Source of the DNA: Bacteroidales bacterium | Lineage (GTDB): Bacteria > Bacteroidota > Bacteroidia > Bacteroidales > UBA932 | Assembly: GCA_017465225.1 (NCBI GenBank) | Contig: JAFTWQ010000009.1 | Coordinates: 1 to 64,000 of the forward strand | DNA: 64,000 nucleotides | Reading direction: 5' to 3' | In this document: positions 1 to 64,000 of the stretch, piece after piece | Position numbering within the stretch: the first letter of the stretch is position 1 | Layout: each line of letters opens with the position of its first letter | The notes under the pieces: generated by a model | Database searches by the model: none | Told to the model about the DNA's origin: nothing | Seen by the model: the letters and a program-made list of their open reading frames with translations, nothing else | Position numbers and translations under genes: made by a program

Positions 1-1
1 G

Positions 2-1945
2 GCCGAAAAACTTATTTCTAAGATTCCTGAGGGTCCTTTGGCCGAGAAATGGACAAAGCACAAATCTCAGATCCGTGTTGTCAGCCCTGGCAACAAAAGA
101 AAACTCGAAGTCATTGTTGTAGGAACAGGTCTCGGTGGAGCGTCTGCAGCTGCTTCACTCGGAGAGCTCGGATACAACGTGAAGGTGTTCTGCATCAGCG
201 ACTCACCTCGCCGTGCTCACTCAATCGCAGCACAGGGTGGTATCAATGCAGCAAAGAACTACCAGAACGACAACGACTCGATCTACCGTCTCTTCTATGA
301 CACAATCAAGGGAGGAGACTATCGTGCACGCGAGGCAAACGTTTACCGTCTTGCCGAGGTCAGCAACAACATCATCGACCAGTGCGTTGCACAGGGTGTT
401 CCTTTTGCAAGGGAATACGGCGGACTTCTCGCCAACCGCTCTTTCGGAGGTGCGCAGGTTAGCCGTACCTTCTATGCCCGCGGTCAAACCGGACAGCAGC
501 TCCTTCTCGGTGCTTATGCTGCCCTGAACCGTCAGATCGCAGCCGGCACAGTAAAGAGCTACCCTCGCTATGAGATGCTCGATGTAGTCCTCATCAACGG
601 TGAGGCAAAGGGTATCATCGCAAGAAACCTCGTGACAGGCAAGATCGAGAGATTCGGAGCTCACGCAGTGGTTATCGCAACAGGTGGTTACGGAAACGCT
701 TACTTCCTCTCTACCAATGCAATGAACTCTAACGGTTCAGCAGCATGGCAGTGCTACAAGAAGGGCGCATTCTTCGCAAACCCTTGCTTCGCACAGATCC
801 ATCCTACATGTATCCCTGTACACGGAACACAGCAGTCTAAGCTTACCCTCATGTCAGAGTCACTTCGTAACGACGGACGTATCTGGGTACCAAAGAAACT
901 TGAGGATGCAAAGGCACTTCAGGCAGGTACAAAGAGGGGAGTGGACATCCCTGAAGAGGATCGTGACTACTATCTCGAGCGTCGTTACCCTGCATTCGGT
1001 AACCTCGTACCTCGTGACGTGGCTTCACGTGCAGCAAAGGAGCGTTGTGACGCAGGTTATGGTGTGAACAACACAGGTCTCGCAGTATTCCTTGATTTCA
1101 AGACAGCTATCGAGCGTCTCGGAAAGGATGTAATCGCTGCAAGATACGGTAACCTCTTCCAGATGTACGAGAAGATCACTGATACAGATCCATACAAGGA
1201 GCCTATGATGATCTATCCTGCTATCCACTATACAATGGGTGGTATCTGGGTAGACTACAACCTCCAGACAACTGTTCCTGGTCTCTACGCTATCGGTGAG
1301 GCTAACTTCTCTGACCATGGTGGAAACCGTCTCGGTGCATCTGCCCTCATGCAGGGTCTTGCTGACGGTTACTTCATCCTTCCTTACACTATCGGCGACT
1401 ACCTTGCAGGCAAGTTCAAGGAGCCTAAGACTGACGTGAACGCACCAGAGTTCGCAGAGGCTGAAAAGGCTGTCACTGACAAGATTGCAAAGCTTTTCGC
1501 TGTCAAGGGAAAGAGGTCTGTAGATTCATATCACAAGGAACTTGGTCTCATCATGTGGGACAATGTAGGTATGGCTCGTAATGAGGCTGGTCTTAAGGTC
1601 GCTATCGAGAAGATCCAGGCTCTCAAGAAGGATTTCTGGAAGAATGTATATGTTGCTGGTGAGAACGGTGAGTTCAACCAGGAGCTCGAGAAGGCTCTCC
1701 GCCTTGTTGACTTCTTCGAAATCGGCGAGCTCATGGCACGTGACGCACTCAACAGAAACGAGTCTTGCGGAGGTCACTTCCGTGAGGAGATGCAGACTGA
1801 AGAGGGTGAGACAAAGCGTGACGACGAGAACTACATGTACGTTGCTGCATGGGAGTATAAGGGCGAAGGCGTTGAGCCAGAGCTTCATAAGGAGCCGCTC
1901 GTATACGAGAATATCAAGATTGCTACCAGAAACTATAAAGACTAA
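2..1945 (+). CDS. frdA: Fumarate reductase/succinate dehydrogenase flavoprotein subunit, 5' end outside window
   Basis: Catalytic FAD subunit of a quinol:fumarate reductase, interconverting fumarate and succinate at the inner membrane during anaerobic respiration. The frame is open to the left edge and encodes family-typical residues ([14 protein letters not shown]) ahead of an internal TTG at 38, so the true start lies upstream and 38 is not a start. Visible motifs are the dinucleotide fold [15 protein letters not shown], the [10 protein letters not shown] segment whose His carries covalent FAD in this family, the HPTCIP substrate loop, RDVASRA with the catalytic Arg, and [11 protein letters not shown]. 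It ends 5 bp before the iron-sulfur subunit, so the two are one operon. A cytochrome b subunit is expected just left of the window. Confidence 0.96.
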
Positions 1946-1950
1946 TTGAC

Positions 1951-2730
1951 ATGGATTTGACATTGAAAGTATGGCGTCAGAAAAACGCCAAGGCAAAAGG
2001 ACATTTTGAGACCTATCAGGTCAAGAATATTTCCTCTGACAGCTCATTCCTCGAGATGCTCGATATCCTCAATGAGCAGCTTATCGCTGAGGGTGCAGAT
2101 CCGGTAGCTGTCGAGAAGGGATGCAAGAGCAGCGGTCCTGTATCATTCGATCACGACTGCCGCGAGGGTATCTGCGGTGCATGTTCACTCTACATCAACG
2201 GCCGTGCACACGGACCGGACGATGAGGTTACTACATGCCAGCTCCACATGCGTAAGTTCAAGGATGGCGATACAATCACTATCGAGCCTTGGAGAGCAAA
2301 GGGATTCCCTGTGATCAAGGACCTCGTTGTAGACCGTCAGGCTTATGACAAGATCCTCCAGGCAGGCGGATATGTATCAGTAGGTACAGGCGGAGTTCCG
2401 GACGGAAACGCTATTCCTATCCCTAACGAGAAGGCTGAGGAGTCTATGGACGGTGCTGCATGTATCGGTTGCGGTGCATGTGCAGCTACATGTAAGAACG
2501 GTTCAGCAATGCTCTTCGTTGCTGCCCGCGTAAGCTCACTCGCTCTCCTTCCACAGGGTAAGGTAGAGGGTGCAAAGCGTGCAAAGGCTATGGTTGCAAA
2601 GATGGACGAGCTCGGATTCGGTGCTTGTACCAACACCAAGGCTTGTGAGATGGAGTGCCCTAAGCACATCACAGTCACTCATATCGCACGTCTCAACCGT
2701 GAGTTCCTTTCAGCAAAGCTTCAGGACTAA
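1951..2730 (+). CDS. frdB: Fumarate reductase/succinate dehydrogenase iron-sulfur subunit
   Basis: 259-aa electron-transfer subunit that passes electrons between the quinol-oxidising membrane anchor and FrdA. The N-terminal ferredoxin domain has the 2Fe-2S cysteines CREGICGAC followed by a fourth Cys in VTTC. The C-terminal domain has [11 protein letters not shown] and a second cluster of Cys in the [13 protein letters not shown] region for the 4Fe-4S and 3Fe-4S centres. Start ATG at 1951 lies 5 bp after the frdA stop. The stop codon is followed immediately by a short palindromic repeat and then a strong hairpin terminator shared with the convergent hflX. Confidence 0.96.
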
Positions 2731-2757
2731 AGATTACCGGTCAGGCCGGTAATGACG
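2731..2757 (+). repeat. Short palindromic repeat, copy 1 (AGAT...ATGACG family)
   Basis: Begins at the base after the frdB stop. It has the form AGATT-ACCGGTCAGGCCGGT-AATGACG, with a palindromic GC-rich core. It shares its ends (AGAT and ATGACG) with copies near 9422, 9873, 9907, 10814 and 10839. Confidence 0.75.
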
Positions 2758-2762
2758 TAAAT

Positions 2763-2798
2763 ATAAAGGTGGTCATTCTTTTGAACGACCACCTTTAT
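2763..2798. terminator. Bidirectional intrinsic terminator between frdB and hflX
   Basis: Perfect 12-bp arms (ATAAAGGTGGTC at 2763-2774 and its complement at 2787-2798) around a 12-nt loop, with A/T-rich flanks on both sides. It lies between two convergent genes. Confidence 0.85.
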
Positions 2799-2849
2799 TA
2801 TATATGTCATAATTATTTAATAATAAGTTTCTTAACTTATATTCTAAAA

Positions 2850-4040
2850 TTACCAGAGGAAATTATCGAAAGGATAACGTCCGGCGTGGATTTCAGCTAC
2901 CATCTTGTAGAGGTCTCCGCGAAGCTTGTCGATGCCTATCTTTTCGCGTGCTGAAATGAATATGCATGGAGTGTTTTCCTTGGCTATCCAGCTGTTCTTG
3001 AACTCTTCAAGAGTGTAATTCACCTGCTTTTTAGGCTCGAGAGAGAACTCGTCATATTCCTCATATCTGTATGCGTCGATCTTGTTGAAAACGACGAAAA
3101 TAGGCTTGTCTATGGCCTTTATATCCTTGAGAGTCTCTTCCACAACCCTGATATGATCCTCGAAATTAGGGTGTGAAATATCCACTACATGCATGAGGAT
3201 ATCAGCCTCACGAACCTCATCGAGAGTGCTTTTGAATGCCTCCACCAGCTGGTGAGGGAGTTTCCTGATGAATCCTACAGTATCACTGAGAAGGAAAGGT
3301 ACATTTTCAATGACTACCTTACGTACTGTAGTGTCAAGAGTGGCAAACAGCTTGTTTTCCGCAAAAACGTCGCTTTTAGCCAGTAAATTCATCAAGGTAC
3401 TCTTACCTACGTTCGTGTATCCGACAAGCGAAATACGGACCAGAGAACCGCGATTTCCGCGCTGCGAAGCCATCTGCTTGTCTACCTTTTTCAGCTGTTC
3501 CTTAAGTTTTGAAATCTTGTCCTGGATTATTCGGCGGTCGGTCTCAATCTGTGTCTCACCAGGACCTCTCATACCGATACCTCCCTTCTGTCTTTCAAGG
3601 TGAGTCCACATCCTTGTAAGTCGAGGAAGAAGATACTGATACTGAGCTAGTTCCACCTGCATCTTCGCATATGCGGTCTTGGCTCTCTGAGCAAAGATAT
3701 CCAGGATAAGGTTTGTCCTGTCCAGAATGCGGATATTAAGCTCTCGCTCGATGTTTCTGAGCTGGGTAGGGGAGAGCTCATCATCGAAGATAACAACCTC
3801 TATTTCGTTCTCTTCTATGTATTCCTTTATTTCCTGAAGCTTTCCGCTTCTGATATATGTCCTTGAATCCGGGCGGTCTACCTTCTGTATGAATTTCTTC
3901 ACGCCAATGGCTCCTGCAGTCTCTGCAAGAAACTCAAGTTCGTCGAGGTATTCCATGATCTGGCGTTCATCGTCTCCCTGCTTGATGACGCCTACGAATA
4001 CCGCTCTTTCATTGTGCTGTTCTTCTGTGATCTTTGCCAT
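2850..4040 (-). CDS. hflX: GTPase HflX
   Basis: 396-aa ribosome-associated GTPase; in this family it splits or rescues stalled 70S ribosomes under stress. An N-terminal HflX domain of about 190 residues (including the conserved glycine-rich RGPGETQIE segment) precedes the G domain. The G domain shows G1 VGYTNVGKSTL, G3 DTVGF and G4 FNKID, followed by the ISAREKIG segment. Length is usual for the family. The start ATG at 4040 is preceded 12 nt upstream by a short repeat element (4052-4079). It is convergent with frdB across a shared terminator. Confidence 0.95.
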   Translation of the reverse strand: MAKITEEQHNERAVFVGVIKQGDDERQIMEYLDELEFLAETAGAIGVKKFIQKVDRPDSRTYIRSGKLQEIKEYIEENEIEVVIFDDELSPTQLRNIERELNIRILDRTNLILDIFAQRAKTAYAKMQVELAQYQYLLPRLTRMWTHLERQKGGIGMRGPGETQIETDRRIIQDKISKLKEQLKKVDKQMASQRGNRGSLVRISLVGYTNVGKSTLMNLLAKSDVFAENKLFATLDTTVRKVVIENVPFLLSDTVGFIRKLPHQLVEAFKSTLDEVREADILMHVVDISHPNFEDHIRVVEETLKDIKAIDKPIFVVFNKIDAYRYEEYDEFSLEPKKQVNYTLEEFKNSWIAKENTPCIFISAREKIGIDKLRGDLYKMVAEIHAGRYPFDNFLW

Positions 4041-4051
4041 TTCTTTATAAT

Positions 4052-4079
4052 AAGATCCTTCACTTCGTTCAGGATGACA
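4052..4079 (+). repeat. Short interspersed repeat, CTTCACTTCG core type
   Basis: Sequence begins AAGATCCTTCACTTCG and ends CAGGATGACA. Copies with the same ends lie at 58543-58570 and, inverted, at 58601-58629. It lies in the leader of hflX, between hflX and the tonB-like gene. Confidence 0.7.
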
Positions 4080-4107
4080 ATATAATATCAGAATATTATT
4101 TCAAAAA

Positions 4108-4140
4108 ATCAGGCCGATCAAATCGTTTGGTCGGCCTGAT
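4108..4140 (-). terminator. Intrinsic terminator of the tonB-like gene
   Basis: On the minus strand, arms ATCAGGCCGA and TCGGCCTGAT enclose a 13-nt loop and are followed by a run of six T. It lies directly downstream of the tonB-like stop. Confidence 0.85.
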
Positions 4141-4161
4141 AATGTATTTGTAATCAAATGA

Positions 4162-4851
4162 TTATCTCAACTGGAATATAACAGGGAAGGTATAGGTTAC
4201 AGGAACCGCACGGTCTCTCTGCTTTCCTGGCTTCCACTTTGGAGACATTGATACAACGCGTACAGCCTCCTTGTCGAGTGATGGGTCAACACCACGGAGA
4301 ACCTTTACCTTTGTAACTGAACCGTCCTTCTCTACTGTAAACTGAAGAGTAACACGACCCTGAACACCATTCTCCTTTGCAATCTCAGGATAAACGAGTC
4401 TCTGGTTCACCCACTTTGAGAACTGGTTAGCGTCACCGCCCTGGAATGAAGGCTTCTCCTCAACCAACTGGAACGGAATAGCTTCCTCTTCCACTACTTC
4501 CTCTTCTACCTCTACATAGTCCATGATCTCAACTCCGAGGCTTGCATCATCCTCAAGGTTCATGAACATGTCGTCGTCAAGCTCAATCTCGTCATCAACG
4601 ATGTCGATCTGGTCAGAAAGAATAGGAATCTTTGGGGCTGCTGGTGGAGGTGGAGGAGTTTCCTGTGTAATAGGAATGATCTCTTCTTCAAGAACTACTT
4701 CAGTTGTGTCTTCGAGAGTCGCAACATTGGTCTCTTTTGAAGTCCACTCAAAAGCCATGTAGGTAATGAGCAAGGAAACAACGAGTCCGATTTCTACAAA
4801 CAGGAGCTTCTTATTCTCCAAGTTTGCCTTTTCTGATTTTTTGATTTCCAT
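4162..4851 (-). CDS. TonB-family energy transducer
   Basis: 229-aa periplasm-spanning protein that couples the proton motive force (with ExbB/ExbD) to outer-membrane TonB-dependent transporters. A short cytoplasmic N-terminus is followed by one membrane segment at about residues 13-34. Next come an acidic/proline stretch (TQETPPPPPAAPK), a very acidic linker rich in D and E, and a C-terminal TonB domain with VTLQFTVEKDGSVTKVKVLRG and a terminal TYTFPVIF. This short single-TM architecture is typical of Bacteroidales TonB paralogues. The exbBD genes are not adjacent. Which receptors it serves cannot be read from the sequence. Confidence 0.9.
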   Translation of the reverse strand: MEIKKSEKANLENKKLLFVEIGLVVSLLITYMAFEWTSKETNVATLEDTTEVVLEEEIIPITQETPPPPPAAPKIPILSDQIDIVDDEIELDDDMFMNLEDDASLGVEIMDYVEVEEEVVEEEAIPFQLVEEKPSFQGGDANQFSKWVNQRLVYPEIAKENGVQGRVTLQFTVEKDGSVTKVKVLRGVDPSLDKEAVRVVSMSPKWKPGKQRDRAVPVTYTFPVIFQLR

Positions 4852-4933
4852 ATTGATTGTCAGTTTTTATATTCCATTTTGCCCGGTAAAGTTAGAAATT
4901 ATATTTTTTATTTCAAACTTTTTGTACATTTTG

Positions 4934-4941
4934 TAGATTTG
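4934..4941 (+). promoter_or_regulatory. Bacteroidota -7 promoter element upstream of ybeY
   Basis: TAGATTTG matches the TAnnTTTG element and lies 17 bp before the ybeY ATG. The TTTC at 4911-4914, 19 bp upstream, is an imperfect -33 element. Confidence 0.5.
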
Positions 4942-4957
4942 CAGAAAATTATTTGAC

Positions 4958-5377
4958 ATGATTTCATACTATTTCGAAGATACAGACTTCGTTTTTAAAG
5001 GAAAGACCATCACAAACCGATGGCTTCGTCTTGTTGCGGAAAGTGAAATCCGTCGCATCGGTGATATATCCATAATCTTCTGTTCCGATAATTATATATT
5101 GGATGTAAATCAGAAATATCTCCAGCACGATTACTTTACAGATATAATCACTTTTGATTATTGCGAAGGAGACAGATTGTCCGGCGATCTTTTCATCAGT
5201 GTTGATTCTGTCCGTGAAAATGCTGTTGAATATGGAACTGAATTCAAGGACGAACTCAATAGGGTAATAGTGCATGGTATTCTTCATCTGATCGGTTACG
5301 ATGATCATTGTGAGGAAGACATTGCCGAGATGAGAAGCAAGGAGAATTATTATCTTTCGTTGAGAGAACTTGTATAG
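4958..5377 (+). CDS. ybeY: Endoribonuclease YbeY (16S rRNA 3'-end maturation)
   Basis: 139-aa single-domain metal-dependent RNase needed for 16S rRNA processing and 70S quality control. The family zinc motif is visible as [12 protein letters not shown] near the C-terminus; the last His is one residue later than in E. coli, where the motif ends GYDH. The C-terminal MRSKENYYL is family-like. The gene ends just before mnmG, whose likely ATG at 5379 lies 1 bp past the ybeY stop, implying translational coupling. Confidence 0.93.
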
Positions 5378-5378
5378 T

Positions 5379-7481
5379 ATGCAGAAAATGTATGATGTCA
5401 TAGTTGTCGGAGGAGGACATGCCGGCTGTGAGGCTGCCATGGCTGCTTCACGCATGGGTTCGTCTGTGCTTCTCATATCAATGGATATGAACAAATTTGC
5501 TCAGATGTCATGTAATCCGGCAATAGGAGGAATAGCTAAAGGTCAGATAGTCAGAGAGATAGATGCTCTTGGAGGATATACGGGAATCATTACTGATGCA
5601 TCAACATTGCAGTTCAGGATGCTGAACAGGTCCAAGGGACCGGCCATGTGGAGTCCTAGAGCTCAGTGTGATAAAATCCAGTTTTCTCTGTACTGGCGAA
5701 AAATACTCGAAAGTGCCTGTATATTAGACCTTTACCAAGATTCTGTGGTCGGTTTTCTTTTCGATGGTTCAAAAATTTCGGGCGTACGTACGACTACCGG
5801 AGCAATTTTCAATTCTCAGACGGTTATTCTGACTGCCGGAACCTTCCTTGACGGAAGAATGTTCATAGGCAGGACTATGTTTGAAGGCGGACGAATAGGA
5901 GAGCTTCCTTCTCATGGATTGACTCAGCAGCTTGTCGACATGGGAGTGCAGACTGCAAGAATGAAGACAGGTACTCCTCCTCGAATCGATATTTCTTCCG
6001 TTGATACTTCAAAGCTCCTTCATCAGTATGGTGATGATGCTCCGGAAAAATTTTCATATCTTCCGTTCCTCTCGACTGCACAGAACGGAACACCGCAGAT
6101 GCCTTGCTTCGTGGTTCATACCAATCAGGAAGTTCATGACATATTGAGAAGCGGATTCGGTGACTCTCCTCTTTTCTCGGGTATGATCACTGGTATAGGT
6201 CCGCGTTACTGTCCGAGCATAGAAGACAAGCTTCGTACTTTTGCTGACAAGACAGAGCATCAGCTTTTCCTCGAACCGGAGGGTAGGGGAACGAATGAAT
6301 ATTATCTTCAGGGTTTCTCATCATCTCTTCCTCTGAATGTTCAGATGGAAGCTCTTCATCATATCAAGGGTCTTGAGGATGCCAAGATATTCCGTCCGGC
6401 ATATGCTGTCGAATATGACTATTTCGATCCTACCCAGCTCAAGCCAACTCTTGAATTGAAGAATATAGACAATCTGTATTTTGCCGGTCAGATCAATGGT
6501 ACCACGGGATATGAAGAAGCGGCTGCCCAGGGACTGATTGCCGGAATGAATGCCCATCTTAAAGTCCATGGAAAAGATCCGTTCATTCTTAAGAGAGACC
6601 AGGCATATATTGGCGTGCTTATAGATGATCTCATTACAAAGGGAGTTGATGAGCCGTATAGAATGTTTACGTCGAGAGCTGAATACAGAACTCTCTTGAG
6701 ACAGGATAATGCGGATTTCAGGCTTACTCCTGTTTCGTATGAAGCTGGTCTGGCAGATAGATTCAGGTATGATTATACAATGAGAAAGTATGATTCCATA
6801 TCTGATCTGGTAGAGTTTTTTGACAATACTTCGGTTAAACCTGATGTAGTAAATCAATATCTTGAATCTGTTTCTTCTGCTGTTGTAGACTGCAGAAAGC
6901 GCATTTCTGATCTTGTTTCGCGTCCTCAGGTCAAGTTGGATGATTTATTTGACTTAGTTCCACGTGGAACATTCGTCAAAGGAAATATAGATTTAAGCAA
7001 GACTTTTGAATCTCCTTTGAACGGACTTCTTGGAGAAGAAAAGCTATATTCAGATCTTCTGGAATATGGCGATCGCCAGTCTTTGAATTCAGATTTCGTC
7101 GAAGAATATGGCGATATTTCTTATAAGGATGCGGCCTATGTGCTTAAATTCAATACAGAATATCCGGTAAGCAGACTTGAAACATGCTCGCTTAATTCAA
7201 AGATTGATGGCAACTATAAGAAAGAAATATTGGATTCATGTGAGATTGCCATCAAATATAAAGGATATATACAGCGTGAGCAGCAGATGGCAGACAAGAT
7301 AATGCGTCTTGAAAACCTTCTGATTCCAGAGGATTTTGATTTTGATAGGGTAGAGAGTCTGTCAATAGAGTGTCGTCAGAAGCTTAAAAGATATGCCCCT
7401 CGTACTATTGCCCAGGCTTCCAGGATATCCGGAGTGTCTCCGGCTGACATCTCAGTCTTGCTGGTTTATTTCGGTAGATAA
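5379..7481 (+). CDS. mnmG: tRNA uridine-5-carboxymethylaminomethyl synthesis enzyme MnmG (GidA), enlarged
   Basis: FAD enzyme that with MnmE (GTPase) modifies U34 of tRNAs. The dinucleotide motif [15 protein letters not shown] lies at the N-terminus, with [11 protein letters not shown] and the C-terminal [21 protein letters not shown] chose ATG 5379 (700 aa) over an upstream TTG at 5370 inside ybeY; ATG 5388 is also possible. E. coli MnmG is 629 aa. The surplus of roughly 70 residues lies at about 529-620, between the RPQVKLDDL and YKGYI segments. That inserted stretch begins with VPRGT, encoded by a parS-like 16-mer (6956-6971). Confidence 0.95.
6956..6971. other. parS-like site 1 (inside mnmG)
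   Basis: Palindromic core GTTCCACGTGGAAC at 6957-6970. The 16-mer differs only in its first base from the perfect copy at 7491. The well-known bacterial parS consensus, bound by ParB, is TGTTTCACGTGAAACA; this family differs from it by one symmetric substitution in each half. Confidence 0.7.
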
Positions 7482-7485
7482 AATA

Positions 7486-7511
7486 AAAAGTGTTCCACGT
7501 GGAACACTTTT
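7486..7511. other. parS-like site 2 in a 26-bp perfect palindrome between mnmG and ruvA
   Basis: The 16-mer TGTTCCACGTGGAACA (7491-7506) is extended by AAAAG and CTTTT into a 26-bp perfect palindrome. It lies in the 28-bp gap between convergent mnmG and ruvA. It may act both as a ParB-binding centromere site and as a bidirectional terminator, because the arms could fold in RNA and are flanked by A and T runs. Confidence 0.75.
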
Positions 7512-8097
7512 ATAGTTTCTTTAGTGCCAGTTTAATGATTTCTTCCAGACTGGCATTTTGTTTTTCTTTAAGGACAGCGCTTACAGCTTTATTTACGTTT
7601 GCCTTTGTGAAGCCAAGCATTACAAGGGCTGTAGTAGCTTCGTCTGCTGCAGGGTTTGATGATGGAGCGAATATTGTCGGATTATCGCTGCCGCCGCCTT
7701 TGAATACTTTATCCTTGAGTTCAAGAATAAGTCTCTGTGCGCTCTTCATTCCGATTCCCTTTATGCTCTTGATCTTGTTGATGTCTTCAGCAAGAATTGC
7801 GTTTCTGATTTCTTCAGATGTAAGGGATGAAAGCATCATTCTGGCGGTAGATGCACCTATGCCGGAAACTCCTATGAGAAGTCTGAAAAGTTCCCTTTCG
7901 TCTTTCGTTGCGAATCCGTAATAGAGTTCTTCGTCTTCCCTGAGATAATGATGTATGAAGATCTTGGCTTCGGATTTTCCATTGAGCCCTTCGTAGGTCT
8001 GTAGGGATATGAGTATATTGTATCCTATTCCATAGCATTCCAATATAACCTCGGTTGGAGTTATTTCGGCTATGTTTCCTTTGATGTATTCGATCAT
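7510..8097 (-). CDS. ruvA: Holliday junction branch migration protein RuvA
   Basis: 195-aa DNA-binding subunit of RuvAB, which drives branch migration at Holliday junctions. The N-terminal OB domain is MIEYIKGNIAEITPTEVILE. Tandem helix-hairpin-helix motifs follow (LIGVSGIGASTARMML and IKSIKGIGMKSAQRLILEL). The C-terminal RuvB-interacting domain is ALVMLGF...EEIIKLALKKL. Length is normal. The 3' end abuts the parS-like palindrome shared with mnmG. ruvB is not adjacent. Confidence 0.96.
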   Translation of the reverse strand: MIEYIKGNIAEITPTEVILECYGIGYNILISLQTYEGLNGKSEAKIFIHHYLREDEELYYGFATKDERELFRLLIGVSGIGASTARMMLSSLTSEEIRNAILAEDINKIKSIKGIGMKSAQRLILELKDKVFKGGGSDNPTIFAPSSNPAADEATTALVMLGFTKANVNKAVSAVLKEKQNASLEEIIKLALKKL

Positions 8098-8122
8098 TTC
8101 GGTATGTTTTTTATCAGTCTTG

Positions 8123-8130
8123 CAAAATTA
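8123..8130 (-). promoter_or_regulatory. Bacteroidota -7 promoter element upstream of ruvA
   Basis: On the minus strand TAATTTTG matches TAnnTTTG, about 26 bp before the ruvA start. No clear -33 element. Confidence 0.4.
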
Positions 8131-8165
8131 TGATAATAATCTGTAAAAGAAAACATTGTTTTTGC

Positions 8166-8173
8166 TAAATTTG
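8166..8173 (+). promoter_or_regulatory. Bacteroidota -7 promoter element upstream of sufS
   Basis: TAAATTTG matches TAnnTTTG, 22 bp before the sufS ATG. No clear -33 element at 19-21 bp. Confidence 0.45.
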
Positions 8174-8195
8174 CAAGTTAAAAGTAATATTGGAT

Positions 8196-9422
8196 ATGGT
8201 CGTAAATGAAATAAGAAAACAGTTTCCTGCTCTTTCAAGAAAAGTGTATGGAAAGGATCTTGTGTATTTCGACAATGCTGCGACCAGCCATAGGACTCAA
8301 TCTGTGATTGACGAATGGAACAGGATAAGTGCTGAGTCAAATGCGAATATCCATAGAGCTGTCCATAGGCTTGCTGACGAGGCTACACAGGCATATGAGC
8401 AGGCGAGGGATGCTGTGCAGGCTTTCCTCAATGCTGAAAGCAGACAGGAGATAGTCTTTACCAGCGGAACTACTGCGGCTGTGAATCTGGTCGCTTTCTG
8501 CTTTGGTGAGGCGTATGTGAAAGAGGGAGATCAAGTGATCGTTACCGAGGCTGAACATCATTCCAACATTGTTCCATGGCAGATGATGTGCAATCGCAAA
8601 GGTGCGGTTCTGAAAGTTCTTCCAGTAGATGATACTGGTCATCTCATGGTAGAGAACCTCGAAGAAATCCTCTCTGACAGGACAAGAATAATGGCAGTGA
8701 CACATATCTCAAATGTGCTCGGACTTATAAATCCTGTTGAAGATATTATAAGGAAATGCCATGAAAGGGGAGTTCCAGTCCTTGTGGATGGAGCCCAGGG
8801 GGCTGTGCATTGCAAGGTGGATGTGCAGAAGATGGATTGCGATTTCTATGTCTTTTCAGGCCATAAGCTTTATGCCGCTACCGGTACCGGAGTACTTTAT
8901 GGCAAGAGAAAATGGCTTGAATCCATGCCTCCGTACATGGGTGGTGGAGAGATGGTAGGAACTGTTACATTCGCTGAAACCACATATGCTCCTCTGCCGA
9001 TGAAGTATGAGGCAGGTACTCAGAATTTTGCTTCAGCGGCTACTTTGAAACCAGCTTTAGAATTTATTAATTCATTGAATGATAATGAGTTAATAAATTA
9101 TATGGATAAAATCAGAGACTATCTGCTTGATGTCTTTATGAATGATGAAAGAATTGATCTTTATGGTGTTCCTCGTGGAACAAATAAAGAAAAAATCCCG
9201 CTTTTTTCGTTTACCGTGAAAGGGGTTCATCATGAGGATCTGGCTTTGATCCTGGATAAGATGGGCATTGCAGTAAGGTCTGGGCAGATGTGTGCGGAGC
9301 CTGTGATGGACAGGTTCGGGGTGACGGGAATGCTCAGGGTTTCGCTTGCTCCTTACAATACCATGGAAGAGGCTGAATATTTTGTGAAATGCTTGAATAA
9401 AGCAATTGATATGTTGATATAA
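8196..9422 (+). CDS. sufS: Cysteine desulfurase SufS (class V aminotransferase)
   Basis: PLP enzyme that takes sulfur from cysteine for Fe-S cluster assembly. The chosen ATG 8196 gives 408 aa; an upstream TTG at 8190 is less likely. Visible are the PLP-phosphate segment TSGTTAAVNL, the EAEHHSNIVPW loop, VDGAQGAVH, the PLP lysine in FSGHKLYAATGTG, and the catalytic Cys in RSGQMCAEP. This is the group II (SufS/CsdA) form, working with SufE encoded just downstream. A parS-like 16-mer with one mismatch (9167-9182) lies inside the gene. A palindromic repeat starts within the stop codon. Confidence 0.94.
   Translation: MVVNEIRKQFPALSRKVYGKDLVYFDNAATSHRTQSVIDEWNRISAESNANIHRAVHRLADEATQAYEQARDAVQAFLNAESRQEIVFTSGTTAAVNLVAFCFGEAYVKEGDQVIVTEAEHHSNIVPWQMMCNRKGAVLKVLPVDDTGHLMVENLEEILSDRTRIMAVTHISNVLGLINPVEDIIRKCHERGVPVLVDGAQGAVHCKVDVQKMDCDFYVFSGHKLYAATGTGVLYGKRKWLESMPPYMGGGEMVGTVTFAETTYAPLPMKYEAGTQNFASAATLKPALEFINSLNDNELINYMDKIRDYLLDVFMNDERIDLYGVPRGTNKEKIPLFSFTVKGVHHEDLALILDKMGIAVRSGQMCAEPVMDRFGVTGMLRVSLAPYNTMEEAEYFVKCLNKAIDMLI
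9167..9182. other. parS-like site 3 (inside sufS), one mismatch
   Basis: TGTTCCTCGTGGAACA differs from the palindromic copy at 7491 only at one central base. It is read as V-P-R-G-T, in the same phase as the copy inside mnmG. Confidence 0.5.
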
Positions 9423-9448
9423 GATGCCCGATCAGGTCGGGCATGACG
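9422..9448 (+). repeat. Short palindromic repeat, copy 2
   Basis: AGAT-GCCCGATCAGGTCGGGC-ATGACG. Its first A is the last base of the sufS stop codon. It also supplies an in-frame ATG (9443) upstream of the likely sufE start. Confidence 0.75.
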
Positions 9449-9460
9449 ATAGTAAAGGAA

Positions 9461-9871
9461 ATGACACTGATAGAAGCGGAAAACGCCATTGTCGAGGAGT
9501 TCTCGATGTATGATGAATGGCTGGACAAATATGAGTATCTGATCGAACTTGGAAAGTCATTGAAGGATTTTCCGGAGGAGTCGAAGACTGATGACAAGCT
9601 TATAAAGGGCTGTCAGTCAAGAGTTTGGCTTGATTATAAAGTAGAGGATGGAAGGATCATTTTCAATGCTGACAGTGATGCAATCATCACAAAAGGTATA
9701 ATTTCCCTGCTGATAGGTCTTTATTCCGGCCGTACTCCGCAGGAGATTCTCTCGTCGGATTTCTCTGTTGTGGAGAAGATCGGTCTGAAGGAGAATCTTT
9801 CGCCTACCAGGGCGAACGGACTGGTATCGATGATAGCTAAAATAAGAGAGATAGCGGGAAATAATATGTAG
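9461..9871 (+). CDS. sufE: Sulfur acceptor protein SufE
   Basis: Accepts persulfide from SufS and stimulates its desulfurase activity. The active Cys is in IKGCQSRVWL. LSPTRANGLVSMI is the conserved C-terminal segment. I chose ATG 9461 (136 aa), because family alignment begins at MTLIEAENAIVEEF. The alternative ATG 9443 lies inside a repeat element and adds six residues without family support. It follows sufS by about 40 bp, so the two form an operon. A palindromic repeat starts one base after the stop. Confidence 0.93.
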   Translation: MTLIEAENAIVEEFSMYDEWLDKYEYLIELGKSLKDFPEESKTDDKLIKGCQSRVWLDYKVEDGRIIFNADSDAIITKGIISLLIGLYSGRTPQEILSSDFSVVEKIGLKENLSPTRANGLVSMIAKIREIAGNNM

Positions 9872-9872
9872 A

Positions 9873-9899
9873 AGATCCCCGATCGGGTCGGGGATGACG
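9873..9899 (+). repeat. Short palindromic repeat, copy 3
   Basis: AGATCCCCGATCGGG...GGGGATGACG, beginning 2 bp after the sufE stop codon. Followed 8 bp later by an inverted copy (9907-9933). Confidence 0.75.
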
Positions 9900-9906
9900 T
9901 AATAAC

Positions 9907-9933
9907 CGTCATTGCCGGCTTGACCGGCAATCT
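9907..9933 (-). repeat. Short palindromic repeat, copy 4, inverted
   Basis: Minus-strand reading begins AGATTGCCGGTCAAGCCGGC and ends AATGACG. It lies 10 bp before the DUF59 gene start. Confidence 0.75.
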
Positions 9934-9942
9934 GTAGGATAT

Positions 9943-10314
9943 ATGGGACTGAAGGATTGGTTTAAAAAGAAGTCTGCAGAGATTGCAGAAGAAGATAAGG
10001 AAAGAAAGATGAGACTTGAAAGAGATATTATCATGGCTCTCAGGCAGGTTTATGACCCTGAGATACCGGTGAATGTATATGATCTCGGACTTATTTACGA
10101 GGTGAAGGTCGATGATGACCACAATGTATATATCCAGATGACTCTTACGGCTCCTAACTGCCCGATGGCTGATTATGTGGTTGATCAGGTGAAGACTGCT
10201 GTCGAGGATGTTCCCGGCGTTGTGAGCGCGAAGATCGACCTTGTTTTCGAACCGGTTTGGGACAAGAGCAGGATGTCGGAGGAGGCTCTTGTGGAGCTCG
10301 GACTTGATGACTGA
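9943..10314 (+). CDS. DUF59/MIP18-family Fe-S cluster assembly protein
   Basis: 123-aa protein with the MIP18 domain (VYDPEIPVNVYDLGLIYEV ... LTAPNCPMADYV). In Bacteroidota this family is commonly placed in suf operons and is thought to help Fe-S cluster delivery, as PaaD, SufT and MIP18 relatives do. The single conserved Cys sits in TAPNCPMAD. The N-terminus is a charged, probably helical extension (WFKKKSAEIAEEDKERKMR). It lies downstream of sufE and 21 bp before folK. Confidence 0.9.
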   Translation: MGLKDWFKKKSAEIAEEDKERKMRLERDIIMALRQVYDPEIPVNVYDLGLIYEVKVDDDHNVYIQMTLTAPNCPMADYVVDQVKTAVEDVPGVVSAKIDLVFEPVWDKSRMSEEALVELGLDD

Positions 10315-10335
10315 ACTTCCGAAGAGGAGAGGATA

Positions 10336-10869
10336 ATGTGGGACGGAAGAAGAGAGACAAGACATCAGGAAAGGAAGAAGGTGGAGCTTTATCTGGGATT
10401 AGGCTCGAATCAAGGCAACAGGGAGCTTAATATAGAGCATGCGGTATCAATGCTCAATGTGGAACTGAAAACGCCTTACAAGGCCATTTCTTCGCTTATT
10501 GAGACGGAACCATGGGGTTTTGAATCGCAGCAGAAGTTCATGAATGCGGTCGTACTTTATGAGCTTGAACTGCCGGAAGGCTATAATGCGGAGGCCGAAG
10601 GCCTGATGATCCTTGAAATATGCAAGGACATCGAAAGGCGGATGGGACGAACCGGCGGGCCGCAGTATGATGAGAGGGGAGAGAGGATATATGCAGACCG
10701 TCCGATAGATATAGACATTTTGCTTTTCGGGGACAATAAGATAGATTGTCCGGAACTGACGGTTCCGCATAAGCTGATGTATGAGAGGGATTTTGTGATG
10801 ATCCCGTTGCGGGAGATCGCCGTTCAAGCCGGCGATGACGTCATCCCCGACCTGATCGGGGATCAGTAA
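10336..10869 (+). CDS. folK: 2-amino-4-hydroxy-6-hydroxymethyldihydropteridine diphosphokinase FolK, tail made of repeat DNA
   Basis: Folate-pathway pyrophosphokinase. It shows LYLGLGSNQGNRE at the N-terminus, ETEPWGF and FMNAVV in the middle, the active-site segment DRPIDIDILLFG, and the LTVPHKLMYERDFVMIPL C-terminal signature. ATG 10336 gives 177 aa and has AGGAGAGG just upstream. GTG 10381 begins exactly at the first beta strand (162 aa) and is an equal candidate. The final residues (QAGDDVIPDLIGDQ) are encoded by two abutting, oppositely oriented short palindromic repeats (10814-10865), so the natural C-terminus has probably been rewritten. Confidence 0.92.
   Translation: MWDGRRETRHQERKKVELYLGLGSNQGNRELNIEHAVSMLNVELKTPYKAISSLIETEPWGFESQQKFMNAVVLYELELPEGYNAEAEGLMILEICKDIERRMGRTGGPQYDERGERIYADRPIDIDILLFGDNKIDCPELTVPHKLMYERDFVMIPLREIAVQAGDDVIPDLIGDQ
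10814..10840 (+). repeat. Short palindromic repeat, copy 5, inside the folK 3' end
   Basis: AGATCGCCGTTCAAGCCGGC followed by GATGACG. Translated as part of FolK. Confidence 0.65.
10839..10865 (-). repeat. Short palindromic repeat, copy 6, inverted, ending at the folK stop
   Basis: Minus-strand reading begins GATCCCCGATCAGGTCGGGG and ends ATGACG. It overlaps copy 5 by two bases and ends one base before the folK stop codon. Translated as VIPDLIGDQ. Confidence 0.75.
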
Positions 10870-10896
10870 TGACAATATTAAAACTAAAATAAGATT

Positions 10897-12438
10897 ATGA
10901 CACAGGAAGAACTTTTCAAAATTCTCGTAGCTCACTGCAAGGAGTATGGATTCATTTTCCCTTCAAGTGAGATCTACGACGGTCTTGGAGCCGTTTATGA
11001 CTATGGTCAGCTCGGTTCGGAGCTTAAGAACAATATCAAGAGATATTGGTGGGAGGCCATGACAAGGCTTCATGAGAATATTGTCGGTATCGACGCAGCT
11101 ATCTTCATGCATCCACGCACTTGGGAGGCATCAGGACACGTTGGAGCATTCAACGACCCTCTCATTGACAATAAGGATTCAAAGAAGAGATATCGCGCTG
11201 ACGTTCTCATCGAAGACTACATCGGTAAGCTCGAGGAGAAGATCGAGAAGGATGTGGAGAAGGGAAAGAAGAAGTTCGGCGAGGCATTCGACGAGGTTCA
11301 GTTCAGGGCTACCAATCCTAATGTACTCAGAAATCAGACAAAGATCGATGCCGTACGCAAGAGAATGGCAGACGCTCTCAATGCAAATGACCTTGCGGAA
11401 CTCCGTCAGATCATCATCGACTGCGAGATCGCATGTCCTATTTCAGGTACAAAGAACTGGACAGAAGTACGTCAGTTCAACCTTATGTTCAGTACCCAGA
11501 TGGGTAGCGTGACAGAAGGCGCTAACGTGATCTATCTCCGTCCTGAGACTGCACAGGGTATCTTCGTTAACTATCTCAATGTACAGAAGACCGGCCGTAT
11601 GAAGATTCCTTTCGGTATCGCTCAGATCGGTAAGGCATTCAGAAACGAGATCGTTGCACGTCAGTTCATCTTCCGTATGAGGGAGTTCGAGCAGATGGAG
11701 ATGCAGTTCTTCATCAAGCCGGGCACAGAGCTCGACTGGTTCGCAAAGTGGAAGGAGAACCGTATGGCATGGCACAAGGCTCTCGGAATGGGTGATGAGA
11801 ACTATCGTTTCCATGACCATGACAAGCTTGCGCACTATGCAAATGCGGCTACAGACATCGAGTTCCGCTTCCCATTCGGATTCAAGGAACTTGAGGGTAT
11901 CCACTCACGTACCGATTTCGACCTCGGAAACCACCAGAAGTTCTCTGGAAAGAAGATCCAGTACTTCGATCCTGAACTTGGTGAGAACTATGTTCCATAT
12001 GTTGTCGAGACTTCCATCGGAGTTGACCGTATGGTGCTCGCAGTGCTTTCGCACTCATACAAGGAAGAGCAGCTTGAGAATGGCGAGAGCCGCGTAGTCC
12101 TCAGTATTCCTGCGCCACTCGCACCGGTCAAGGTTGCAGTGCTTCCGCTCATCAAGAAGGACGGTCTTCCAGAGCTTGCAAGAGAGATCATGGACGAGCT
12201 CAAGTATGACTTCAACTGCCAGTATGACGAGAAAGACTCTATCGGCAAGAGATATCGCCGTCAGGACGCTATCGGTACTCCGTTCTGCGTTACAATCGAC
12301 CACGATTCTCTTAACGACCGCTGCGTGACTATCCGTCATCGTGACTCTATGCAGCAGGAGCGCGTAAAGATCGAGGATCTTCACGCAATCATCGCTAAGG
12401 AGGTTAACCTCAGCAATATCCTCAAGAAACTCAAGTAA
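10897..12438 (+). CDS. glyS: Glycyl-tRNA synthetase, single-chain dimeric type
   Basis: 513-aa class II synthetase that charges tRNA-Gly. This is the alpha2 form (GlyQS), not the alpha2beta2 form of E. coli. N-terminal KEYGFIFPSSEIYDGLGAVYD, motif 2 around GIAQIGKAFRNEI and motif 3 ETSIGVDRMVLAVL are visible. A C-terminal anticodon-binding domain starts near PAPLAPVKVAVLPL. The gene stands alone between folK and a lipoprotein gene. Codon usage is strongly biased, as expected for a highly expressed gene. Confidence 0.96.
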   Translation: MTQEELFKILVAHCKEYGFIFPSSEIYDGLGAVYDYGQLGSELKNNIKRYWWEAMTRLHENIVGIDAAIFMHPRTWEASGHVGAFNDPLIDNKDSKKRYRADVLIEDYIGKLEEKIEKDVEKGKKKFGEAFDEVQFRATNPNVLRNQTKIDAVRKRMADALNANDLAELRQIIIDCEIACPISGTKNWTEVRQFNLMFSTQMGSVTEGANVIYLRPETAQGIFVNYLNVQKTGRMKIPFGIAQIGKAFRNEIVARQFIFRMREFEQMEMQFFIKPGTELDWFAKWKENRMAWHKALGMGDENYRFHDHDKLAHYANAATDIEFRFPFGFKELEGIHSRTDFDLGNHQKFSGKKIQYFDPELGENYVPYVVETSIGVDRMVLAVLSHSYKEEQLENGESRVVLSIPAPLAPVKVAVLPLIKKDGLPELAREIMDELKYDFNCQYDEKDSIGKRYRRQDAIGTPFCVTIDHDSLNDRCVTIRHRDSMQQERVKIEDLHAIIAKEVNLSNILKKLK

Positions 12439-12461
12439 TAACCAATAAAACTTAAAGTAAC

Positions 12462-12971
12462 ATGAGAATTTTATCTATCATCGCAGCTCTCACTCTTACA
12501 GTATTCGCTGCATCATCATGCGGTATCCTTGGCGGAACAGCTCCAGCTGCAGGTACCAATGCAACTACAAACGTGACTACAGGTTCTACTAACGGTCAGG
12601 CTGCAGGTGCCGCTCTCAAGGCTCTTTACACCCAGTACAAGGCTGACGGCAACAAGCTCAACATGACCAACCTTACAAATATCGTTAACCTTACAACCCT
12701 CGCAAACAACGTTCAGGGTCTTAAGGGAATGTCAAACAAGGCTGATTTCTACAAGGAGTTCGCATCAGGTCTCGTTCTCGGTTCCAACAACCTCGTGACC
12801 CAGAACAACTCTAACACTATCATGAACGGTCTTCAGAACCTCGTGAACAACGTTGACCTTTCCGGCCTCCAGAACAAGGCTAACAACGCTGCTACAAAGG
12901 GAGCAGAGGCTCTTGAGAATGCAACTACAATTGCAAATTCAGTTTCAAGCATCCTCGGTCTCTTCAAGTAG
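12462..12971 (+). CDS. Small lipoprotein of unknown function, N/T-rich
   Basis: 169 aa with a lipoprotein signal (MRILSIIAALTLTVFAASSC; Cys at residue 20), so probably anchored in a cell-envelope membrane. The mature part is low-complexity and rich in Asn, Thr, Ala and Gly, with repeated LTNIVNLTTLANN-like and NNLV segments and a predicted helical tail. I cannot name a family; Bacteroidales encode many lipoproteins of this kind. Codon usage is strongly biased like neighbouring glyS, suggesting high expression. A 13-bp-arm hairpin follows at 13004. Confidence 0.75.
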   Translation: MRILSIIAALTLTVFAASSCGILGGTAPAAGTNATTNVTTGSTNGQAAGAALKALYTQYKADGNKLNMTNLTNIVNLTTLANNVQGLKGMSNKADFYKEFASGLVLGSNNLVTQNNSNTIMNGLQNLVNNVDLSGLQNKANNAATKGAEALENATTIANSVSSILGLFK

Positions 12972-13003
12972 GATACATTCGAGTATTCATAATATAATAG
13001 TGT

Positions 13004-13037
13004 AGAAGGCGACTAAATCACTTATTAGTCGCCTTCT
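13004..13037. terminator. Hairpin at the end of the lipoprotein gene and inside the ORF6N tail
   Basis: Arms AGAAGGCGACTAA (13004-13016) and its exact complement (13025-13037) around an 8-nt loop. On the plus strand it is followed by a T-rich stretch, so it can terminate the lipoprotein transcript. The minus-strand ORF6N frame is translated through it. Confidence 0.75.
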
Positions 13038-13038
13038 T

Positions 13039-13071
13039 GTGTTTAAGGTCACAAATTGTGACCTTAAACAC
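13039..13071. repeat. 33-bp perfect palindrome inside ORF6N
   Basis: Arms of 16 bp (GTGTTTAAGGTCACAA and its exact complement) around a single central A at 13055. It encodes the RSQFVTL part of the ORF6N frame on the minus strand. Confidence 0.85.
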
Positions 13072-13289
13072 TCTTCATGCGTCAGCTGAAACATAAAATC
13101 TTCAGGGAATCTCTTTATGTTTCTTTTTACTGCCTGATTCAACACTTTCGTTTCAACTCCATACAGTTTTGCCAGATCTCTATCCACCATGACCTTATAT
13201 CCTCTGATCTCATATATTAATGACTGGATTCTAACAAGTTCAGATTCTTTTATATTCTCCATAATTTAAAGTTTTATTGCCGTATAGAA

Positions 13290-13371
13290 ACAAAAAAACG
13301 CAATACGGGCTTATACGACTATACCCATATCGCGTTGTGGAACTCTACCGATCCACGGTGTTCAGACTTGG
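13290..13371 (-). ncRNA. Candidate small RNA or attenuator leader of the ORF6N gene
   Basis: A transcript of about 80 nt is predicted from the promoter at 13375-13382 to the T-run at 13292-13298. It would contain a first stem-loop (GTGGA ... TCCAC) and a long second stem ending in GCGTTTTTTT. The segment CCGTAT of the terminator stem can instead pair with ATACGG just downstream, an arrangement typical of terminator/antiterminator switches. No known family is recognised. Confidence 0.5.
13291..13336 (-). terminator. Terminator-like stem before ORF6N
   Basis: On the minus strand AACGCGATATGGGTATA pairs, with two mismatches and a 2-nt bulge, with TATAAGCCCGTATTGCGTT and is followed by seven T. 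It lies between promoter and coding region, so it would act as an attenuator. Confidence 0.65.
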
Positions 13372-13374
13372 AAG

Positions 13375-13382
13375 CAAATATA
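13375..13382 (-). promoter_or_regulatory. Bacteroidota -7 promoter element for the ORF6N leader
   Basis: TATATTTG on the minus strand, matching TAnnTTTG. It lies 113 bp upstream of the ORF6N start and just before the structured leader. No -33 match seen. Confidence 0.5.
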
Positions 13383-13397
13383 GTAAATATTTCTATA

Positions 13398-14408
13398 TCA
13401 TTCCTCTTTCCATCCCTGTGCCTTTAATGGGAGCTCGACTCCGTCAGGAGTGACTATAGCTGCTCCGACTTCAGGTTTTGCAAGGTGGCCGATGACGTCG
13501 AAAGTCTGGAAATCATGGCGGAACTTCTCATGTTTTCCGATAGGAATTGTAAACAGCAGACGGTAATCCTCGCCGCCGTTGACAGCAGCTGAAACAGGAT
13601 CGATGTTCAGCTCTCTGCCAAGCTCGAATGTCTTGCCGGCGAAAGGAAGCTTGTCGACATAGATCTTTGCTCCGAGCCCGCTGTCACGGACAAGCCTCTT
13701 TACCGCATCAGCCAGTCCTCTTGTAACCAGATAGCCATATGAAGGCATGATCTCCGAATCCTCCAGCTGACTGATTATCTGCGGATTGATCTGAGGCTTC
13801 AGATATGCTCCTACAAGATTCCTGTACTCGTCCAGCTTTGGCTGGGCCTTTACGTCTCCACTCTGCTCGAAAGCCCTTTTCTCTCTTTCGAGAACCTGGA
13901 ATCCCATGTATGCTGCGCCGAGATTGTCGGATACGCAGATAAGATCCATGCTCTTTGCGGCAGGCCTTCTCTTTGCCATGAGAAGAGATGTCTCTCCGAC
14001 AGAGGAAATGCTGATAGTGAGACCGTTAGGTGATGGAATCAGATCGAGTGTCACCTGCTTGTATCCATGTTCCTTGGCAGCGGCAGCAATGCCTTCCCAT
14101 ACCTCTTTTATATGCCTGAAATCAAGTTTTGCAGATATGCCTAACCTTACATCCATTGTTCGTGGATGGGACATTTCAGCATAGAGTTCACCTGTCACGG
14201 CTGTAACGCATTTGTATCCCAGATGCTTGAGAGGGAAATATACAAGATCGAAGTCTATGCCCTCGATGAATGTGCGTGAGTGGGATCCGACATAGCATTT
14301 GCCGGAGGTCTCGAACCAGCTGCTCTGGAACGGTCTGTATGGTGTGCCTTCGTAAAGCTTTGCGATTGCCTCGACTCTTCCGAGGTCTGAGAATGTTTCT
14401 TCTGCCAT
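13398..14408 (-). CDS. ThiL-like protein (AIR synthase/thiamine-monophosphate kinase fold), probable pseudoenzyme
   Basis: 336-aa homologue of thiamine-phosphate kinase. Shared segments are GIDFDLVYFPLKHLGYK, DLICVSDNLGAAYMGFQVLERE, NGGEDYRLLFTIP and the C-terminal VELPLKAQGW. The hallmark aspartate motifs that bind Mg-ATP are missing: the N-terminal GxGDDA motif is replaced by CYVGSHS, GGDTT by LDLIPSP, and DISDG by LVTRG. The fold seems kept but kinase activity is unlikely. No thi genes are adjacent. It has its own strong promoter and is divergent from the GH3 gene. Confidence 0.82.
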   Translation of the reverse strand: MAEETFSDLGRVEAIAKLYEGTPYRPFQSSWFETSGKCYVGSHSRTFIEGIDFDLVYFPLKHLGYKCVTAVTGELYAEMSHPRTMDVRLGISAKLDFRHIKEVWEGIAAAAKEHGYKQVTLDLIPSPNGLTISISSVGETSLLMAKRRPAAKSMDLICVSDNLGAAYMGFQVLEREKRAFEQSGDVKAQPKLDEYRNLVGAYLKPQINPQIISQLEDSEIMPSYGYLVTRGLADAVKRLVRDSGLGAKIYVDKLPFAGKTFELGRELNIDPVSAAVNGGEDYRLLFTIPIGKHEKFRHDFQTFDVIGHLAKPEVGAAIVTPDGVELPLKAQGWKEE

Positions 14409-14425
14409 ATTGATATGTATTTATG

Positions 14426-14456
14426 CAAAAATACTCATAATTTCTATAAGGCCAAA
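14426..14456 (-). promoter_or_regulatory. Promoter of the ThiL-like gene
   Basis: On the minus strand TTTG (14456-14453), 19 bp, then TATTTTTG (14433-14426). This is an exact match to the Bacteroides-type promoter layout, 17 bp before the start codon. Confidence 0.75.
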
Positions 14457-14461
14457 GTCTG

Positions 14462-14492
14462 TTTCCATATAGATTATAATTTACTATATTTG
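14462..14492 (+). promoter_or_regulatory. Promoter of the GH3 gene
   Basis: TATATTTG at 14485-14492 with TTTC at 14462-14465, 19 bp upstream (one mismatch to the -33 TTTG). Divergent from the ThiL-like gene promoter. Confidence 0.6.
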
Positions 14493-14524
14493 TAGAATCA
14501 ACCGAAATAATCAATAGCACAGAT

Positions 14525-16762
14525 ATGAAAAAGACCATTATCATGGCAGCGGCAGCCCTTGCTCTTGCAGCCTGCTGCAGTCAGCCGAAATTTGACGGTC
14601 CTACCTATCTCAATCCGAATGCTCCGGTCGAGGAGAGGGTTGAGGATGCGCTTGTGCGTATGACCCTCGAAGAAAAGGTGGGCATGACCACAGCACAGTC
14701 AAAGTTCAGCTCACGCGGCGTTCCGCGCCTCGGCATTCCTGAAGTATGGCATACAGACGGTCCTCACGGCATCCGTCCTGAGGTGCTCTGGGACGAGTGG
14801 GACCAGGCAGGCTGGACAAATGACTCATGCACGGCATTCCCAGCGCTCATCAACCTCGCGGCGACATGGGACAAGGAAATGTCCCTTCTCTACGGCCGCA
14901 GCATAGGTGAAGAGGCCCGTTACCGCAAGAAGGACATCCTTCTGGGACCTGGCATCAACATCTGCCGCACTCCACTCAACGGCCGTAACTTCGAGTACAT
15001 GGGCGAGGACCCATATCTCGCAGGCCAGATGGTCGTTCCATATGTAAAAGGTGTTCAGGAAAACGGTGTCGCTGCATGCGTAAAGCACTATGCAGTGAAC
15101 AACCAGGAGTTCCAGCGCACACAGTCAAACTCTGTGGTTGACGACAGAACCCTCTATGAAATCTATCTCCCTGCCTTCAAGGCAGCCGTTCAGGAAGGAA
15201 ATGCCTGGGCCATCATGGGATCATACAACCTCTACAACGGCCAGTTCAACTGCCACAACAAGAAGCTCCTTGTGGACATCCTCAAGGGAGAATGGGGCTT
15301 TGACGGCGTCGTAGTCAGCGACTGGGGCGGATGCCGCGACGACGAGGAAGCGGTCCTCAACGGCCTTGACATCGAGATGGGTACATGGACAAACGGCCTC
15401 ACAGGAGCAGCAAGCGACGGCTATAGGAACTATCACATGGCAGACCCATATCTCGAGGGTCTCCGCAGCGGAAAATACACAACAAAGGAGCTTGACGACA
15501 AGGTGCGCCGTATCCTCCGCACAATCTTCCGCACAAGCATGCGTCCAGAGCCTAACTACGGCCGCTTCGTATGCCCTGAGCACTATCAGGCAGCGCGCGA
15601 CATCTCTGCGGCAGGTGTGGTTCTCCTCAAGAACGACAACAACACTCTTCCTCTCAACGTGCCGGAAGGCGGCAAGATCCTCCTCGTGGGCGAGAACGTA
15701 GTGAAGAAGATGGTAGTGGGCGGAGGAAGCTCAAACCTCAAGACAGCATATGAGGTCAACCCTCTCGAGGGTATCCGGAATGCTTATGGAGACAAGGCTG
15801 AGGTGGTATGGGCACGCGGTTATGTGGGTGACACTTCAACATCATACAATGCGGTTGATACAGGTCAGGACCTCACTGACAACCGTTCTCCTGAAGTCCT
15901 CATCGCAGAGGCTGTGGAGGCGGCAAAGGACGCGGACTATGTTATCTTCGTCGGCGGTCTGAACAAGAGCGCGCACCAGGACAACGAGAGCACAGACCGT
16001 CTCCAGATCACTCTTCCATATGGTCAGGAAAAGGTCATAGAAGCTCTTGCAGAGGTTGCAAAGAACCTCGTGGTGGTAAACATTTCAGGTTCTGCAGTGG
16101 CTATGCCATGGGCTGACAAGGTCGGCGCTATCGTTCAGGGATGGTACGGCGGTACCGAGACCGGAAATGCCCTTGCAGACGTCCTCACAGGCAAGGTAAA
16201 CCCTTCAGGCAGACTTCCGTTCTCTGTTCCTTTCTGCTATGAGGACGGCCCTATCAAGACAGAGCGTCAGTATCCTGGTATCAAGGAGGAAGGCGACGAG
16301 TACTGGCAGACACACTATGACGAAGGTGTTTATGTAGGTTACAGATGGTATGACACAAAGGAGATTCCTGTACAGTTCCCGTTCGGACATGGTCTCAGCT
16401 ATACGACATTCGAGTACAGCAACGCAAAGGCGGCAAAACCGTCTATGACAGCAGCCGGAACTCTCAAGGTGTCTGTTGATGTGGCAAATACAGGTGACCG
16501 CGACGGATCCGAGATCGTTCAGCTCTATATCGCTGATCCGGAGGCTTCTATCGACCGTCCTGCAAAGGAACTCAAGGGATTTGAGAAGGTATTCCTCAAG
16601 GCTGGCGAGAAGAAGACCGTAACATTCGAGATCGACGCAGAGAACCTCAGCTGGTTCAATGCCGAGAAGCATGAGTGGACAGCCGAGCCAGGCGAGTTCA
16701 AGGCTCTCTTCGCAAGGTCTGCAGGCGACGTTCAGGCGGAAGCTTCATTCGAACTTAAATAA
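14525..16762 (+). CDS. Glycoside hydrolase family 3 beta-glucosidase-type enzyme
   Basis: 745 aa with a lipoprotein-like signal (MKKTIIMAAAALALAACC), so probably exported. The GH3 N-terminal barrel carries PHGIRPEVLW, GPGINICRTPLNGRNFEYMGEDPYL, KHYAVNNQE and the nucleophile Asp in VVVSDWGG. The C-terminal alpha/beta domain has SAHQDNESTDR with a candidate acid/base Glu and the NPSGRLPFSVP segment. A fibronectin III-like domain closes the protein from about residue 640. Such enzymes remove terminal beta-glucose or xylose from oligosaccharides; the exact substrate is not readable. It is a single gene, not part of the mannan locus. Confidence 0.93.
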   Translation: MKKTIIMAAAALALAACCSQPKFDGPTYLNPNAPVEERVEDALVRMTLEEKVGMTTAQSKFSSRGVPRLGIPEVWHTDGPHGIRPEVLWDEWDQAGWTNDSCTAFPALINLAATWDKEMSLLYGRSIGEEARYRKKDILLGPGINICRTPLNGRNFEYMGEDPYLAGQMVVPYVKGVQENGVAACVKHYAVNNQEFQRTQSNSVVDDRTLYEIYLPAFKAAVQEGNAWAIMGSYNLYNGQFNCHNKKLLVDILKGEWGFDGVVVSDWGGCRDDEEAVLNGLDIEMGTWTNGLTGAASDGYRNYHMADPYLEGLRSGKYTTKELDDKVRRILRTIFRTSMRPEPNYGRFVCPEHYQAARDISAAGVVLLKNDNNTLPLNVPEGGKILLVGENVVKKMVVGGGSSNLKTAYEVNPLEGIRNAYGDKAEVVWARGYVGDTSTSYNAVDTGQDLTDNRSPEVLIAEAVEAAKDADYVIFVGGLNKSAHQDNESTDRLQITLPYGQEKVIEALAEVAKNLVVVNISGSAVAMPWADKVGAIVQGWYGGTETGNALADVLTGKVNPSGRLPFSVPFCYEDGPIKTERQYPGIKEEGDEYWQTHYDEGVYVGYRWYDTKEIPVQFPFGHGLSYTTFEYSNAKAAKPSMTAAGTLKVSVDVANTGDRDGSEIVQLYIADPEASIDRPAKELKGFEKVFLKAGEKKTVTFEIDAENLSWFNAEKHEWTAEPGEFKALFARSAGDVQAEASFELK

Positions 16763-16786
16763 CACTTCTCCGGAATAGACATTCAC

Positions 16787-16817
16787 GGGCTGGTCTTCAA
16801 TGAGGGCCAGCCCTTTT
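16787..16817 (+). terminator. Intrinsic terminator of the GH3 gene
   Basis: GGGCTGG (16787-16793) pairs with CCAGCCC (16807-16813), followed by TTTT. Confidence 0.8.
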
Positions 16818-16832
16818 AGGGTCAGTCCTTTT

Positions 16833-16943
16833 GCCGCGAAACGGATGTCAGCAATACCACGTCCGTCTCGCGGCGGATTTTATGCCGTTTTCCGGTTTTT
16901 TCGTGCTGCGAAACGGTTGTGAAGACCCCTACGTCCGTTTCGC
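16833..16943. repeat. Two tandem hairpin repeats, GCGAAACGG...CCGTTTCGC type
   Basis: Copy 1 has arms 16833-16848 and 16859-16874 (14 of 16 paired). Copy 2 has arms 16908-16920 and 16931-16943 (11 of 13 paired). Each has GCGAAACGG on the left, a 10-nt loop, and ACGTCCG(T) with TCGC on the right. They fill the gap between the GH3 terminator and the EEP gene; no coding content is seen. Confidence 0.75.
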
Positions 16944-16989
16944 GAAATGGAGGAACTATTAATAGGGTGATAATACGGAATAAATTCAG

Positions 16990-16997
16990 TATTTTTG
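16990..16997 (+). promoter_or_regulatory. Bacteroidota -7 promoter element of the EEP gene
   Basis: TATTTTTG, 24 bp before the likely ATG at 17022. It argues against a TTG start at 16995, which would lie inside the element. No clear -33. Confidence 0.5.
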
Positions 16998-17021
16998 CAG
17001 TTCCATCAACTAAATGTAAAA

Positions 17022-17861
17022 ATGAAAAGATTATCATTGATTATCCTCGCTGTGATGATGGTGTTTGACATCTGTGCGCAGGAAAAGGAAAATACACTTT
17101 CTGACGGTCTGAAGGTTATGTCATACAACATCAGGCTGGGATCGGCGGATGACAAGACGAATTCGTGGGCTTTGAGATATACGGCTACAGAAGAAATGCT
17201 GAAGGATCAGGCCCCGGATGTGTTCGGTGTGCAGGAAGCTCTTGAGTATCAGGTGCGTTACATCAAGGAAATGTGCGGATACGAGTGTGTCGGTGTCGGA
17301 AGGGAGAACGGAAAGAAGGCAGGTGAGCATATGTCCATCTTCTGGAACAAGAAGACCGTGAAGATGCTGAAATGGGGTACATTCTGGCTTTCGGAGACTC
17401 CGAAGAAGCCTTCGATGGGCTGGGATGCCGCATGTTTCAGGACTGCAACATGGGCTTTGATGAAGGATAAGGAGACCGGCGAAAAGTTTTATTTCGTGAA
17501 CACCCATCTTGACCATGCCGGTGTCCAGGCGCAGAAGAACGGCCTCAAGCTCATAATGGACAGTATCGCGGAGATCAATCCCGATGGATACCCGATGGTG
17601 CTTGTGGGAGACTTCAACATGAGACCGGACAATGCTAATCTCGCTGATCTTGATTCCATGATGCAGAGTGCAAGAAAGATCGCGGCGAAGACCGACAGCC
17701 ACGACACATACAACGGCTGGGGAAAAGGCACCGGAATCATCGACTACATCTATGTGTCGGGATTCAGCTCATGCCCTGAATATCAGACAGTAATAAAGAG
17801 GTATAAGGACAGGAAGTACGTTTCCGACCATTATCCGATCACAGCGACGCTTATTTTTTAA
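17022..17861 (+). CDS. Secreted endonuclease/exonuclease/phosphatase-family protein
   Basis: 279 aa with an N-terminal signal peptide (MKRLSLIILAVMMVFDICAQ). The EEP metal-dependent phosphodiesterase fold is shown by VMSYNIRLG, DVFGVQEALEYQ with the metal Glu, VNTHLDHAG, LVGDFNMRP and the terminal SDHYPITATL. In Bacteroidales exported members of this family act on sugar or lipid phosphoesters or nucleic acid; the substrate here is unknown. ATG 17022 fits the signal peptide. Its 3' end overlaps the convergent dnaE by 11 bp. Confidence 0.88.
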   Translation: MKRLSLIILAVMMVFDICAQEKENTLSDGLKVMSYNIRLGSADDKTNSWALRYTATEEMLKDQAPDVFGVQEALEYQVRYIKEMCGYECVGVGRENGKKAGEHMSIFWNKKTVKMLKWGTFWLSETPKKPSMGWDAACFRTATWALMKDKETGEKFYFVNTHLDHAGVQAQKNGLKLIMDSIAEINPDGYPMVLVGDFNMRPDNANLADLDSMMQSARKIAAKTDSHDTYNGWGKGTGIIDYIYVSGFSSCPEYQTVIKRYKDRKYVSDHYPITATLIF

Positions 17862-20800
17862 GCACGCTGTATCGGATCTGCATCTTCGTTAGCTCTTCAA
17901 TGAAAGGTGCGGTCACGGAAACACGGAATTTCCTTGAGAGGAATTCGATATTCCACTTCTTTTCAGGATCATAGAGGAACATTGTCAGCGGAACGTTGCC
18001 TTTGTTCCTCTTTATCATTTTCACCAGGCTGTCGCGGAATTCAGGAGTCAGCATAGGAGTCGAGATGCTGATGGCGAATCCCTTGACATATGTGTCGGTC
18101 ACATTGCCAAGAAGCATGATCTTCTTTACCTTGAATGCGTATGGCGATGTCTTGCCCTGCGCCTTGTCTTCTGGCTTGAGATAATATTTTTCTTCTATCT
18201 CGCCTTCGATGAATATCGCGCTATGGAGCTTCATGTAGCTCATGAAATTCTCATGATCCTTTCCGAACAGGGCGATCTCATAGCTTCCGCTGTAGTCTTC
18301 GATGACGGTCTTCGACCAAGGACGGCCGGTCTTGGTGGTCATCTGCTGGGTCGCAGTGATGAATCCGGCTATAGAAGCTTTTGTCTTGGCCTTCTTGCTT
18401 TCGCAATCGCTGATCAGGGCATCGAGTTCTGAGACGGGACATGTCGTAAAGTTCTCAAGCTCAAATGCATACTGATCCAGAGGATGTGAAGACAGGTACA
18501 TTCCCACCAGTTCTTTTTCGAGCTGCAGTCTTTCCAGAATCTCGTCCTCTCCGATCATAGGCGGAACCTCCGGCCTTTCAGGCTTCAGTTCTTCAACCTC
18601 TCCGAAAAGAGACACGGAGCTTTCCATGCTGTCCTTCTTATAGAGTTCACCATATTTCAGGAGTGTGTCGATGAACGGATCCCCTGATTTTGAAGCAAGC
18701 GTGAACTGCTTGCGGCATATTCCGAAACTGTCGAATGCACCGGCATGCAGAAGCGACTCGAAAGCCTTTCTGTTGACTACTCCCGACATACGCTCCACGA
18801 AATCATAGATGTCCTCGAAAAGACCGTTCTCCTCACGCTCGGCAAGGATCGCGCGTACGATATTGTCTCCGAATCCCTTGATTCCTCCCAGTCCGAAACG
18901 GATCTCGCCCTGCTTGTTCACGGTGAACTTGGACTCCGACTCGTTGATGTCCGGATTCAGCACCTTTATGCCGTTCTTCTTGCAGTCGTCCATGATCTTC
19001 TTGATCTCGTCCATGTTGGAGAGATTCTTCGTGAGGTTGGCCGCCTGGAATTCGGCAGGGTAGTGGGCCTTGAGCCATCCGGTCTGGTAGCTCACCCATG
19101 CATAGCAGGTCGCGTGGGACTTGTTGAATGCGTATGATGCGAACTTCTCCCAGTCTGCCCATATCTTTTCGAGCATGTCCTGCGGATGTCCGTTCTTTGT
19201 TCCACCCTCGATGAAGAGGCCCTTGAGGCCGTCGAGAACGTCCTTGAGCTTCTTACCCATGGCCTTACGGAGGGTATCCGCCTGACCTCTTGTGAAATCG
19301 GCAAGCTTACGTGACAGAAGCATCACCTGCTCCTGATATACCGTGATGCCATATGTGTCCTGAAGGATTCCCTCCATCTCAGGAAGGTCATATACGATAG
19401 GCTGTCGTCCCTGCTTTCTTTCAACGAAATCAGGGATATAGTCCATCGGGCCCGGACGGTAAAGGGCGTTCATCGCGATGAGGTCCTCGAATCGGGTAGG
19501 CTGGAGCTTGATGAGCCATTCCTTCATGCCCGGAGATTCGAACTGGAACACACTCGTGGTGTCACCGCGGCTGTAGAGTTCGTATGTCTCCTTGTCATCG
19601 ATTGGAATCTTCTCTATGTCGAATTCGATGCCGAAACGCTTCTTGATGTTGGTCTGGCATTCCTTGATGATGGACAGGGTCCTCAGGCCGAGGAAGTCCA
19701 TCTTGAGCATTCCGACCTCTTCGATGTAATGGCCGTCATACTGTGATACCCAGACCTCTTCACCTGTGAGCTTGTCGTTCGCTATGGAGATAGGGATATA
19801 TTCGGTGAGATTGCCTCGTCCGATGATCATGGCACATGCGTGCACACCCGTCTGACGGATACAGCCTTCGAGCTTTCCCGCATAGTTGAGCACTTCCTTG
19901 GTCTGCTCGTTTCCGTTCTCGACCTCGTCCTTGAGTTCTCCGTATTTCAGGCAGTTGGAAAGCTTCGGCTTGAACTCCTTGGTCACCTTCTTTCCGTCCT
20001 CCACGACAGTCGCTTCGAAAGGCCTGTCCGGAACCATCTTGGTAAGCCTGTTCGACTCTTCGATGGACATGCGGCTCACACGTGCGACGTCCTTGATGGC
20101 ACTTTTGGCCGCCATCGTGCCGTATGTGATCACATGGGAGATATGGTCCTTTCCGTATTTCTCCTCGATGTACTGGAACACGCGGTAGCGTCCGTCGTCG
20201 TCGAAATCGATGTCGACATCGGGCATGTTGATACGGTCAGGATTGAGAAATCGCTCGAAGAGGAGGTCGTACTTGATAGGGTCTATGTTGGTGATCTTCA
20301 AGCAGTAAGCTACGGCCGATCCTGCTGCTGATCCACGTCCCGGGCCGACTGAAATGCCCTCAGAACGAGCTGCCGCGATGAAGTCCTGGACGATGAGGAA
20401 GTAGTCTGGGAATCCCATCTTGCAGATGGTCTTGAGCTCGAATTCGATACGCTCGGCCTGCTCGTCGGTCATCTGTTCTCCGTATCTCCATGCCGCTCCC
20501 TTGTATGTCAGGTGGCACAGGTATGCTACGGAATTGCAGAACTCTTCACCTCGTTCGTTTCCGTTCTTGTCGCAGCGTCCCTCGTCTATGATGTGCTTGT
20601 ATTTTTCAAGATAAGTATCTATTTCGGCAAGGAATTCTTCCGGAAGGTCGAACTTAGGAAGGATAGGATCCTTGTCGATCTTGTAGCTCTGGATCTTTTC
20701 AGCAACCTCCAGAGTGTTGCTCAATGTCTCCGGATGCTTGTAGAAAAGGTCAAGCATCTCGTCCTCGCTCTTGAGATACTCCTGCTGGGTGTATCTCATT

Positions 20801-21534
20801 CGGTCGGGTTCGTCCACATATGTGTTTGTGGTAAGGCAGATAAGCTTGTCATGAGCCGGACCGTCATCCTTGCGGACGAAGTGGACGTCGTTGGTGGCCA
20901 CTACCTTTGTGCCTGTCTTTGCAGCAAGTTCGAAGATGCCTTCATTGGCGACAAGCTGACGCTCATAGACTTCCTGGGACTGACCCGGAATCTCTGTCTT
21001 GTGGAGCTGCACTTCAAGGTAGAAATCGTCTCCGAACACCTTCTTATGCCACATGATTGCCTTCTCGGCTCCTTCCATGTCTCCGGCGATTATGGCTCTC
21101 GGGATCTCTCCTGCGATGCAGGCGGAGCAGCATACGAGGCCTTCGGCATATTTCTCGACGATCTCATGGCTGACCCTCGGCTTCTCGTAGTATTTGCCTT
21201 CGATATGGCCGGTAGAGACGATCTTCATGAGATTCTTGTAGCCGTTGTAGTCCTTGGCAAGGAGGATGAGGTGGTAATATCCTCTGTGGTCCTTGTCCTT
21301 CAGCTTATGGTCATAATGCCTGGTGACATAGATCTCACATCCGATGATCGGCTTGACCTCGGGGAATTTCTTCGCTACCTTCAGGAACTCCTTCACACCG
21401 TACATGTTTCCATGGTCGGTGATGGCGATGGCCGGCATTTCAAGCTCCTTTGCACGCGCAAAGAGGTCGCCTATGGCCGACTGGCCGTCAAGGATGGAAT
21501 ACTGTGTATGGACGTGAAGATGGACAAATGACAT
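17851..21534 (-). CDS. dnaE: DNA polymerase III alpha subunit (DnaE)
   Basis: Replicative polymerase of about 1227 aa. The PHP domain opens with MSFVHLHVHTQYSILDG and ITDHGNMYG. The Pol III palm shows GPGRGSAAGS and the catalytic aspartates in PDVDIDFDDDGR. Fingers (DFTRGQADTLRKAMGKK), helix-hairpin-helix and a C-terminal OB domain with a beta-clamp-binding region follow. I chose ATG 21534 over a TTG at 21558, because the promoter at 21556-21587 places transcription start between them. It is monocistronic. Confidence 0.97.
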   Translation of the reverse strand: MSFVHLHVHTQYSILDGQSAIGDLFARAKELEMPAIAITDHGNMYGVKEFLKVAKKFPEVKPIIGCEIYVTRHYDHKLKDKDHRGYYHLILLAKDYNGYKNLMKIVSTGHIEGKYYEKPRVSHEIVEKYAEGLVCCSACIAGEIPRAIIAGDMEGAEKAIMWHKKVFGDDFYLEVQLHKTEIPGQSQEVYERQLVANEGIFELAAKTGTKVVATNDVHFVRKDDGPAHDKLICLTTNTYVDEPDRMRYTQQEYLKSEDEMLDLFYKHPETLSNTLEVAEKIQSYKIDKDPILPKFDLPEEFLAEIDTYLEKYKHIIDEGRCDKNGNERGEEFCNSVAYLCHLTYKGAAWRYGEQMTDEQAERIEFELKTICKMGFPDYFLIVQDFIAAARSEGISVGPGRGSAAGSAVAYCLKITNIDPIKYDLLFERFLNPDRINMPDVDIDFDDDGRYRVFQYIEEKYGKDHISHVITYGTMAAKSAIKDVARVSRMSIEESNRLTKMVPDRPFEATVVEDGKKVTKEFKPKLSNCLKYGELKDEVENGNEQTKEVLNYAGKLEGCIRQTGVHACAMIIGRGNLTEYIPISIANDKLTGEEVWVSQYDGHYIEEVGMLKMDFLGLRTLSIIKECQTNIKKRFGIEFDIEKIPIDDKETYELYSRGDTTSVFQFESPGMKEWLIKLQPTRFEDLIAMNALYRPGPMDYIPDFVERKQGRQPIVYDLPEMEGILQDTYGITVYQEQVMLLSRKLADFTRGQADTLRKAMGKKLKDVLDGLKGLFIEGGTKNGHPQDMLEKIWADWEKFASYAFNKSHATCYAWVSYQTGWLKAHYPAEFQAANLTKNLSNMDEIKKIMDDCKKNGIKVLNPDINESESKFTVNKQGEIRFGLGGIKGFGDNIVRAILAEREENGLFEDIYDFVERMSGVVNRKAFESLLHAGAFDSFGICRKQFTLASKSGDPFIDTLLKYGELYKKDSMESSVSLFGEVEELKPERPEVPPMIGEDEILERLQLEKELVGMYLSSHPLDQYAFELENFTTCPVSELDALISDCESKKAKTKASIAGFITATQQMTTKTGRPWSKTVIEDYSGSYEIALFGKDHENFMSYMKLHSAIFIEGEIEEKYYLKPEDKAQGKTSPYAFKVKKIMLLGNVTDTYVKGFAISISTPMLTPEFRDSLVKMIKRNKGNVPLTMFLYDPEKKWNIEFLSRKFRVSVTAPFIEELTKMQIRYSVLKK

Positions 21535-21555
21535 GGCTGCTGATTTTAAGGAAGA

Positions 21556-21587
21556 CAAAGATATGCAAAAAGCCTATATCCGTCAAA
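21556..21587 (-). promoter_or_regulatory. Promoter of dnaE
   Basis: On the minus strand TTTG (21587-21584), 20 bp, TATCTTTG (21563-21556): a complete Bacteroides-type promoter. Expected transcription start is near 21552, about 18 nt before the ATG. Confidence 0.8.
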
Positions 21588-21591
21588 AATA

Positions 21592-21628
21592 AAAATCCCC
21601 CTGAAATCAACTTGCTGATATTCAGGGG
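21592..21628 (-). terminator. Intrinsic terminator of the lipocalin-like lipoprotein gene
   Basis: On the minus strand CCCCTGAA and TTCAGGGG arms enclose a 15-nt loop and are followed by GATTTTTATTTTT. The T-run overlaps the dnaE promoter region. Confidence 0.75.
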
Positions 21629-21651
21629 AAAAAGTTTTCAACGTCTAAACA

Positions 21652-22053
21652 TTACTTCTTGACAAAATGGATCTTTACCGTCATGTCAGGTTCATCAAGG
21701 ATGTCCCCGTCCATTATCATGCTCATCCTGTTTCCGTCTATTGTCACAGGAATGGATTCCGAGTCTCCTTCTATGGTCAGCGTCAGCAGACCGTCTGATA
21801 ATGAATATTCGAAATCCACGGTCATTGCCGAGCCATCCACGGATTCACTCACCGATCCTGTACCGTCTGCCTTGAAGAGGAATGACATTCCGGCTCCCAT
21901 TTCCGCTATGTCCATTTCCATCTTTATGCCTTCTATGGTCATTTCGATTGTTGTTGCCTCCCATTTACCTACGATGGCCTTTGATTCTTCTTTGTTACAT
22001 GAAGCTAGTCCGAGTACTGCCATAATGGCTGAAATGATGAAAAACTTTTTCAT
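21652..22053 (-). CDS. Small lipoprotein, lipocalin-like
   Basis: 133 aa with a lipoprotein signal (MKKFFIISAIMAVLGLASC). The mature part starts with the AIVGKWEAT motif typical of lipocalin-like Bacteroidales lipoproteins. It continues with alternating beta-strand patterns (FLFKADGTGSVS, LSDGLLTLTIEG), consistent with a small beta-barrel or sandwich. Function is unknown. It lies between dnaE and the outer-membrane operon, with its own terminator. Confidence 0.75.
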   Translation of the reverse strand: MKKFFIISAIMAVLGLASCNKEESKAIVGKWEATTIEMTIEGIKMEMDIAEMGAGMSFLFKADGTGSVSESVDGSAMTVDFEYSLSDGLLTLTIEGDSESIPVTIDGNRMSMIMDGDILDEPDMTVKIHFVKK

Positions 22054-22116
22054 GATATGTGATTTTAAGTTATTGCTTTATAGTAGATGCATATTCATTC
22101 CATAATGTTGCATAGA

Positions 22117-22830
22117 TCAGAAAGAATATCCGATTGTGAACCGTAAAACGTTTCTGTGGTATGAATGATCATGTGTGTTCCTGAATCTGTTCATCAGACC
22201 ATATCCATAGCCGATCTCCATGCCTATATTCTTCATTATCCTGAATCCGGCGCTTCCTCCGATGCTTATGTCAAACCTTTTATGAAGTATGTTGCTGTCC
22301 ATGATCGCTTCGGTCACGGGGTCCATGATTTCCTGCTGGTAAGGGAAATATGTATATTCCAGATCTCCGTTATAATTGTCGGCCTTGAAGTTCATGTCAA
22401 GGGTCCCGAACATGGAAACATCTGTAGCAGAGTATATTCCGATGGCTATTGATGGTCCGGCTGCGACAAAGCAGCTGAGGATTTCAGGTATGATTTCGAT
22501 TTCGTATCTCAGGTGCAGAGGAATGGTGATGCTGTGTTCCTTGAAATGCTCGTTGATGCTGAATCCTCCGTATTCCGTCGTCTGGTTTGAGGTTTCGCTG
22601 TACCACTCGAATCCGTACATAAGGCCCGGGCGAAGATAAAGATTCTTTGCCAGAGAGATGTCATATGTCACTCCGGCAGTCATTCCGTCCGCATGCACTT
22701 TCTCCACAGTCCCGTCCACTTCCAGCCTGTGCGTTGAGCCGGTATATCCGACCTTTACTCCGAGCTGGGCATGGGCGGAGAAGGCTGCTGCCAGCATCAG
22801 GATGATGATATGTATGATTCTGTCTCTCAT
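22117..22830 (-). CDS. Outer-membrane beta-barrel protein (PorT-like fold)
   Basis: 237 aa, signal peptide (MRDRIIHIIILMLAAAFSAHAQ) followed by LGVKVGYTGS and alternating amphipathic strands ending in VLRFTIGYSF, with a terminal Phe as in outer-membrane barrels. Pattern GLMYGFEWYSETS and MEIGYGYGLMNRF is characteristic of OMP_b-brl_2-type proteins. It is last of a three-gene operon after the DUF4249 gene (4-bp gap). Specific role unknown. Confidence 0.8.
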   Translation of the reverse strand: MRDRIIHIIILMLAAAFSAHAQLGVKVGYTGSTHRLEVDGTVEKVHADGMTAGVTYDISLAKNLYLRPGLMYGFEWYSETSNQTTEYGGFSINEHFKEHSITIPLHLRYEIEIIPEILSCFVAAGPSIAIGIYSATDVSMFGTLDMNFKADNYNGDLEYTYFPYQQEIMDPVTEAIMDSNILHKRFDISIGGSAGFRIMKNIGMEIGYGYGLMNRFRNTHDHSYHRNVLRFTIGYSF

Positions 22831-22834
22831 GGCC

Positions 22835-23680
22835 TTATTCCTGATCTTTCATCTTTATGGTCATCCTGGTCTCCCAGTAGCTTCCTATCGTACCGATTCC
22901 GCCTATGACGTTTGAATATGTGAATGCAGGGGTGCTCATTCCGATCGATGCAAAGCCCGTAGTCTTCATGTAGCATCCTCTCAGATAGTTGAATGCTTCG
23001 GGCGACAGGCTTACAAGACTGATGTCGTAGCTGTCCTTGTCATGATCCGTGTCCAGATAAGTCGTCAATGTCCTCTTTCTTCCGTCCTTCTCGACCTTAT
23101 GCTTGTCCCAGATCAGAATTTCCCTGTCCAAAGACGAATACGACACAACCATGTCATAACTTTCAGACATCTGGATACCAGGAGCTTCTGATATGTCCGT
23201 GTCATGGAATATGATTCCGTAGTATCCATCTTCCTCCTCTTCATAAGTGATCTCGAGGGTGATGAAGCTTTTTTTCCTTTCGAGTATGCAGGCGCTTTTC
23301 AGGTCCATAGGCTGCGGTACTGTGGTTTCTGCATAGACTTCCGGTACTCCGGCAGCTGAAGCTTCAATCCTGATCCTCTCTCCAGGACTTATTTCCGGAG
23401 TGTATTCATAAGTTCCCTGGCCGAAATTCGTACTGATGTCTTTAAATGTCATTACCCTGCCTGCGACCTGTCCGTTCAGATATACTCTGTTTGCTTCCAG
23501 ACTTCTGTCTTCGCTGTTCATCGGCACAGCTGTCTTGACATAGATCCGGGACGGTTCCGCATTGCCTATAAGAGTGTTTGCCATGATGCATGGACTGCTG
23601 TCAATGCGGTTGAGGTCGAGAGGGGCCTCGCATGCACAGCAGAGCAGAATTACCGTCAGTATGTATATATGTTTCATCAT
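22835..23680 (-). CDS. DUF4249-family lipoprotein
   Basis: 281 aa with lipobox at residues 12-16 (LLCCAC), then the DUF4249 pattern: LIGNAEPSRIYVKTAVP, VYLNGQVAGRV, ISPGERIRIEASAAGVPEV and the late RGCYMKTTGF region. In Bacteroidota these lipoproteins are usually encoded next to a TonB-dependent receptor with an STN domain, as here, and are thought to be its surface partner. Starts 1 bp after the receptor stop, so the genes are co-translated. Substrate unknown. Confidence 0.85.
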   Translation of the reverse strand: MMKHIYILTVILLCCACEAPLDLNRIDSSPCIMANTLIGNAEPSRIYVKTAVPMNSEDRSLEANRVYLNGQVAGRVMTFKDISTNFGQGTYEYTPEISPGERIRIEASAAGVPEVYAETTVPQPMDLKSACILERKKSFITLEITYEEEEDGYYGIIFHDTDISEAPGIQMSESYDMVVSYSSLDREILIWDKHKVEKDGRKRTLTTYLDTDHDKDSYDISLVSLSPEAFNYLRGCYMKTTGFASIGMSTPAFTYSNVIGGIGTIGSYWETRMTIKMKDQE

Positions 23681-23681
23681 G

Positions 23682-26012
23682 TCAGAATTTCAAGGTGTAG
23701 CTGAATGAAGGGATTATTGGTACTATTCCGTAGGTGATTCCTTTAGTTGTCTCAAAATCATTGTATTGCACGTTGGCGAATATTGTGTTCATCCTGCAGT
23801 ATGCATTGTATACGCTGACGTTCCATATGCTTTCGTTGCCTTTGCGCGTGGTCTTCCTGAAGTTCATTCCGAGGTCCAGTCTGTGATAGTCCGGTAACGA
23901 AAGGTTATTAGGACGGCCGAACTGATGGGACTGGTATCCTTCTACGGTAGTCCTGTTGCCGCTGTGCCAGTTCCAGCCGGCGTAGACATCGAATCTTCCG
24001 CTGAACCTGTAGTTCGCCATCAAGGTCAACTTGTGCCTGTTGTCATTCCTGTCAGGATACCAGTCATACCAGAGTTCCTCGAATCTCCTTTCGTTCCATG
24101 AAAGGGTATAGTATGCCGTGAGATGCAGCTTTTCCCGATTGTATTCCGCTTCGATTTCAAGTCCGTATGAGCGCCCTTTGCCGGTGATCGATGATTCTCC
24201 CCAGTTGCGGATAGGAGGTACATATGAATAACTCGTCCACTGCTCCATCAGATTGTCCATCGTCTTGTACCAGCCTCCCAGTCCCAGATCAAGTCCGAAA
24301 GGCAGCCTCCAGGAGAATTCTGCGGCAACCTGACGTGAAAACAGCGGCTCCACTTCCTTTGTGGACGGCATCCAGAATTCGGTAGGAAGATCCAGATATG
24401 ATGTCGACATCTGATGGGCAAACTGATTCATCTCTGTGTATGATATATCTAATCTTGCCTGCCTGCTGATATCGTATCTCATGGATATCCTAGGCTCCAA
24501 TCTATGTCTGATCTTGCTCTGTGTGCCGAAAATGACGTATCTGAGGCCGATGTTCGAGCTTATCCTGTCGGTGAACCTGATGTTCCCGTCGGCATAGATC
24601 GCGGCTTCATGGCCGGACAGACGGCCTTTTTCAGTCAGTCTGGTGGTGTTGATGTTGCCGTCTTTCCTGAATGATGTGTTCTTCAGCTTCCTTTCCGGAG
24701 AAAATGCATGGATCTGATATATTCCTCCGAAGTCGAGACTTATCTTTCCGTTCCTTCTGTATTTGAAATCGGCCTTCAGAGCGGTCGTACCTGTGACTGA
24801 TCTGTAGTACTCCTCATATGTACCCAGGATAGGGTCGTGGAGAGAACCGTCAGAAGCTGACTTTGCGTCCATCATGGAATGGCCTCTGGTATGCCATGCT
24901 GACGTCTGCATTGTCAAGGCAGGACTGAAGCGGTATTTCCAGATGATCGTTGCCAGAAGATTCCCCCATCTTATGTCCATGTCGGTAGATTCTATGTCGG
25001 TGATTTCCAAGTTCTCGTCCTGCATCTGTATGTAATAATGAAGGCGCAGGGCATCCTTTCCGTAATATGTCTTGAATTCCAGGATGTTATCGGGGGAAAA
25101 ACGGTGGGTGATGCCGGCGTTGAGATCCTGGAATGCGTAGCTGAATCCATGCTTTGTTCCGTCGTCCCTGATGTTTATCATGGAGAATACAGGAAGGGTG
25201 ACGGCATCGAGCCAGCTTCTTCTTAACGCAATGTTGAATGATGTCTTTCCCTGTTTCAGCGGGCCTTCGAACTGAAGCCTGCCGTCTATGAGGCCTATGG
25301 ACATGGATCCGTGATACTCATACATGTCTCCGGTCTCTGTCCTTGCGTCCACGACTGATGAGAGTCTTCCTCCGAATCTTGCCGGGAATCCGCTCTTGTA
25401 GAAATCAACATTCTTCACGATGTCGGAATTGAAGGAGGAGAACAGGCCTCCGAGATGTCCTGCCTGGTAGAGCGGTGTGCCGTCCAGAAGGAACAGGTTG
25501 TCCGAACCGTCACCTCCATGGACATGGAGACCGGAAAGAAGTTCGGTGCCGGAAGCCACTCCGGGAAGGTTCTGGAGAGTCTTTATGATGTCCGGCGAGC
25601 TCATGAACGCATATCCTCGGTTGATGTCCCTTGCGTTGATTCTTTCCAGACCGGTCGAGGATCTCTGTTCTGCTTCATATGCCTGTGCGGTCACCATCGC
25701 TTCCTCCAGCGTGTCTACCTGCGAACGGATCAGGATGGTGTATCCGGAAGATTTTCCTCCCATGTTAAGGACTACATACCGCTTCCTTATGTCCCATTCT
25801 ATTCCGGATCCGTCGAACAATGTATGCAGACACTCCTCCAGGCTGCCGCCTGACGGTGCGTCTGATTCCATATCCATGTCGAGCGAGGAGTCATATACGA
25901 AATTGACTCCGAATCTCTCGTGCAGGTTTGTCAGATGATCCTTCAAAGCCCTTGTCTGTGCATGGGACAGGACAGGCAGAATCATCAGCATGAATATGAC
26001 AAGTCTTTTCAT
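23682..26012 (-). CDS. TonB-dependent receptor with N-terminal STN domain
   Basis: 776 aa. Signal peptide to about residue 18 (SHAQ), then a secretin/TonB short N-terminal domain (VNFVYDSSLDMDM ... LFDGSGIEWDIRKRYVVLN). A plug domain follows (SSPDIIKTLQNLPGVASGTE, LFLLDGTPLYQAGHLGG), then a beta-barrel to the end (FSYTLKF). Unlike SusC it lacks the carboxypeptidase-D-like extension. STN domains normally signal to an anti-sigma factor (FecR), but no FecI/FecR pair is adjacent. First gene of an operon with a DUF4249 lipoprotein and a barrel protein; cargo unknown. Confidence 0.88.
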   Translation of the reverse strand: MKRLVIFMLMILPVLSHAQTRALKDHLTNLHERFGVNFVYDSSLDMDMESDAPSGGSLEECLHTLFDGSGIEWDIRKRYVVLNMGGKSSGYTILIRSQVDTLEEAMVTAQAYEAEQRSSTGLERINARDINRGYAFMSSPDIIKTLQNLPGVASGTELLSGLHVHGGDGSDNLFLLDGTPLYQAGHLGGLFSSFNSDIVKNVDFYKSGFPARFGGRLSSVVDARTETGDMYEYHGSMSIGLIDGRLQFEGPLKQGKTSFNIALRRSWLDAVTLPVFSMINIRDDGTKHGFSYAFQDLNAGITHRFSPDNILEFKTYYGKDALRLHYYIQMQDENLEITDIESTDMDIRWGNLLATIIWKYRFSPALTMQTSAWHTRGHSMMDAKSASDGSLHDPILGTYEEYYRSVTGTTALKADFKYRRNGKISLDFGGIYQIHAFSPERKLKNTSFRKDGNINTTRLTEKGRLSGHEAAIYADGNIRFTDRISSNIGLRYVIFGTQSKIRHRLEPRISMRYDISRQARLDISYTEMNQFAHQMSTSYLDLPTEFWMPSTKEVEPLFSRQVAAEFSWRLPFGLDLGLGGWYKTMDNLMEQWTSYSYVPPIRNWGESSITGKGRSYGLEIEAEYNREKLHLTAYYTLSWNERRFEELWYDWYPDRNDNRHKLTLMANYRFSGRFDVYAGWNWHSGNRTTVEGYQSHQFGRPNNLSLPDYHRLDLGMNFRKTTRKGNESIWNVSVYNAYCRMNTIFANVQYNDFETTKGITYGIVPIIPSFSYTLKF

Positions 26013-26077
26013 TTTAAGTTTCTTCTGCAGGTAAGACGCGTCATGCGGGAAAAAGTACCATGCGAATATAATAAAAA

Positions 26078-26105
26078 ATCAGGGTGACTCTTCAGCCACC
26101 CTGAT
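26078..26105 (-). terminator. Intrinsic terminator of secDF
   Basis: On the minus strand ATCAGGGTG...CACCCTGAT (arms of 9 bp) followed by six T. It lies downstream of the secDF stop and upstream of the receptor operon. Confidence 0.85.
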
Positions 26106-26115
26106 AATATCTATG

Positions 26116-26149
26116 TGTCATTCCGAGGAACGGAGTGACGTGGGAATCT
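26116..26149 (-). repeat. Short interspersed repeat, CACTCCGTTC core type, at the secDF stop
   Basis: Minus-strand reading starts AGATTCCCACGTCACTCCG and ends CGGAATGACA. It overlaps the secDF stop codon, which it helps to form. Same end motifs (AGATTC, ATGACA) as the elements at 4052 and 58543. Confidence 0.7.
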
Positions 26150-29100
26150 ACTTGTTCTCCTTCTTGGCCTCTGCCTTCTTTGTTACATCGTACATGATTG
26201 GTGTAGCGATGAAGATAGAAGCGTAAGTACCGATCACGATACCGAGGATGAGTGCTACAGCAAGACCTCTGATCACCTCACCACCGAAGATTGCGATTGC
26301 AAGCATTGTAACGAGAGTAGTGAGTGATGTATTCATTGTACGTGAGAGAGTGCTGTTGAGGGCCTCGTTCACGTTCTGACGGAAGTCTGCCTTCGGATGA
26401 AGCTCCTTGTACTCACGGATACGGTCGAAGATAACCACTGTATCGTTGATTGCGTAACCGATGATTGTCAGGATCGCAGCGATGAATGTCTGGTCGATAT
26501 CAAGGCTGAATGGAAGGATTCCTGAGAAGAGTGAGAAGAAGCCGATCACGATGAGTGCTGTATGTGCAAGACCGGTCACACCACCGAGACCCCATGTCCA
26601 TCCGCGGAAACGTACTGCGATGTAAGCGAAGATCACGAAGAGAGCGATGATCACAGCGATGATAGCATCTCTTGTAATGTCGTTTGCGATGGTAGGACCT
26701 ACCTTGTCAGAGCTGATGATACCGTTAGGGTTATCGAGAGTAGATGTGAACTGCTCGAATGTGAGATCTTCAGCGAAGAAGCCCTTGAGTGCGTTGTAGA
26801 GCTTGTTCTCTACCTCTGCATCAGCATCGGTAGACTCGTCCTCTACAAGGTACTGTGTAGTGATCTTCATCTGGCTCTCGCCACCGAACTGCTTAACCTC
26901 TACTGCTCCGTCGAACTCAGCGATAGCTGCTGCACGTACATCCTCTGCTGTCACAGACTGGTCGAATCTTACAACGTAAGTACGTCCACCGGTGAAGTCA
27001 ACACCATATGTGAAGCCCTTTGTGAAGATAGAAACGAGAGAGATGAGGATGAGCGCACCTGAAACGATGTAAGCGATCTTCTTCTTTCCGATGAAATCTA
27101 CCTTTGTGTTCTGGAGGAAGTTGCGTGTAAGCTTGCTGTCGAACGAGATGTTCTTGCCCTTTGATACTCTGTCATCAAAGATGATTCTTGTGATGAAGAT
27201 AGAAGTGAGGACTGATGTCACGATACCGATGATGAGGGTAGTCGCGAAGCCCTGTACTGGACCTGAACCGAAGATGAAGAGCACGATACCAGTGAGGAGG
27301 GTAGTGATCTGACCGTCGACGATAGCCGAGTAAGCGTTTGAGTAACCGTCAGCGATAGCCTTTCCAAGACCCTTTCCTGCGCGGAGCTCTTCCTTGACAC
27401 GCTCATAGATGATCACGTTGGCATCCACTGCCATACCGAGGGTCAGCACGAGACCGGCGATACCAGGGAGTGTGAGCACTGCACCGAATGATACGAGTGT
27501 TCCGAAGAGAAGCACTACGTTGCAGAGAAGTGCGATGTCGGCAACGAGACCTGCTCCACGATAGAAGAAGAGCATGTAAAGAAGCACGAGGATGAACGCG
27601 ATCACGAATGAGATGAGACCTGCGTTGATTGACTCTGCTCCGAGTGAAGGTCCTACAACCTGCTCCTGGATGATTGTTGCAGGTGCAGGGAGCTTACCTG
27701 ACTTGAGGACGTTTGCAAGGTCCTCTGCCTCTTCAAGTGTGAAGTCACCTGTGATCTGTGAGCTACCGCCAGAGATCTCAGACTGTACGTTAGGATATGA
27801 ATATACCATGCCGTCGAGAACAATAGCGATCTGACGTCCGATATTGTCCTTTGTAAGGCGTGCCCATACGTTTGCACCCTCTGCATTCATTGTCATTGAT
27901 ACCTCTGGTGATCCGCCTGAATTGCCATACTGTACGCGTGCGTCAGTTACAGCGCCACCGTCGAGAGGAGCCTTTCCGTCACGTGAAGGAGCCTTGATGG
28001 CAACGAGCTCGAAGATGTTCTCGTTAGGATCCATTGCAGATGCCTTCACAGTCCACATAGCCTTGAATTCAGGTGGGAAGAGCTGCTTGATCTGAGGCAT
28101 TGCGAAGTACTTGTTGATCTGCGCTGTGTCTGCGTAGTGAGCATAACCGATGCATGCATGTCCTCTTGCGCCTGATGGCTGGAGAAGTGCGAAGAGCGGG
28201 TTCTGCTTGAGCATCTCTGCCTCTGAAGCAGCGTCGCCCTCTGCCTGCTTGAGCTCCTCTGCGAGAAGTGCATCCACTTCAGCTACAGTCTCTTCTGCAA
28301 CCGGAGCGGCAACTTCCTCTGCTGCCTGGATCTCAGCAAGAAGTGCGTTTGCCTCGGCGAGGTAACGCTCGATCTCCTCGTTTGTGTATGTTGGCCAGAA
28401 CTCGAGTGAAGCGGTTCCCTGGAGGAGCTTTCTTACACGCTCAGGCTCTTTTACGCCTGGGAGCTCCACGAGGATACGTCCGCTGTTTCCGAGCTTCTGG
28501 ATGTTTGGAGATGTCACACCGAAACGGTCGATACGGTTTCTGAGGACGTTGAATGAGTTGGAGATTGCACTCTCTGACTCAGCTCTGATAACCTCGATGA
28601 CCTCAGCGTCTGTTGACTCAGGTCCGATCTTGTCTCTCATCTCGTATGTACCGAAGATCTGAGCAAGATGCATTCCGTTTGAAGTCTCCTCCCAAGCCTC
28701 TGCGAAGAGAGTGATGAAGTCATTTCTTGAGTTGACGCTGCGCTCCTTTGCAAGAGCAAGAGCGTTTGTGAACTCAGGAGCGTCGTTTCCGCCAGCAAGA
28801 GCCTTCACGAGGTCCTCAAGCTGAACCTGAAGCATTACGTTCATACCTCCCTTGAGGTCGAGACCGAGGTTGATAGCCTTAGCCTGTACCTCCTTGAGTG
28901 TGTAACCACAGTAGATCTTCTCAGATGAGATAGAATCGATGTACCTTCTGTTCTCGACCTTTCTGATTGAGTCGAGGTAGAAAGCCTTGTCTGCCTCGGC
29001 AACCTTGCCGAATGCAGCTGCGTTCATTGCAGCCTCTGCCTTTGCCTCGGCGTACTTCTCTGCCTTCTTCTCCTGGCGGTTAGCCACGAGAGTGAATGAA

Positions 29101-29165
29101 AGCTGCCAAAGTGACGCAAGGAGAAGGAGAATCGCTACAAATCTGATAGCACCTTTACTTTGCAT
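26148..29165 (-). CDS. secDF: Protein translocase subunits SecD and SecF, fused
   Basis: 1005-aa inner-membrane protein that uses the proton motive force to pull exported proteins out of SecYEG. The SecD part has LGLDLKGGMNVMLQV, a long periplasmic domain with ARVQYGNSGG, and a six-helix block including LTLPGIAGLVLTLGMAVDANV. The SecF part starts near FTYGVDFTGGRTYVVRF and repeats the six-helix block (IAAILTIIGYAINDTVVIFDR). The fused form is the rule in Bacteroidota. A low-complexity A/E-rich insert (about residues 285-315) lies in the periplasmic part. Monocistronic. Confidence 0.96.
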   Translation of the reverse strand: MQSKGAIRFVAILLLLASLWQLSFTLVANRQEKKAEKYAEAKAEAAMNAAAFGKVAEADKAFYLDSIRKVENRRYIDSISSEKIYCGYTLKEVQAKAINLGLDLKGGMNVMLQVQLEDLVKALAGGNDAPEFTNALALAKERSVNSRNDFITLFAEAWEETSNGMHLAQIFGTYEMRDKIGPESTDAEVIEVIRAESESAISNSFNVLRNRIDRFGVTSPNIQKLGNSGRILVELPGVKEPERVRKLLQGTASLEFWPTYTNEEIERYLAEANALLAEIQAAEEVAAPVAEETVAEVDALLAEELKQAEGDAASEAEMLKQNPLFALLQPSGARGHACIGYAHYADTAQINKYFAMPQIKQLFPPEFKAMWTVKASAMDPNENIFELVAIKAPSRDGKAPLDGGAVTDARVQYGNSGGSPEVSMTMNAEGANVWARLTKDNIGRQIAIVLDGMVYSYPNVQSEISGGSSQITGDFTLEEAEDLANVLKSGKLPAPATIIQEQVVGPSLGAESINAGLISFVIAFILVLLYMLFFYRGAGLVADIALLCNVVLLFGTLVSFGAVLTLPGIAGLVLTLGMAVDANVIIYERVKEELRAGKGLGKAIADGYSNAYSAIVDGQITTLLTGIVLFIFGSGPVQGFATTLIIGIVTSVLTSIFITRIIFDDRVSKGKNISFDSKLTRNFLQNTKVDFIGKKKIAYIVSGALILISLVSIFTKGFTYGVDFTGGRTYVVRFDQSVTAEDVRAAAIAEFDGAVEVKQFGGESQMKITTQYLVEDESTDADAEVENKLYNALKGFFAEDLTFEQFTSTLDNPNGIISSDKVGPTIANDITRDAIIAVIIALFVIFAYIAVRFRGWTWGLGGVTGLAHTALIVIGFFSLFSGILPFSLDIDQTFIAAILTIIGYAINDTVVIFDRIREYKELHPKADFRQNVNEALNSTLSRTMNTSLTTLVTMLAIAIFGGEVIRGLAVALILGIVIGTYASIFIATPIMYDVTKKAEAKKENK

Positions 29166-29252
29166 AATAATTTTATTGTTTTAATGATATTTGTATGCAT
29201 CATTTGGGGATAGCATGGAACTTGCATTCCATACCATCCGCAAAATAGGGCA

Positions 29253-29260
29253 CAAATTTA
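29253..29260 (-). promoter_or_regulatory. Possible -7 promoter element of secDF
   Basis: TAAATTTG on the minus strand, about 88 bp upstream of the secDF start. A TTTG is present but 29 bp upstream, too far for a standard promoter. Confidence 0.35.
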
Positions 29261-29300
29261 CGATTTTTTTCTTATAAATGAAGTTTCTGCAAATATTTCT

Positions 29301-29308
29301 TATTTTTG
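29301..29308 (+). promoter_or_regulatory. -7 promoter element of the PD40/SPOR gene
   Basis: TATTTTTG, 27 bp before the ATG at 29336. No -33 match. Confidence 0.4.
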
Positions 29309-29335
29309 TAGGCTGAAAATGAGGTAAAAACAAGT

Positions 29336-31219
29336 ATGCAGAGGGTAAAATATACCTTTTATATAATAATGGCCGTCCTTTTCCTTTCGTCCGGAAAACT
29401 TTCGGCACAGAACCGTCAGGTGGACAGTCTCGTCCGTCTTGGCGACTCTCTGCGTATGGAATACCGTTTCGAGGAGGCATGCCGGGCATATGAAAAGGCA
29501 GTCGATATCCTCGAATATGACTTTGCTGACTCGCTCATGATCGAAGCTGTCTCGGGAAAGATCCTTCTTGCTGAAAACGGACTGAACATGACCGGATTCG
29601 CCTATACTCCCAAAGTCGTGGACAGAAGGAAATTCCCGCTTGAAGACTTCTTTCTTTATTTTCCTCTGGAAGACAGGTCGTGGCGTCTGGCTCCCAATCA
29701 GCTTGACAGCACCTCGAATGTGCTTTCAAAGGCCTTGTATGCCCCATCGGATGCCGGCAGGATATATTTTTCAGCTGAAGATCAGGAGGGGTTCCGCAAT
29801 ATCTTCATGACGGAACTGCAGGATACCGTATGGACATATCCGGTGACCCAGAACGAGTCTGTCACAATGCTCTCCAACGAGATCTATCCGATGATTTCCG
29901 CTGACGGAAGGTCCCTCTATTTCTCATCAGACGGCCTTTATGGCGTTGGCGGTTATGACCTTTATGTCTCAAGATGGGATGACGATCTACAGGGATGGTC
30001 CGAGCCGGTGAACATGGGATTCCCGTATTCTTCCCCATATGATGATTTCCTTTATGTGTCCGACGAGTCCGAAGGACATGTCTTCTTCGCTTCCAACAGG
30101 GAATGCTCATCTGACAGTGTCTGGGTGTATGTCCTTGAATATGACAGCATGCCCGTGAGACATTCTGTCGAAGATCCGGATGAACTGCTGAAGCTTTCGC
30201 GTCTTTCTGTACAGGAGGAGACTTCTGTGCCGGAGAAGAGTGACGATGCCATGCCGGAAAGCGCAGCGAAGGACAGGTATATGGACAAGATGGCCCAGGT
30301 GCGTGCGTTGAGGGATTCGGTGTCATATTATTCATCTCTTCTTGATGAGGAAAGAAGCCGTTTTGCCCTCAGCAATGATGATGCTGAACGAATGAGACTT
30401 GCAGAGGTCATACGTGAAAGGGAAGCGAAAGTTCCTGTGCTTCAGGAGGATCTGAACAGGACCATTTCCGAGCTTCACGAAATTGAGATGGAGTTTCTTT
30501 TCAGCGGAGTCGCCGTGGATCCGGACAAGATAATGGCTGCCGCTACGGAAGAGGCAGAGGCTCCGGAAGGATATGAATTCATCAGAAGAAGCCTTGGAGG
30601 TCCTCTGTGTCTTGATATCATGCGTCCTGAAAATGAGTTTGACTATACATTCATGATCTTGAAGGAGGGCCGTTTCGCGGAGGATAACACCATTCCGGAC
30701 GGAATAGTCTATCAGATCCAGATATTCAGCGCTGGCGGAAAGGCCGATGTGGCTAGCCTCAGGGGCTTGAGTCCGGTGTTCGAGATCCGAAGCGACAGCG
30801 GAAGATATACATATCGCGTAGGTCTGTTCAATACATTCGATGATGTGCAGTCGAAGCTTGATGCTGTCAGGAGCCGTGGCTTCAGAAGCGCATTCATAGT
30901 GGCGTATGTGGATGGTGAGGAGACATCGGTAGCTACTGCAAGGAGTCTGGAGTCAGGAGGTGCCGCGGAGGAAGCCATGTATGAGGTAAGGATCGTTCCT
31001 TCGGAAGGCGTTCTCGATGAAGCGGTGACAGCCGGAATCCGTCAGCATGCAGCAGGAAAGGATATTGCCCGTACAGAGGCCGAGGACGGAACCATCACGT
31101 TTGTTGTAGGACCGTTTGATGTCAAGGCTGATGCCGATGCTCTGGCAGAATTCATAAATGCTTCCGGTTCGTCTGAAGTTTCGGCCGAGGTTGTTGCAAT
31201 TGATGCTGTAAATCAGTAA
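29336..31219 (+). CDS. Secreted TPR-PD40-SPOR protein
   Basis: 627 aa with signal peptide (ending LSAQ near residue 24). A TPR-like pair follows (VDSLVRLGDSLRMEYRFEEACRAYEKAV). Next come WD40-like PD40 propeller repeats at about residues 130-270 (RIYFSAEDQEGFRNIF, YPMISADGRSLYFSSDGL, GHVFFASNR). A coiled coil lies at about 315-385. Two SPOR-like peptidoglycan-binding modules close the protein, one from VYQIQIFSAGG to FIVAYVDG and one from YEVRIVPSEG to the end. The arrangement suggests a periplasmic or outer-membrane protein that touches denuded peptidoglycan, perhaps at the division site. It is followed by nfeD after 10 bp. Confidence 0.82.
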   Translation: MQRVKYTFYIIMAVLFLSSGKLSAQNRQVDSLVRLGDSLRMEYRFEEACRAYEKAVDILEYDFADSLMIEAVSGKILLAENGLNMTGFAYTPKVVDRRKFPLEDFFLYFPLEDRSWRLAPNQLDSTSNVLSKALYAPSDAGRIYFSAEDQEGFRNIFMTELQDTVWTYPVTQNESVTMLSNEIYPMISADGRSLYFSSDGLYGVGGYDLYVSRWDDDLQGWSEPVNMGFPYSSPYDDFLYVSDESEGHVFFASNRECSSDSVWVYVLEYDSMPVRHSVEDPDELLKLSRLSVQEETSVPEKSDDAMPESAAKDRYMDKMAQVRALRDSVSYYSSLLDEERSRFALSNDDAERMRLAEVIREREAKVPVLQEDLNRTISELHEIEMEFLFSGVAVDPDKIMAAATEEAEAPEGYEFIRRSLGGPLCLDIMRPENEFDYTFMILKEGRFAEDNTIPDGIVYQIQIFSAGGKADVASLRGLSPVFEIRSDSGRYTYRVGLFNTFDDVQSKLDAVRSRGFRSAFIVAYVDGEETSVATARSLESGGAAEEAMYEVRIVPSEGVLDEAVTAGIRQHAAGKDIARTEAEDGTITFVVGPFDVKADADALAEFINASGSSEVSAEVVAIDAVNQ

Positions 31220-31229
31220 ATTTGCCCTC

Positions 31230-31691
31230 ATGGGATTTATCATTACATTAATATTGGTCGGCCTCGTGCTGATCTTCGCTGAAATCCTGCTGATTCCGGG
31301 AGTCGGAGTTGCAGGTGTCCTCGGACTTCTGTCCATGGGAGGATCATGTTTCTATGCATTCTATGAATTCGGCAACACTGTCGGAGCCATAGTTACAGCC
31401 ATTGTGGCTGTGCTGATAGTCGCTCTTACCGTATGGGTGCTCAGGGCAAAGACCTGGAAGAGAATGTCTCTTGAAACCAATATCGACTCCAAGGCAGTAC
31501 CTTCGGAATCTTCGACCATCGCTGTCGGTGACCGTGGTAAGACCCTGACAAGGCTTGCTCCTATGGGTTCAGCGCGTTTCGGAGACTATGTGATCGAGGT
31601 TAAGTCTCTCGAGGGAATGCTTGATCCGGGAATCGATGTCGAGGTGGTGCTCATCGAGGACAACAGGATCACCGTCAAGCCTTTGATTTAG
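31230..31691 (+). CDS. NfeD-family membrane protein (short form)
   Basis: 153 aa with three or so membrane segments in the first 75 residues (FIITLILVGLVLIFAEILLIPGVGVAG, then LGLLSMGG and VGAIVTAIVAVLIVALTVWVL). A C-terminal OB-like NfeD domain follows (GDRGKTLTRLAPMGSARFGDYVIEV). The ClpP-like protease domain of long NfeDs is absent. Short NfeD proteins are typically encoded directly before flotillins and work with them in membrane microdomains, as seen here (24 bp to floA). Confidence 0.9.
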   Translation: MGFIITLILVGLVLIFAEILLIPGVGVAGVLGLLSMGGSCFYAFYEFGNTVGAIVTAIVAVLIVALTVWVLRAKTWKRMSLETNIDSKAVPSESSTIAVGDRGKTLTRLAPMGSARFGDYVIEVKSLEGMLDPGIDVEVVLIEDNRITVKPLI

Positions 31692-31715
31692 AAATTCAGA
31701 TAAAACTATACTATT

Positions 31716-32669
31716 ATGGACGCTATGATTATCGTATGGATCGCGGTCGCAATCGTCGGCCTCGTGATCTTCCTCTGGTTCTTCCCTGTGACCCTGTGGT
31801 TCCAGGCGCTCATTTCCGGAGTACGTATTTCGCTCATCCAGCTAGTGCTCATGCGCTGGAGAGGCGTGTCGCCTAACACAATCGTGATGGCGATGGTGAC
31901 AGGAACAAAGGCAGGTCTCAAGCTCTATGCAAACGAGCTCGAGGCTCACTACCTTGCAAAGGGAAATGTTCCAAAGGTTGTAAATGCTTTGATATCAGCT
32001 GATAAAGCGAATATCTCCCTTGATTTCAAGATGGCTGCAGCCATCGACCTTGCAGGCCGTGACGTGTTCGAGGCGGTGCAGATGTCCGTTAACCCTAAGG
32101 TCATCAACACACCTCCTGTGACAGCCGTTGCAAAGGACGGTATCCAGCTCATCGCAAAGGCACGTGTGACCGTACGCGCAAACATCAAGCAGCTCGTCGG
32201 AGGAGCAGGCGAGGAGACAGTCCTTGCACGAGTAGGTGAGGGTATCGTGTCATCCATAGGTTCTGCAGAGAGCCACAAGCTCGTTCTCGAGAATCCTGAC
32301 AGCATTTCAAAGGTCGTTCTTAACAAGGGACTCGACGCAGGTACTGCATTCGAGATCCTCTCCATCGACATCGCCGACATCGACATCGGAAAGAACATCG
32401 GTGCAGTCCTCCAGATGGACCAGGCAGAGGCTGACAAGAACATCGCCCAGGCACGCGCAGAGGAGCGTCGCGCCATGGCGGTAGCTCTCGAGCAGGAAAT
32501 GAAGGCGAAGGCCCAGGAGGCACGCGCACGCGTGATCGAGGCTGAAGCGGAAGTTCCTCTCGCAATGGCGGAAGCATTCCGCACAGGAAACCTCGGCATC
32601 ATGGACTACTACAAGATGAAGAACATCCAGGCCGATACAGAAATGAGAGAGAATATTGCAAAGCAGTAG
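31716..32669 (+). CDS. floA: Flotillin-like protein FloA
   Basis: 317 aa, SPFH/flotillin family, organising membrane microdomains. It has an N-terminal membrane hairpin ([28 protein letters not shown]), then the family-typical [15 protein letters not shown] and an SPFH domain. A C-terminal helical region rich in A, E, R and Q ([18 protein letters not shown]) ends with [26 protein letters not shown]. This is close to Bacillus YqfA/FloA, which pairs with an NfeD protein. Terminated by the hairpin at 32707. Confidence 0.94.
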
Positions 32670-32706
32670 TTCTGCTGTCTTGCCGGATGGCAATATTGAT
32701 ATATTT

Positions 32707-32734
32707 GAGGGCTGGTTTTTACCTGCCCTCTTTT
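32707..32734 (+). terminator. Intrinsic terminator of floA
   Basis: GAGGGC (32707-32712) pairs with GCCCTC (32725-32730), with an inner GGT/ACC pair, followed by TTTT. Confidence 0.8.
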
Positions 32735-32849
32735 GTATTATGAAAGAAAACATATCTGGTCTGCAACATTTGTGAGCATTCTTCCGTCTAATATTTGAAA
32801 CCGCCTGGAAGTGCGGCAGGATGGAGTTTAATTTAAAGTTATTGATATT

Positions 32850-33278
32850 ATGGAAGAAATAATTGCTTTGATGATACCTATTGGTGTCTGTGTCGTATTG
32901 CCCGTGATGATTGTATGGCTCGTCACACGTGCGAGAATCAAGAAAAATGAGCAGAAGATGGCTGTGCTGGTGAAGGCTATCGAGAATGGTGTGGAGATAG
33001 ATCCCGAACTGCTGGTCAGCGAGACTGAAAGCAGCAGGAATACGAAGATGAAGCTCATAAAGAAACTGACAACCGGCATTGTCTGCTCAATGATCGGTAT
33101 AGCTTTGCTTGTTTGCCCTTCGCTTGACGCTTTTGAAGGTGTTGCCGGGCTGGAGATGCTTTATATAATCGGAGGGGTGATGGTTGCGATAGGAGTTGCT
33201 TATATGGTGGCATTCTTTGTCGGCAGGAAATATCTGGCACCGGAGATAGAGGCGGAAGAAAGAAAGCTTAATGAATAG
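32850..33278 (+). CDS. DUF6249-type small membrane protein
   Basis: 142 aa. One N-terminal membrane segment (IIALMIPIGVCVVLPVMIVWLV), a cytoplasmic stretch with KMAVLVKAIENGVEIDPELL, then two membrane segments (LTTGIVCSMIGIALLVCPSL and MLYIIGGVMVAIGVAYMVAFFVG). This pattern matches proteins found next to small sigma factors in Bacteroidales. The following sigma-factor and membrane-protein genes support that context. Function unknown. Confidence 0.78.
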   Translation: MEEIIALMIPIGVCVVLPVMIVWLVTRARIKKNEQKMAVLVKAIENGVEIDPELLVSETESSRNTKMKLIKKLTTGIVCSMIGIALLVCPSLDAFEGVAGLEMLYIIGGVMVAIGVAYMVAFFVGRKYLAPEIEAEERKLNE

Positions 33279-33323
33279 CTTCAACCGGAAATGCGCATAG
33301 TGTCATGAGATAAAGGTTGGTAG

Positions 33324-33832
33324 ATGACCAGAAAGCAGTTCATAGAGTTGATAGCAGCCGAGCAGGAGTCTTTGAGGAGGTTCCTGCGAGGTCTGTGTGG
33401 AGGGGACGGCTTCAGGGCGGATGATATCGCTCAGGAAGCCCTGCTGAAGGCATACCTGTCTTATGAACGTTTTGAAGGGCGCTCGCGGTTTTCAACATGG
33501 CTGTTCAGGATTGCATACAACTGTTGGCATGTCATATGAAGAAGTCCGGAAAGGAAAGCGGGTGGATTTCGCTGGAGGAGCCGGATTCCTTTCAGGTCAC
33601 GAAGATTGAGGATGACGGGACGGAGGCCGACAGGAAATATGAGCATCAGCAGCTTTATATGGCCATAAAGAGCCTGACGGCGCATGAACAGGCCGTAATC
33701 CTCCTTTTCTACATGGAGGAGAAATCGATCAAGGAGATAATGGATATCATGGAAATGCCTTCTGGCACGGTAAGGTCATGCCTCACACGTGGCAGGCAGC
33801 ATCTGAAGCAATATCTGGAAAATGGCAACTGA
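33324..33832 (+). pseudogene. Sigma-70 family RNA polymerase sigma factor, split by a frameshift
   Basis: The first frame (33324-33539) encodes sigma region 2 (FLRGLCGGDGFRADDIAQEALLKAYLSY ... FSTWLFRIAYNCW). It then hits a stop. The -1 frame continues without gap from about 33530 as KKSGKESGWISLEEPD and region 4 (LTAHEQAVILLFYMEEKS, then MPSGTVRSCLTRGRQHLKQYL). Joined, the product would be about 169 aa, a normal ECF size. No slippery heptamer is visible at the junction (TGTCATATGA), so a one-base deletion or an assembly error is more likely than programmed frameshifting. It overlaps the next gene by 11 bp. Confidence 0.85.
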
Positions 33833-34223
33833 AAAAGATATAAAGAGATTCATGCAGGATCATAGGATTCCTGTACCGAAGGATGACAGGTTCATGGACG
33901 AGCTTGTCAGGCAGATCGATCTTCTGCCGGTTCCGGCTTCTCTCAGCGGACGAGATGAGGAGAAACTTAATGAAAGTCTGCGCATCGTCGGACTTATCCG
34001 CGCGACCTTCAGAAGACGTTATCGCCGTCAGGCGCTCCTGCTTGTCCTGGCGGACATAGCCATATGCACCGCCATATTCCTTATAGGTCATCTCCTTCTT
34101 CCGGCAACAGCATCATCGCCGGTCCTTGAGCTCATCATCACATGGCGCTATCTTCTCATGGGCCTGATGAGCCTGTCGGTGGTCATTGCCTCTTCCCGCA
34201 GTGTCTGGCGCTCAAATATTTGA
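33822..34223 (+). CDS. Small membrane protein downstream of sigma factor, possible anti-sigma partner (DUF5056-like)
   Basis: 133 aa. A soluble N-terminal region (IKRFMQDHRIPVPKDDRFMDELVRQIDLLP, typical of DUF5056) is followed by two membrane segments (ALLLVLADIAICTAIFLIGHLLL and YLLMGLMSLSVVIASS). The start codon overlaps the end of the sigma frame, implying translational coupling. By position it could be the membrane anti-sigma factor, but no zinc-binding anti-sigma motif is seen, so this is inference. Confidence 0.75.
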   Translation: MATEKDIKRFMQDHRIPVPKDDRFMDELVRQIDLLPVPASLSGRDEEKLNESLRIVGLIRATFRRRYRRQALLLVLADIAICTAIFLIGHLLLPATASSPVLELIITWRYLLMGLMSLSVVIASSRSVWRSNI

Positions 34224-34238
34224 TAATCAGCTAAATAC

Positions 34239-34276
34239 AAAAACCTCGTGCTCCCTTTTGGCGGCACGAGGTTTTT
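34239..34276. terminator. Bidirectional terminator with CTCCCTTTTGGCGG loop
   Basis: AAAAACCTCGTGC (34239-34251) pairs with GCACGAGGTTTTT (34264-34276). It lies between the convergent anti-sigma candidate and rsmA. The loop TCCCTTTTGGCG is the same as in the terminator at 60096. Confidence 0.9.
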
Positions 34277-34315
34277 GTATTCTATTGACTGACAGTCGGT
34301 TACCCGCCAGCGGTT

Positions 34316-35149
34316 TTACGCCAGTTTCAATGTCAAGGCTATGAAGTCCTCGACGCTGAGGCGTTCCGGGCGGAGTTCGAAGACAGGGTCGGATATGAAT
34401 CCGGCGAGCTGCTCTTCTGTCCAGCCGCAGCGGTCCGCCTTGGCGCGTATGAGCGGCTTCAAGGAATTGCGAAGAGTCTTGCGGCGCTGGTTGAAGCCGG
34501 TCTTCACGACCGTCTTGAAGAGCGCTTCGTCGCAGCCGAGTTCAGTGCGTGAATTGCGGACGAGCCTGATGACAGCCGACTTGACCTTTGGCGGAGGGTT
34601 GAATGCGCCCTCGCCCACTGTGAAGAGGTATTCGATGTCGTACCATGCCTGGAGGAGCACCGAAAGTATTCCGTATGTCTTGGTGCCGGGCTTCTCGGCT
34701 ATGCGCTCTGCAACCTCTTTCTGGATCATGCAGACCACCTGCGGCACCTGTTCCTTATAATCCAGGATCTTGAAGAATATCTGAGACGATATGTTGTACG
34801 GGAAGTTGCCTATGACGCAGAACCTGTCGGCGAAGAAGCTTTCAAGCTTGAGCTTCAGAAAGTCAGCCTCGATGAGCTTTCCGTTGACCTGCGGGAAATG
34901 CACAAGGAGGTAGTCAACTGATTCAGTATCAATCTCTACCATACGCAGGTCCACCTCCGGTCTCTGCAGGACATATTGAGTAAGGACTCCCATGCCCGGG
35001 CCGACCTCGAGTGCCGGCATCGGATTCTCCGCATTGTAGACGGTGTCGACGCCCGGACAAGGTACGGTCAATGCTTCAGCAATCCTCTGTGCGATGGACA
35101 GATCTGTCAAAAAATGCTGGCCCAGGGCCTTCTTTGCTCTAACTTCCAT
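34316..35149 (-). CDS. rsmA: 16S rRNA (adenine1518/1519-N6) dimethyltransferase RsmA
   Basis: 277-aa KsgA-type methyltransferase that dimethylates two adjacent adenines near the 3' end of 16S rRNA. N-terminal KKALGQHFLTD, SAM-binding LEVGPGMGVLTQYVL, catalytic motif NFPYNISSQIFFKIL and C-terminal GFNQRRKTLRNSLK are all present. Length is usual. A -7-type element (TATCTTTG on the minus strand, 35168-35175) lies 18 bp upstream. Confidence 0.96.
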   Translation of the reverse strand: MEVRAKKALGQHFLTDLSIAQRIAEALTVPCPGVDTVYNAENPMPALEVGPGMGVLTQYVLQRPEVDLRMVEIDTESVDYLLVHFPQVNGKLIEADFLKLKLESFFADRFCVIGNFPYNISSQIFFKILDYKEQVPQVVCMIQKEVAERIAEKPGTKTYGILSVLLQAWYDIEYLFTVGEGAFNPPPKVKSAVIRLVRNSRTELGCDEALFKTVVKTGFNQRRKTLRNSLKPLIRAKADRCGWTEEQLAGFISDPVFELRPERLSVEDFIALTLKLA

Positions 35150-35167
35150 ATAAGCTCAAAATTTCCA

Positions 35168-35175
35168 CAAAGATA
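35168..35175 (-). promoter_or_regulatory. -7 promoter element of rsmA
   Basis: TATCTTTG on the minus strand. A TTTG lies 24 bp upstream, slightly beyond the usual spacing. Confidence 0.45.
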
Positions 35176-35241
35176 ATTTCTTTCCGTTGAATTCCATTTC
35201 AAAAGCACAAATATCCGGTCAAAAGCATAAAAGGGTATGTT

Positions 35242-35276
35242 TTTGTGCTTTAAACCGCTAAAAAATATTATTTTTG
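35242..35276 (+). promoter_or_regulatory. Probable promoter of aspS
   Basis: TATTTTTG at 35269-35276 with TTTG at 35242-35245. The 23-bp spacing is longer than the typical 19-21. It leaves a leader of about 48 nt before the ATG. Confidence 0.4.
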
Positions 35277-35327
35277 TCAGTTTTTAATAGGAATCTTTTG
35301 GACAAGAATAATAAATACTGAATACAT

Positions 35328-37100
35328 ATGTACAGAACACACACCTGCGGAGAACTCCGCATTGAGAATGTAGGCCAGACAGTTACATTGGCCGGATGGG
35401 TGCAGAAGTCAAGAAAGCTCGGCGGCATGACCTTCGTCGACCTCAGAGACCGCTACGGCATCACCCAGCTCGTAGTTGACGCTCATGCTGCGGCAGAGCT
35501 CGTAGAGACAGCAGGCTCACTCGGTCGCGAGTGGGTGCTTCAGGTGACCGGTGAGGTCATCGAGCGTCAGAGCAAGAACCCGAAGATGCCTACAGGCGAT
35601 ATCGAGATCAGTCTCAGCGAGATAAAGGTCCTCAACAAGGCGAACACTCCTCCGTTCACAATCGAGGAGGAAAGCGACGGCGGTGAGGAACTCCGTGCAA
35701 AATACCGTTACCTCGACCTTCGTAGAGGCCCTCTCCAGAGAGCTCTCAAGATCCGTCACCAGATCGCTCACGAGGTGCGCAACTATCTTGATGCGCAGAA
35801 CTTCCTCGAGATCGAGACTCCATATCTGATCAAATCGACTCCGGAGGGAGCGCGTGACTTCGTGGTTCCATCAAGAATGAACCCTGGTCAGTTCTACGCA
35901 CTTCCGCAGTCTCCTCAGACATTCAAGCAGCTCCTGATGGTAGCCGGCTATGACCGCTACTTCCAGATCGTGCGCTGCTTCCGTGACGAGGACCTCCGTG
36001 CAGACCGTCAGCCTGAGTTCACCCAGATCGACTGCGAGATGTCGTTCGTGGAGCAGGAGGATGTGCTCAACACATTCGAGGGCATGATGAGGACCCTCTT
36101 CAAGAACGTTCTTAACGTCGAGATCGCAGAGCGCATCCCTCGCATGAGCTGGTATGATGCGATGGATTTCTACGGCAGCGACAAGCCGGACATCCGCTTC
36201 GACATGAAGATCCACGAGATCACAGACCTCGTGAAGGGCTACGGCTTCTCTGTATTCGACGGCGTTGACTATATCGGTGCAATCAACGTGGAGGGTGCTG
36301 CAGCATACACAAGAAAGCAGATCGACGAGCTCACAGAGTGGGTGAAGAGACCTCAGGTGGGCGCAAAGGGCCTCGTATACATCAAGCTCAACGAGGACGG
36401 CACCATCAAGTCTTCAGTCGACAAGTTCTATACACCTGAGCAGCTCCAGGCAGTTGCTGACCGCCTCGGCGCGAAGAAGGGCGACATGATGCTCGTCCTC
36501 TGCGGTGCGAAGAGAAAGACTCAGAACATGCTTGGTGTGCTCCGTATCGAGATGGGTAACCGCCTTGGTCTTCGTGATCCGTTCAATTTCGCACCTCTCT
36601 GGGTTGTGGATTTCCCTCTCGTGGAGTGGGACGACGAGACCCAGCGCTTCTATGCAATGCACCATCCGTTCACGGCTCCTAAGCCAGAGCATCTCGAACT
36701 CTTCTACAGCGACAAGAAGGAAGACCTCGAGAAGGTATGCGCAAACGCATATGACTTCGTGCTCAACGGCACAGAGCTCGGCGGCGGATCGATCCGTATC
36801 CATGAGGCTGAGATGCAGCAGCGTATGTTCGAGGTCCTCGGCATCAGCAAGGAGGACGCGGAGTACAAGTTCGGCTTCATCATCAACGCCTTCAAGTTCG
36901 GTGCTCCGCCTCACGGAGGTCTCGCATTCGGCTTCGACCGCGTATGCTCGCTCTTTGGCGGACAGGAGACAATCCGTGACTACATCGCATTCCCTAAGAA
37001 CAACCAGGGCCGTGATGTGATGATCGATTCTCCATCATACATCGACCAGGAGCAGATGGACGAGCTTTTCCTTGAATCAAAGGCAGAAACCAAGGAATAA
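35328..37100 (+). CDS. aspS: Aspartyl-tRNA synthetase
   Basis: 590-aa class IIb synthetase of the bacterial type. N-terminal OB anticodon-binding domain ([24 protein letters not shown]), the catalytic core with FLEIETPYL, motif 2 ([18 protein letters not shown]) and motif 3 ([17 protein letters not shown]). The bacteria-specific GAD insertion lies in the middle. Its stop overlaps the start of the next gene (TAATG). Confidence 0.97.
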
Positions 37101-37795
37101 TGAAAAAGCTTATTTTCTTGTTTATCGGCATGCTGATGGCTGTAGATGTGTTTTCACAGGATTACACACCTACAGTCAACTGGCCGTATCTTTATCCTGA
37201 TTTCATGGAAGGTGAACTTGTCCGCGCCCGTAACAAGCGCAACAAGGCACAGTTCAACATCCATCTTGATCTTGGTGCATTGCACTATGTGGAGGATGGA
37301 CGCATCAAGGAATCTGCTACCTTGGATGTGGTGACGCTTTTCATCGGCGAGGATGTCTTCCGTAACGTCGGGGGCAAGATGCTTAAGGTTATGGCAGAAA
37401 CCGAAGGTGGATTCGTTGTCATGGAAACCAAAGGCAATTTCACCTCTGTGGTGAGGAATGACGGCGCATACGGTACCACATCGTTGAACAGTACCACCAC
37501 CAAGACTTTCCTTCACAATCAGAATGTGGTCAACGCCTACAACGGATATCTCATGACGGATGTCTATGCGGACCTGCTTGCCATGAAGGATGACTCCGAG
37601 TCACTCCGCGTCATCGAAAACATGTATCTGGTCATCGGACATCAGCAGATTCCGGCAGACAAGAAGAGCGTTGCAGCTTTGGAAGGAATAGACAAGAAGG
37701 CCTTCAATGCTTTCCTGAAGGCTGAAAAGATCAGATGGACCAATCCTCAGGATCTTGTCAAGGTCATTGAGTATATCAACGCTTCGAACCAATAG
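37100..37795 (+). CDS. Secreted protein of unknown function, coupled to aspS
   Basis: 231 aa, signal peptide ([20 protein letters not shown]). The mature part shows PTVNWPYLYPDFMEGELV, a beta-rich centre (FNIHLDLGALHYVEDGRI) and a helical C-terminus. I do not recognise a named family; proteins with this opening are found in other Bacteroidales. The start overlaps the aspS stop by one base, so it is probably co-transcribed and translationally coupled, although a functional link is not obvious. A 16-bp-arm terminator follows. Confidence 0.72.
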   Translation: MKKLIFLFIGMLMAVDVFSQDYTPTVNWPYLYPDFMEGELVRARNKRNKAQFNIHLDLGALHYVEDGRIKESATLDVVTLFIGEDVFRNVGGKMLKVMAETEGGFVVMETKGNFTSVVRNDGAYGTTSLNSTTTKTFLHNQNVVNAYNGYLMTDVYADLLAMKDDSESLRVIENMYLVIGHQQIPADKKSVAALEGIDKKAFNAFLKAEKIRWTNPQDLVKVIEYINASNQ

Positions 37796-37820
37796 ACGGA
37801 AAAACATTGAATAAAGCTAG

Positions 37821-37866
37821 TCCAGCCGCTCAACGGTCATTGAAGTAAACCCGTTGAGCGGCTGGA
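37821..37866. terminator. Bidirectional terminator before the GH43 gene
   Basis: Perfect 16-bp arms TCCAGCCGCTCAACGG (37821-37836) and its complement (37851-37866), 14-nt loop, followed by TTGTTTT. It separates the aspS operon from the convergent GH43 gene. Confidence 0.9.
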
Positions 37867-37901
37867 TTGTTTTATAAAGCGGATTTTCCGCTCAATGTGA
37901 T

Positions 37902-39476
37902 TTATCTTCTGCGGGGCATCTGTGGGACGGTCTCCTTATACTCGAAATATTCGAAGTCTGCATAGCCCTTTCCTGCAGGGGATTCAGCCCAGAGGCCAAG
38001 CATGATGCCTGTGAAGTTGCCGAATGTCTCGCTGCTGAGGAAACGTGCGTCACCTGTGCCGGCAGCCTTGAATTCCTTGCCGTCCTTTGAGTACCAGAGC
38101 TGGTATCTGAATGGATTGCCGGTCAGCCTGAGCCATACCTTGCTGCCGCTGTAAGGGATTTCCTCGGTATGTGTCACTGAACCGAGTCTGTACTTTGTCT
38201 CGATGACTGTCTTGCCGCCCTTCTTTGCGAGGCAGATGTCATAATGTCCGTTAGAATCCATGTATATGCTCATTCCGGCCTTGTCTCCAGAACGTGCGTT
38301 GCCAAGTGTAAGGCATGTCTCTGCGATGAAGTTGTGGTCTTCCTGACGTACGCATACGAATGATGGTGAAACCACAGCCTCGTCTGTTCCTGCCGCTGTT
38401 CCGTAAATGCGGAGCTTGCCGTCTGCCACCTTGTATTTAGAAAGGTCAGGATTGCGGAGCCATGACCATTCGGCGCCGAGTTCCGAATCGAATTCATTGC
38501 GCTCAGGACGTGCCTCGAATGGCTGGAGCGGGAGGGTAGGCACATTCATTTCAATAGCGATGTCTCCTGTTGCATTCACTACCGGCCATGCGCCTTCATC
38601 CCAGCGTACCGGCGCAAGGAAGGTCTCGCGTCCGAGAAGGTGATGCATGCCGCTCTGGGTGCGGAATCCGAGGCATACGAGCCACCATGAACCGTCATGG
38701 GCCTGTACGAGATCTGCATGACCGACGCCCTGGATAGGGTTGTCCTGAGTAGCGGCCTTGTAGTGGGCGAGGATCGGGTTGTGTGGAGCTTCCTTGTATG
38801 GTCCGTCGATGTAACGGCTTCTTGCGATTGTCTCCATATGTCCGAATTCGGTACCGCCTTCTGCTATCATGAGGTAGTACCAGCCGTCCTTCTTGTAGAT
38901 ATGCGGTGCTTCAGGCCAGCGTCCGCCGGTTCCGTCCCATACGCGCTTTGGAGTCGAAAGGACCTCTCCTGTGTCAGGATTGATCTCGCAAAGGAGGATG
39001 CCTCCGTCGGCAGAGCCTGTGTACCAGCACTTTCCGTCCTCGTCCCAGAAGATTGAAGGGTCGATTCCGCCCACCTTCACAGGGATAGGGTCTGACCATT
39101 CTCCGCGGATGTCATCGGTGGTCACAATGAAATTGCCGACTGTAGATACATTGGTTGTGATCATGTAGAACCTGCCGTTGTGGTGGCGTATGGTAGGTGC
39201 ATAGATACCTCCGTTTGAGTTTGCGCCTTTCAGGTAAAGCTGTGACTCTCGTGTGAGCACATGGCCAATCTGCTCCCAGTTCACAAGGTCCTTGCTGTGG
39301 TAGAGAGGAACTCCAGGGTAATACTGGAAGCTGCTGGTCACAAGATAATAGTCATCGCCTACGCGGCAGACGCTCGGGTCCGGATTGAAACCCTTTACGA
39401 CAGGATTGGTATAGCCCTGTCCGAAAGATGATGCTGCAATCAGGACTGCCGCGATCGATAGAAGGATACGTTTCAT
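37902..39476 (-). CDS. Glycoside hydrolase family 43 enzyme (beta-xylosidase/arabinofuranosidase type)
   Basis: 524 aa from ATG 39476, which begins a signal peptide (MKRILLSIAAVLIAASSFGQ); a longer frame upstream overlaps the epimerase and is rejected. The five-bladed propeller has the base Asp in GFNPDPSVCRVGDDYYL, the second Asp in GGIDPSIFWDEDG and the acid Glu in GRWPEAPHIYKKDGWYYL. A C-terminal beta-sandwich (about residues 325-510, GH43_C2/DUF1349-like) follows. Substrate in this locus is uncertain; it could trim pentose decorations. It starts 11 bp after the epimerase stop, so the two share a transcript. Confidence 0.9.
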   Translation of the reverse strand: MKRILLSIAAVLIAASSFGQGYTNPVVKGFNPDPSVCRVGDDYYLVTSSFQYYPGVPLYHSKDLVNWEQIGHVLTRESQLYLKGANSNGGIYAPTIRHHNGRFYMITTNVSTVGNFIVTTDDIRGEWSDPIPVKVGGIDPSIFWDEDGKCWYTGSADGGILLCEINPDTGEVLSTPKRVWDGTGGRWPEAPHIYKKDGWYYLMIAEGGTEFGHMETIARSRYIDGPYKEAPHNPILAHYKAATQDNPIQGVGHADLVQAHDGSWWLVCLGFRTQSGMHHLLGRETFLAPVRWDEGAWPVVNATGDIAIEMNVPTLPLQPFEARPERNEFDSELGAEWSWLRNPDLSKYKVADGKLRIYGTAAGTDEAVVSPSFVCVRQEDHNFIAETCLTLGNARSGDKAGMSIYMDSNGHYDICLAKKGGKTVIETKYRLGSVTHTEEIPYSGSKVWLRLTGNPFRYQLWYSKDGKEFKAAGTGDARFLSSETFGNFTGIMLGLWAESPAGKGYADFEYFEYKETVPQMPRRR

Positions 39477-39487
39477 AGTGTATAGTT

Positions 39488-40711
39488 TTAATGATTGACT
39501 CTTTCGATGATTTCCATGCACATGCGGCCGTTGTGATAAGGGCATTTCCAGAATCCGGCCTTGTCGTCATCGCGGTTGACGGTCCCGTCTTCGCGAAGGC
39601 TCCAGAACCATTCGCCGTTTTCCCTGTCTATCAGATTGACCTTTATGAAATCCCAGCATGTCAAGGCATTTTCCAGGCCTTCCTGGGTGCCGAAATGATC
39701 CCAGAGGTTGAGGTAGCCGACCACGGTCTCGGCCTGTACCCACCAATGGCGGTCCCTGTCGGTTTCCTCGGCGTTCTTCTCGTAGATCATGCCCCCTTCT
39801 GGAGAAAATCCCTCGCCGGCAGCTGCCGCTATGGCAGGAACAAGCTTCTCGATACGCCCGATGACCGCCTCGTCACCAAGAACCAGTGCGGCTTCATGGA
39901 TGAGCCATGAGGCCTCGATGTCATGTCCGTATGAAACAATGTCATAGCCGCTGTTCCAGTCGTCGTCGAAGAAGAGGCGGAGGTGGCCGTCAGGTCCGAG
40001 AATGTGCTTCTCGAAGATGCCGATAAGTCCGCGCAGACGCTCTTCCAGACGGGAATTCTTCCATACCCTGTAAAGACAGGTATAAGCTTCGAGCACATGG
40101 AGATGGGTGTTCATCGTCTTGCTTTCGTTCGCGTCCTTGTCGCTCAGGCGCATGTCTTCGATAGTGTCCCATGTCCTTGTGAAGGCCTCGAAATATCCGT
40201 CTTTTTCAGTGTCGAAGCTATGGTCTTCGATGGAATTGAAAAGCTTGATGGCATATTCCAGAGCCTTGGCGTCTCCGGTCGCACGGTTGAGCTCAGCAAG
40301 TCCGTATATCGTGAATGCTATCGCATAGATCTGCTTTTTTGTGTCAAGCGGGGTTCCGTCCGGATTGAGCGACCAGTATGTTCCGCCGTATTCGGGATCA
40401 TAGAACCTGCTGATGATCAGGTCTTTCGCCCTTGTTGCCATTGCCAGGTATCCTTCCGCTTCGGCGGAATCCTTGAACAGTCTGTATGCAGAGGAGAAAG
40501 TCCATAGCAGGCGCGCTGTCATGATGTTTCCGACAGGTGCGGAAAGGTCTGTCTCTTCATTTCCGGATATCCTTCCGTAGAAACCTCCTGCGGGATTGCA
40601 CATTTTCGATGTCCAATATGGGAGAATGTTCTCTGTGAGTTCTTTCTTTGCTTGTGATGCAAGCGCCTGTACTGCAAACAGTTCGGCTGCTGTCTTCTGT
40701 GGTCTGGTCAT
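39488..40711 (-). CDS. Cellobiose/mannobiose 2-epimerase (AGE family)
   Basis: 407 aa, cytoplasmic (no signal). An (alpha/alpha)6-barrel epimerase with SYGHDIEASWLIHEAALVLGD, ARLLWTFSSAYRLF and RHWWVQAETVVGYLNLWDHFG, the His-rich signature of cellobiose 2-epimerases. In beta-mannan pathways this enzyme turns mannobiose into mannosyl-glucose, which GH130 then phosphorolyses; both are in this locus. It is the first gene of a minus-strand pair with GH43, divergent from the regulator. A -7 element (TATATTTG) lies 18 bp upstream. Confidence 0.9.
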   Translation of the reverse strand: MTRPQKTAAELFAVQALASQAKKELTENILPYWTSKMCNPAGGFYGRISGNEETDLSAPVGNIMTARLLWTFSSAYRLFKDSAEAEGYLAMATRAKDLIISRFYDPEYGGTYWSLNPDGTPLDTKKQIYAIAFTIYGLAELNRATGDAKALEYAIKLFNSIEDHSFDTEKDGYFEAFTRTWDTIEDMRLSDKDANESKTMNTHLHVLEAYTCLYRVWKNSRLEERLRGLIGIFEKHILGPDGHLRLFFDDDWNSGYDIVSYGHDIEASWLIHEAALVLGDEAVIGRIEKLVPAIAAAAGEGFSPEGGMIYEKNAEETDRDRHWWVQAETVVGYLNLWDHFGTQEGLENALTCWDFIKVNLIDRENGEWFWSLREDGTVNRDDDKAGFWKCPYHNGRMCMEIIERVNH

Positions 40712-40729
40712 TACTTTACGTGATTTTTA

Positions 40730-40737
40730 CAAATATA
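40730..40737 (-). promoter_or_regulatory. -7 promoter element of the epimerase-GH43 operon
   Basis: TATATTTG on the minus strand, 18 bp upstream of the epimerase ATG. No -33 match. Confidence 0.5.
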
Positions 40738-40828
40738 GTGAAAAACATTGACATGACGGATGCCTCGAGATAAACATGTTTTATTATGTAGATAAATGTT
40801 AAAAAAGTATCAATTTTCATAAAATTGC

Positions 40829-40836
40829 ATATCTTT
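40829..40836 (+). promoter_or_regulatory. -7 promoter element immediately before the AraC regulator
   Basis: TATCTTTG ends only 5 bp before the ATG at 40842. If used, the transcript would be nearly leaderless. Confidence 0.45.
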
Positions 40837-40841
40837 GCGTC

Positions 40842-41720
40842 ATGGGAAAGGTGTTTACAGAGATCACAAGGCTGTCCGACAAGGACTGCTTCTATATTGT
40901 CGAGCGTCATAAGACGGAATTCACGTATCCGCTCCATCGCCACAAGGAATTCGAGCTGAATTTCATTGAGAAGGGAAAGGGGGTCAGAAGGATCGTAGGT
41001 GACAGTGTTGAGGAGATCGGCGATTATGAGCTGGTGCTGATCGGCGGTGCTGATCTCGAACATGTCTGGGAGCAGGGGAAATGCAGATCCAAGGACATAC
41101 GTGAAATCACCATCCAGTTTTCAGGAGACATATTCGGAACCGAGCTTCTTTCCAAGAATCAGTTCGCATCCATCAGGAGGATGCTCCGGCGTGCCGAGCA
41201 TGGCCTTGCCTTCCCTCTGTCGTCGATCATGAGGGTCTATTCGACCTTGGACGACATCGCAAACGAAAACGAGCGTTTCGTGCAGTTCCTGAAATTCCTT
41301 TATGTCCTGTACGAACTTTCCATATCCGATGATGCCAGAGTCCTGGCTTCCAGCTCTTTCGCACATACTGCAAGGAGTAACGAAAGCCGCCGTGTGGAGA
41401 AGGTCAAGCAGTATATAAATGACCATTATGCGGAGCCGCTGAAGCTTGCCGACCTGGCCGATCTTGTGGGTATGAGCCCGGTCTCCTTCAGCCGCTTCTT
41501 CCGTCAGAGGACAGGGCGTACCTTGTCGGATTATATCGTAGATATACGTCTCGGATTTGCGGCGCGCATGCTGGTGGATTCCTCCAGGAACATATCTGAA
41601 ATCTGTTATGAATGCGGGTTCAATAATCTTTCGAATTTCAACCGTACCTTCAAGGCGAAAAGGAACTATACGCCACGTGATTTCAGGGCAATGTTCAAGA
41701 AAAACAAGGTAATTGTTTAA
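40842..41720 (+). CDS. AraC-family transcriptional regulator
   Basis: 292 aa. The N-terminal cupin-like sensor domain (YPLHRHKEFELNFIEKGKGVRRIVG) probably binds a sugar. The C-terminal double HTH is typical of AraC: VEKVKQYINDHYAEPLKLADLADLVGMSPVSFSRFFRQRTG and ISEICYECGFNNLSNFNRTFK. It stands 90 bp ahead of the first enzyme gene, so it is the likely local regulator. Many Bacteroides mannan loci use hybrid two-component sensors instead. No hybrid sensor is visible in this window. Confidence 0.92.
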   Translation: MGKVFTEITRLSDKDCFYIVERHKTEFTYPLHRHKEFELNFIEKGKGVRRIVGDSVEEIGDYELVLIGGADLEHVWEQGKCRSKDIREITIQFSGDIFGTELLSKNQFASIRRMLRRAEHGLAFPLSSIMRVYSTLDDIANENERFVQFLKFLYVLYELSISDDARVLASSSFAHTARSNESRRVEKVKQYINDHYAEPLKLADLADLVGMSPVSFSRFFRQRTGRTLSDYIVDIRLGFAARMLVDSSRNISEICYECGFNNLSNFNRTFKAKRNYTPRDFRAMFKKNKVIV

Positions 41721-41747
41721 ATTTTATCATTATCGGATAATATTGTA

Positions 41748-41779
41748 TTTGTTTGACTTTGGCGCTATGATTAAATTTG
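41748..41779 (+). promoter_or_regulatory. Main promoter of the mannan locus
   Basis: TTTG (41748-41751), 20 bp, TAAATTTG (41772-41779): a full-match Bacteroides-type promoter. Expected start near 41783, about 28 nt before the GH5-CE7 ATG. Confidence 0.8.
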
Positions 41780-41799
41780 CATTATCATAATTATAGCGC
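41762..41799. promoter_or_regulatory. Inverted repeat over the mannan-locus promoter, candidate operator
   Basis: Arms GCGCTATGATTA (41762-41773) and TAATTATAGCGC (41788-41799), one mismatch in 12, spanning the -7 element and the expected start site. Candidate binding site for the adjacent AraC regulator, or a 5'-UTR hairpin; which of these cannot be read from sequence. Confidence 0.55.
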
Positions 41800-41810
41800 T
41801 GAAATTTTTG

Positions 41811-44312
41811 ATGAAACTAATCCGGATCTTTTCGATCCTGACTCTTGCCGCAGCTCTTCTGCTGTGCTCCTGTCAGGCTCAAAAACCGTCTTTCGTACAT
41901 GTGGAAGACGGAAAATTCGTTTGTGAAGATTATCCTTCCCATTATGTCGGAACCAATTTCTGGTATGGAGCCATCCTTGGCAGCGAGGGTGTCGGCGGAG
42001 ACCGTGCGCGTCTTGAGGCTGAGCTCGATACTCTCAAGGCATTGGGAATGACCAATCTTCGTGTTCTCGTCGGAGGCGATGGCCCTGACGGCATTCCTAC
42101 CCGTGTCAGCCCTACGCTCCAGAAGGAGCCTGGCGTATATAACGACACAATCTTCCGCGGCCTGGACTATCTGCTTGCGGAAATGGCCGAAAGAAACATG
42201 AAGGCCGTACTCTACATCAACAATTCCTGGGAATGGTCAGGGGGATACGGAATGTATCTCGAATGGGCTGGTGCCGGCAAGGCCCTGATCCCTGCCGAGT
42301 CCGGATATGGCCCGTTCATGGAGTCTGTGTCTAGATTCGTGACGAACGAAAAGGCTAAAGAGCTGTTCTACAATCATGTGAAGCATGTGGTAAGCCGCAC
42401 CAATACGGTTACAGGCAAGCCTTACAAGGATGATCCTGCTATCTTCTCTTGGCAGATCGGCAATGAACCTCGCTGCTTCAGGACCGATTCTCTCGGACAG
42501 GCGGCATTCGTTGACTTCATGTGGACCACCGCTTCGCTCATCAAGTCTATCGACCCGAACCATATGGTGTCTTCCGGCAGCGAAGGCAAGTGGGGATGTG
42601 AAGGCGACCTCGAACTTTTCGAGAAGATCCATTCGTGTCCGGATATAGATTATCTCAACATCCATATCTGGCCTTACAACTGGAGCTGGGTGCGTGAGAA
42701 CACTCTCAAGACCAATCTTCCTATCGCGATTGAGAATACAGACAGGTATATCGACGAGCATCTCGTGATTGCCGGTAAATACGGCAAGCCGGTGGTCATG
42801 GAGGAGTTCGGTTTCCCTCGTGATGACTTCCAGTTCGCCAAGGGCAGCCCGACTACGGCACGTGACGAGTATTACAGACATGTCTTCGGCCGCATCGTCG
42901 AGTCTGCGCAGGAAGGAGGCCTTTTCGCAGGTCTCAATTTCTGGGGATGGGGCGGTCTTGCAGGACAGTCCGAGACCAACATCTACTGGCAGCCCGGCGA
43001 TGATTATTGCGGCGATCCTGCACAGGAGCAGCAGGGTCTCAATTCCGTTTATGCAAGCGATGCTTCCACTATCGCTGTCATAAAAGAGGCCACACAGGCC
43101 ATTGAGAAGGCACTTCTGCCTAAAGCTCGCTTTGTCCTTGAGGAGAACAGCGGCATCTTTACAGGTGAGGGTCCTCATGCCGTCGAAGTCGTCATGAATT
43201 CAGTAGACGCTGATAAGGCGGAAGTTGTTCTTGAGGTTTCGACTGATTTCGGCGAGCCTGCCGTGACCGTGACAAGGAATGTGGAATTCAATGAAGGCGA
43301 GGCTTCCGTGACATTCCCTCTCGACCTTGCTCCAGGTTTCTACAGTGCAGTTCTCTGCATCCTGAACGAGGACGGTTCAAAGACAGAGATCGACCGCACC
43401 AATCTCGGTTTCAATCCCGAGCAGATTGTTTCGGAGCAGGACAAGCAGCCTGATTTTGACGCGTTCTGGGAGCAGACTCTTGCAGAACTTGCAGCTGTCG
43501 CACCTGAATATAAGCTCATCCCTCTCAAGGAGCATTCCAATGATGTACGTGAGGCTTTCCGCGTGGAGATGAAATCTCTCGGAGGAGAGACTATCAGCGG
43601 ACTTCTCTATATGCCTGTCGCGGAAGGAAAATATCCTGCGATGATTTCATACATGGGCTACGGCAGCGATGTATGGTATGCTGATCCTTCTTCAAATCCG
43701 CAGATGATCGAATTCATGCTCTGTGTACGCAATCAGGCGTTCAACAGGAAGCCGGGTGAAAAGGATGACTGGTGTGCAAGAGGCATTGAGAGCAAGGAGA
43801 CATATTACTACAGGGGAGCGTTTGCGGATGCTGTAAGAGCCATCGATTTCGTATGTTCTCTCGAAAAGACCGATACTGACCGCGTATGTGCAAACGGTGA
43901 AAGTCAGGGAGGAGCGCTTACTTTTGCTGCAGCATCCCTTGACAACAGGCTCAAGGCCATCGCACCTTCAGCACCATTCCTCTGCGACTATCCTGACTAT
44001 TTCGTTCTTGCCGGCTGGCCTGGAGATCCGATCGAGGCTGCCGCAAAGGAAGCCGGAATGTCTGAAGGGGAGATGTTCAAGGTGCTCAGCTATTTCGATA
44101 TCAAGAATCTTACGGACAGGATACAGTGCCCTGTGCTTATGGCCATAGGCCTTCAGGACACCGTATGTCCTCCGCATACAAACTTTGCCGGATATAATCA
44201 TATCACATCTGAAAAGTCGTGGATCTGCTATCCGGAGGCCGGACATAATGTATGGCAGCAGGAGGAATGGGAGCCTGCAAAACGTCAGTTTTTTGAGAAA
44301 ATCAATAACTAA
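41811..44312 (+). CDS. Bimodular lipoprotein: GH5 beta-mannanase fused to CE7-type acetyl esterase
   Basis: 833 aa with lipobox Cys at residue 21 (LLLCSC). The GH5 barrel (about 25-420, subfamily 7-like) has acid/base Glu 219 in WQIGNEPRC and nucleophile Glu 332 in VVMEEFGFP. An Ig-like spacer (about 435-530) follows. The C-terminal alpha/beta hydrolase (about 540-833) matches acetyl xylan esterase/CE7: Ser 698 in GESQGG, Asp 783 in GLQDTVCPP, His 812 in EAGHNVW. It likely cuts and deacetylates mannan on one chain. I use ATG 41811; a TTG three bases upstream is ignored. First gene of the main operon. Confidence 0.9.
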   Translation: MKLIRIFSILTLAAALLLCSCQAQKPSFVHVEDGKFVCEDYPSHYVGTNFWYGAILGSEGVGGDRARLEAELDTLKALGMTNLRVLVGGDGPDGIPTRVSPTLQKEPGVYNDTIFRGLDYLLAEMAERNMKAVLYINNSWEWSGGYGMYLEWAGAGKALIPAESGYGPFMESVSRFVTNEKAKELFYNHVKHVVSRTNTVTGKPYKDDPAIFSWQIGNEPRCFRTDSLGQAAFVDFMWTTASLIKSIDPNHMVSSGSEGKWGCEGDLELFEKIHSCPDIDYLNIHIWPYNWSWVRENTLKTNLPIAIENTDRYIDEHLVIAGKYGKPVVMEEFGFPRDDFQFAKGSPTTARDEYYRHVFGRIVESAQEGGLFAGLNFWGWGGLAGQSETNIYWQPGDDYCGDPAQEQQGLNSVYASDASTIAVIKEATQAIEKALLPKARFVLEENSGIFTGEGPHAVEVVMNSVDADKAEVVLEVSTDFGEPAVTVTRNVEFNEGEASVTFPLDLAPGFYSAVLCILNEDGSKTEIDRTNLGFNPEQIVSEQDKQPDFDAFWEQTLAELAAVAPEYKLIPLKEHSNDVREAFRVEMKSLGGETISGLLYMPVAEGKYPAMISYMGYGSDVWYADPSSNPQMIEFMLCVRNQAFNRKPGEKDDWCARGIESKETYYYRGAFADAVRAIDFVCSLEKTDTDRVCANGESQGGALTFAAASLDNRLKAIAPSAPFLCDYPDYFVLAGWPGDPIEAAAKEAGMSEGEMFKVLSYFDIKNLTDRIQCPVLMAIGLQDTVCPPHTNFAGYNHITSEKSWICYPEAGHNVWQQEEWEPAKRQFFEKINN

Positions 44313-44340
44313 TACATAATAATAACCAAAATTCAGTAAC

Positions 44341-47300
44341 ATGAAAAGTAAACTATTTACTTGCTTGGCGATGCTCCTTCTGAGCTTCTCGCTGATGGCA
44401 CAGACCAGACAGGTCAGCGGTACAGTCGTTGACAATGTAGGTCCTGTGGCAGGTGCGAGCGTCATTGAGAAAGGTACCCAGAACGGTGCCGTTACAGATC
44501 TGGATGGAAAATGGACATTGTCAGTTCCTCAGGGAGCTACAATCGTCATCTCTTCCATCGGTTACAAGGATGTAGAGCTTCTCATAGGCAGCCAGAATGT
44601 CTACAATGCAACTCTGCAGGAAGACAGACAGCTTCTTGACGAAGTCGTAGTCGTAGGTTACGGTACGATGAAGAGAAGCGACCTTTCAGGTTCGTCTGTT
44701 TCGATGAACGAGGAGTCCCTCCGCGGATCAATCGTTTCATCACTCGACCAGACCCTCCAGGGCCGTGCAGCCGGTGTTACCGCTGTGCAGACTTCAGGAG
44801 CTCCTGGTTCATCATCATCAATCCGTGTCCGCGGACAGGCAACCATCAACGCCAACGCAGAACCTCTCTACGTCATTGACGGTGTGATCGTTCAGGGCGG
44901 CGGAAACTCAGGTGCTTCCTTCGGTCTGGGTGATGCACTCGGAAACGGTGCGGTTTCAACAATCTCACCTCTCTCAACCATCAACCCTGCCGACATCGTG
45001 AGCATGGAGATCCTCAAGGACGCTTCTGCAACAGCGATCTATGGTGCACAGGGCGCGAACGGTGTCATCCTCATCACAACCAAGCGTGGTAAGGCAGGTG
45101 AAGCCAAGTTCACTTATGACGGTATGTTCGCTGTTTCTCAGCAGAACAGACGCGTGGATATGATGAATCTTCGCGAATATGCAGAGTTCTACAATGAGAT
45201 GATCAGAATCGGTGAGGAATATGAAGCAAATCCATATTACGCGGATCCTTCGCTTCTTGGTGTGGGAACAAACTGGCAGGATGCGGTCTTCCAGACAGCG
45301 CTCCAGCATCAGCATCAGATTTCTGCATCAGGCGGTACTGAAAAGGTACAGTACTATGTGTCAGGATCTTATATGGATCAGGAAGGTACCATCATAGGTT
45401 CTAACTTCGAGCGTTTCAGCGTACGTACAAACCTCGACGCCCAGCTCAAGAAGTGGCTCAAATTAGGTGTGAACGTTACATTCTCTAACACTGTCGACGA
45501 TCTTAAGCTTGCAGACGGAGAGGCAGGTATAATCTTCACATCATTGACAGCGGTTCCTGATATTCCTATCTATGACGTTGACGGAAACTTCACAACAACA
45601 AGCCGTGAGGGTCTCGGTTCATTCACCAACCCTGTGGCTGTGGCAATGTCAAACGACATCATCCTCAAGCGTCAGAAACTCACAGGAAACATTTTCGCTG
45701 ATGTTACCCCTATAAAGAATCTTGTATGGCATACAGAACTCGGTTTCGATATCGGCAGCAGCAAGTCTGAGGTATTCAAGCCGAAGGTTACTATAGGACA
45801 GTGGCAACAGCCGGATAACTCTTCAAGCGTTCAGAAGAACTCGAATCTTTTCTGGCAGCTCAAGAACTACCTTACTTATTCGAATACCTGGGGAAAGCAT
45901 AATGTTTCCGCAATGGTCGGTCAGGAAATGTGGGAGTCAAGCTATGACTATATGTCATTGAACAATACAAGCCTTCCGCTCAATGACGTCCGCAACCCTA
46001 TGCTCGGAACAGGAGAAAAGACTCCTACCTATGGTTTCGGAAGTTCAGCCATGGCTTCATTCTTCACCCGTGAGACTTATAATTACGACAACAGATACTA
46101 TGCTACTTACACTTACCGTTACGATGGTTCGTCTAACTTCGGTCCGGACAACCGTTGGGCAGGTTTCCACTCGGCAGCAGTATCTTGGCGTTTCACCAAT
46201 GAGAAATGGATGAAGAATCTTGACTGGTGGAGCAACGGTAAGCTCCGTCTCGGTTGGGGACAGACAGGTAACTCGAACATCGGAGGTTATGCCTGGGGAT
46301 CATCCCTCAGCCAGATGAACTCATATCTCGGTATGGGATTCCGTCCTGCAAACTTCGCCAATACAGCAGTAAAGTGGGAGTCTCAGGAACAGTGGAATAT
46401 CGGTCTCGACCTCGGATTCATCCAGGACAGGATCAATCTTACAGTAGATATCTATCAGAAGGTGTCTAATGACATGCTCATGTCAATGCAGCTCCCTTCT
46501 TATATGGGAACCCAGGGTAATGGATCTTCAAAGCTTCAGGCTCCGAAGGGTAACTATGGTAGCATCGAGAACAAGGGTATGGAGATTACCCTCGATGTTC
46601 ATCCTTTCGTAGGTGATTTCCAGTGGGACAGCAACCTTCAGGTTTCGTTCAACCGCAACACCCTCAAGGCGCTCAGCGGAACGACTTCAGCAAGCATCAT
46701 CGGCTACGGACAGTGGAATGATGTGGTCTGCGTGTCTGAGGTAGGCAAGCCTCTGTATAACTTCTATGGTTATGAGGTTGAAGGTGTATACGAGTCTCTC
46801 GAAGATATCGAAAATTCACCAAGGCCGGCCAAATATCCGGTTGACGGAGTCTACAACCGTTCAAATACTGTATGGGTAGGTGACCTCAAGTATAAGGATA
46901 TTAATGTGGATGGAGTCATTGACGACAGGGACCGTACAGATATCGGAAGTCCGCTTCCTCTCTTCACTTTCGGCTGGAACAACACATTCCGCTACAAGGG
47001 ATTTGATCTCAATATCTTCCTCAATGGATCATATGGCAACAAGGTTCTCAACTACAGCCTTATGCATGGTCCGAGCGGCGGTCTTGCTTCAATGAATTCT
47101 CTTTGGGTGAACCAGAATGCAGGAGCCATTAAGGATAGGGCACAGCTCGTTCCTATCGATCCTGACAAGGATTATTCACAGGGAGTAGAGGTTAATGGAG
47201 TAACTGTATGGAACTGGTTCGATGACATTACAAACGTAAAGGTAGCCAATGCAGACACAAAGACACCTCGTCCGACTCGTGCCGATCCTAACGACAATGA

Positions 47301-47580
47301 CTATATGAGTTCACGTTATGTAGAGGATGGTTCATATCTCCGAATCAAGAACATAACTCTTGGTTATACCTTCCCTAAGAAGTGGATGAACAAGATCAAA
47401 TTCGACAATATCCGAGTGTACTGCAACATTCAGAACCTCTATACTTTCACAAAGTACTCAGGATACGATCCGGAGGTCGGAGCTTCTACGCAGGACGCAC
47501 AGGGATATGCATTTGGTGTGGATAACGGACGTTACCCTTCTCCTACAACATATTCATTCGGTGTCAGCCTTACATTCTAA
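44341..47580 (+). CDS. SusC-like TonB-dependent oligosaccharide transporter
   Basis: 1079-aa outer-membrane channel. Signal peptide (ending SLMAQ), carboxypeptidase-D-like domain (VSGTVVDNVGPVAGASVIEKGT), SusC signature LLDEVVVVGYGTMKRSDLSGS, plug domain (NPADIVSMEILKDASATAIYG) and a long beta-barrel ending SYG-type TTYSFGVSLTF. Pairs with the SusD protein 19 bp downstream to import mannan-derived oligosaccharides, powered by TonB. Substrate is inferred from the locus. Confidence 0.96.
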   Translation: MKSKLFTCLAMLLLSFSLMAQTRQVSGTVVDNVGPVAGASVIEKGTQNGAVTDLDGKWTLSVPQGATIVISSIGYKDVELLIGSQNVYNATLQEDRQLLDEVVVVGYGTMKRSDLSGSSVSMNEESLRGSIVSSLDQTLQGRAAGVTAVQTSGAPGSSSSIRVRGQATINANAEPLYVIDGVIVQGGGNSGASFGLGDALGNGAVSTISPLSTINPADIVSMEILKDASATAIYGAQGANGVILITTKRGKAGEAKFTYDGMFAVSQQNRRVDMMNLREYAEFYNEMIRIGEEYEANPYYADPSLLGVGTNWQDAVFQTALQHQHQISASGGTEKVQYYVSGSYMDQEGTIIGSNFERFSVRTNLDAQLKKWLKLGVNVTFSNTVDDLKLADGEAGIIFTSLTAVPDIPIYDVDGNFTTTSREGLGSFTNPVAVAMSNDIILKRQKLTGNIFADVTPIKNLVWHTELGFDIGSSKSEVFKPKVTIGQWQQPDNSSSVQKNSNLFWQLKNYLTYSNTWGKHNVSAMVGQEMWESSYDYMSLNNTSLPLNDVRNPMLGTGEKTPTYGFGSSAMASFFTRETYNYDNRYYATYTYRYDGSSNFGPDNRWAGFHSAAVSWRFTNEKWMKNLDWWSNGKLRLGWGQTGNSNIGGYAWGSSLSQMNSYLGMGFRPANFANTAVKWESQEQWNIGLDLGFIQDRINLTVDIYQKVSNDMLMSMQLPSYMGTQGNGSSKLQAPKGNYGSIENKGMEITLDVHPFVGDFQWDSNLQVSFNRNTLKALSGTTSASIIGYGQWNDVVCVSEVGKPLYNFYGYEVEGVYESLEDIENSPRPAKYPVDGVYNRSNTVWVGDLKYKDINVDGVIDDRDRTDIGSPLPLFTFGWNNTFRYKGFDLNIFLNGSYGNKVLNYSLMHGPSGGLASMNSLWVNQNAGAIKDRAQLVPIDPDKDYSQGVEVNGVTVWNWFDDITNVKVANADTKTPRPTRADPNDNDYMSSRYVEDGSYLRIKNITLGYTFPKKWMNKIKFDNIRVYCNIQNLYTFTKYSGYDPEVGASTQDAQGYAFGVDNGRYPSPTTYSFGVSLTF

Positions 47581-47599
47581 TCCCTAAAGAAAGAAGAAT

Positions 47600-49393
47600 A
47601 TGAAACTAAGAAATATAATTAAAGGTGCGTTGTTAGGAGTTCTCGCTCTGGGTACCGTCTCATGTGCCGACTTCCTTCACCGCCCTGTTGAGGATGGATA
47701 CAATACTTCCATTTTCTACAAGACTGATGAGCAGGTGGAGATGGGTATAAACTCCCTTTACAATTCTCCTTGGTATGATTTCCAGCGTGCCTTCATCAAG
47801 ATCGGTGAGGTGATGTCGGGAAATATGTATTGGGGAAGTTCTCCATATCTTACCTTCACAACAAATGGTTCAGATGAGGATCTGATGAACATGTCCTATT
47901 CTCTTTGGGCCGTGAATGCTCAGGCCAATACGATGATCAATAACATCGTGGCGTCTGAAGGACCTTCACAGGCTGCCAAGAACAAGGCTATAGGCGAGGC
48001 TCTCACCTGGAAAGCAATGGCTTATTTCTACATGGTAAGAACTTTCGGCGAAGTCCCAATCGTTCATGATAATAAGGAAACCCTCGATTCCGGCACTTAT
48101 AATGATCTTTATAAGGTGACCAGAGCAGGAGTTTATGAGTACATCATCATGACTCTTGAAAAGGCAATGGAACTTCTTCCTAAGCAGACATCAGGCTGGA
48201 ACGGCCGAATCGACTATTATGCTGCAGAAGGTCTCCTTGCCAAAGTATACCTTACCAAGGCTGGTGTTACCGGAACTTTGAATAATGATGATCTCAAGAA
48301 GGCTGCCGAGCTTGCTGAAGATGTCATCCTGAATTCAGGCCGAACCCTTACGCCTAAATATTCTGACATTTTCCGTATGAACCCTGAGCTTTACAACCAG
48401 ACTGGTGAGCATCTCCTTGCATGGATGTGGCAGGCAAAAGACGGTGTGTGGACAGCCCAGAACACTCTTCAGTCAGACCTTGGTCTCAAGGGATTCAGCG
48501 GTTTCGACGATATGTGGGGAGACTGGGGCGGTCCTTCTTATGACCTTGCCCTGGCTTTCGGCGCAGATCCTCTTGCCGATCCTAAGACACGCGAAGGAGA
48601 GAAAGACAGCCGCCGTAAGGCGACTCTTATGATGGCAGGTGACCATTATGAGTATTTCTGGACTGCAAAGGGCGGATTCGACCCTCTGTATTTCTTCTAT
48701 AGCGAAGATGCGGAATATGCAGAATGGGGAACAAACGCAGCATTCAACGGTCCTTGCGGCAGTCAGAATGTAAAGCATCTCTATGGAAACAAATTTGACC
48801 ACGCGGATGCAGTAGGATATGAGTCAAAGAGAATGGCTTATACTCTTCCTACTCCTCTTCTCCGTATTTCAGACGTATATCTCGTCTGTGCAGAGGCGAA
48901 TGTGCTTGCAGGCGATGCCGGAAAGGCTCTCACTTATACTAACGCAGTGCGTGAGCGCGCAGGTGCTGACGCTCTGACAGCAGTTACATTCGAAGACATT
49001 TGGAAAGAGCGTCGTCTCGAACTTGCTGGAGAAGGTGACCGTTGGTATGACTTCGTACGCAGATCATATTATGATATGCCTGCTGTGATTGCAGAACTCA
49101 AGGCTCAGCAGAGAAACGCTATCAGCGGTTATAATGATGTGGCCAAGAATTACTGGTACACAGGATGCGGTGGAACAATTGATACACCACCATCTGACCT
49201 TAAAGCATTCAATAAAGACAATGCAGTATGGGAACTTGGTGAATGCAAGTATGACACAACAGTGCCGCTTCCAAACATCAACGAGACAATCTTTACACTT
49301 CCTTTCCCAACAGAGGACGTAGTGTTCAACCCTCACCTGCTTGATCCTGCTCAGGAAGTGGATGTGCGTGCTACATATGTTTATAATTTTTAA
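47600..49393 (+). CDS. SusD-like surface glycan-binding lipoprotein
   Basis: 597 aa, RagB/SusD family, lid of the SusC channel. Lipobox Cys at residue 22 (LGTVSC). Then the family opening DFLHRPVEDGYNTSIFYKTDEQVEMGINSLYNS, a TPR-containing helical region (ALTWKAMAYFYMVRTFGEVPIV) and the C-terminal RRLELAGEGDRWYDFVRRSYY with a typical ending. Directly follows susC in the operon. Confidence 0.95.
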   Translation: MKLRNIIKGALLGVLALGTVSCADFLHRPVEDGYNTSIFYKTDEQVEMGINSLYNSPWYDFQRAFIKIGEVMSGNMYWGSSPYLTFTTNGSDEDLMNMSYSLWAVNAQANTMINNIVASEGPSQAAKNKAIGEALTWKAMAYFYMVRTFGEVPIVHDNKETLDSGTYNDLYKVTRAGVYEYIIMTLEKAMELLPKQTSGWNGRIDYYAAEGLLAKVYLTKAGVTGTLNNDDLKKAAELAEDVILNSGRTLTPKYSDIFRMNPELYNQTGEHLLAWMWQAKDGVWTAQNTLQSDLGLKGFSGFDDMWGDWGGPSYDLALAFGADPLADPKTREGEKDSRRKATLMMAGDHYEYFWTAKGGFDPLYFFYSEDAEYAEWGTNAAFNGPCGSQNVKHLYGNKFDHADAVGYESKRMAYTLPTPLLRISDVYLVCAEANVLAGDAGKALTYTNAVRERAGADALTAVTFEDIWKERRLELAGEGDRWYDFVRRSYYDMPAVIAELKAQQRNAISGYNDVAKNYWYTGCGGTIDTPPSDLKAFNKDNAVWELGECKYDTTVPLPNINETIFTLPFPTEDVVFNPHLLDPAQEVDVRATYVYNF

Positions 49394-49405
49394 TGACAAG
49401 AATAT

Positions 49406-50737
49406 ATGAAACGATATATTAAAAGCATAATGCTGTTTGCGGCAGCTGCACTGGGCTTCGCTTCATGCGAGGATTACCCTGATGCATTCGTGCTTGCGGA
49501 TGGAGTGCCTTCTGTTGATTATGTAAGGTACGCAGACCGTGAGGTGCTTATAGAGCAGGCATATATGGGAGAGATCGTATGCTTTGTCGGTGAGAATCTC
49601 TGCAGCGTGCGTGAACTCTACTTCAATGAACATCCTGCAGTTCTCAATACAAGTTACATGACTGCCAATACCCTTATTGCAGCCGTTCCGGGCAAAATCC
49701 CACAGGTCAAGACAGACAAGGTATATATGATCACTAAGAACAAGGATACAGTGACTGTAGACTTCAAGGTCATGATGCCTGCTCCTCAGATCAAATCTAT
49801 GTCTTGCGAGTTCCAGAAGCCTGGTACAGACGTTACCGTATATGGTAACTACTTTGCCGAGCCTATGACCCTGACATTTGAGGATGGTGCCGGAGTTGAG
49901 GTGACTTCATTCAAGAGTGTTTCAATGACTGAGGCTACTTTCACCATTCCTGCTGAAGCAAAACCTGGTAGGATCAAGATCGAGACTGAGTCAGGTCTGG
50001 CACGTTCTCCGTTCTCATATATGGATGCAAGCGGCTTGCTGTTTGACTTCGATGATGACGGTGATGCTGCTTTGGCAACAAATGCGTCTAACTGCTGGCA
50101 TGCACGTGAAATCAAGACAGATGACACTGCAATTGATGGCAACTATCTCCAGTTGGGTGACGGAAGTACGATGCTTAACGCTACTGCTGACTGGAACGAT
50201 GCTCTATATGCATTCGAGTATTGGTGCGGTACATGGGATACTCCTCAGAACATCACGTCCGGTGCTGGTATCGCATTGTTCAATCTTGTAGATTTCTCTG
50301 ACTATGCGAATATGGCTCTGAAGTTCGAGATGTGCATCCCTGCATCAAATCCTTGGATGGCGGGAGCAATGCAGATTGCCTTCCAGCCGGTAAGCCAGGT
50401 GACAGTTTCCGGAAATCCTATTGAAGGATTCGATGCTGTTGCAGGTGCAAATGCAAGTGCATTCAACGGAAATGATGGCCTTGGAGATTGGGGACGTGCA
50501 ATGTATCGTCCATGGGCAGCTACAGGCTCTTATGACACAGGTGGAAAGTGGGTGACAGTAACTGTTCCTGTTTCGGAATTCACATTCAACAAAGATGGTA
50601 ACGGAGCAACAAAGCAGCTGTCTTCAGAATACGACTTCGCCAGCTTGACAATGTTTGTCGTTGGTGGTGGCGTTGCAGGTAAGGAGTGTGCTCCTGTCAT
50701 CAAGATCGACAACATCCGTGCGGTTCCTGTTAAATAA
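49406..50737 (+). CDS. Surface glycan-binding lipoprotein A (IPT/TIG type)
   Basis: 443 aa. Lipobox Cys at residue 21 (LGFASC). N-terminal IPT/TIG-like immunoglobulin folds (VDYVRYADREVLIEQAYMGEIVCFVGENL; PQIKSMSCEFQKPGTDVTVYGNYF). A C-terminal domain with WHAREIKTDD, a run of aromatic residues (FEYWCGTWDTPQN) and DFSDYANMALKFEMCIP has the layout of Bacteroidetes glycan-binding surface proteins. It lies right after susD, the usual place for an SGBP. It should capture mannan at the cell surface. Confidence 0.85.
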   Translation: MKRYIKSIMLFAAAALGFASCEDYPDAFVLADGVPSVDYVRYADREVLIEQAYMGEIVCFVGENLCSVRELYFNEHPAVLNTSYMTANTLIAAVPGKIPQVKTDKVYMITKNKDTVTVDFKVMMPAPQIKSMSCEFQKPGTDVTVYGNYFAEPMTLTFEDGAGVEVTSFKSVSMTEATFTIPAEAKPGRIKIETESGLARSPFSYMDASGLLFDFDDDGDAALATNASNCWHAREIKTDDTAIDGNYLQLGDGSTMLNATADWNDALYAFEYWCGTWDTPQNITSGAGIALFNLVDFSDYANMALKFEMCIPASNPWMAGAMQIAFQPVSQVTVSGNPIEGFDAVAGANASAFNGNDGLGDWGRAMYRPWAATGSYDTGGKWVTVTVPVSEFTFNKDGNGATKQLSSEYDFASLTMFVVGGGVAGKECAPVIKIDNIRAVPVK

Positions 50738-50742
50738 TTTAA

Positions 50743-53145
50743 ATGGAAACAATGATGAAAAAGATATTTAAACTTGCGGCACTGTTTGCCATTTCAAGTC
50801 TTGTCGGACTGACGGCATGTACAGAGGAGCTGTCTACTGACCAGTTCTCTGACGATGCAGTGGTATTGAGTGCATTTGCTCCGAATCCTGTGGTTCGTGG
50901 AGCAGAGCTTCGCATTATGGGAAGTAATCTTGACAGGATTGTCGAGGTGCAGATTCCTGGCGCAGAGCCAATCACTGAAATCGAAGTGGTATCTGCCGGC
51001 AGAGTCAGTGAGATCAGGGTTGTCACACCTAAGGCCGGTGCTGAGGATGCTTCAGTAGCAGGACCACTTGTGATTATAGATGCTTCAGGTAACACATACA
51101 AGAGTAAGTCAGATCTTTCATTTACAGAAGGTATCGTCTTGGAATCATTCTCTCCGGCAACAGCAATGCCTGGTGACGAGATCACTGTAAAGGGAGACTA
51201 TCTCTACAATGTGCAGCAGATTGTTCTCAACAATGGTGTATATGTGACAGGCGATCAGATCACAGCAAAGAGCCGTCGTGAACTCAAGTTCATCGTGCCT
51301 TCAAATGCTGTTACAGGTCCTGTGACTATCGGTGATGTTGACGAGAACAACAATCCTGACGGTCTCATCCCTAACAACATTCCTTCAGAAGAAGTCCTTA
51401 CTATCGGTGATCCTACAGTAAAGGCAGCTGACAGAGGTATGCTCAAGGCTGGTGCTGAGATTACAATTCAGGGTTCATATCTTGATATGATCCAGAAGGC
51501 TGCTTTCAGAGTTGGAGAATCTGACACTCAGGTTGATTTCGCTCTTGCTGAGGATAACAAGTCAGTGAAGGTCATTCTTCCTGCAACCGTGGCTGAGGGA
51601 GAGGTTGTCCTCACTTCATATGCAGGCAAGGAGTTCAAGGCCGGTGCCTACACTACTGTTATCCCTACTGAGGTTGCAATCGCTGCCGAGACCCGCTACA
51701 AGGCTGGTCTGAACGCTGTGGTTACAGGAAAGGACCTTGACCTCGTTACAGGTGCCACTCTTGCCGGTACTGCTCTTGAGTTCGCTTACGCTGACGACAA
51801 GATCACATTCGCCATCCCTGCAGCTGCAGTGGACGGAACTGTTGTCCTCACCCTTGCAAACGGCAAGACCGTCGAGACTGCAGCAATCGAGCTTGTGAAG
51901 CCTGTGGTCAGCGCAATTTCTCCGCTGGAACTTTATGCAGGAGATGAGCCTGTGGTTGTTACCGGTGAGGATCTCGATCTCGTGGTTTCTGCTACTCTCG
52001 GTGGCAGGGCAGCGGAAATCGAGGTTGCTGCAGACGGAAAGAGCATCAATGTTGTTACGACAGTATCATCTGTTTCCGGTAAGGTAACTCTTGCTCTTGC
52101 AAACGGTATCGTTATAGAGCCGGCTGACGAAATCAAGGTTAATTATCATTCTCTCGTGATTGTGAACGAGATGCCTGCAATGCAGCATATCGGACAGGAA
52201 GTTGTCCTCAAGGGTTCTAACTTCAGCCTCGTTGAGAACATCTTTATCGGTGATGAGAAGGTAACTCAGTACAGCCTCCGCACAGATGAAGAGGTGCGTT
52301 TCCTTATGCCTTGGATGAAGGTGGGCATGTATAATGTTCAATTCAATCTCTTCAGCGGTGATGTAGAGACATTGGCTACTCAGATCGAGGTAGGTCTCGA
52401 ACTTGATATCAAGACTATCTGGGAAGGTGAAGTTGCTCTCAACTGGAGTGGTATGCAGGATCTTGCATGGGGCGGTTATGACTGGTCGACTGTCAAGCCA
52501 GGTACAGTCCTTACAGCGTACTTCACACTTGCTGAAGCTGACTACTGGCAGGTTCGTTTCGGAAACGGTAGTTGGGGATCACTCCCAACCGGTATTGAAA
52601 TAGCAGGCGGCGAGGGAAACATCCCTATGACAGCAGGCGCTACATATTATGCTATCAAGCTGACTGCTGCTGATATCGATATGCTCGTTAATCAGGGCGG
52701 TCTCGTGATGACAGGTGCAAACTACACCCTCACCAAGCTGACCCTCACCTCTGAGATTTCTCAGGAGGTTACTCTTTGGGAAGGTGAGGTGATTTCTGAT
52801 GGCTGGTCAGGTCAGGGCTTGCTATCCGATGCCGGCCTAGAGCTTCAGGAGGCAGGAGCCACTGCAGGTCAGATTGTTTACTTCTATATCGAACCTCTTG
52901 TAGCTGATTGGCAGCTCAAGATAGTTGAAGGCCATTGGGGCCCAACATATCTGGCAGTCTGCGCTTCAGCAGAAAATACGGGAGACGGTGAATTTACACC
53001 ATATGATCTTGCAGCTAACGGTGGTAAGGTCGCTCTTACTCTAACTCAGGAAATGCTTGATACAGCCCTTACTCAGCAGTGGTGGGGTAACACTTTCCTC
53101 ATCCAGGGAAACAATGTAAAATGTACAAAGATTACACTCCTGTAA
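50743..53145 (+). CDS. Surface glycan-binding lipoprotein B with IPT repeats and two C-terminal carbohydrate-binding-like modules
   Basis: 800 aa (ATG 50755 is an alternative start). Lipobox Cys at residue 26. At least four IPT/TIG-like domains form a stalk; the middle ones are clear repeats (VVTGKDLDLVTGATLAGTAL and VVTGEDLDLVVSATLGGRAA). Two tandem C-terminal modules each open with a WEGEV motif and close with a TKLTL/TKITL strand (about residues 560-670 and 675-800). They are rich in exposed-type Trp/Tyr (YWQVRFGNGSWGS; DWQLKIVEGHWGPTY). Probably a long-reach binder for mannan. Encoded 5 bp after SGBP-A. Confidence 0.83.
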   Translation: METMMKKIFKLAALFAISSLVGLTACTEELSTDQFSDDAVVLSAFAPNPVVRGAELRIMGSNLDRIVEVQIPGAEPITEIEVVSAGRVSEIRVVTPKAGAEDASVAGPLVIIDASGNTYKSKSDLSFTEGIVLESFSPATAMPGDEITVKGDYLYNVQQIVLNNGVYVTGDQITAKSRRELKFIVPSNAVTGPVTIGDVDENNNPDGLIPNNIPSEEVLTIGDPTVKAADRGMLKAGAEITIQGSYLDMIQKAAFRVGESDTQVDFALAEDNKSVKVILPATVAEGEVVLTSYAGKEFKAGAYTTVIPTEVAIAAETRYKAGLNAVVTGKDLDLVTGATLAGTALEFAYADDKITFAIPAAAVDGTVVLTLANGKTVETAAIELVKPVVSAISPLELYAGDEPVVVTGEDLDLVVSATLGGRAAEIEVAADGKSINVVTTVSSVSGKVTLALANGIVIEPADEIKVNYHSLVIVNEMPAMQHIGQEVVLKGSNFSLVENIFIGDEKVTQYSLRTDEEVRFLMPWMKVGMYNVQFNLFSGDVETLATQIEVGLELDIKTIWEGEVALNWSGMQDLAWGGYDWSTVKPGTVLTAYFTLAEADYWQVRFGNGSWGSLPTGIEIAGGEGNIPMTAGATYYAIKLTAADIDMLVNQGGLVMTGANYTLTKLTLTSEISQEVTLWEGEVISDGWSGQGLLSDAGLELQEAGATAGQIVYFYIEPLVADWQLKIVEGHWGPTYLAVCASAENTGDGEFTPYDLAANGGKVALTLTQEMLDTALTQQWWGNTFLIQGNNVKCTKITLL

Positions 53146-53157
53146 TCCCTATATTTT

Positions 53158-53185
53158 CCCAGGGAGGCCTGACCGCCTCCTTGGG
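53158..53185 (+). terminator. Hairpin between surface-binding genes and enzyme genes
   Basis: CCCAGGGAGGC pairs with GCCTCCTTGGG with one mismatch. No U-tract follows, so it may be a weak terminator or an mRNA-stabilising 3' end that separates susC/D/SGBP from the enzymes. Confidence 0.55.
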
Positions 53186-53231
53186 ATCCAAATAAATCAA
53201 AAACTTCGCGCTAACTATAAAGACTGAAGGT

Positions 53232-54716
53232 ATGATTAAAAGAGTTTTTTGGGTTTTATTAGCTATTGTCTTGCTTATGGCAGGATGTCAGGAAAAGGAG
53301 GATGAACCTGCACAGACGGTGGCAGGGCCGAAACTCGTTGCCTGCGAGCCGGCAGACGGAACGCAGGGCCTGACCGGAAGCAATCTTACGGTCAAGATGA
53401 CATTCGACCAGAACATCAAATGCCCTTCTGACAAGAAGGCCTTGATTTCGATAGATGGAGCAGCGTCGATTGACAATGTCAATGCCTATATGGCGGACCT
53501 TACCATAAAGGTAACCGGTCTTGAAGATGGAGAGTCTTATATCCTGACCGTTCCGGCTGGAGCCGTGCAGGGGTATCGTCCGAATCAGGAAGGTTCCGAA
53601 GAAGTTAAGTTCACATTCTCCATGAAGAAGGTTGAGCCATATGTGCCTTCCGACCTGAATCCGGTCAAGACCCTCGTCAATCCTAAGGCTTCCAAGGAGG
53701 CTCAGAATGTATACAACTTCCTGCTGGAGCAGAGCGGAAAGAAGACCCTTTCTGGAGTGCAGTCAAGCCATTCGCACAAGAATGACTTCATAGATGCAGT
53801 CTATAAGCATACAGGCAAACATCCGGCACTTGCTGGCTATGACTTTCTCTTCCTTCAGTTCTCACCTACCCCTGACAACTGGAGTTGGGTGCAGAACTAC
53901 AATGACATTTCGGCACCGAAGGAACAGTGGGCGGCCAATGGTCTTGTGAACTATATGTGGCATTGGAATGTTCCGAACAGCAAGGCTGACTGGGACAATG
54001 GTGTCAACAATTACAATTTCGACGGGTATAATTTCTATTGCGACAAGACTTCATTCGACATCAGGGAGGCTGTAAAGGAAGGAACATGGCAGCATGACTT
54101 CATCATGAAGGATATTGAGGAGGTTGCAGGTTATCTGCAGCTTCTTGAGAATGAGAATATCCCTGTGATCTGGCGTCCTCTCCATGAGGCTGCAGGAAAC
54201 TATGACCTTTACGGGCCGAACGGAGCGTGGTTCTGGTGGGGAAGGCATGGAGCCGAGCCTTGCAAGCAGCTCTGGAGGCTTCTCTATGACCAGCTGGTCA
54301 ATGTATATGGCCTGGACAACCTCATCTGGGTGTGGACCGTGGATGTGACCAGAGGTGCCGAGGACCAGTATCTTGACTGGTATCCAGGTGACGAATATGT
54401 GGATATTCTCGGAGTGGACATATACGAGACAAATACAGATGCGAAGACCCGTCAGTATCAGGCTATGGTAGACCTTACAAAGGGAAAGAAGCTTGTGACA
54501 GTCAGCGAGTGCGGAAATATTCCTGATCCTGCCAAGTGTATGGATGCCGGCAACAAGTGGTCTTGGTTCATGGTATGGTGCAATGCGGATTCTAACGGAA
54601 ACATCGTCCTGACCCCATCTGACGGTAACTTTAACCTCAATACAGGCGAGTATTGGAAGCAGGTCATGTCCAGTCCATATGTAATCAACCGCGAATCAAT
54701 GCCTTCACTCAAATAG
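53232..54716 (+). CDS. Glycoside hydrolase family 26 beta-mannanase with N-terminal Ig-like domain
   Basis: 494-aa lipoprotein (lipobox Cys 17, LMAGC). A Big_5/SbsA-type Ig-like domain covers about residues 33-135. The GH26 barrel from about 150 has acid/base Glu 319 in WRPLHEAAG, the AWFWWG aromatic patch, LIWVWTVD, GVDIYE and nucleophile Glu 426 in VSECGN. Endo-1,4-beta-mannanase or mannobiohydrolase by family. The lipid anchor suggests surface or periplasmic location. Start of the enzyme block of the operon. Confidence 0.93.
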   Translation: MIKRVFWVLLAIVLLMAGCQEKEDEPAQTVAGPKLVACEPADGTQGLTGSNLTVKMTFDQNIKCPSDKKALISIDGAASIDNVNAYMADLTIKVTGLEDGESYILTVPAGAVQGYRPNQEGSEEVKFTFSMKKVEPYVPSDLNPVKTLVNPKASKEAQNVYNFLLEQSGKKTLSGVQSSHSHKNDFIDAVYKHTGKHPALAGYDFLFLQFSPTPDNWSWVQNYNDISAPKEQWAANGLVNYMWHWNVPNSKADWDNGVNNYNFDGYNFYCDKTSFDIREAVKEGTWQHDFIMKDIEEVAGYLQLLENENIPVIWRPLHEAAGNYDLYGPNGAWFWWGRHGAEPCKQLWRLLYDQLVNVYGLDNLIWVWTVDVTRGAEDQYLDWYPGDEYVDILGVDIYETNTDAKTRQYQAMVDLTKGKKLVTVSECGNIPDPAKCMDAGNKWSWFMVWCNADSNGNIVLTPSDGNFNLNTGEYWKQVMSSPYVINRESMPSLK

Positions 54717-54719
54717 ACT

Positions 54720-56261
54720 ATGAAAAGAATATTATTCATGCTTTCGGCCATTTTTATGGCCATGTCATGCGGTCCGGATGACCCTCAGGCTGAACAGGCC
54801 GTAAAACTTTCCGTTGACAAGACTTCCTTGGCATTTACGGCTGAAGGAGGCGAGCAGACATTTACCGTAACTGCATCTGAGCAACTGTACCTGGTTCCTG
54901 GTGACGGATGGGTGTCTACAAGAAAAGGCGTGAAAGGTGCAGACCATAAGACAGTGGTCACAGTGATTGTTCAGAGCAATACAGTGGCGCAGGAGCGTCA
55001 GACAAGACTATCTGTTGTCGCAGGAGAGGAGAAGATATATGTAGACATATCGCAGGAGGCCGGAAAAGGCAATAGTGGCAGTGGCGGTGGAAATCAGGGA
55101 AGTGGCGGTAATGTTCCTGAGAATGACGGCAATCTTGCGTGGCAGATGGCTGAACGCCTGGGAATAGGCTGGAATATGGGAAATCACTTCGATGCGCAGA
55201 ACAACGGTGTGTCGGGAGAGACTCTTTGGGGCAATCCGAAGGCAACCCAGACTACTTTCACAAAGGTCAAGGCGGCGGGATTCAATACTGTGCGCATACC
55301 TGTGACCTGGATGGGACATATCGGAGAGGCTCCTGAATATAAGATAGAGGACGCCTGGCTTGACAGGGTCGCGGAAGTCGTAGGATATGCAGAGGCGGCA
55401 GGACTGAATGCCATCATCAATATGCATCATGACGGCGCGGACAGCAAGTTCTGGCTGAATATAAAGGGTGCAGCGACAAATCCGTCAGTCCATCAGCAGA
55501 TCCTCGAGCAGGTGAGCGCCATGTGGGGACAGATCGCAGAAAAGTTCAAGGACAAGGGCGATTTCCTCATCTTTGAGGCTTTCAACGAGATCCATGACGG
55601 AGGCTGGGGCTGGGGAGCCAACAGGAATGACGGCGGCAAGCAGTACAAGTGTCTGAATGAGTGGAACCAGGCTTTTGTTGATGCTGTACGTGCAGCCGGA
55701 GGAGAAAATGAAGACCGTATTCTCGGTATCCCTGCATACTGCACGAATGTGGATATCTCTCTGGAGTCTTTCGTCATGCCTGAAGATACCGCAAAGGACC
55801 GTCTTATGATGGCTGTTCATTGCTATGATCCGTATGATTATACTCTTGCTGCAAAGAAATCTGAATGGGGTCACACGGCTGAGTCTTCAAAGAAAGTGAG
55901 TGGAGATAATGAATCAGACCTTAGGAAAGTCTTTGAAAAAATCTATAAAAATTATATATCCAAGGGCATTCCTGTATATATGGGCGAATTCGGCTGCGTG
56001 AACCGTGCGACTGCACGTGAGCAGGCCTTCCAGCAGTATTACCTTAAATATTATGCTAAGCTGTCCAAGACCTACGGAGTTCCTTCCATCATCTGGGACA
56101 ACGGTGCGAAGGGTGCCGGAGAAGAACGCCACGCCTTCATAAACCATGGTACCGGCGCATACTGCTCGACAGAGGCCAAGGCGGCAATAGAGGCCTTGAT
56201 CTCGTCTTACACCAACTCATTTACCCTTGAAGATGTTTACAACAATGCTCCAAAGAACTAA
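54720..56261 (+). CDS. Glycoside hydrolase family 5 endo-glycanase (subfamily 4-like) with BACON domain
   Basis: 513-aa lipoprotein (AMSC lipobox, Cys 17). A BACON-type Ig fold (about 27-112, KLSVDKTSLAFTAEGGEQTFTV) is joined by a Gly/Ser/Asn linker (GNSGSGGGNQGSGGN) to a GH5 barrel. The barrel has GIGWNMGNHFDA, acid/base Glu in FEAFNEIHDG and nucleophile Glu in YMGEFGCV. GH5_4 members cut beta-1,4-glucan backbones including glucomannan and xyloglucan, so this supports glucose-containing mannan as substrate. Starts 3 bp after the GH26 stop. Confidence 0.92.
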   Translation: MKRILFMLSAIFMAMSCGPDDPQAEQAVKLSVDKTSLAFTAEGGEQTFTVTASEQLYLVPGDGWVSTRKGVKGADHKTVVTVIVQSNTVAQERQTRLSVVAGEEKIYVDISQEAGKGNSGSGGGNQGSGGNVPENDGNLAWQMAERLGIGWNMGNHFDAQNNGVSGETLWGNPKATQTTFTKVKAAGFNTVRIPVTWMGHIGEAPEYKIEDAWLDRVAEVVGYAEAAGLNAIINMHHDGADSKFWLNIKGAATNPSVHQQILEQVSAMWGQIAEKFKDKGDFLIFEAFNEIHDGGWGWGANRNDGGKQYKCLNEWNQAFVDAVRAAGGENEDRILGIPAYCTNVDISLESFVMPEDTAKDRLMMAVHCYDPYDYTLAAKKSEWGHTAESSKKVSGDNESDLRKVFEKIYKNYISKGIPVYMGEFGCVNRATAREQAFQQYYLKYYAKLSKTYGVPSIIWDNGAKGAGEERHAFINHGTGAYCSTEAKAAIEALISSYTNSFTLEDVYNNAPKN

Positions 56262-56271
56262 CTACATTATT

Positions 56272-57366
56272 ATGAAAGCTATACTTAAACCTATTGCCAT
56301 GATTGCGTCAGCAATCGCAATCATTTCATGCGGCTCAGCCGAGTCTGCACCTGTTACACCTGCCGATGCTCTTCTCGACCGTCTTGAGGCTCTGGTTGAG
56401 CAGGGCAAGATCATGTACGGCCATCAGGACACTTATATGTACGGCCATACATGGAAGCTGGAGGATGACGCAACTGATTTCTCCCAGTCTGATGTATATG
56501 CCGTAAGCGGCAGATATCCGGCAGTCTTCGGAATGGACCTCGGTGGCATCGAGATGGGCTGGTCACACAATCTTGACAAGAATGATTTCGACAACATGCG
56601 CGCATCTGCTGTCGCTCATCACGAGCGTGGCGGTATCGTGACATTCTCATGGCATCCACGCAATCCGCTTACAGGCGGAGACGCATGGGATGTGACTTCT
56701 GACCAGGTGGTCGCTTCGATCCTCCCTGGCGGAGAAAAGCATGAATATTTCATGGGCTGGCTTTCCAATGCCGCTGATTTCCTCGGCTCGATCAAGACTG
56801 CCGACGGCGAGACCGTGCCTGTAATCTGGAGACCTTGGCACGAGCATACAGGAAGCTGGTTCTGGTGGGGTCAGAAGCTCTGCACAACCGAGCAGTACAA
56901 GGCCCTCTGGCAGATGACATACGACTATATGGTGAACGAGCGTGGCCTCGACAATCTCGTGTGGTCATATTCTCCAGGTGCCGGTGAACTTTCTTCAGCG
57001 GAAGTCTATGGTGAGAGATATCCTGGCGATGAGATTGTCGATATGGTAGGTTTCGACTGCTACCATTCAAGAAGCAAGGAGGGATATATGGCGTCAATGA
57101 AGAATGCCCTTGACATTTCTTCAACATTTGCAGCCGAGCACGGAAAGATCCTCGCTGTGACTGAAACAGGACATGAGACTCTGAAAGATCCGAAGTGGTG
57201 GACAGAAGTGCTCTATCCGGCAGTGAAGGATTATCCTGTATCATACGTGCTTACATGGAGAAATGCCTGCGATCAGCCTAACCACTATTACGCTCCTTTC
57301 CCAGGACAGGAGTCGGCTGAAGATTTCAAGGCTTTTGCAGAGCTTGAAGATATTATTGTGTTGTAA
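56272..57366 (+). CDS. Glycoside hydrolase family 26 beta-mannanase, second copy
   Basis: 364 aa from ATG 56272, which opens a lipoprotein signal (IAIISC, Cys 18). Upstream TTG in the same frame lies in the GH5 gene and is rejected. The GH26 barrel contains KIMYGHQDTYMYG, FGMDLGGIE, FSWHPRNP, acid/base Glu in WRPWHEHTGSWFWWG and nucleophile Glu in AVTETGHE. It lacks the Ig domain of the first GH26 and aligns with the B. ovatus-type mannanases that work on oligomannosides. Probably periplasmic complement to the first enzyme. Confidence 0.92.
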   Translation: MKAILKPIAMIASAIAIISCGSAESAPVTPADALLDRLEALVEQGKIMYGHQDTYMYGHTWKLEDDATDFSQSDVYAVSGRYPAVFGMDLGGIEMGWSHNLDKNDFDNMRASAVAHHERGGIVTFSWHPRNPLTGGDAWDVTSDQVVASILPGGEKHEYFMGWLSNAADFLGSIKTADGETVPVIWRPWHEHTGSWFWWGQKLCTTEQYKALWQMTYDYMVNERGLDNLVWSYSPGAGELSSAEVYGERYPGDEIVDMVGFDCYHSRSKEGYMASMKNALDISSTFAAEHGKILAVTETGHETLKDPKWWTEVLYPAVKDYPVSYVLTWRNACDQPNHYYAPFPGQESAEDFKAFAELEDIIVL

Positions 57367-57385
57367 AGATTCAAAACAGAAGGAT

Positions 57386-58543
57386 ATGACTTTCAATGAA
57401 AGATTGGAGTGGCTTAAGGCGCAGCACGAGGCACTCATCACGAAAAAGAATGAACCTATAGAAGGAAACGGCGTTTATGAACGCTATACGAACCCTATCC
57501 TTACCGGAGCGCACGCTCCACTTTTCTGGCGTTATGACCTCAATGAGGAGACCAATCCTTATCTTATGGAGCGCTTTGAAGTCCATGCGGCTTTCAATTC
57601 CGGCGCCATCAAGTGGAACGGAAAGTATGTCCTCGTAGTACGTGTCGAGGGAGCGGACCGCAAATCGTTCTTTGCAGTGGCGGAGAGTCCGAACGGAGTG
57701 GATAATTTCCGCTTCTGGGACCGTCCGATCACCATGCCGGAATATGGTGAGCCTGCGACAAATGTATATGACATGCGTCTGACCGCCCATGAGGATGGCT
57801 GGATCTATGGTATCTTCTGCGTGGAGCGCAAGGACCCTGCGGCAGCTCCCGGCGATCTTTCATCAGCTGTGGCGGCGGCAGGTGTGGCACGTACAAAGGA
57901 TCTCGTGAACTGGGAGCGTCTTCCTGATATGGAGTCGTCATCACAGCAGCGTAATGTGGTGCTTCATCCTGAGTTTGTTGACGGCAAATATGCACTCTAC
58001 ACACGTCCGCAGGACGGTTTCATCGATGCGGGCAACGGCGGTGGCATCGGCTGGGCCCTTGTCGACAGCATGGAGAAGGTCGTGATCACCGAGGAGAAGA
58101 TCATCAACCACCGTTTCTACCATACCATCAAGGAAGTGAAGAACGGAGAAGGTCCTCATCCGATCAGGACCGACCGCGGCTGGCTGCATCTTGCACATGG
58201 AGTGCGCGGATGTGCATCCGGCCTCCGCTATGTCCTTTACATGTATATGACATCGCTCGAGGATCCGTCGAAGGTGATAGCCGAGCCTGCAGGATATTTC
58301 ATGGTGCCAGAAGGCGGCGAATATATAGGTGATGTGATGAATGTACTCTTCGCCAACGGCTGGATCGCCGATGAGGATGGAAAGGTGTTCATCTACTACG
58401 CTTCAAGCGACACCCGCATGCATGTGGCCACGTCGACGGTCGACCGTCTCGTGGATTACTGCATGAATACGGAGCCTGACGCATTCACCACCGGTGAAAC
58501 TGTAAAACGACTCAACAGACTGATTGACAGGAATATAATGTAA
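57386..58543 (+). CDS. GH130 4-O-beta-mannosyl-glucose phosphorylase
   Basis: 385 aa, no signal, so cytoplasmic. ATG 57386 fits the family N-terminus; a longer frame into GH26 is rejected. The five-bladed GH130_1 propeller is shown by YTNPILTGAHAPLFWRYDL, VVRVEGADRKSFFAVAESPNG with the catalytic Asp, VYDMRLTAHEDGWIYGIF, and GEGPHPIRTDRGWLHLAHGV. Converts mannosyl-glucose plus phosphate to mannose-1-phosphate and glucose, the step after the 2-epimerase encoded at 39488. Its stop codon overlaps a short repeat. Confidence 0.94.
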   Translation: MTFNERLEWLKAQHEALITKKNEPIEGNGVYERYTNPILTGAHAPLFWRYDLNEETNPYLMERFEVHAAFNSGAIKWNGKYVLVVRVEGADRKSFFAVAESPNGVDNFRFWDRPITMPEYGEPATNVYDMRLTAHEDGWIYGIFCVERKDPAAAPGDLSSAVAAAGVARTKDLVNWERLPDMESSSQQRNVVLHPEFVDGKYALYTRPQDGFIDAGNGGGIGWALVDSMEKVVITEEKIINHRFYHTIKEVKNGEGPHPIRTDRGWLHLAHGVRGCASGLRYVLYMYMTSLEDPSKVIAEPAGYFMVPEGGEYIGDVMNVLFANGWIADEDGKVFIYYASSDTRMHVATSTVDRLVDYCMNTEPDAFTTGETVKRLNRLIDRNIM

Positions 58544-58629
58544 AGATTCTTCACTTCGTTCAGAATGACAAGAAAAAGTTCAGAATGACAATAGTGAAAT
58601 TGTCATCCTGAGCGTCAGCGAAGGATCTT
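58543..58629. repeat. Cluster of short interspersed repeats between GH130 and the symporter
   Basis: A direct copy (58543-58570, AAGATTCTTCACTTCG ... CAGAATGACA), a half copy (58578-58590, GTTCAGAATGACA), then an inverted copy (58601-58629, TGTCATCCTGAGCG ... GGATCTT). The first overlaps the GH130 stop codon. The inverted pair can fold into a long stem. Confidence 0.75.
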
Positions 58630-58656
58630 AAAAATTAAGAAATAACCAGATATTAT

Positions 58657-60066
58657 ATGACACTAAAAGAAAAAATAGGTTACGGCTTCGGTGACATGTC
58701 GTCATCGATGTTCTGGAAGCTCTTCTCTTACTTCCTTCCGTTCTTCTACTCGAATGTATTCGGACTCAGCCTTGCTGACGCCGGTATCCTTATGCTCGTT
58801 ACGCGTATATGGGATGCGGTATCGGATCCGATGATGGGTATCATAGCTGACCGTACCAAGACCCGCTGGGGCAAGTATCGTCCATATCTGCTTTTCTTTG
58901 CCCTTCCGTTCGCGGTCTGCGGTATCCTGCTGTTCACTACCCCTGAAAATGGAAAGACTCTCTGGGCTTATGTCACATACATCATGATGATGACCGTATA
59001 TACAGGTATCAATGTGCCTTACGGCTCTCTCCTTAATGTGATGACTGCCGATTCGGATGAGAAGTCGGTGCTTTCTTCATACAGAATGTTCTTTGCATAC
59101 GGCGGCAGCTTCATCGCCCTCTTCGCGTGGGAGCCTCTCTGCAACATGTTCGACAAGGCAAGGGTAGCTGTTGAGGGTGCAAGCGGACTTGCGTCCATCT
59201 CTACCAGCCCTGAAGCATGGCAGAAAGCAATGATCGTAATCGCATCATGCTGCTTCGTTCTCTTCATCCTCAGCTTCCTTCTTACCAAGGAGCATGTGAA
59301 GAGCGAGTCTACGGTATCCGTAGGCAAGGACCTCAGCCTTCTTGTACGCAACAAGCCATGGTGGCTTCTTATCGGTGCTGCTCTCGCATCGAACCTCTTC
59401 AATACAGTGCGCGGTACTACAGTGGCATATTTCTTTGCAGACTACATCCAGAAGAGCGTGGAGATGGCTCCGCAGTGGGCGTTCCTCGTTTCTGCCGGTA
59501 TCTTCCTTTCAATCGGTGAGATAGCAAACATGGTCGGAGTGGTTCTGGCTGTGCCTATGTCGAAGAATCTCGGAAAGAAGACCACATACATCGTATCAAT
59601 GGCAGTACTTATCGGCTTGAGCATCCTCTTCTTCTTCCTGCCTGCAACTACAGGCGGATACTGGGCAATGCTCGTGATGCAGGTGATTATCTCGATCTTC
59701 ACAGGTATCATTTCTCCTCTCGTATGGAGCATGTATGCCGATGTCGCCGACTACTCCGAGCTCAAGGATGGTACAGCCTCTACAGGCCTCATCTTCTCTT
59801 CAGCTTCAATGGCTCAGAAGTTCGGTGGTGCATTCGGCGGATCTGCCGTGATGTGGATGCTTGCCGCATTCGGATACAATACAGTTGCCGGCGCCGTGCA
59901 GACTGAAACCGCAATCCTCGGCCTCCGTATCCTCATGAGCTGGGTGCCTGCAGCCGTTGCGGCCCTCTCTATCCTTGTAGTATGGTTCTATCCTCTGACA
60001 AAGAAGAAGATGGAAGGCGTCCAGGTGGAGCTTGCTGCAAAGCGTGCGGAAACGCGTGACGCTTAA
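58657..60066 (+). CDS. GPH-family sugar:cation symporter (major facilitator superfamily)
   Basis: 469-aa inner-membrane protein with about 12 membrane segments. The GPH signature is clear: KIGYGFGDMSSSMFW near the start, TRIWDAVSDPMMGIIADRTKTRWGKYRPYL after helix 2, and INVPYGSLLNVMTADS. C-terminal DYSELKDGTASTGLIFSSASMAQKFGGAFGG is also typical. It probably takes mannobiose, mannosyl-glucose or cellobiose into the cytoplasm for the epimerase and phosphorylases. Lies in the operon after GH130. Confidence 0.93.
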   Translation: MTLKEKIGYGFGDMSSSMFWKLFSYFLPFFYSNVFGLSLADAGILMLVTRIWDAVSDPMMGIIADRTKTRWGKYRPYLLFFALPFAVCGILLFTTPENGKTLWAYVTYIMMMTVYTGINVPYGSLLNVMTADSDEKSVLSSYRMFFAYGGSFIALFAWEPLCNMFDKARVAVEGASGLASISTSPEAWQKAMIVIASCCFVLFILSFLLTKEHVKSESTVSVGKDLSLLVRNKPWWLLIGAALASNLFNTVRGTTVAYFFADYIQKSVEMAPQWAFLVSAGIFLSIGEIANMVGVVLAVPMSKNLGKKTTYIVSMAVLIGLSILFFFLPATTGGYWAMLVMQVIISIFTGIISPLVWSMYADVADYSELKDGTASTGLIFSSASMAQKFGGAFGGSAVMWMLAAFGYNTVAGAVQTETAILGLRILMSWVPAAVAALSILVVWFYPLTKKKMEGVQVELAAKRAETRDA

Positions 60067-60095
60067 GTGCTTGCCGGTCAAGACCTTACATAAGT

Positions 60096-60121
60096 CTCCT
60101 GCTCCCTTTTGGCGGCAGGAG
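60096..60121 (+). terminator. Hairpin terminator of the symporter gene, CTCCCTTTTGGCGG loop
   Basis: CTCCTGC (60096-60102) pairs with GCAGGAG (60115-60121), followed by GTTTCTAT. The loop is the same TCCCTTTTGGCG sequence as at 34252-34263. Confidence 0.75.
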
Positions 60122-60164
60122 GTTTCTATAAGTTGTTGATTTGTAATGTTTTATTGGACACGGA

Positions 60165-61139
60165 ATGAGAAATATATTATATCTGATGGCCGTATTGATG
60201 CTTTTCGCATCATGCGCCCGGCAGGCTCCGAAGGTGGAGCGTCTGCATGTTGAGGGAACCGTCCTTATGAATGAAAAAGGCGATACCGTAGAGTTGAAGG
60301 GCATGAGCTTTGGCTGGAACGTCCTCTGGCCACGTTTCTATAATGCTTCGGCAGTGAAGCATGTAGTCGAGGATTGGGAGGCGGAGATCGTGCGTGCCGC
60401 GATCGGAGTAGAGATCGACGACGATGAATGCCAGGTGCAGAATTACCTCAAGAATCCGGATTTCGGAAAGCAGTGTGCCTGCACCATTGTCGATGCGGCC
60501 ATTGGGAACGGAGTCTATGTATTGGTGGACTGGCATGCGCATGGCCTTCATACCGAGGCCGCCGTGGAGTTCTTCACATATATGGCCACAAAGTATCAGG
60601 GGGTTCCGAATGTGATCTATGAGATCTGGAACGAGCCTTCATACAAGGACCATGTAAACCAGATCGACTATACATGGGCTGAAATCAAGGAGTATTCCGA
60701 GACCGTAATCGCCGCTATCCGTGCAATCGAGAAGGATGCGGTCATCATAGTAGGTACACCTAGATGGTCACAGAATGTGGATGATGCTGCGAATGATCCG
60801 ATCGTGGGATATGACAATCTCATGTATACGCTTCATTTCTATGCGGGAACACATAAGGAGTGGCTCCGCCAGAAGGGAGACTATGCCATATCGAAGGGAC
60901 TTGCGCTCTTTGTTACAGAGTGCGGAGGCATGAATGCCGACGGCCAGGGTCCGGTCGATGTGGAGTCGAGCAAGGCTTGGATAGAGTGGATGGATGACAA
61001 TGACATAAGCTATCTGTTCTGGTCGATTTCAGACAAGAAGGAGACTTGTTCGATGCTTTATCCGTCGGCCGCGTCCGAAGGTCCATGGAACGACGAGGAT
61101 ATCAGTCCTTGGGGAAAGTTTGTAAAAGAAATGTTGTAA
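60165..61139 (+). CDS. Glycoside hydrolase family 5 endoglucanase-type enzyme (subfamily 2-like)
   Basis: 324-aa lipoprotein (LMLFASC, Cys 17). A single GH5 barrel: ELKGMSFGWNVLWPRFYN, VLVDWHAHGLHTEAAVEFF, acid/base Glu in YEIWNEPSY, HFYAGTHKEWLR and nucleophile Glu in FVTECGG. GH5_2 members are typically endo-beta-1,4-glucanases, some acting on glucomannan; together with the GH5_4-like enzyme it argues that the substrate has glucose in the backbone. Follows a hairpin terminator, so it may have separate expression from the upstream operon. Confidence 0.92.
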   Translation: MRNILYLMAVLMLFASCARQAPKVERLHVEGTVLMNEKGDTVELKGMSFGWNVLWPRFYNASAVKHVVEDWEAEIVRAAIGVEIDDDECQVQNYLKNPDFGKQCACTIVDAAIGNGVYVLVDWHAHGLHTEAAVEFFTYMATKYQGVPNVIYEIWNEPSYKDHVNQIDYTWAEIKEYSETVIAAIRAIEKDAVIIVGTPRWSQNVDDAANDPIVGYDNLMYTLHFYAGTHKEWLRQKGDYAISKGLALFVTECGGMNADGQGPVDVESSKAWIEWMDDNDISYLFWSISDKKETCSMLYPSAASEGPWNDEDISPWGKFVKEML

Positions 61140-61143
61140 AGAT

Positions 61144-63339
61144 ATGAAAAGAATAATCACTGTCATTCTATCGCTGGCGGCATCGCTTGTTGTGATGGCG
61201 CAGGTGCGTATTACCACACCGGAAACGGAGCTCATCATCAAGGCGGATAAGGGGGCCGATCTTCAGATCCTGTATTTCGGTGCACGTCTTTCAGATGCGG
61301 ATGCTGCAAATATCGAGGCGGCCGGAGTCCCTGGCCACAGCGCATACCGCGCATATGGCCTTTGGTGTGCTTCAGAGGCATCTTTAGGTGTGACACACGC
61401 AGACGGGAACTTATCTACATCTCTCAAGGTTGAGAGTGTCATGCAGTCTGATGTGATTGATAATTCGATAGTTACGAAGGTTGTGATGAAGGACGCTGTC
61501 TATCCGTTCTATGTGACTGTATGCTACCGTGCATATCAGGACGTGGATATGATCGAGACATGGACAGAGATAGCGAACCTCGGAAAGAAGCCTGTTACAT
61601 TGACCAGATTCGATTCAGGATATCTTCCTGTTCGTGTAGGAGATGTATGGCTCAGCCATCTCCATGGCACATGGGCGGCTGAAGGGCTTCTGGTACAGGA
61701 GCCGCTTCAGCGTGGGATGAAGGTGATCAAGAACAAGGATGGCTCTCGCAACTCCCACACCGACCATGCCGAGGTGATGTTTTCTCTTGACGGCAAGCCG
61801 CAGGAGAATACCGGACGCGTCATCGGAGCCGCACTCTGTTACAGCGGCAATTACGAATTGCGCATCGACACGAGGGATACCGATTATCACGAATTCTATG
61901 CAGGAATCAATCCGGACAACTCATCCTATAAGCTTGAGTCAAAAGAGGTGTTCATGACTCCTGAACTTGCTTTCACATATTCAGATGAAGGCCTCAGCGG
62001 AGCCAGCCGTAATTTCCACAAATGGGGACGTACATATAAGCTTGCCCACGGTGACAAGCTCCGCAAGATACTTCTCAACAGCTGGGAAGGAGTATATTTC
62101 GACATCAACGAGCCGGGAATGGACCAGATGATGGCAGACATCGCATCCATGGGCGGAGAACTCTTCGTGATGGATGACGGCTGGTTTGGCGTGAAGTATC
62201 CTCGTCTGACTGACAACTGCGCCCTCGGTGACTGGGAAGTTGACAGGAAAAAGCTCCCTAACGGCATAGGCTGGCTCGTGGAGCAGGCCCACAAGCACGG
62301 AATCAAGTTCGGTATATGGATCGAGCCGGAGATGACCAACACTACCAGCGAATTGTATGAAAAGCATCCTGACTGGGTGATAAAGGCTCCAGAACGTGAC
62401 CTCGTACTCGGACGTGGAGGTACACAGCTCGTTCTTGACCTTGCAAACCCTCAGGTGCAGGACTTCATCTTCGACATTGTGGATGACCTGATGACAGAGA
62501 ATCCTGAGATAGATTACATCAAGTGGGATGCGAATATGCCTATATCGAATCATGGCTCGCAATATCTGTCCAAGGACAAGCAGAGCCATCTCTATATCGA
62601 GTATCATCGAGGCTTTGCCGCAGTGTGTGACAGGATACGCGCGAAATATCCGGATCTTACCATCCAGGCCTGCGCTTCCGGCGGCGGACGTGCCAACTGG
62701 GGCGTGCTCCCTTGGTTCGACGAGTTCTGGGTGAGCGACAACACCGATGCCCTTCAGCGTATATACATGCAGTGGGGAACATCATATTTCTTCCCTGCAA
62801 TCGCGATGGCTTCTCATATCAGCGCCACTCCGAACCATACCGTGTTCCGCACGACATCGTTGAAATACCGTATCGACGTGGCAATGAGCGGACGTCTGGG
62901 AATGGAGATCCAGCCGAAGAACATGACGGAGGAGGAAAAGGCCCTCTGCCGCAAGGCGATTGCCGAGTATAAGGAAATCCGTCCGGTAGTGCAGCTTGGA
63001 GATATCTACAGGCTTGTTTCTCCATATGACGGACACAATATGGCTTCGATGATGTATGTATCACCGGAAAAGTCAGAGGCAGTGTTCTACTGGTGGAAGA
63101 CCGAGACATTATATGACGACCATCTCCCACGCGTGAAGATGGCCGGTCTGGACCCTTCGAAGACATACAAGGTGCGTGAACTCAACCGTATCGACAATGT
63201 GCCGCTTCCGTACGAAGGTCTGGCCTTCACCGGAAAGTTCCTGATGGAGAACGGTCTTGAGATCCCGCTCAAGCATAACGTGGACTATCATAAGCAGGAC
63301 GACTGGAGCAGCCGTGTCCTTTATCTTACAGCAGAATAA
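61144..63339 (+). CDS. Glycoside hydrolase family 36 alpha-galactosidase
   Basis: 731 aa with signal peptide ([20 protein letters not shown]), so periplasmic. The N-terminal beta-sandwich is followed by the barrel: [48 protein letters not shown], nucleophile Asp in [11 protein letters not shown] and acid/base Asp in [12 protein letters not shown]-terminal domain ends [15 protein letters not shown]. Removes alpha-1,6-galactose side chains of galactomannan. The start is 4 bp after the GH5 stop. Confidence 0.95.
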
Positions 63340-63341
63340 TC

Positions 63342-64000
63342 ATGAAGACATTCGGATATTTTGATGACGCGCATCGCGAATATGTGATCACCGACCCCAG
63401 GACCCCTTGGCCTTGGATCAATTATCTCGGCAACGAGGACTTCTTCTCTCTGATTTCCAACACAGCGGGCGGATATACATTCTGCAAGGACGCCAAGTTC
63501 CGCAGGATCACCCGTTACCGTTATAACAATGTCCCTATGGACAATGGAGGAAGGTATTTCTATATCAATGATGCTGGCACTGTGTGGTCGCCGGGCTGGA
63601 AGCCTTGCAAGACCCCTCTCGACTTCTATGAGTGCCGTCATGGTATGAGCTACACCCGCATCATCGGAGCAAAGGACGGTCTCGAGGCAAGTGTGCTCTT
63701 CTTCGTTCCGCTCGGAGTGTGGGGAGAGGTGCAGAAGATGACTCTCCGCAACACATCCGGAGCAAAAAAGAGCTTCAAGCTGTATTCATTCACTGAGTGG
63801 TGTCTCTGGAATGCAGCTACAGACATGGAGAATTTCCAGCGTAACTTCTCGACAGGAGAGGTTGAGGTGGACGGTTCTGTAATATATCACAAGACCGAAT
63901 ACAAGGAGCGCCGCAACCACTATGCGTTCTATAGCGTGAACGCTCCTGTGGACGGATTCGACACCGACAGGGAGACATTCATAGGTCTTTACAACGAGTT
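63342..64000 (+). CDS. GH94 cellobiose phosphorylase, 3' end outside window
   Basis: The first 219 residues are present. [31 protein letters not shown]-type opening, [26 protein letters not shown], and [24 protein letters not shown] match the N-terminal domain of GH94 cellobiose/cellodextrin phosphorylases. No signal peptide, so cytoplasmic. It would split cellobiose with phosphate into glucose-1-phosphate and glucose, paralleling GH130 for mannosyl-glucose. ATG 63342 lies 2 bp past the GH36 stop. The catalytic Asp region is beyond the edge. Confidence 0.9.

Follow-up and report, generated by a model that had tools for sequence, protein, structure and literature searches.

A predicted parS centromere at mnmG-ruvA-sufS in a Bacteroidales bacterium

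The palindrome cluster at mnmG-ruvA-sufS is, with a probability of about 95%, the chromosomal centromere of this Bacteroidales bacterium, a parS cluster composed of three predicted ParB sites, and the parS interpretation offered for these sites by the first-pass annotation is supported. The locus combines a match to the parS palindrome, a small number of clustered sites, a cognate ParB of the parS type with its ParA, and DNA conservation beyond the needs of the protein. It is exclusive within the genome, is retained at mnmG in relatives and in some of them coincides with a switch in GC skew. The features below are numbered along the window, the whole 64-kb stretch of DNA that was analysed.

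5382..7481, + strand: mnmG (gidA), 699 aa
6956..6971: site 1, parS-like, AGTTCCACGTGGAACA, one mismatch, inside mnmG over the codons for (L)VPRGT
7486..7511: perfect 26-bp palindrome enclosing site 2 between the two convergent genes, with an intrinsic terminator predicted for each strand
7491..7506: site 2, parS-like, perfect 16-bp palindrome TGTTCCACGTGGAACA, between convergent mnmG and ruvA
7510..8097, - strand: ruvA, convergent to mnmG
8193..9422, + strand: sufS-type gene, Pfam aminotransferase class V
9167..9182: site 3, parS-like, TGTTCCTCGTGGAACA, one mismatch, inside sufS over the codons for (G)VPRGT

The name SufS is our reading of the Pfam class V aminotransferase match. Site 2 sits in the 28-bp gap between mnmG and ruvA, and site 1 precedes the C-terminal helical bundle of MnmG as judged from Pfam domain borders, with a lineage-specific insert of ~80 aa starting just past it. 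Coordinates and mismatch counts claimed earlier for the three sites were reproduced exactly at 6956, 7491 and 9167, and the accompanying estimate that fewer than 0.01 such matches are expected by chance also holds, uniform arithmetic giving 0.0007 for at most one mismatch in 64 kb. Three matches were obtained in 0 of 100 dinucleotide shuffles of the window, and beyond the three sites the window contains no match at up to three mismatches. The sufS site, whose arms are conserved and whose centre is loose, is the least certain of the three.

The first-pass annotation had named an even spread of matches over the genome as the pattern that would speak against parS; the matches are instead confined to the mnmG-ruvA-sufS cluster. 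In the whole assembly (2.35 Mb, 90 contigs, 78% complete) the only matches to TGTTCCACGTGGAACA with at most two mismatches are the three sites, all within 2.2 kb, and more sites could be missing because the assembly is 78% complete. Six further matches, scattered across other contigs, appear at three mismatches and are at chance level; a reversed-pattern control produced 16 matches at up to three mismatches.

The association with mnmG extends well beyond this genome. Of 32 genomes of relatives that could be assessed, 31 have a site at mnmG. A site with at most one mismatch occurs in 22 of 41 genomes, against none of the 41 for the reversed pattern; several relatives have sites with two mismatches only. 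The 64 named mnmG loci, together 1.10 Mb, contain 108 matches at up to one mismatch, and each of 60 scrambled palindromes gave none over the same loci. With the window counted, 63 of 65 loci have a site of at most two mismatches no further than 1.5 kb from mnmG. The same holds in a sample of the phylum, where the 16-mer site is located at mnmG in 26 of 29 loci (average for 200 scrambled controls 0.005 of 29) and the 14-bp core in 28 of 29. In most other Bacteroidota examined the usual type at mnmG is the classic TGTTTCACGTGAAACA or a mixed form. Exceptions are the genome G053, where no site can be recognised at mnmG, and the mnmG locus L114, which has none within two mismatches.

Site 2 is probably also the core of a predicted bidirectional terminator for mnmG and ruvA, a reading drawn from the folding and variation of the sequence. 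The hairpins of 7486..7511 have energies of -14.3 and -13.8 kcal/mol, and a terminator, a hairpin followed by a T-rich tract, is called here on both strands by a prediction that also calls four others inside genes and averages 2.0 on shuffled sequence. In 32 of the 45 intergenic sites the palindrome continues for at least 4 bp on each side, with covarying flanks around a near-invariant core. Among 40 distinct rows, which are related so that shuffle fractions are not true probabilities, the observed pairing was reached by 0 of 2000 shuffles at offsets 1-4, 6 and 11, by 1 to 6 at offsets 5, 7 and 8, and by 37, 157 and 672 at offsets 10, 9 and 12, respectively.

These properties invite the explanation that the palindromes act at the RNA level only: bidirectional intrinsic termination would account for the intergenic one, and chance or protein sequence for those in coding DNA. 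Both the two-strand prediction and the covarying extensions agree with this, but a terminator stem requires pairing and not a fixed sequence, and it is the core that hardly varies. Furthermore, extensions of at least 4 bp occur in only 3 of 56 mnmG sites and 0 of 34 sufS sites, where the core is nonetheless kept at synonymous positions, and by our count in just 4 of 84 mnm-side sites outside the genus; an RNA-only role is highly unlikely. That the mnmG and sufS sites are retained for the sake of the peptide VPRGT is a virtually negligible prospect. VPRGT is indeed frequent at both places, but the DNA sequence is conserved beyond protein need, strongly in mnmG and partially in sufS. The codon test used the 65 loci minus truncated genes and genes more than 98% identical to one kept, leaving 61 mnmG and 49 sufS rows with the window counted. 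Across the 61 distinct mnmG genes the third bases of the site are frozen (GTT 54/54, CCA 53/55, CGT 51/51, GGA 54/54), whereas the remaining 163 conserved fourfold columns of mnmG average 0.51, with none as high as 0.95; the third-base test for sufS gave a partial result. In addition, the peptide is missing from the seven MnmGs aligned from beyond the lineage (611-620 aa), and at six of these seven loci the site lies outside the mnmG gene. In relatives free to change these codons the sites are retained, which was the check proposed for them at the outset.

Read as parS, the sites require a reader, and the expectation that the genome should have a parB gene is borne out by a single TIGR00180 match (E 2e-54) comprising ParB_N and HTH_ParB domains, with a ParA-type ATPase gene adjoining it. 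Many proteins recognise CACGTG centres, and the palindromes might belong to a regulator of CACGTG sites, a methylase or an occlusion factor of the Noc type. This is extremely unlikely in view of the residues R173/G201 in the single TIGR00180 match, since parS binders have R/G at positions 173/201 and Noc has Q173 and R201 (PMC7383237). The base preferences of Noc sites, A at position 1 and C at position 6 (PMC7383237), also differ from what is seen here, where base 1 is G in all three sites and base 6 is A in sites 1 and 2. Nor would a methylase or a regulon be expected to show exclusive clustering at mnmG and, in relatives, a skew switch.

The proposal that the cluster lies near the replication origin draws on relatives, which give a mixed picture. 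Among five relatives sampled the GC-skew switch falls clearly at parS in two (G013 and G068). In G038 it is about 60 kb off parS, in G069 it can be narrowed only to the interval of 2.4-3.1 Mb, parS being at 2.3 Mb, and in the best-assembled relative of the same genus (G016) the skew is too weak to call and ambiguous around the site. The contig itself shows the right-hand side only, with positive skew in 10 of 10 8-kb pieces, and two of the sixteen 4-kb pieces of the window have negative skew. The dnaA gene was rejected as an origin locator: the assembly, at 78% completeness, has no DnaA over the cut-off, and dnaA is on a different contig from mnmG in 17 of 17 Bacteroidales genomes with dnaA, which says little as contigs are short. 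It is distant in three of six complete genomes. The description of mnmG as a classic neighbour of parAB fails here: parB and mnmG are on different contigs in all 19 Bacteroidales genomes in which both were found, and roughly 0.3-1.1 Mb apart in all six complete or nearly complete genomes of the phylum. It is parS, not parAB, that stays with mnmG.

In ParABS systems ParA moves the ParB-parS complex and newly copied origin regions are separated. By the same route ParB, whose gene neighbours that of ParA on a different contig, would here bind sites 1 and 2 and, with less strength, site 3, load and spread onto flanking DNA, and be moved as a complex by ParA during segregation.

A possible change of specificity is found in one relative (G025), whose ParB has N173 where the 45 other proteins compared have R173, and whose mnmG-side palindromes read TTTTCACGTGAAAA, altered at base 1. 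This palindrome occurs twice in 18.5 kb of G025, both times beside mnmG, and has 0 matches in 3.99 Mb of other loci. The altered base is the one read by ParB position 173, a position described as invariant among present-day ParB orthologs (PMC7383237). The pair would constitute a natural specificity switch, in which case the N173 ParB would prefer TTTTCACGTGAAAA over GTTTCACGTGAAAC.

K172 was considered as a general cause of the TTCC form of parS and rejected. It is present in 11 of 13 ParBs from TTCC-labelled genomes vs 1 of 20 from TTTC-labelled ones (Fisher p 4e-6, for relatives that are not independent and labels assigned by eye from near-mnmG sites, leaving out 7 genomes of mixed type and 6 with no site or an undetermined one). 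Two genomes (G027 and G039) are TTCC without K172, and G068 has K172 with TTTC. A further contradiction comes from the PDB 7bnk protein, which we take to be M. xanthus ParB and which has E at that position. The M. xanthus parS consensus is TGTTCCACGTGGAACG (PMC7022226).

The first-pass annotation had placed the palindrome one symmetric change per half away from known parS. The resemblance stands, but the likeness is more than near: TGTTCCACGTGGAACA is identical to parS2/parS3 of Pseudomonas aeruginosa (PMC4368675 Table 1, PMC5098823), and the same 16-mer is found among the chromosomal parS sites of P. aeruginosa (parS1-4) and P. putida (PMC4368675, PMC7022226). In P. aeruginosa it is bound by ParB in vivo and two-mismatch sites are unbound; one of the latter shares its CCTCG centre with the sufS site and has another mismatch besides (PMC5098823), a caution for that site and for relatives whose sites all have two mismatches. 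As in Pseudomonas, the sites form a small cluster in a genome with a ParA/ParB pair. Unlike in Pseudomonas, the cluster is placed at mnmG-ruvA-sufS and away from parAB, codon-level selection acts on two sites that fall in coding sequence, one is fused to a predicted terminator, and no canonical SMC was found over the cut-off in 20 genomes tested. The Bacillus subtilis and Caulobacter parS, TGTTTCACGTGAAACA, differs from this palindrome by a single base in each half: position four of the 14-bp core is T there and C here. The main role of parS of that type is SMC-ScpAB loading (PMC7022226), which cannot use a canonical SMC here because none passed the cut-off.

Within the phylum, a parS cluster and GC skew were used to place the origin of Bacteroides caecimuris and Muribaculum intestinale, in which the origin is not systematically tied to dnaA and no known condensin was found (PMC10197239). 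That search used TGTTTCACGTGAAACA with two mismatches; mnmG and gidA have 0 occurrences in the main text of the paper, and the portion available to us contains no coding parS or terminator (PMC10197239). Among the titles and abstract beginnings returned by searches of an open literature library, none mentions a mnmG-parS linkage in Bacteroidota or a parS inside a terminator, which is a weak negative. Livny et al. in 2007 reportedly surveyed parS across bacteria, and that survey may already contain part of these observations.

Taken jointly, the data suggest, at slightly better than even odds, that the Bacteroidota centromere is anchored to mnmG in almost all of the phylum sample, with neither parAB nor dnaA as its anchor, and co-evolves with its ParB without canonical SMC. 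In the lineage of the window it would have merged with gene anatomy, one parS occupying synonymous codons at the MnmG hinge and another the near-invariant core of a covarying predicted bidirectional terminator, a single palindrome with a DNA job and an RNA job. The pairing of N173 with TTTTCACGTGAAAA in G025 would exemplify the co-evolution of ParB and site. A parS beside mnmG would then be a sequence marker of the Bacteroidota centromere, probably of the origin region, and useful in a phylum where dnaA is not always at the origin. The role left to ParB-parS where canonical SMC is missing could also be studied here. Should the middle palindrome truly have both functions, ParB occupancy and transcription termination could hinder or help each other at one site.

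The three parS-like 16-mers reported by the first-pass annotation around mnmG, ruvA and sufS are present where it placed them, and the window holds no further match with three or fewer mismatches. Three sites together were seen in none of 100 shuffled windows. The surrounding gene order is ybeY, mnmG (forward strand), ruvA (reverse strand), sufS (forward strand), a SufE-like gene, a DUF59-like gene, folK and the glycyl-tRNA synthetase gene; MnmG, RuvA and the class V aminotransferase were checked against Pfam, and the remaining gene names were read from translations.

6956-6971, site 1: within mnmG (forward strand), codons LVPRGT, at the end of Pfam GIDA_C_1st and ahead of the C-terminal helical bundle
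7491-7506, site 2: occupies the 28 bp that separate mnmG from the convergent ruvA
9167-9182, site 3: within sufS (forward strand), codons GVPRGT

Across the whole assembly (90 contigs, 2,347,522 bases, 78% complete), where the palindromic 16-mer counts each site once per strand, these are the sole matches with two or fewer mismatches. The six three-mismatch matches elsewhere are scattered and no more than expected by chance (the reversed pattern has 16). The three sites are very probably a parS cluster, a known type of element, in a genome whose nearest named relatives are Bacteroidales MAGs, Candidatus Cryptobacteroides included.

The 16-mer is identical to parS2 and parS3 of P. aeruginosa as listed in Table 1 of PMC4368675, and the same sequence is occupied there by ParB in vivo according to ChIP-seq (PMC5098823); in a review table P. 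putida has it too, and M. xanthus is listed with TGTTCCACGTGGAACG (PMC7022226). A parB gene, on which the identification as parS depends, is present in the genome as one TIGR00180 match over the cut-off (E 2e-54). The protein comprises ParB_N and HTH_ParB domains, and a ParA-type ATPase gene adjoins. At the four specificity positions described for Caulobacter ParB (PMC7383237) it carries R173, F179, K184 and G201, whereas Noc proteins have Q and R in place of the parS-type R173 and G201. Of 20 Bacteroidales genomes searched for canonical SMC (TIGR02168, cut-off 567), none has a match above the cut-off (the best scores 36.7 bits, E 7e-10), compared with 10 of 14 control genomes, and PMC10197239 agrees for its two Bacteroidetes. 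Since no canonical SMC is over the cut-off in these 20 genomes, SMC-ScpAB loading, a common role of parS, probably does not apply here.

Origin-located parS clusters are described for 12 gut bacteria, two of them Bacteroidetes, in PMC10197239, which reports no systematic association of the origin with dnaA and in which origin placement itself partly used parS. GC skew in 20-kb pieces sampled from five relatives changes sign clearly at the sites in G013 and G068, less closely in G038 and only loosely in G069. In G013, all but one of the 14 pieces to the left of 417.5 kb are negative and the next seven all positive, with parS at 427 kb. In G068, a single contig of 2.59 Mb, six of nine pieces up to 865 kb are negative, nine of nine over 880 kb to 2.12 Mb positive and the last two negative, with parS at 876 kb and dnaA at the record start, inside the mostly negative-skew arm. 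G038 has 6 of 7 negative pieces up to 350 kb and 12 of 14 positive ones from 370 kb (parS at 423 kb), and G069 has 12 of 12 negative up to 2.33 Mb, a mixed stretch until 2.8 Mb and 5 of 5 positive from 3.1 Mb (parS at 2.28-2.30 Mb); the pieces sampled from G016 show no clear switch. All ten 8-kb pieces in the first 80 kb of the contig studied here are positive, although 2 of 16 4-kb pieces of the window are negative; the pattern is compatible with, rather than proof of, an origin at the cluster or to its left. No DnaA over the cut-off was found in this 78% complete assembly. Two DnaA-model matches of equal score (27 bits), both below the cut-off, lie 45 kb apart on its contig C20 (30974-31462 and 76034-76522; L032 and L033) and are possibly transposon ATPases.

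The proposal that mnmG is a neighbour of parAB fails in the six complete or nearly complete genomes G042, G043, G045, G047, G068 and G069, in which parB and mnmG are roughly 0.3-1.1 Mb apart when the genomes are taken as circular. The distance from dnaA to parS is 876 kb in G068, 1.03 Mb in G045, about 427 kb in G047 and 27 kb in G069; dnaA is 16 kb from mnmG in G042, and is probably close to parS in G043, where the record opens with dnaA and ends close to the sites.

It is mnmG itself to which the sites are tied. A site with at most one mismatch occurs in 22 of 41 genomes, the present one and 40 relatives (reversed-pattern control, 0 of 41). MnmG is matched in 35 of the 41, only weakly in G012 (34 left), and is cut by a contig end in G002 and G040; a parS-like site lies in or adjoins mnmG in 31 of the 32 assessable genomes, the exception being G025. 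These 31 comprise the present genome, 21 from one search and nine from a second, which accepted up to two mismatches to the Bacteroidales form (the site 2 palindrome) or up to one to the classic Bacillus subtilis/Caulobacter type or a mixed form; five of the nine have two-mismatch sites only and four the exact classic form. A set of 64 named mnmG loci overlaps these genomes (L036 and L057 are apparently one contig), so the two sets are not independent. With the window added, 63 of 65 loci carry a site with up to two mismatches within 1.5 kb of mnmG; L117 stops inside mnmG and L114 has none within these limits. The 64 loci (1.10 Mb) contain 108 matches at one mismatch or fewer, compared with 0 for each of 60 scrambled palindromes.

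At the mnmG positions, L040, L042 and L043 (genomes G013, G016 and G003 of the same genus) have TGTTCCACATGGAACA, whose centre is not palindromic. L085 (13402), L093 (8045) and L084 (15609) have no sufS site but an extra TGTTCCACGGGGAACA-type site between sufS and the glycyl-tRNA synthetase gene, which may take its place as the third site.

Thirty genomes drawn from the phylum, besides the present one, gave 29 further mnmG loci with flanks (G066 not among them). In 26 of the 29, the 1.5 kb on either side of the mnmG match contain a 16-mer that differs from the classic, Bacteroidales or mixed form at no more than one base, against a mean of 0.005 of 29 for 200 scrambled patterns. G041 and G042, missed by the 16-mer, have the exact 14-bp core near mnmG, bringing the count by core to 28 of 29; in G053 neither was found within 1.5 kb. 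The classic TGTTTCACGTGAAACA is the form in most of these loci. In G043, G045, G047, G068 and G069, sites with at most one mismatch to TGTTYCACGTGRAACA are no farther than about 13 kb from mnmG, apart from a weak one in G045 at a distance of about 150 kb, and G042 has by 16-mer two weak sites only, away from mnmG; the reversed control of this nine-genome search matched once, in G045. This anchoring of parS to mnmG across the phylum sample goes beyond an ordinary parS cluster.

The same is true of the writing of parS into codons. Third codon bases were compared across 61 distinct mnmG genes, using for each codon the rows that agree in its first two bases. At site 1 they are nearly fixed (GTT 54/54, CCA 53/55, CGT 51/51, GGA 54/54) up to ACN (A29 T23 C1 G1), whose third base falls on the loosely kept outer position of the 16-mer. 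The commonest base averages 0.51 in 163 other conserved fourfold mnmG columns, none reaching 0.95; the R column narrowly misses the amino-acid filter applied to these. At site 3, 49 sufS genes give GTT 36/38, CGT 25/32, GGA 34/34 and ACA 32/35, with CCN at T25 A9 G8 C4, compared with a mean of 0.49 in 116 other columns, again all below 0.95; the V, R, G and T columns fail the filter because relatives beyond the nearer clade lack RGT. These counts therefore indicate that sufS retains the arms where the site is present and leaves the centre free. Site 3 shares its CCTCG centre with a P. aeruginosa site that, with one further mismatch absent from site 3, is unbound in vivo (PMC5098823), and is for that reason the least certain of the three. 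Directly after the VPRGT of site 1, MnmG in this lineage, 699 aa long, carries an insert of about 80 aa (window 6970-7210). Seven MnmGs from other lineages (611-620 aa) lack it, as do several same-genus genomes, in which parS stands at the insertion point (e.g. G017).

Site 2 lies within a predicted intrinsic terminator that spans exactly 7486-7511 on both strands (hairpins of -14.3 and -13.8 kcal/mol). The same scan made four more predictions, all inside genes, and shuffles average 2.0. In relatives, 32 of 45 sites of the intergenic slot continue as a perfect palindrome for 4 bp or more on each side, compared with 3 of 56 in the mnmG slot, 0 of 34 in the sufS slot and 2 of 21 elsewhere. The flanks of the intergenic sites vary between species while complementarity is kept, around a near-invariant core (by which the sites were selected). 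Of 2000 shuffles of 40 distinct rows, none pairs as well as the real rows at offsets 1-4, 6 and 11, few do at 5, 7 and 8, and more at 9, 10 and 12. The simplest reading of these alignments is that one palindrome would serve two uses, its fixed core being read by ParB and its covarying flanks forming an RNA hairpin. Ten of the 45 intergenic sites lack the extension, so the terminator part is not universal, and outside the genus an extension of at least 4 bp is rare (4 of 84 sites: L116 with 13 bp, L223 with 6, L050 and L053 with 4). The fusion of parS with a predicted terminator is a lead beyond the ordinary cluster.

G025, the one relative that has mnmG yet no standard parS beside it, offers a further lead of this kind. 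Its ParB has N at position 173, where the present protein and those of 44 other relatives have R, and its mnmG is adjoined by two TTTTCACGTGAAAA palindromes 600 bp apart, which differ from the classic parS by a T in place of the outer G in both halves (L235 2163 and 2763 for the palindromes, L199 about 1880 for the N173 ParB). In Caulobacter ParB, position 173 reads base 1, a guanine in parS (PMC7383237). Among single symmetric variants of the 14-bp classic core, the G025-type variant alone is present in 18.5 kb of G025; 3.99 Mb of other loci contain no copy of it, and 8e-5 copies are expected per 6 kb at this base composition. Judged from sequence, G025 may represent a natural change of parS specificity, a strong lead rather than proof since it comes from one genome of which 18.5 kb were counted. 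If true, the covariation of ParB and palindrome would also support the reading of the mnmG-side palindromes as ParB sites.
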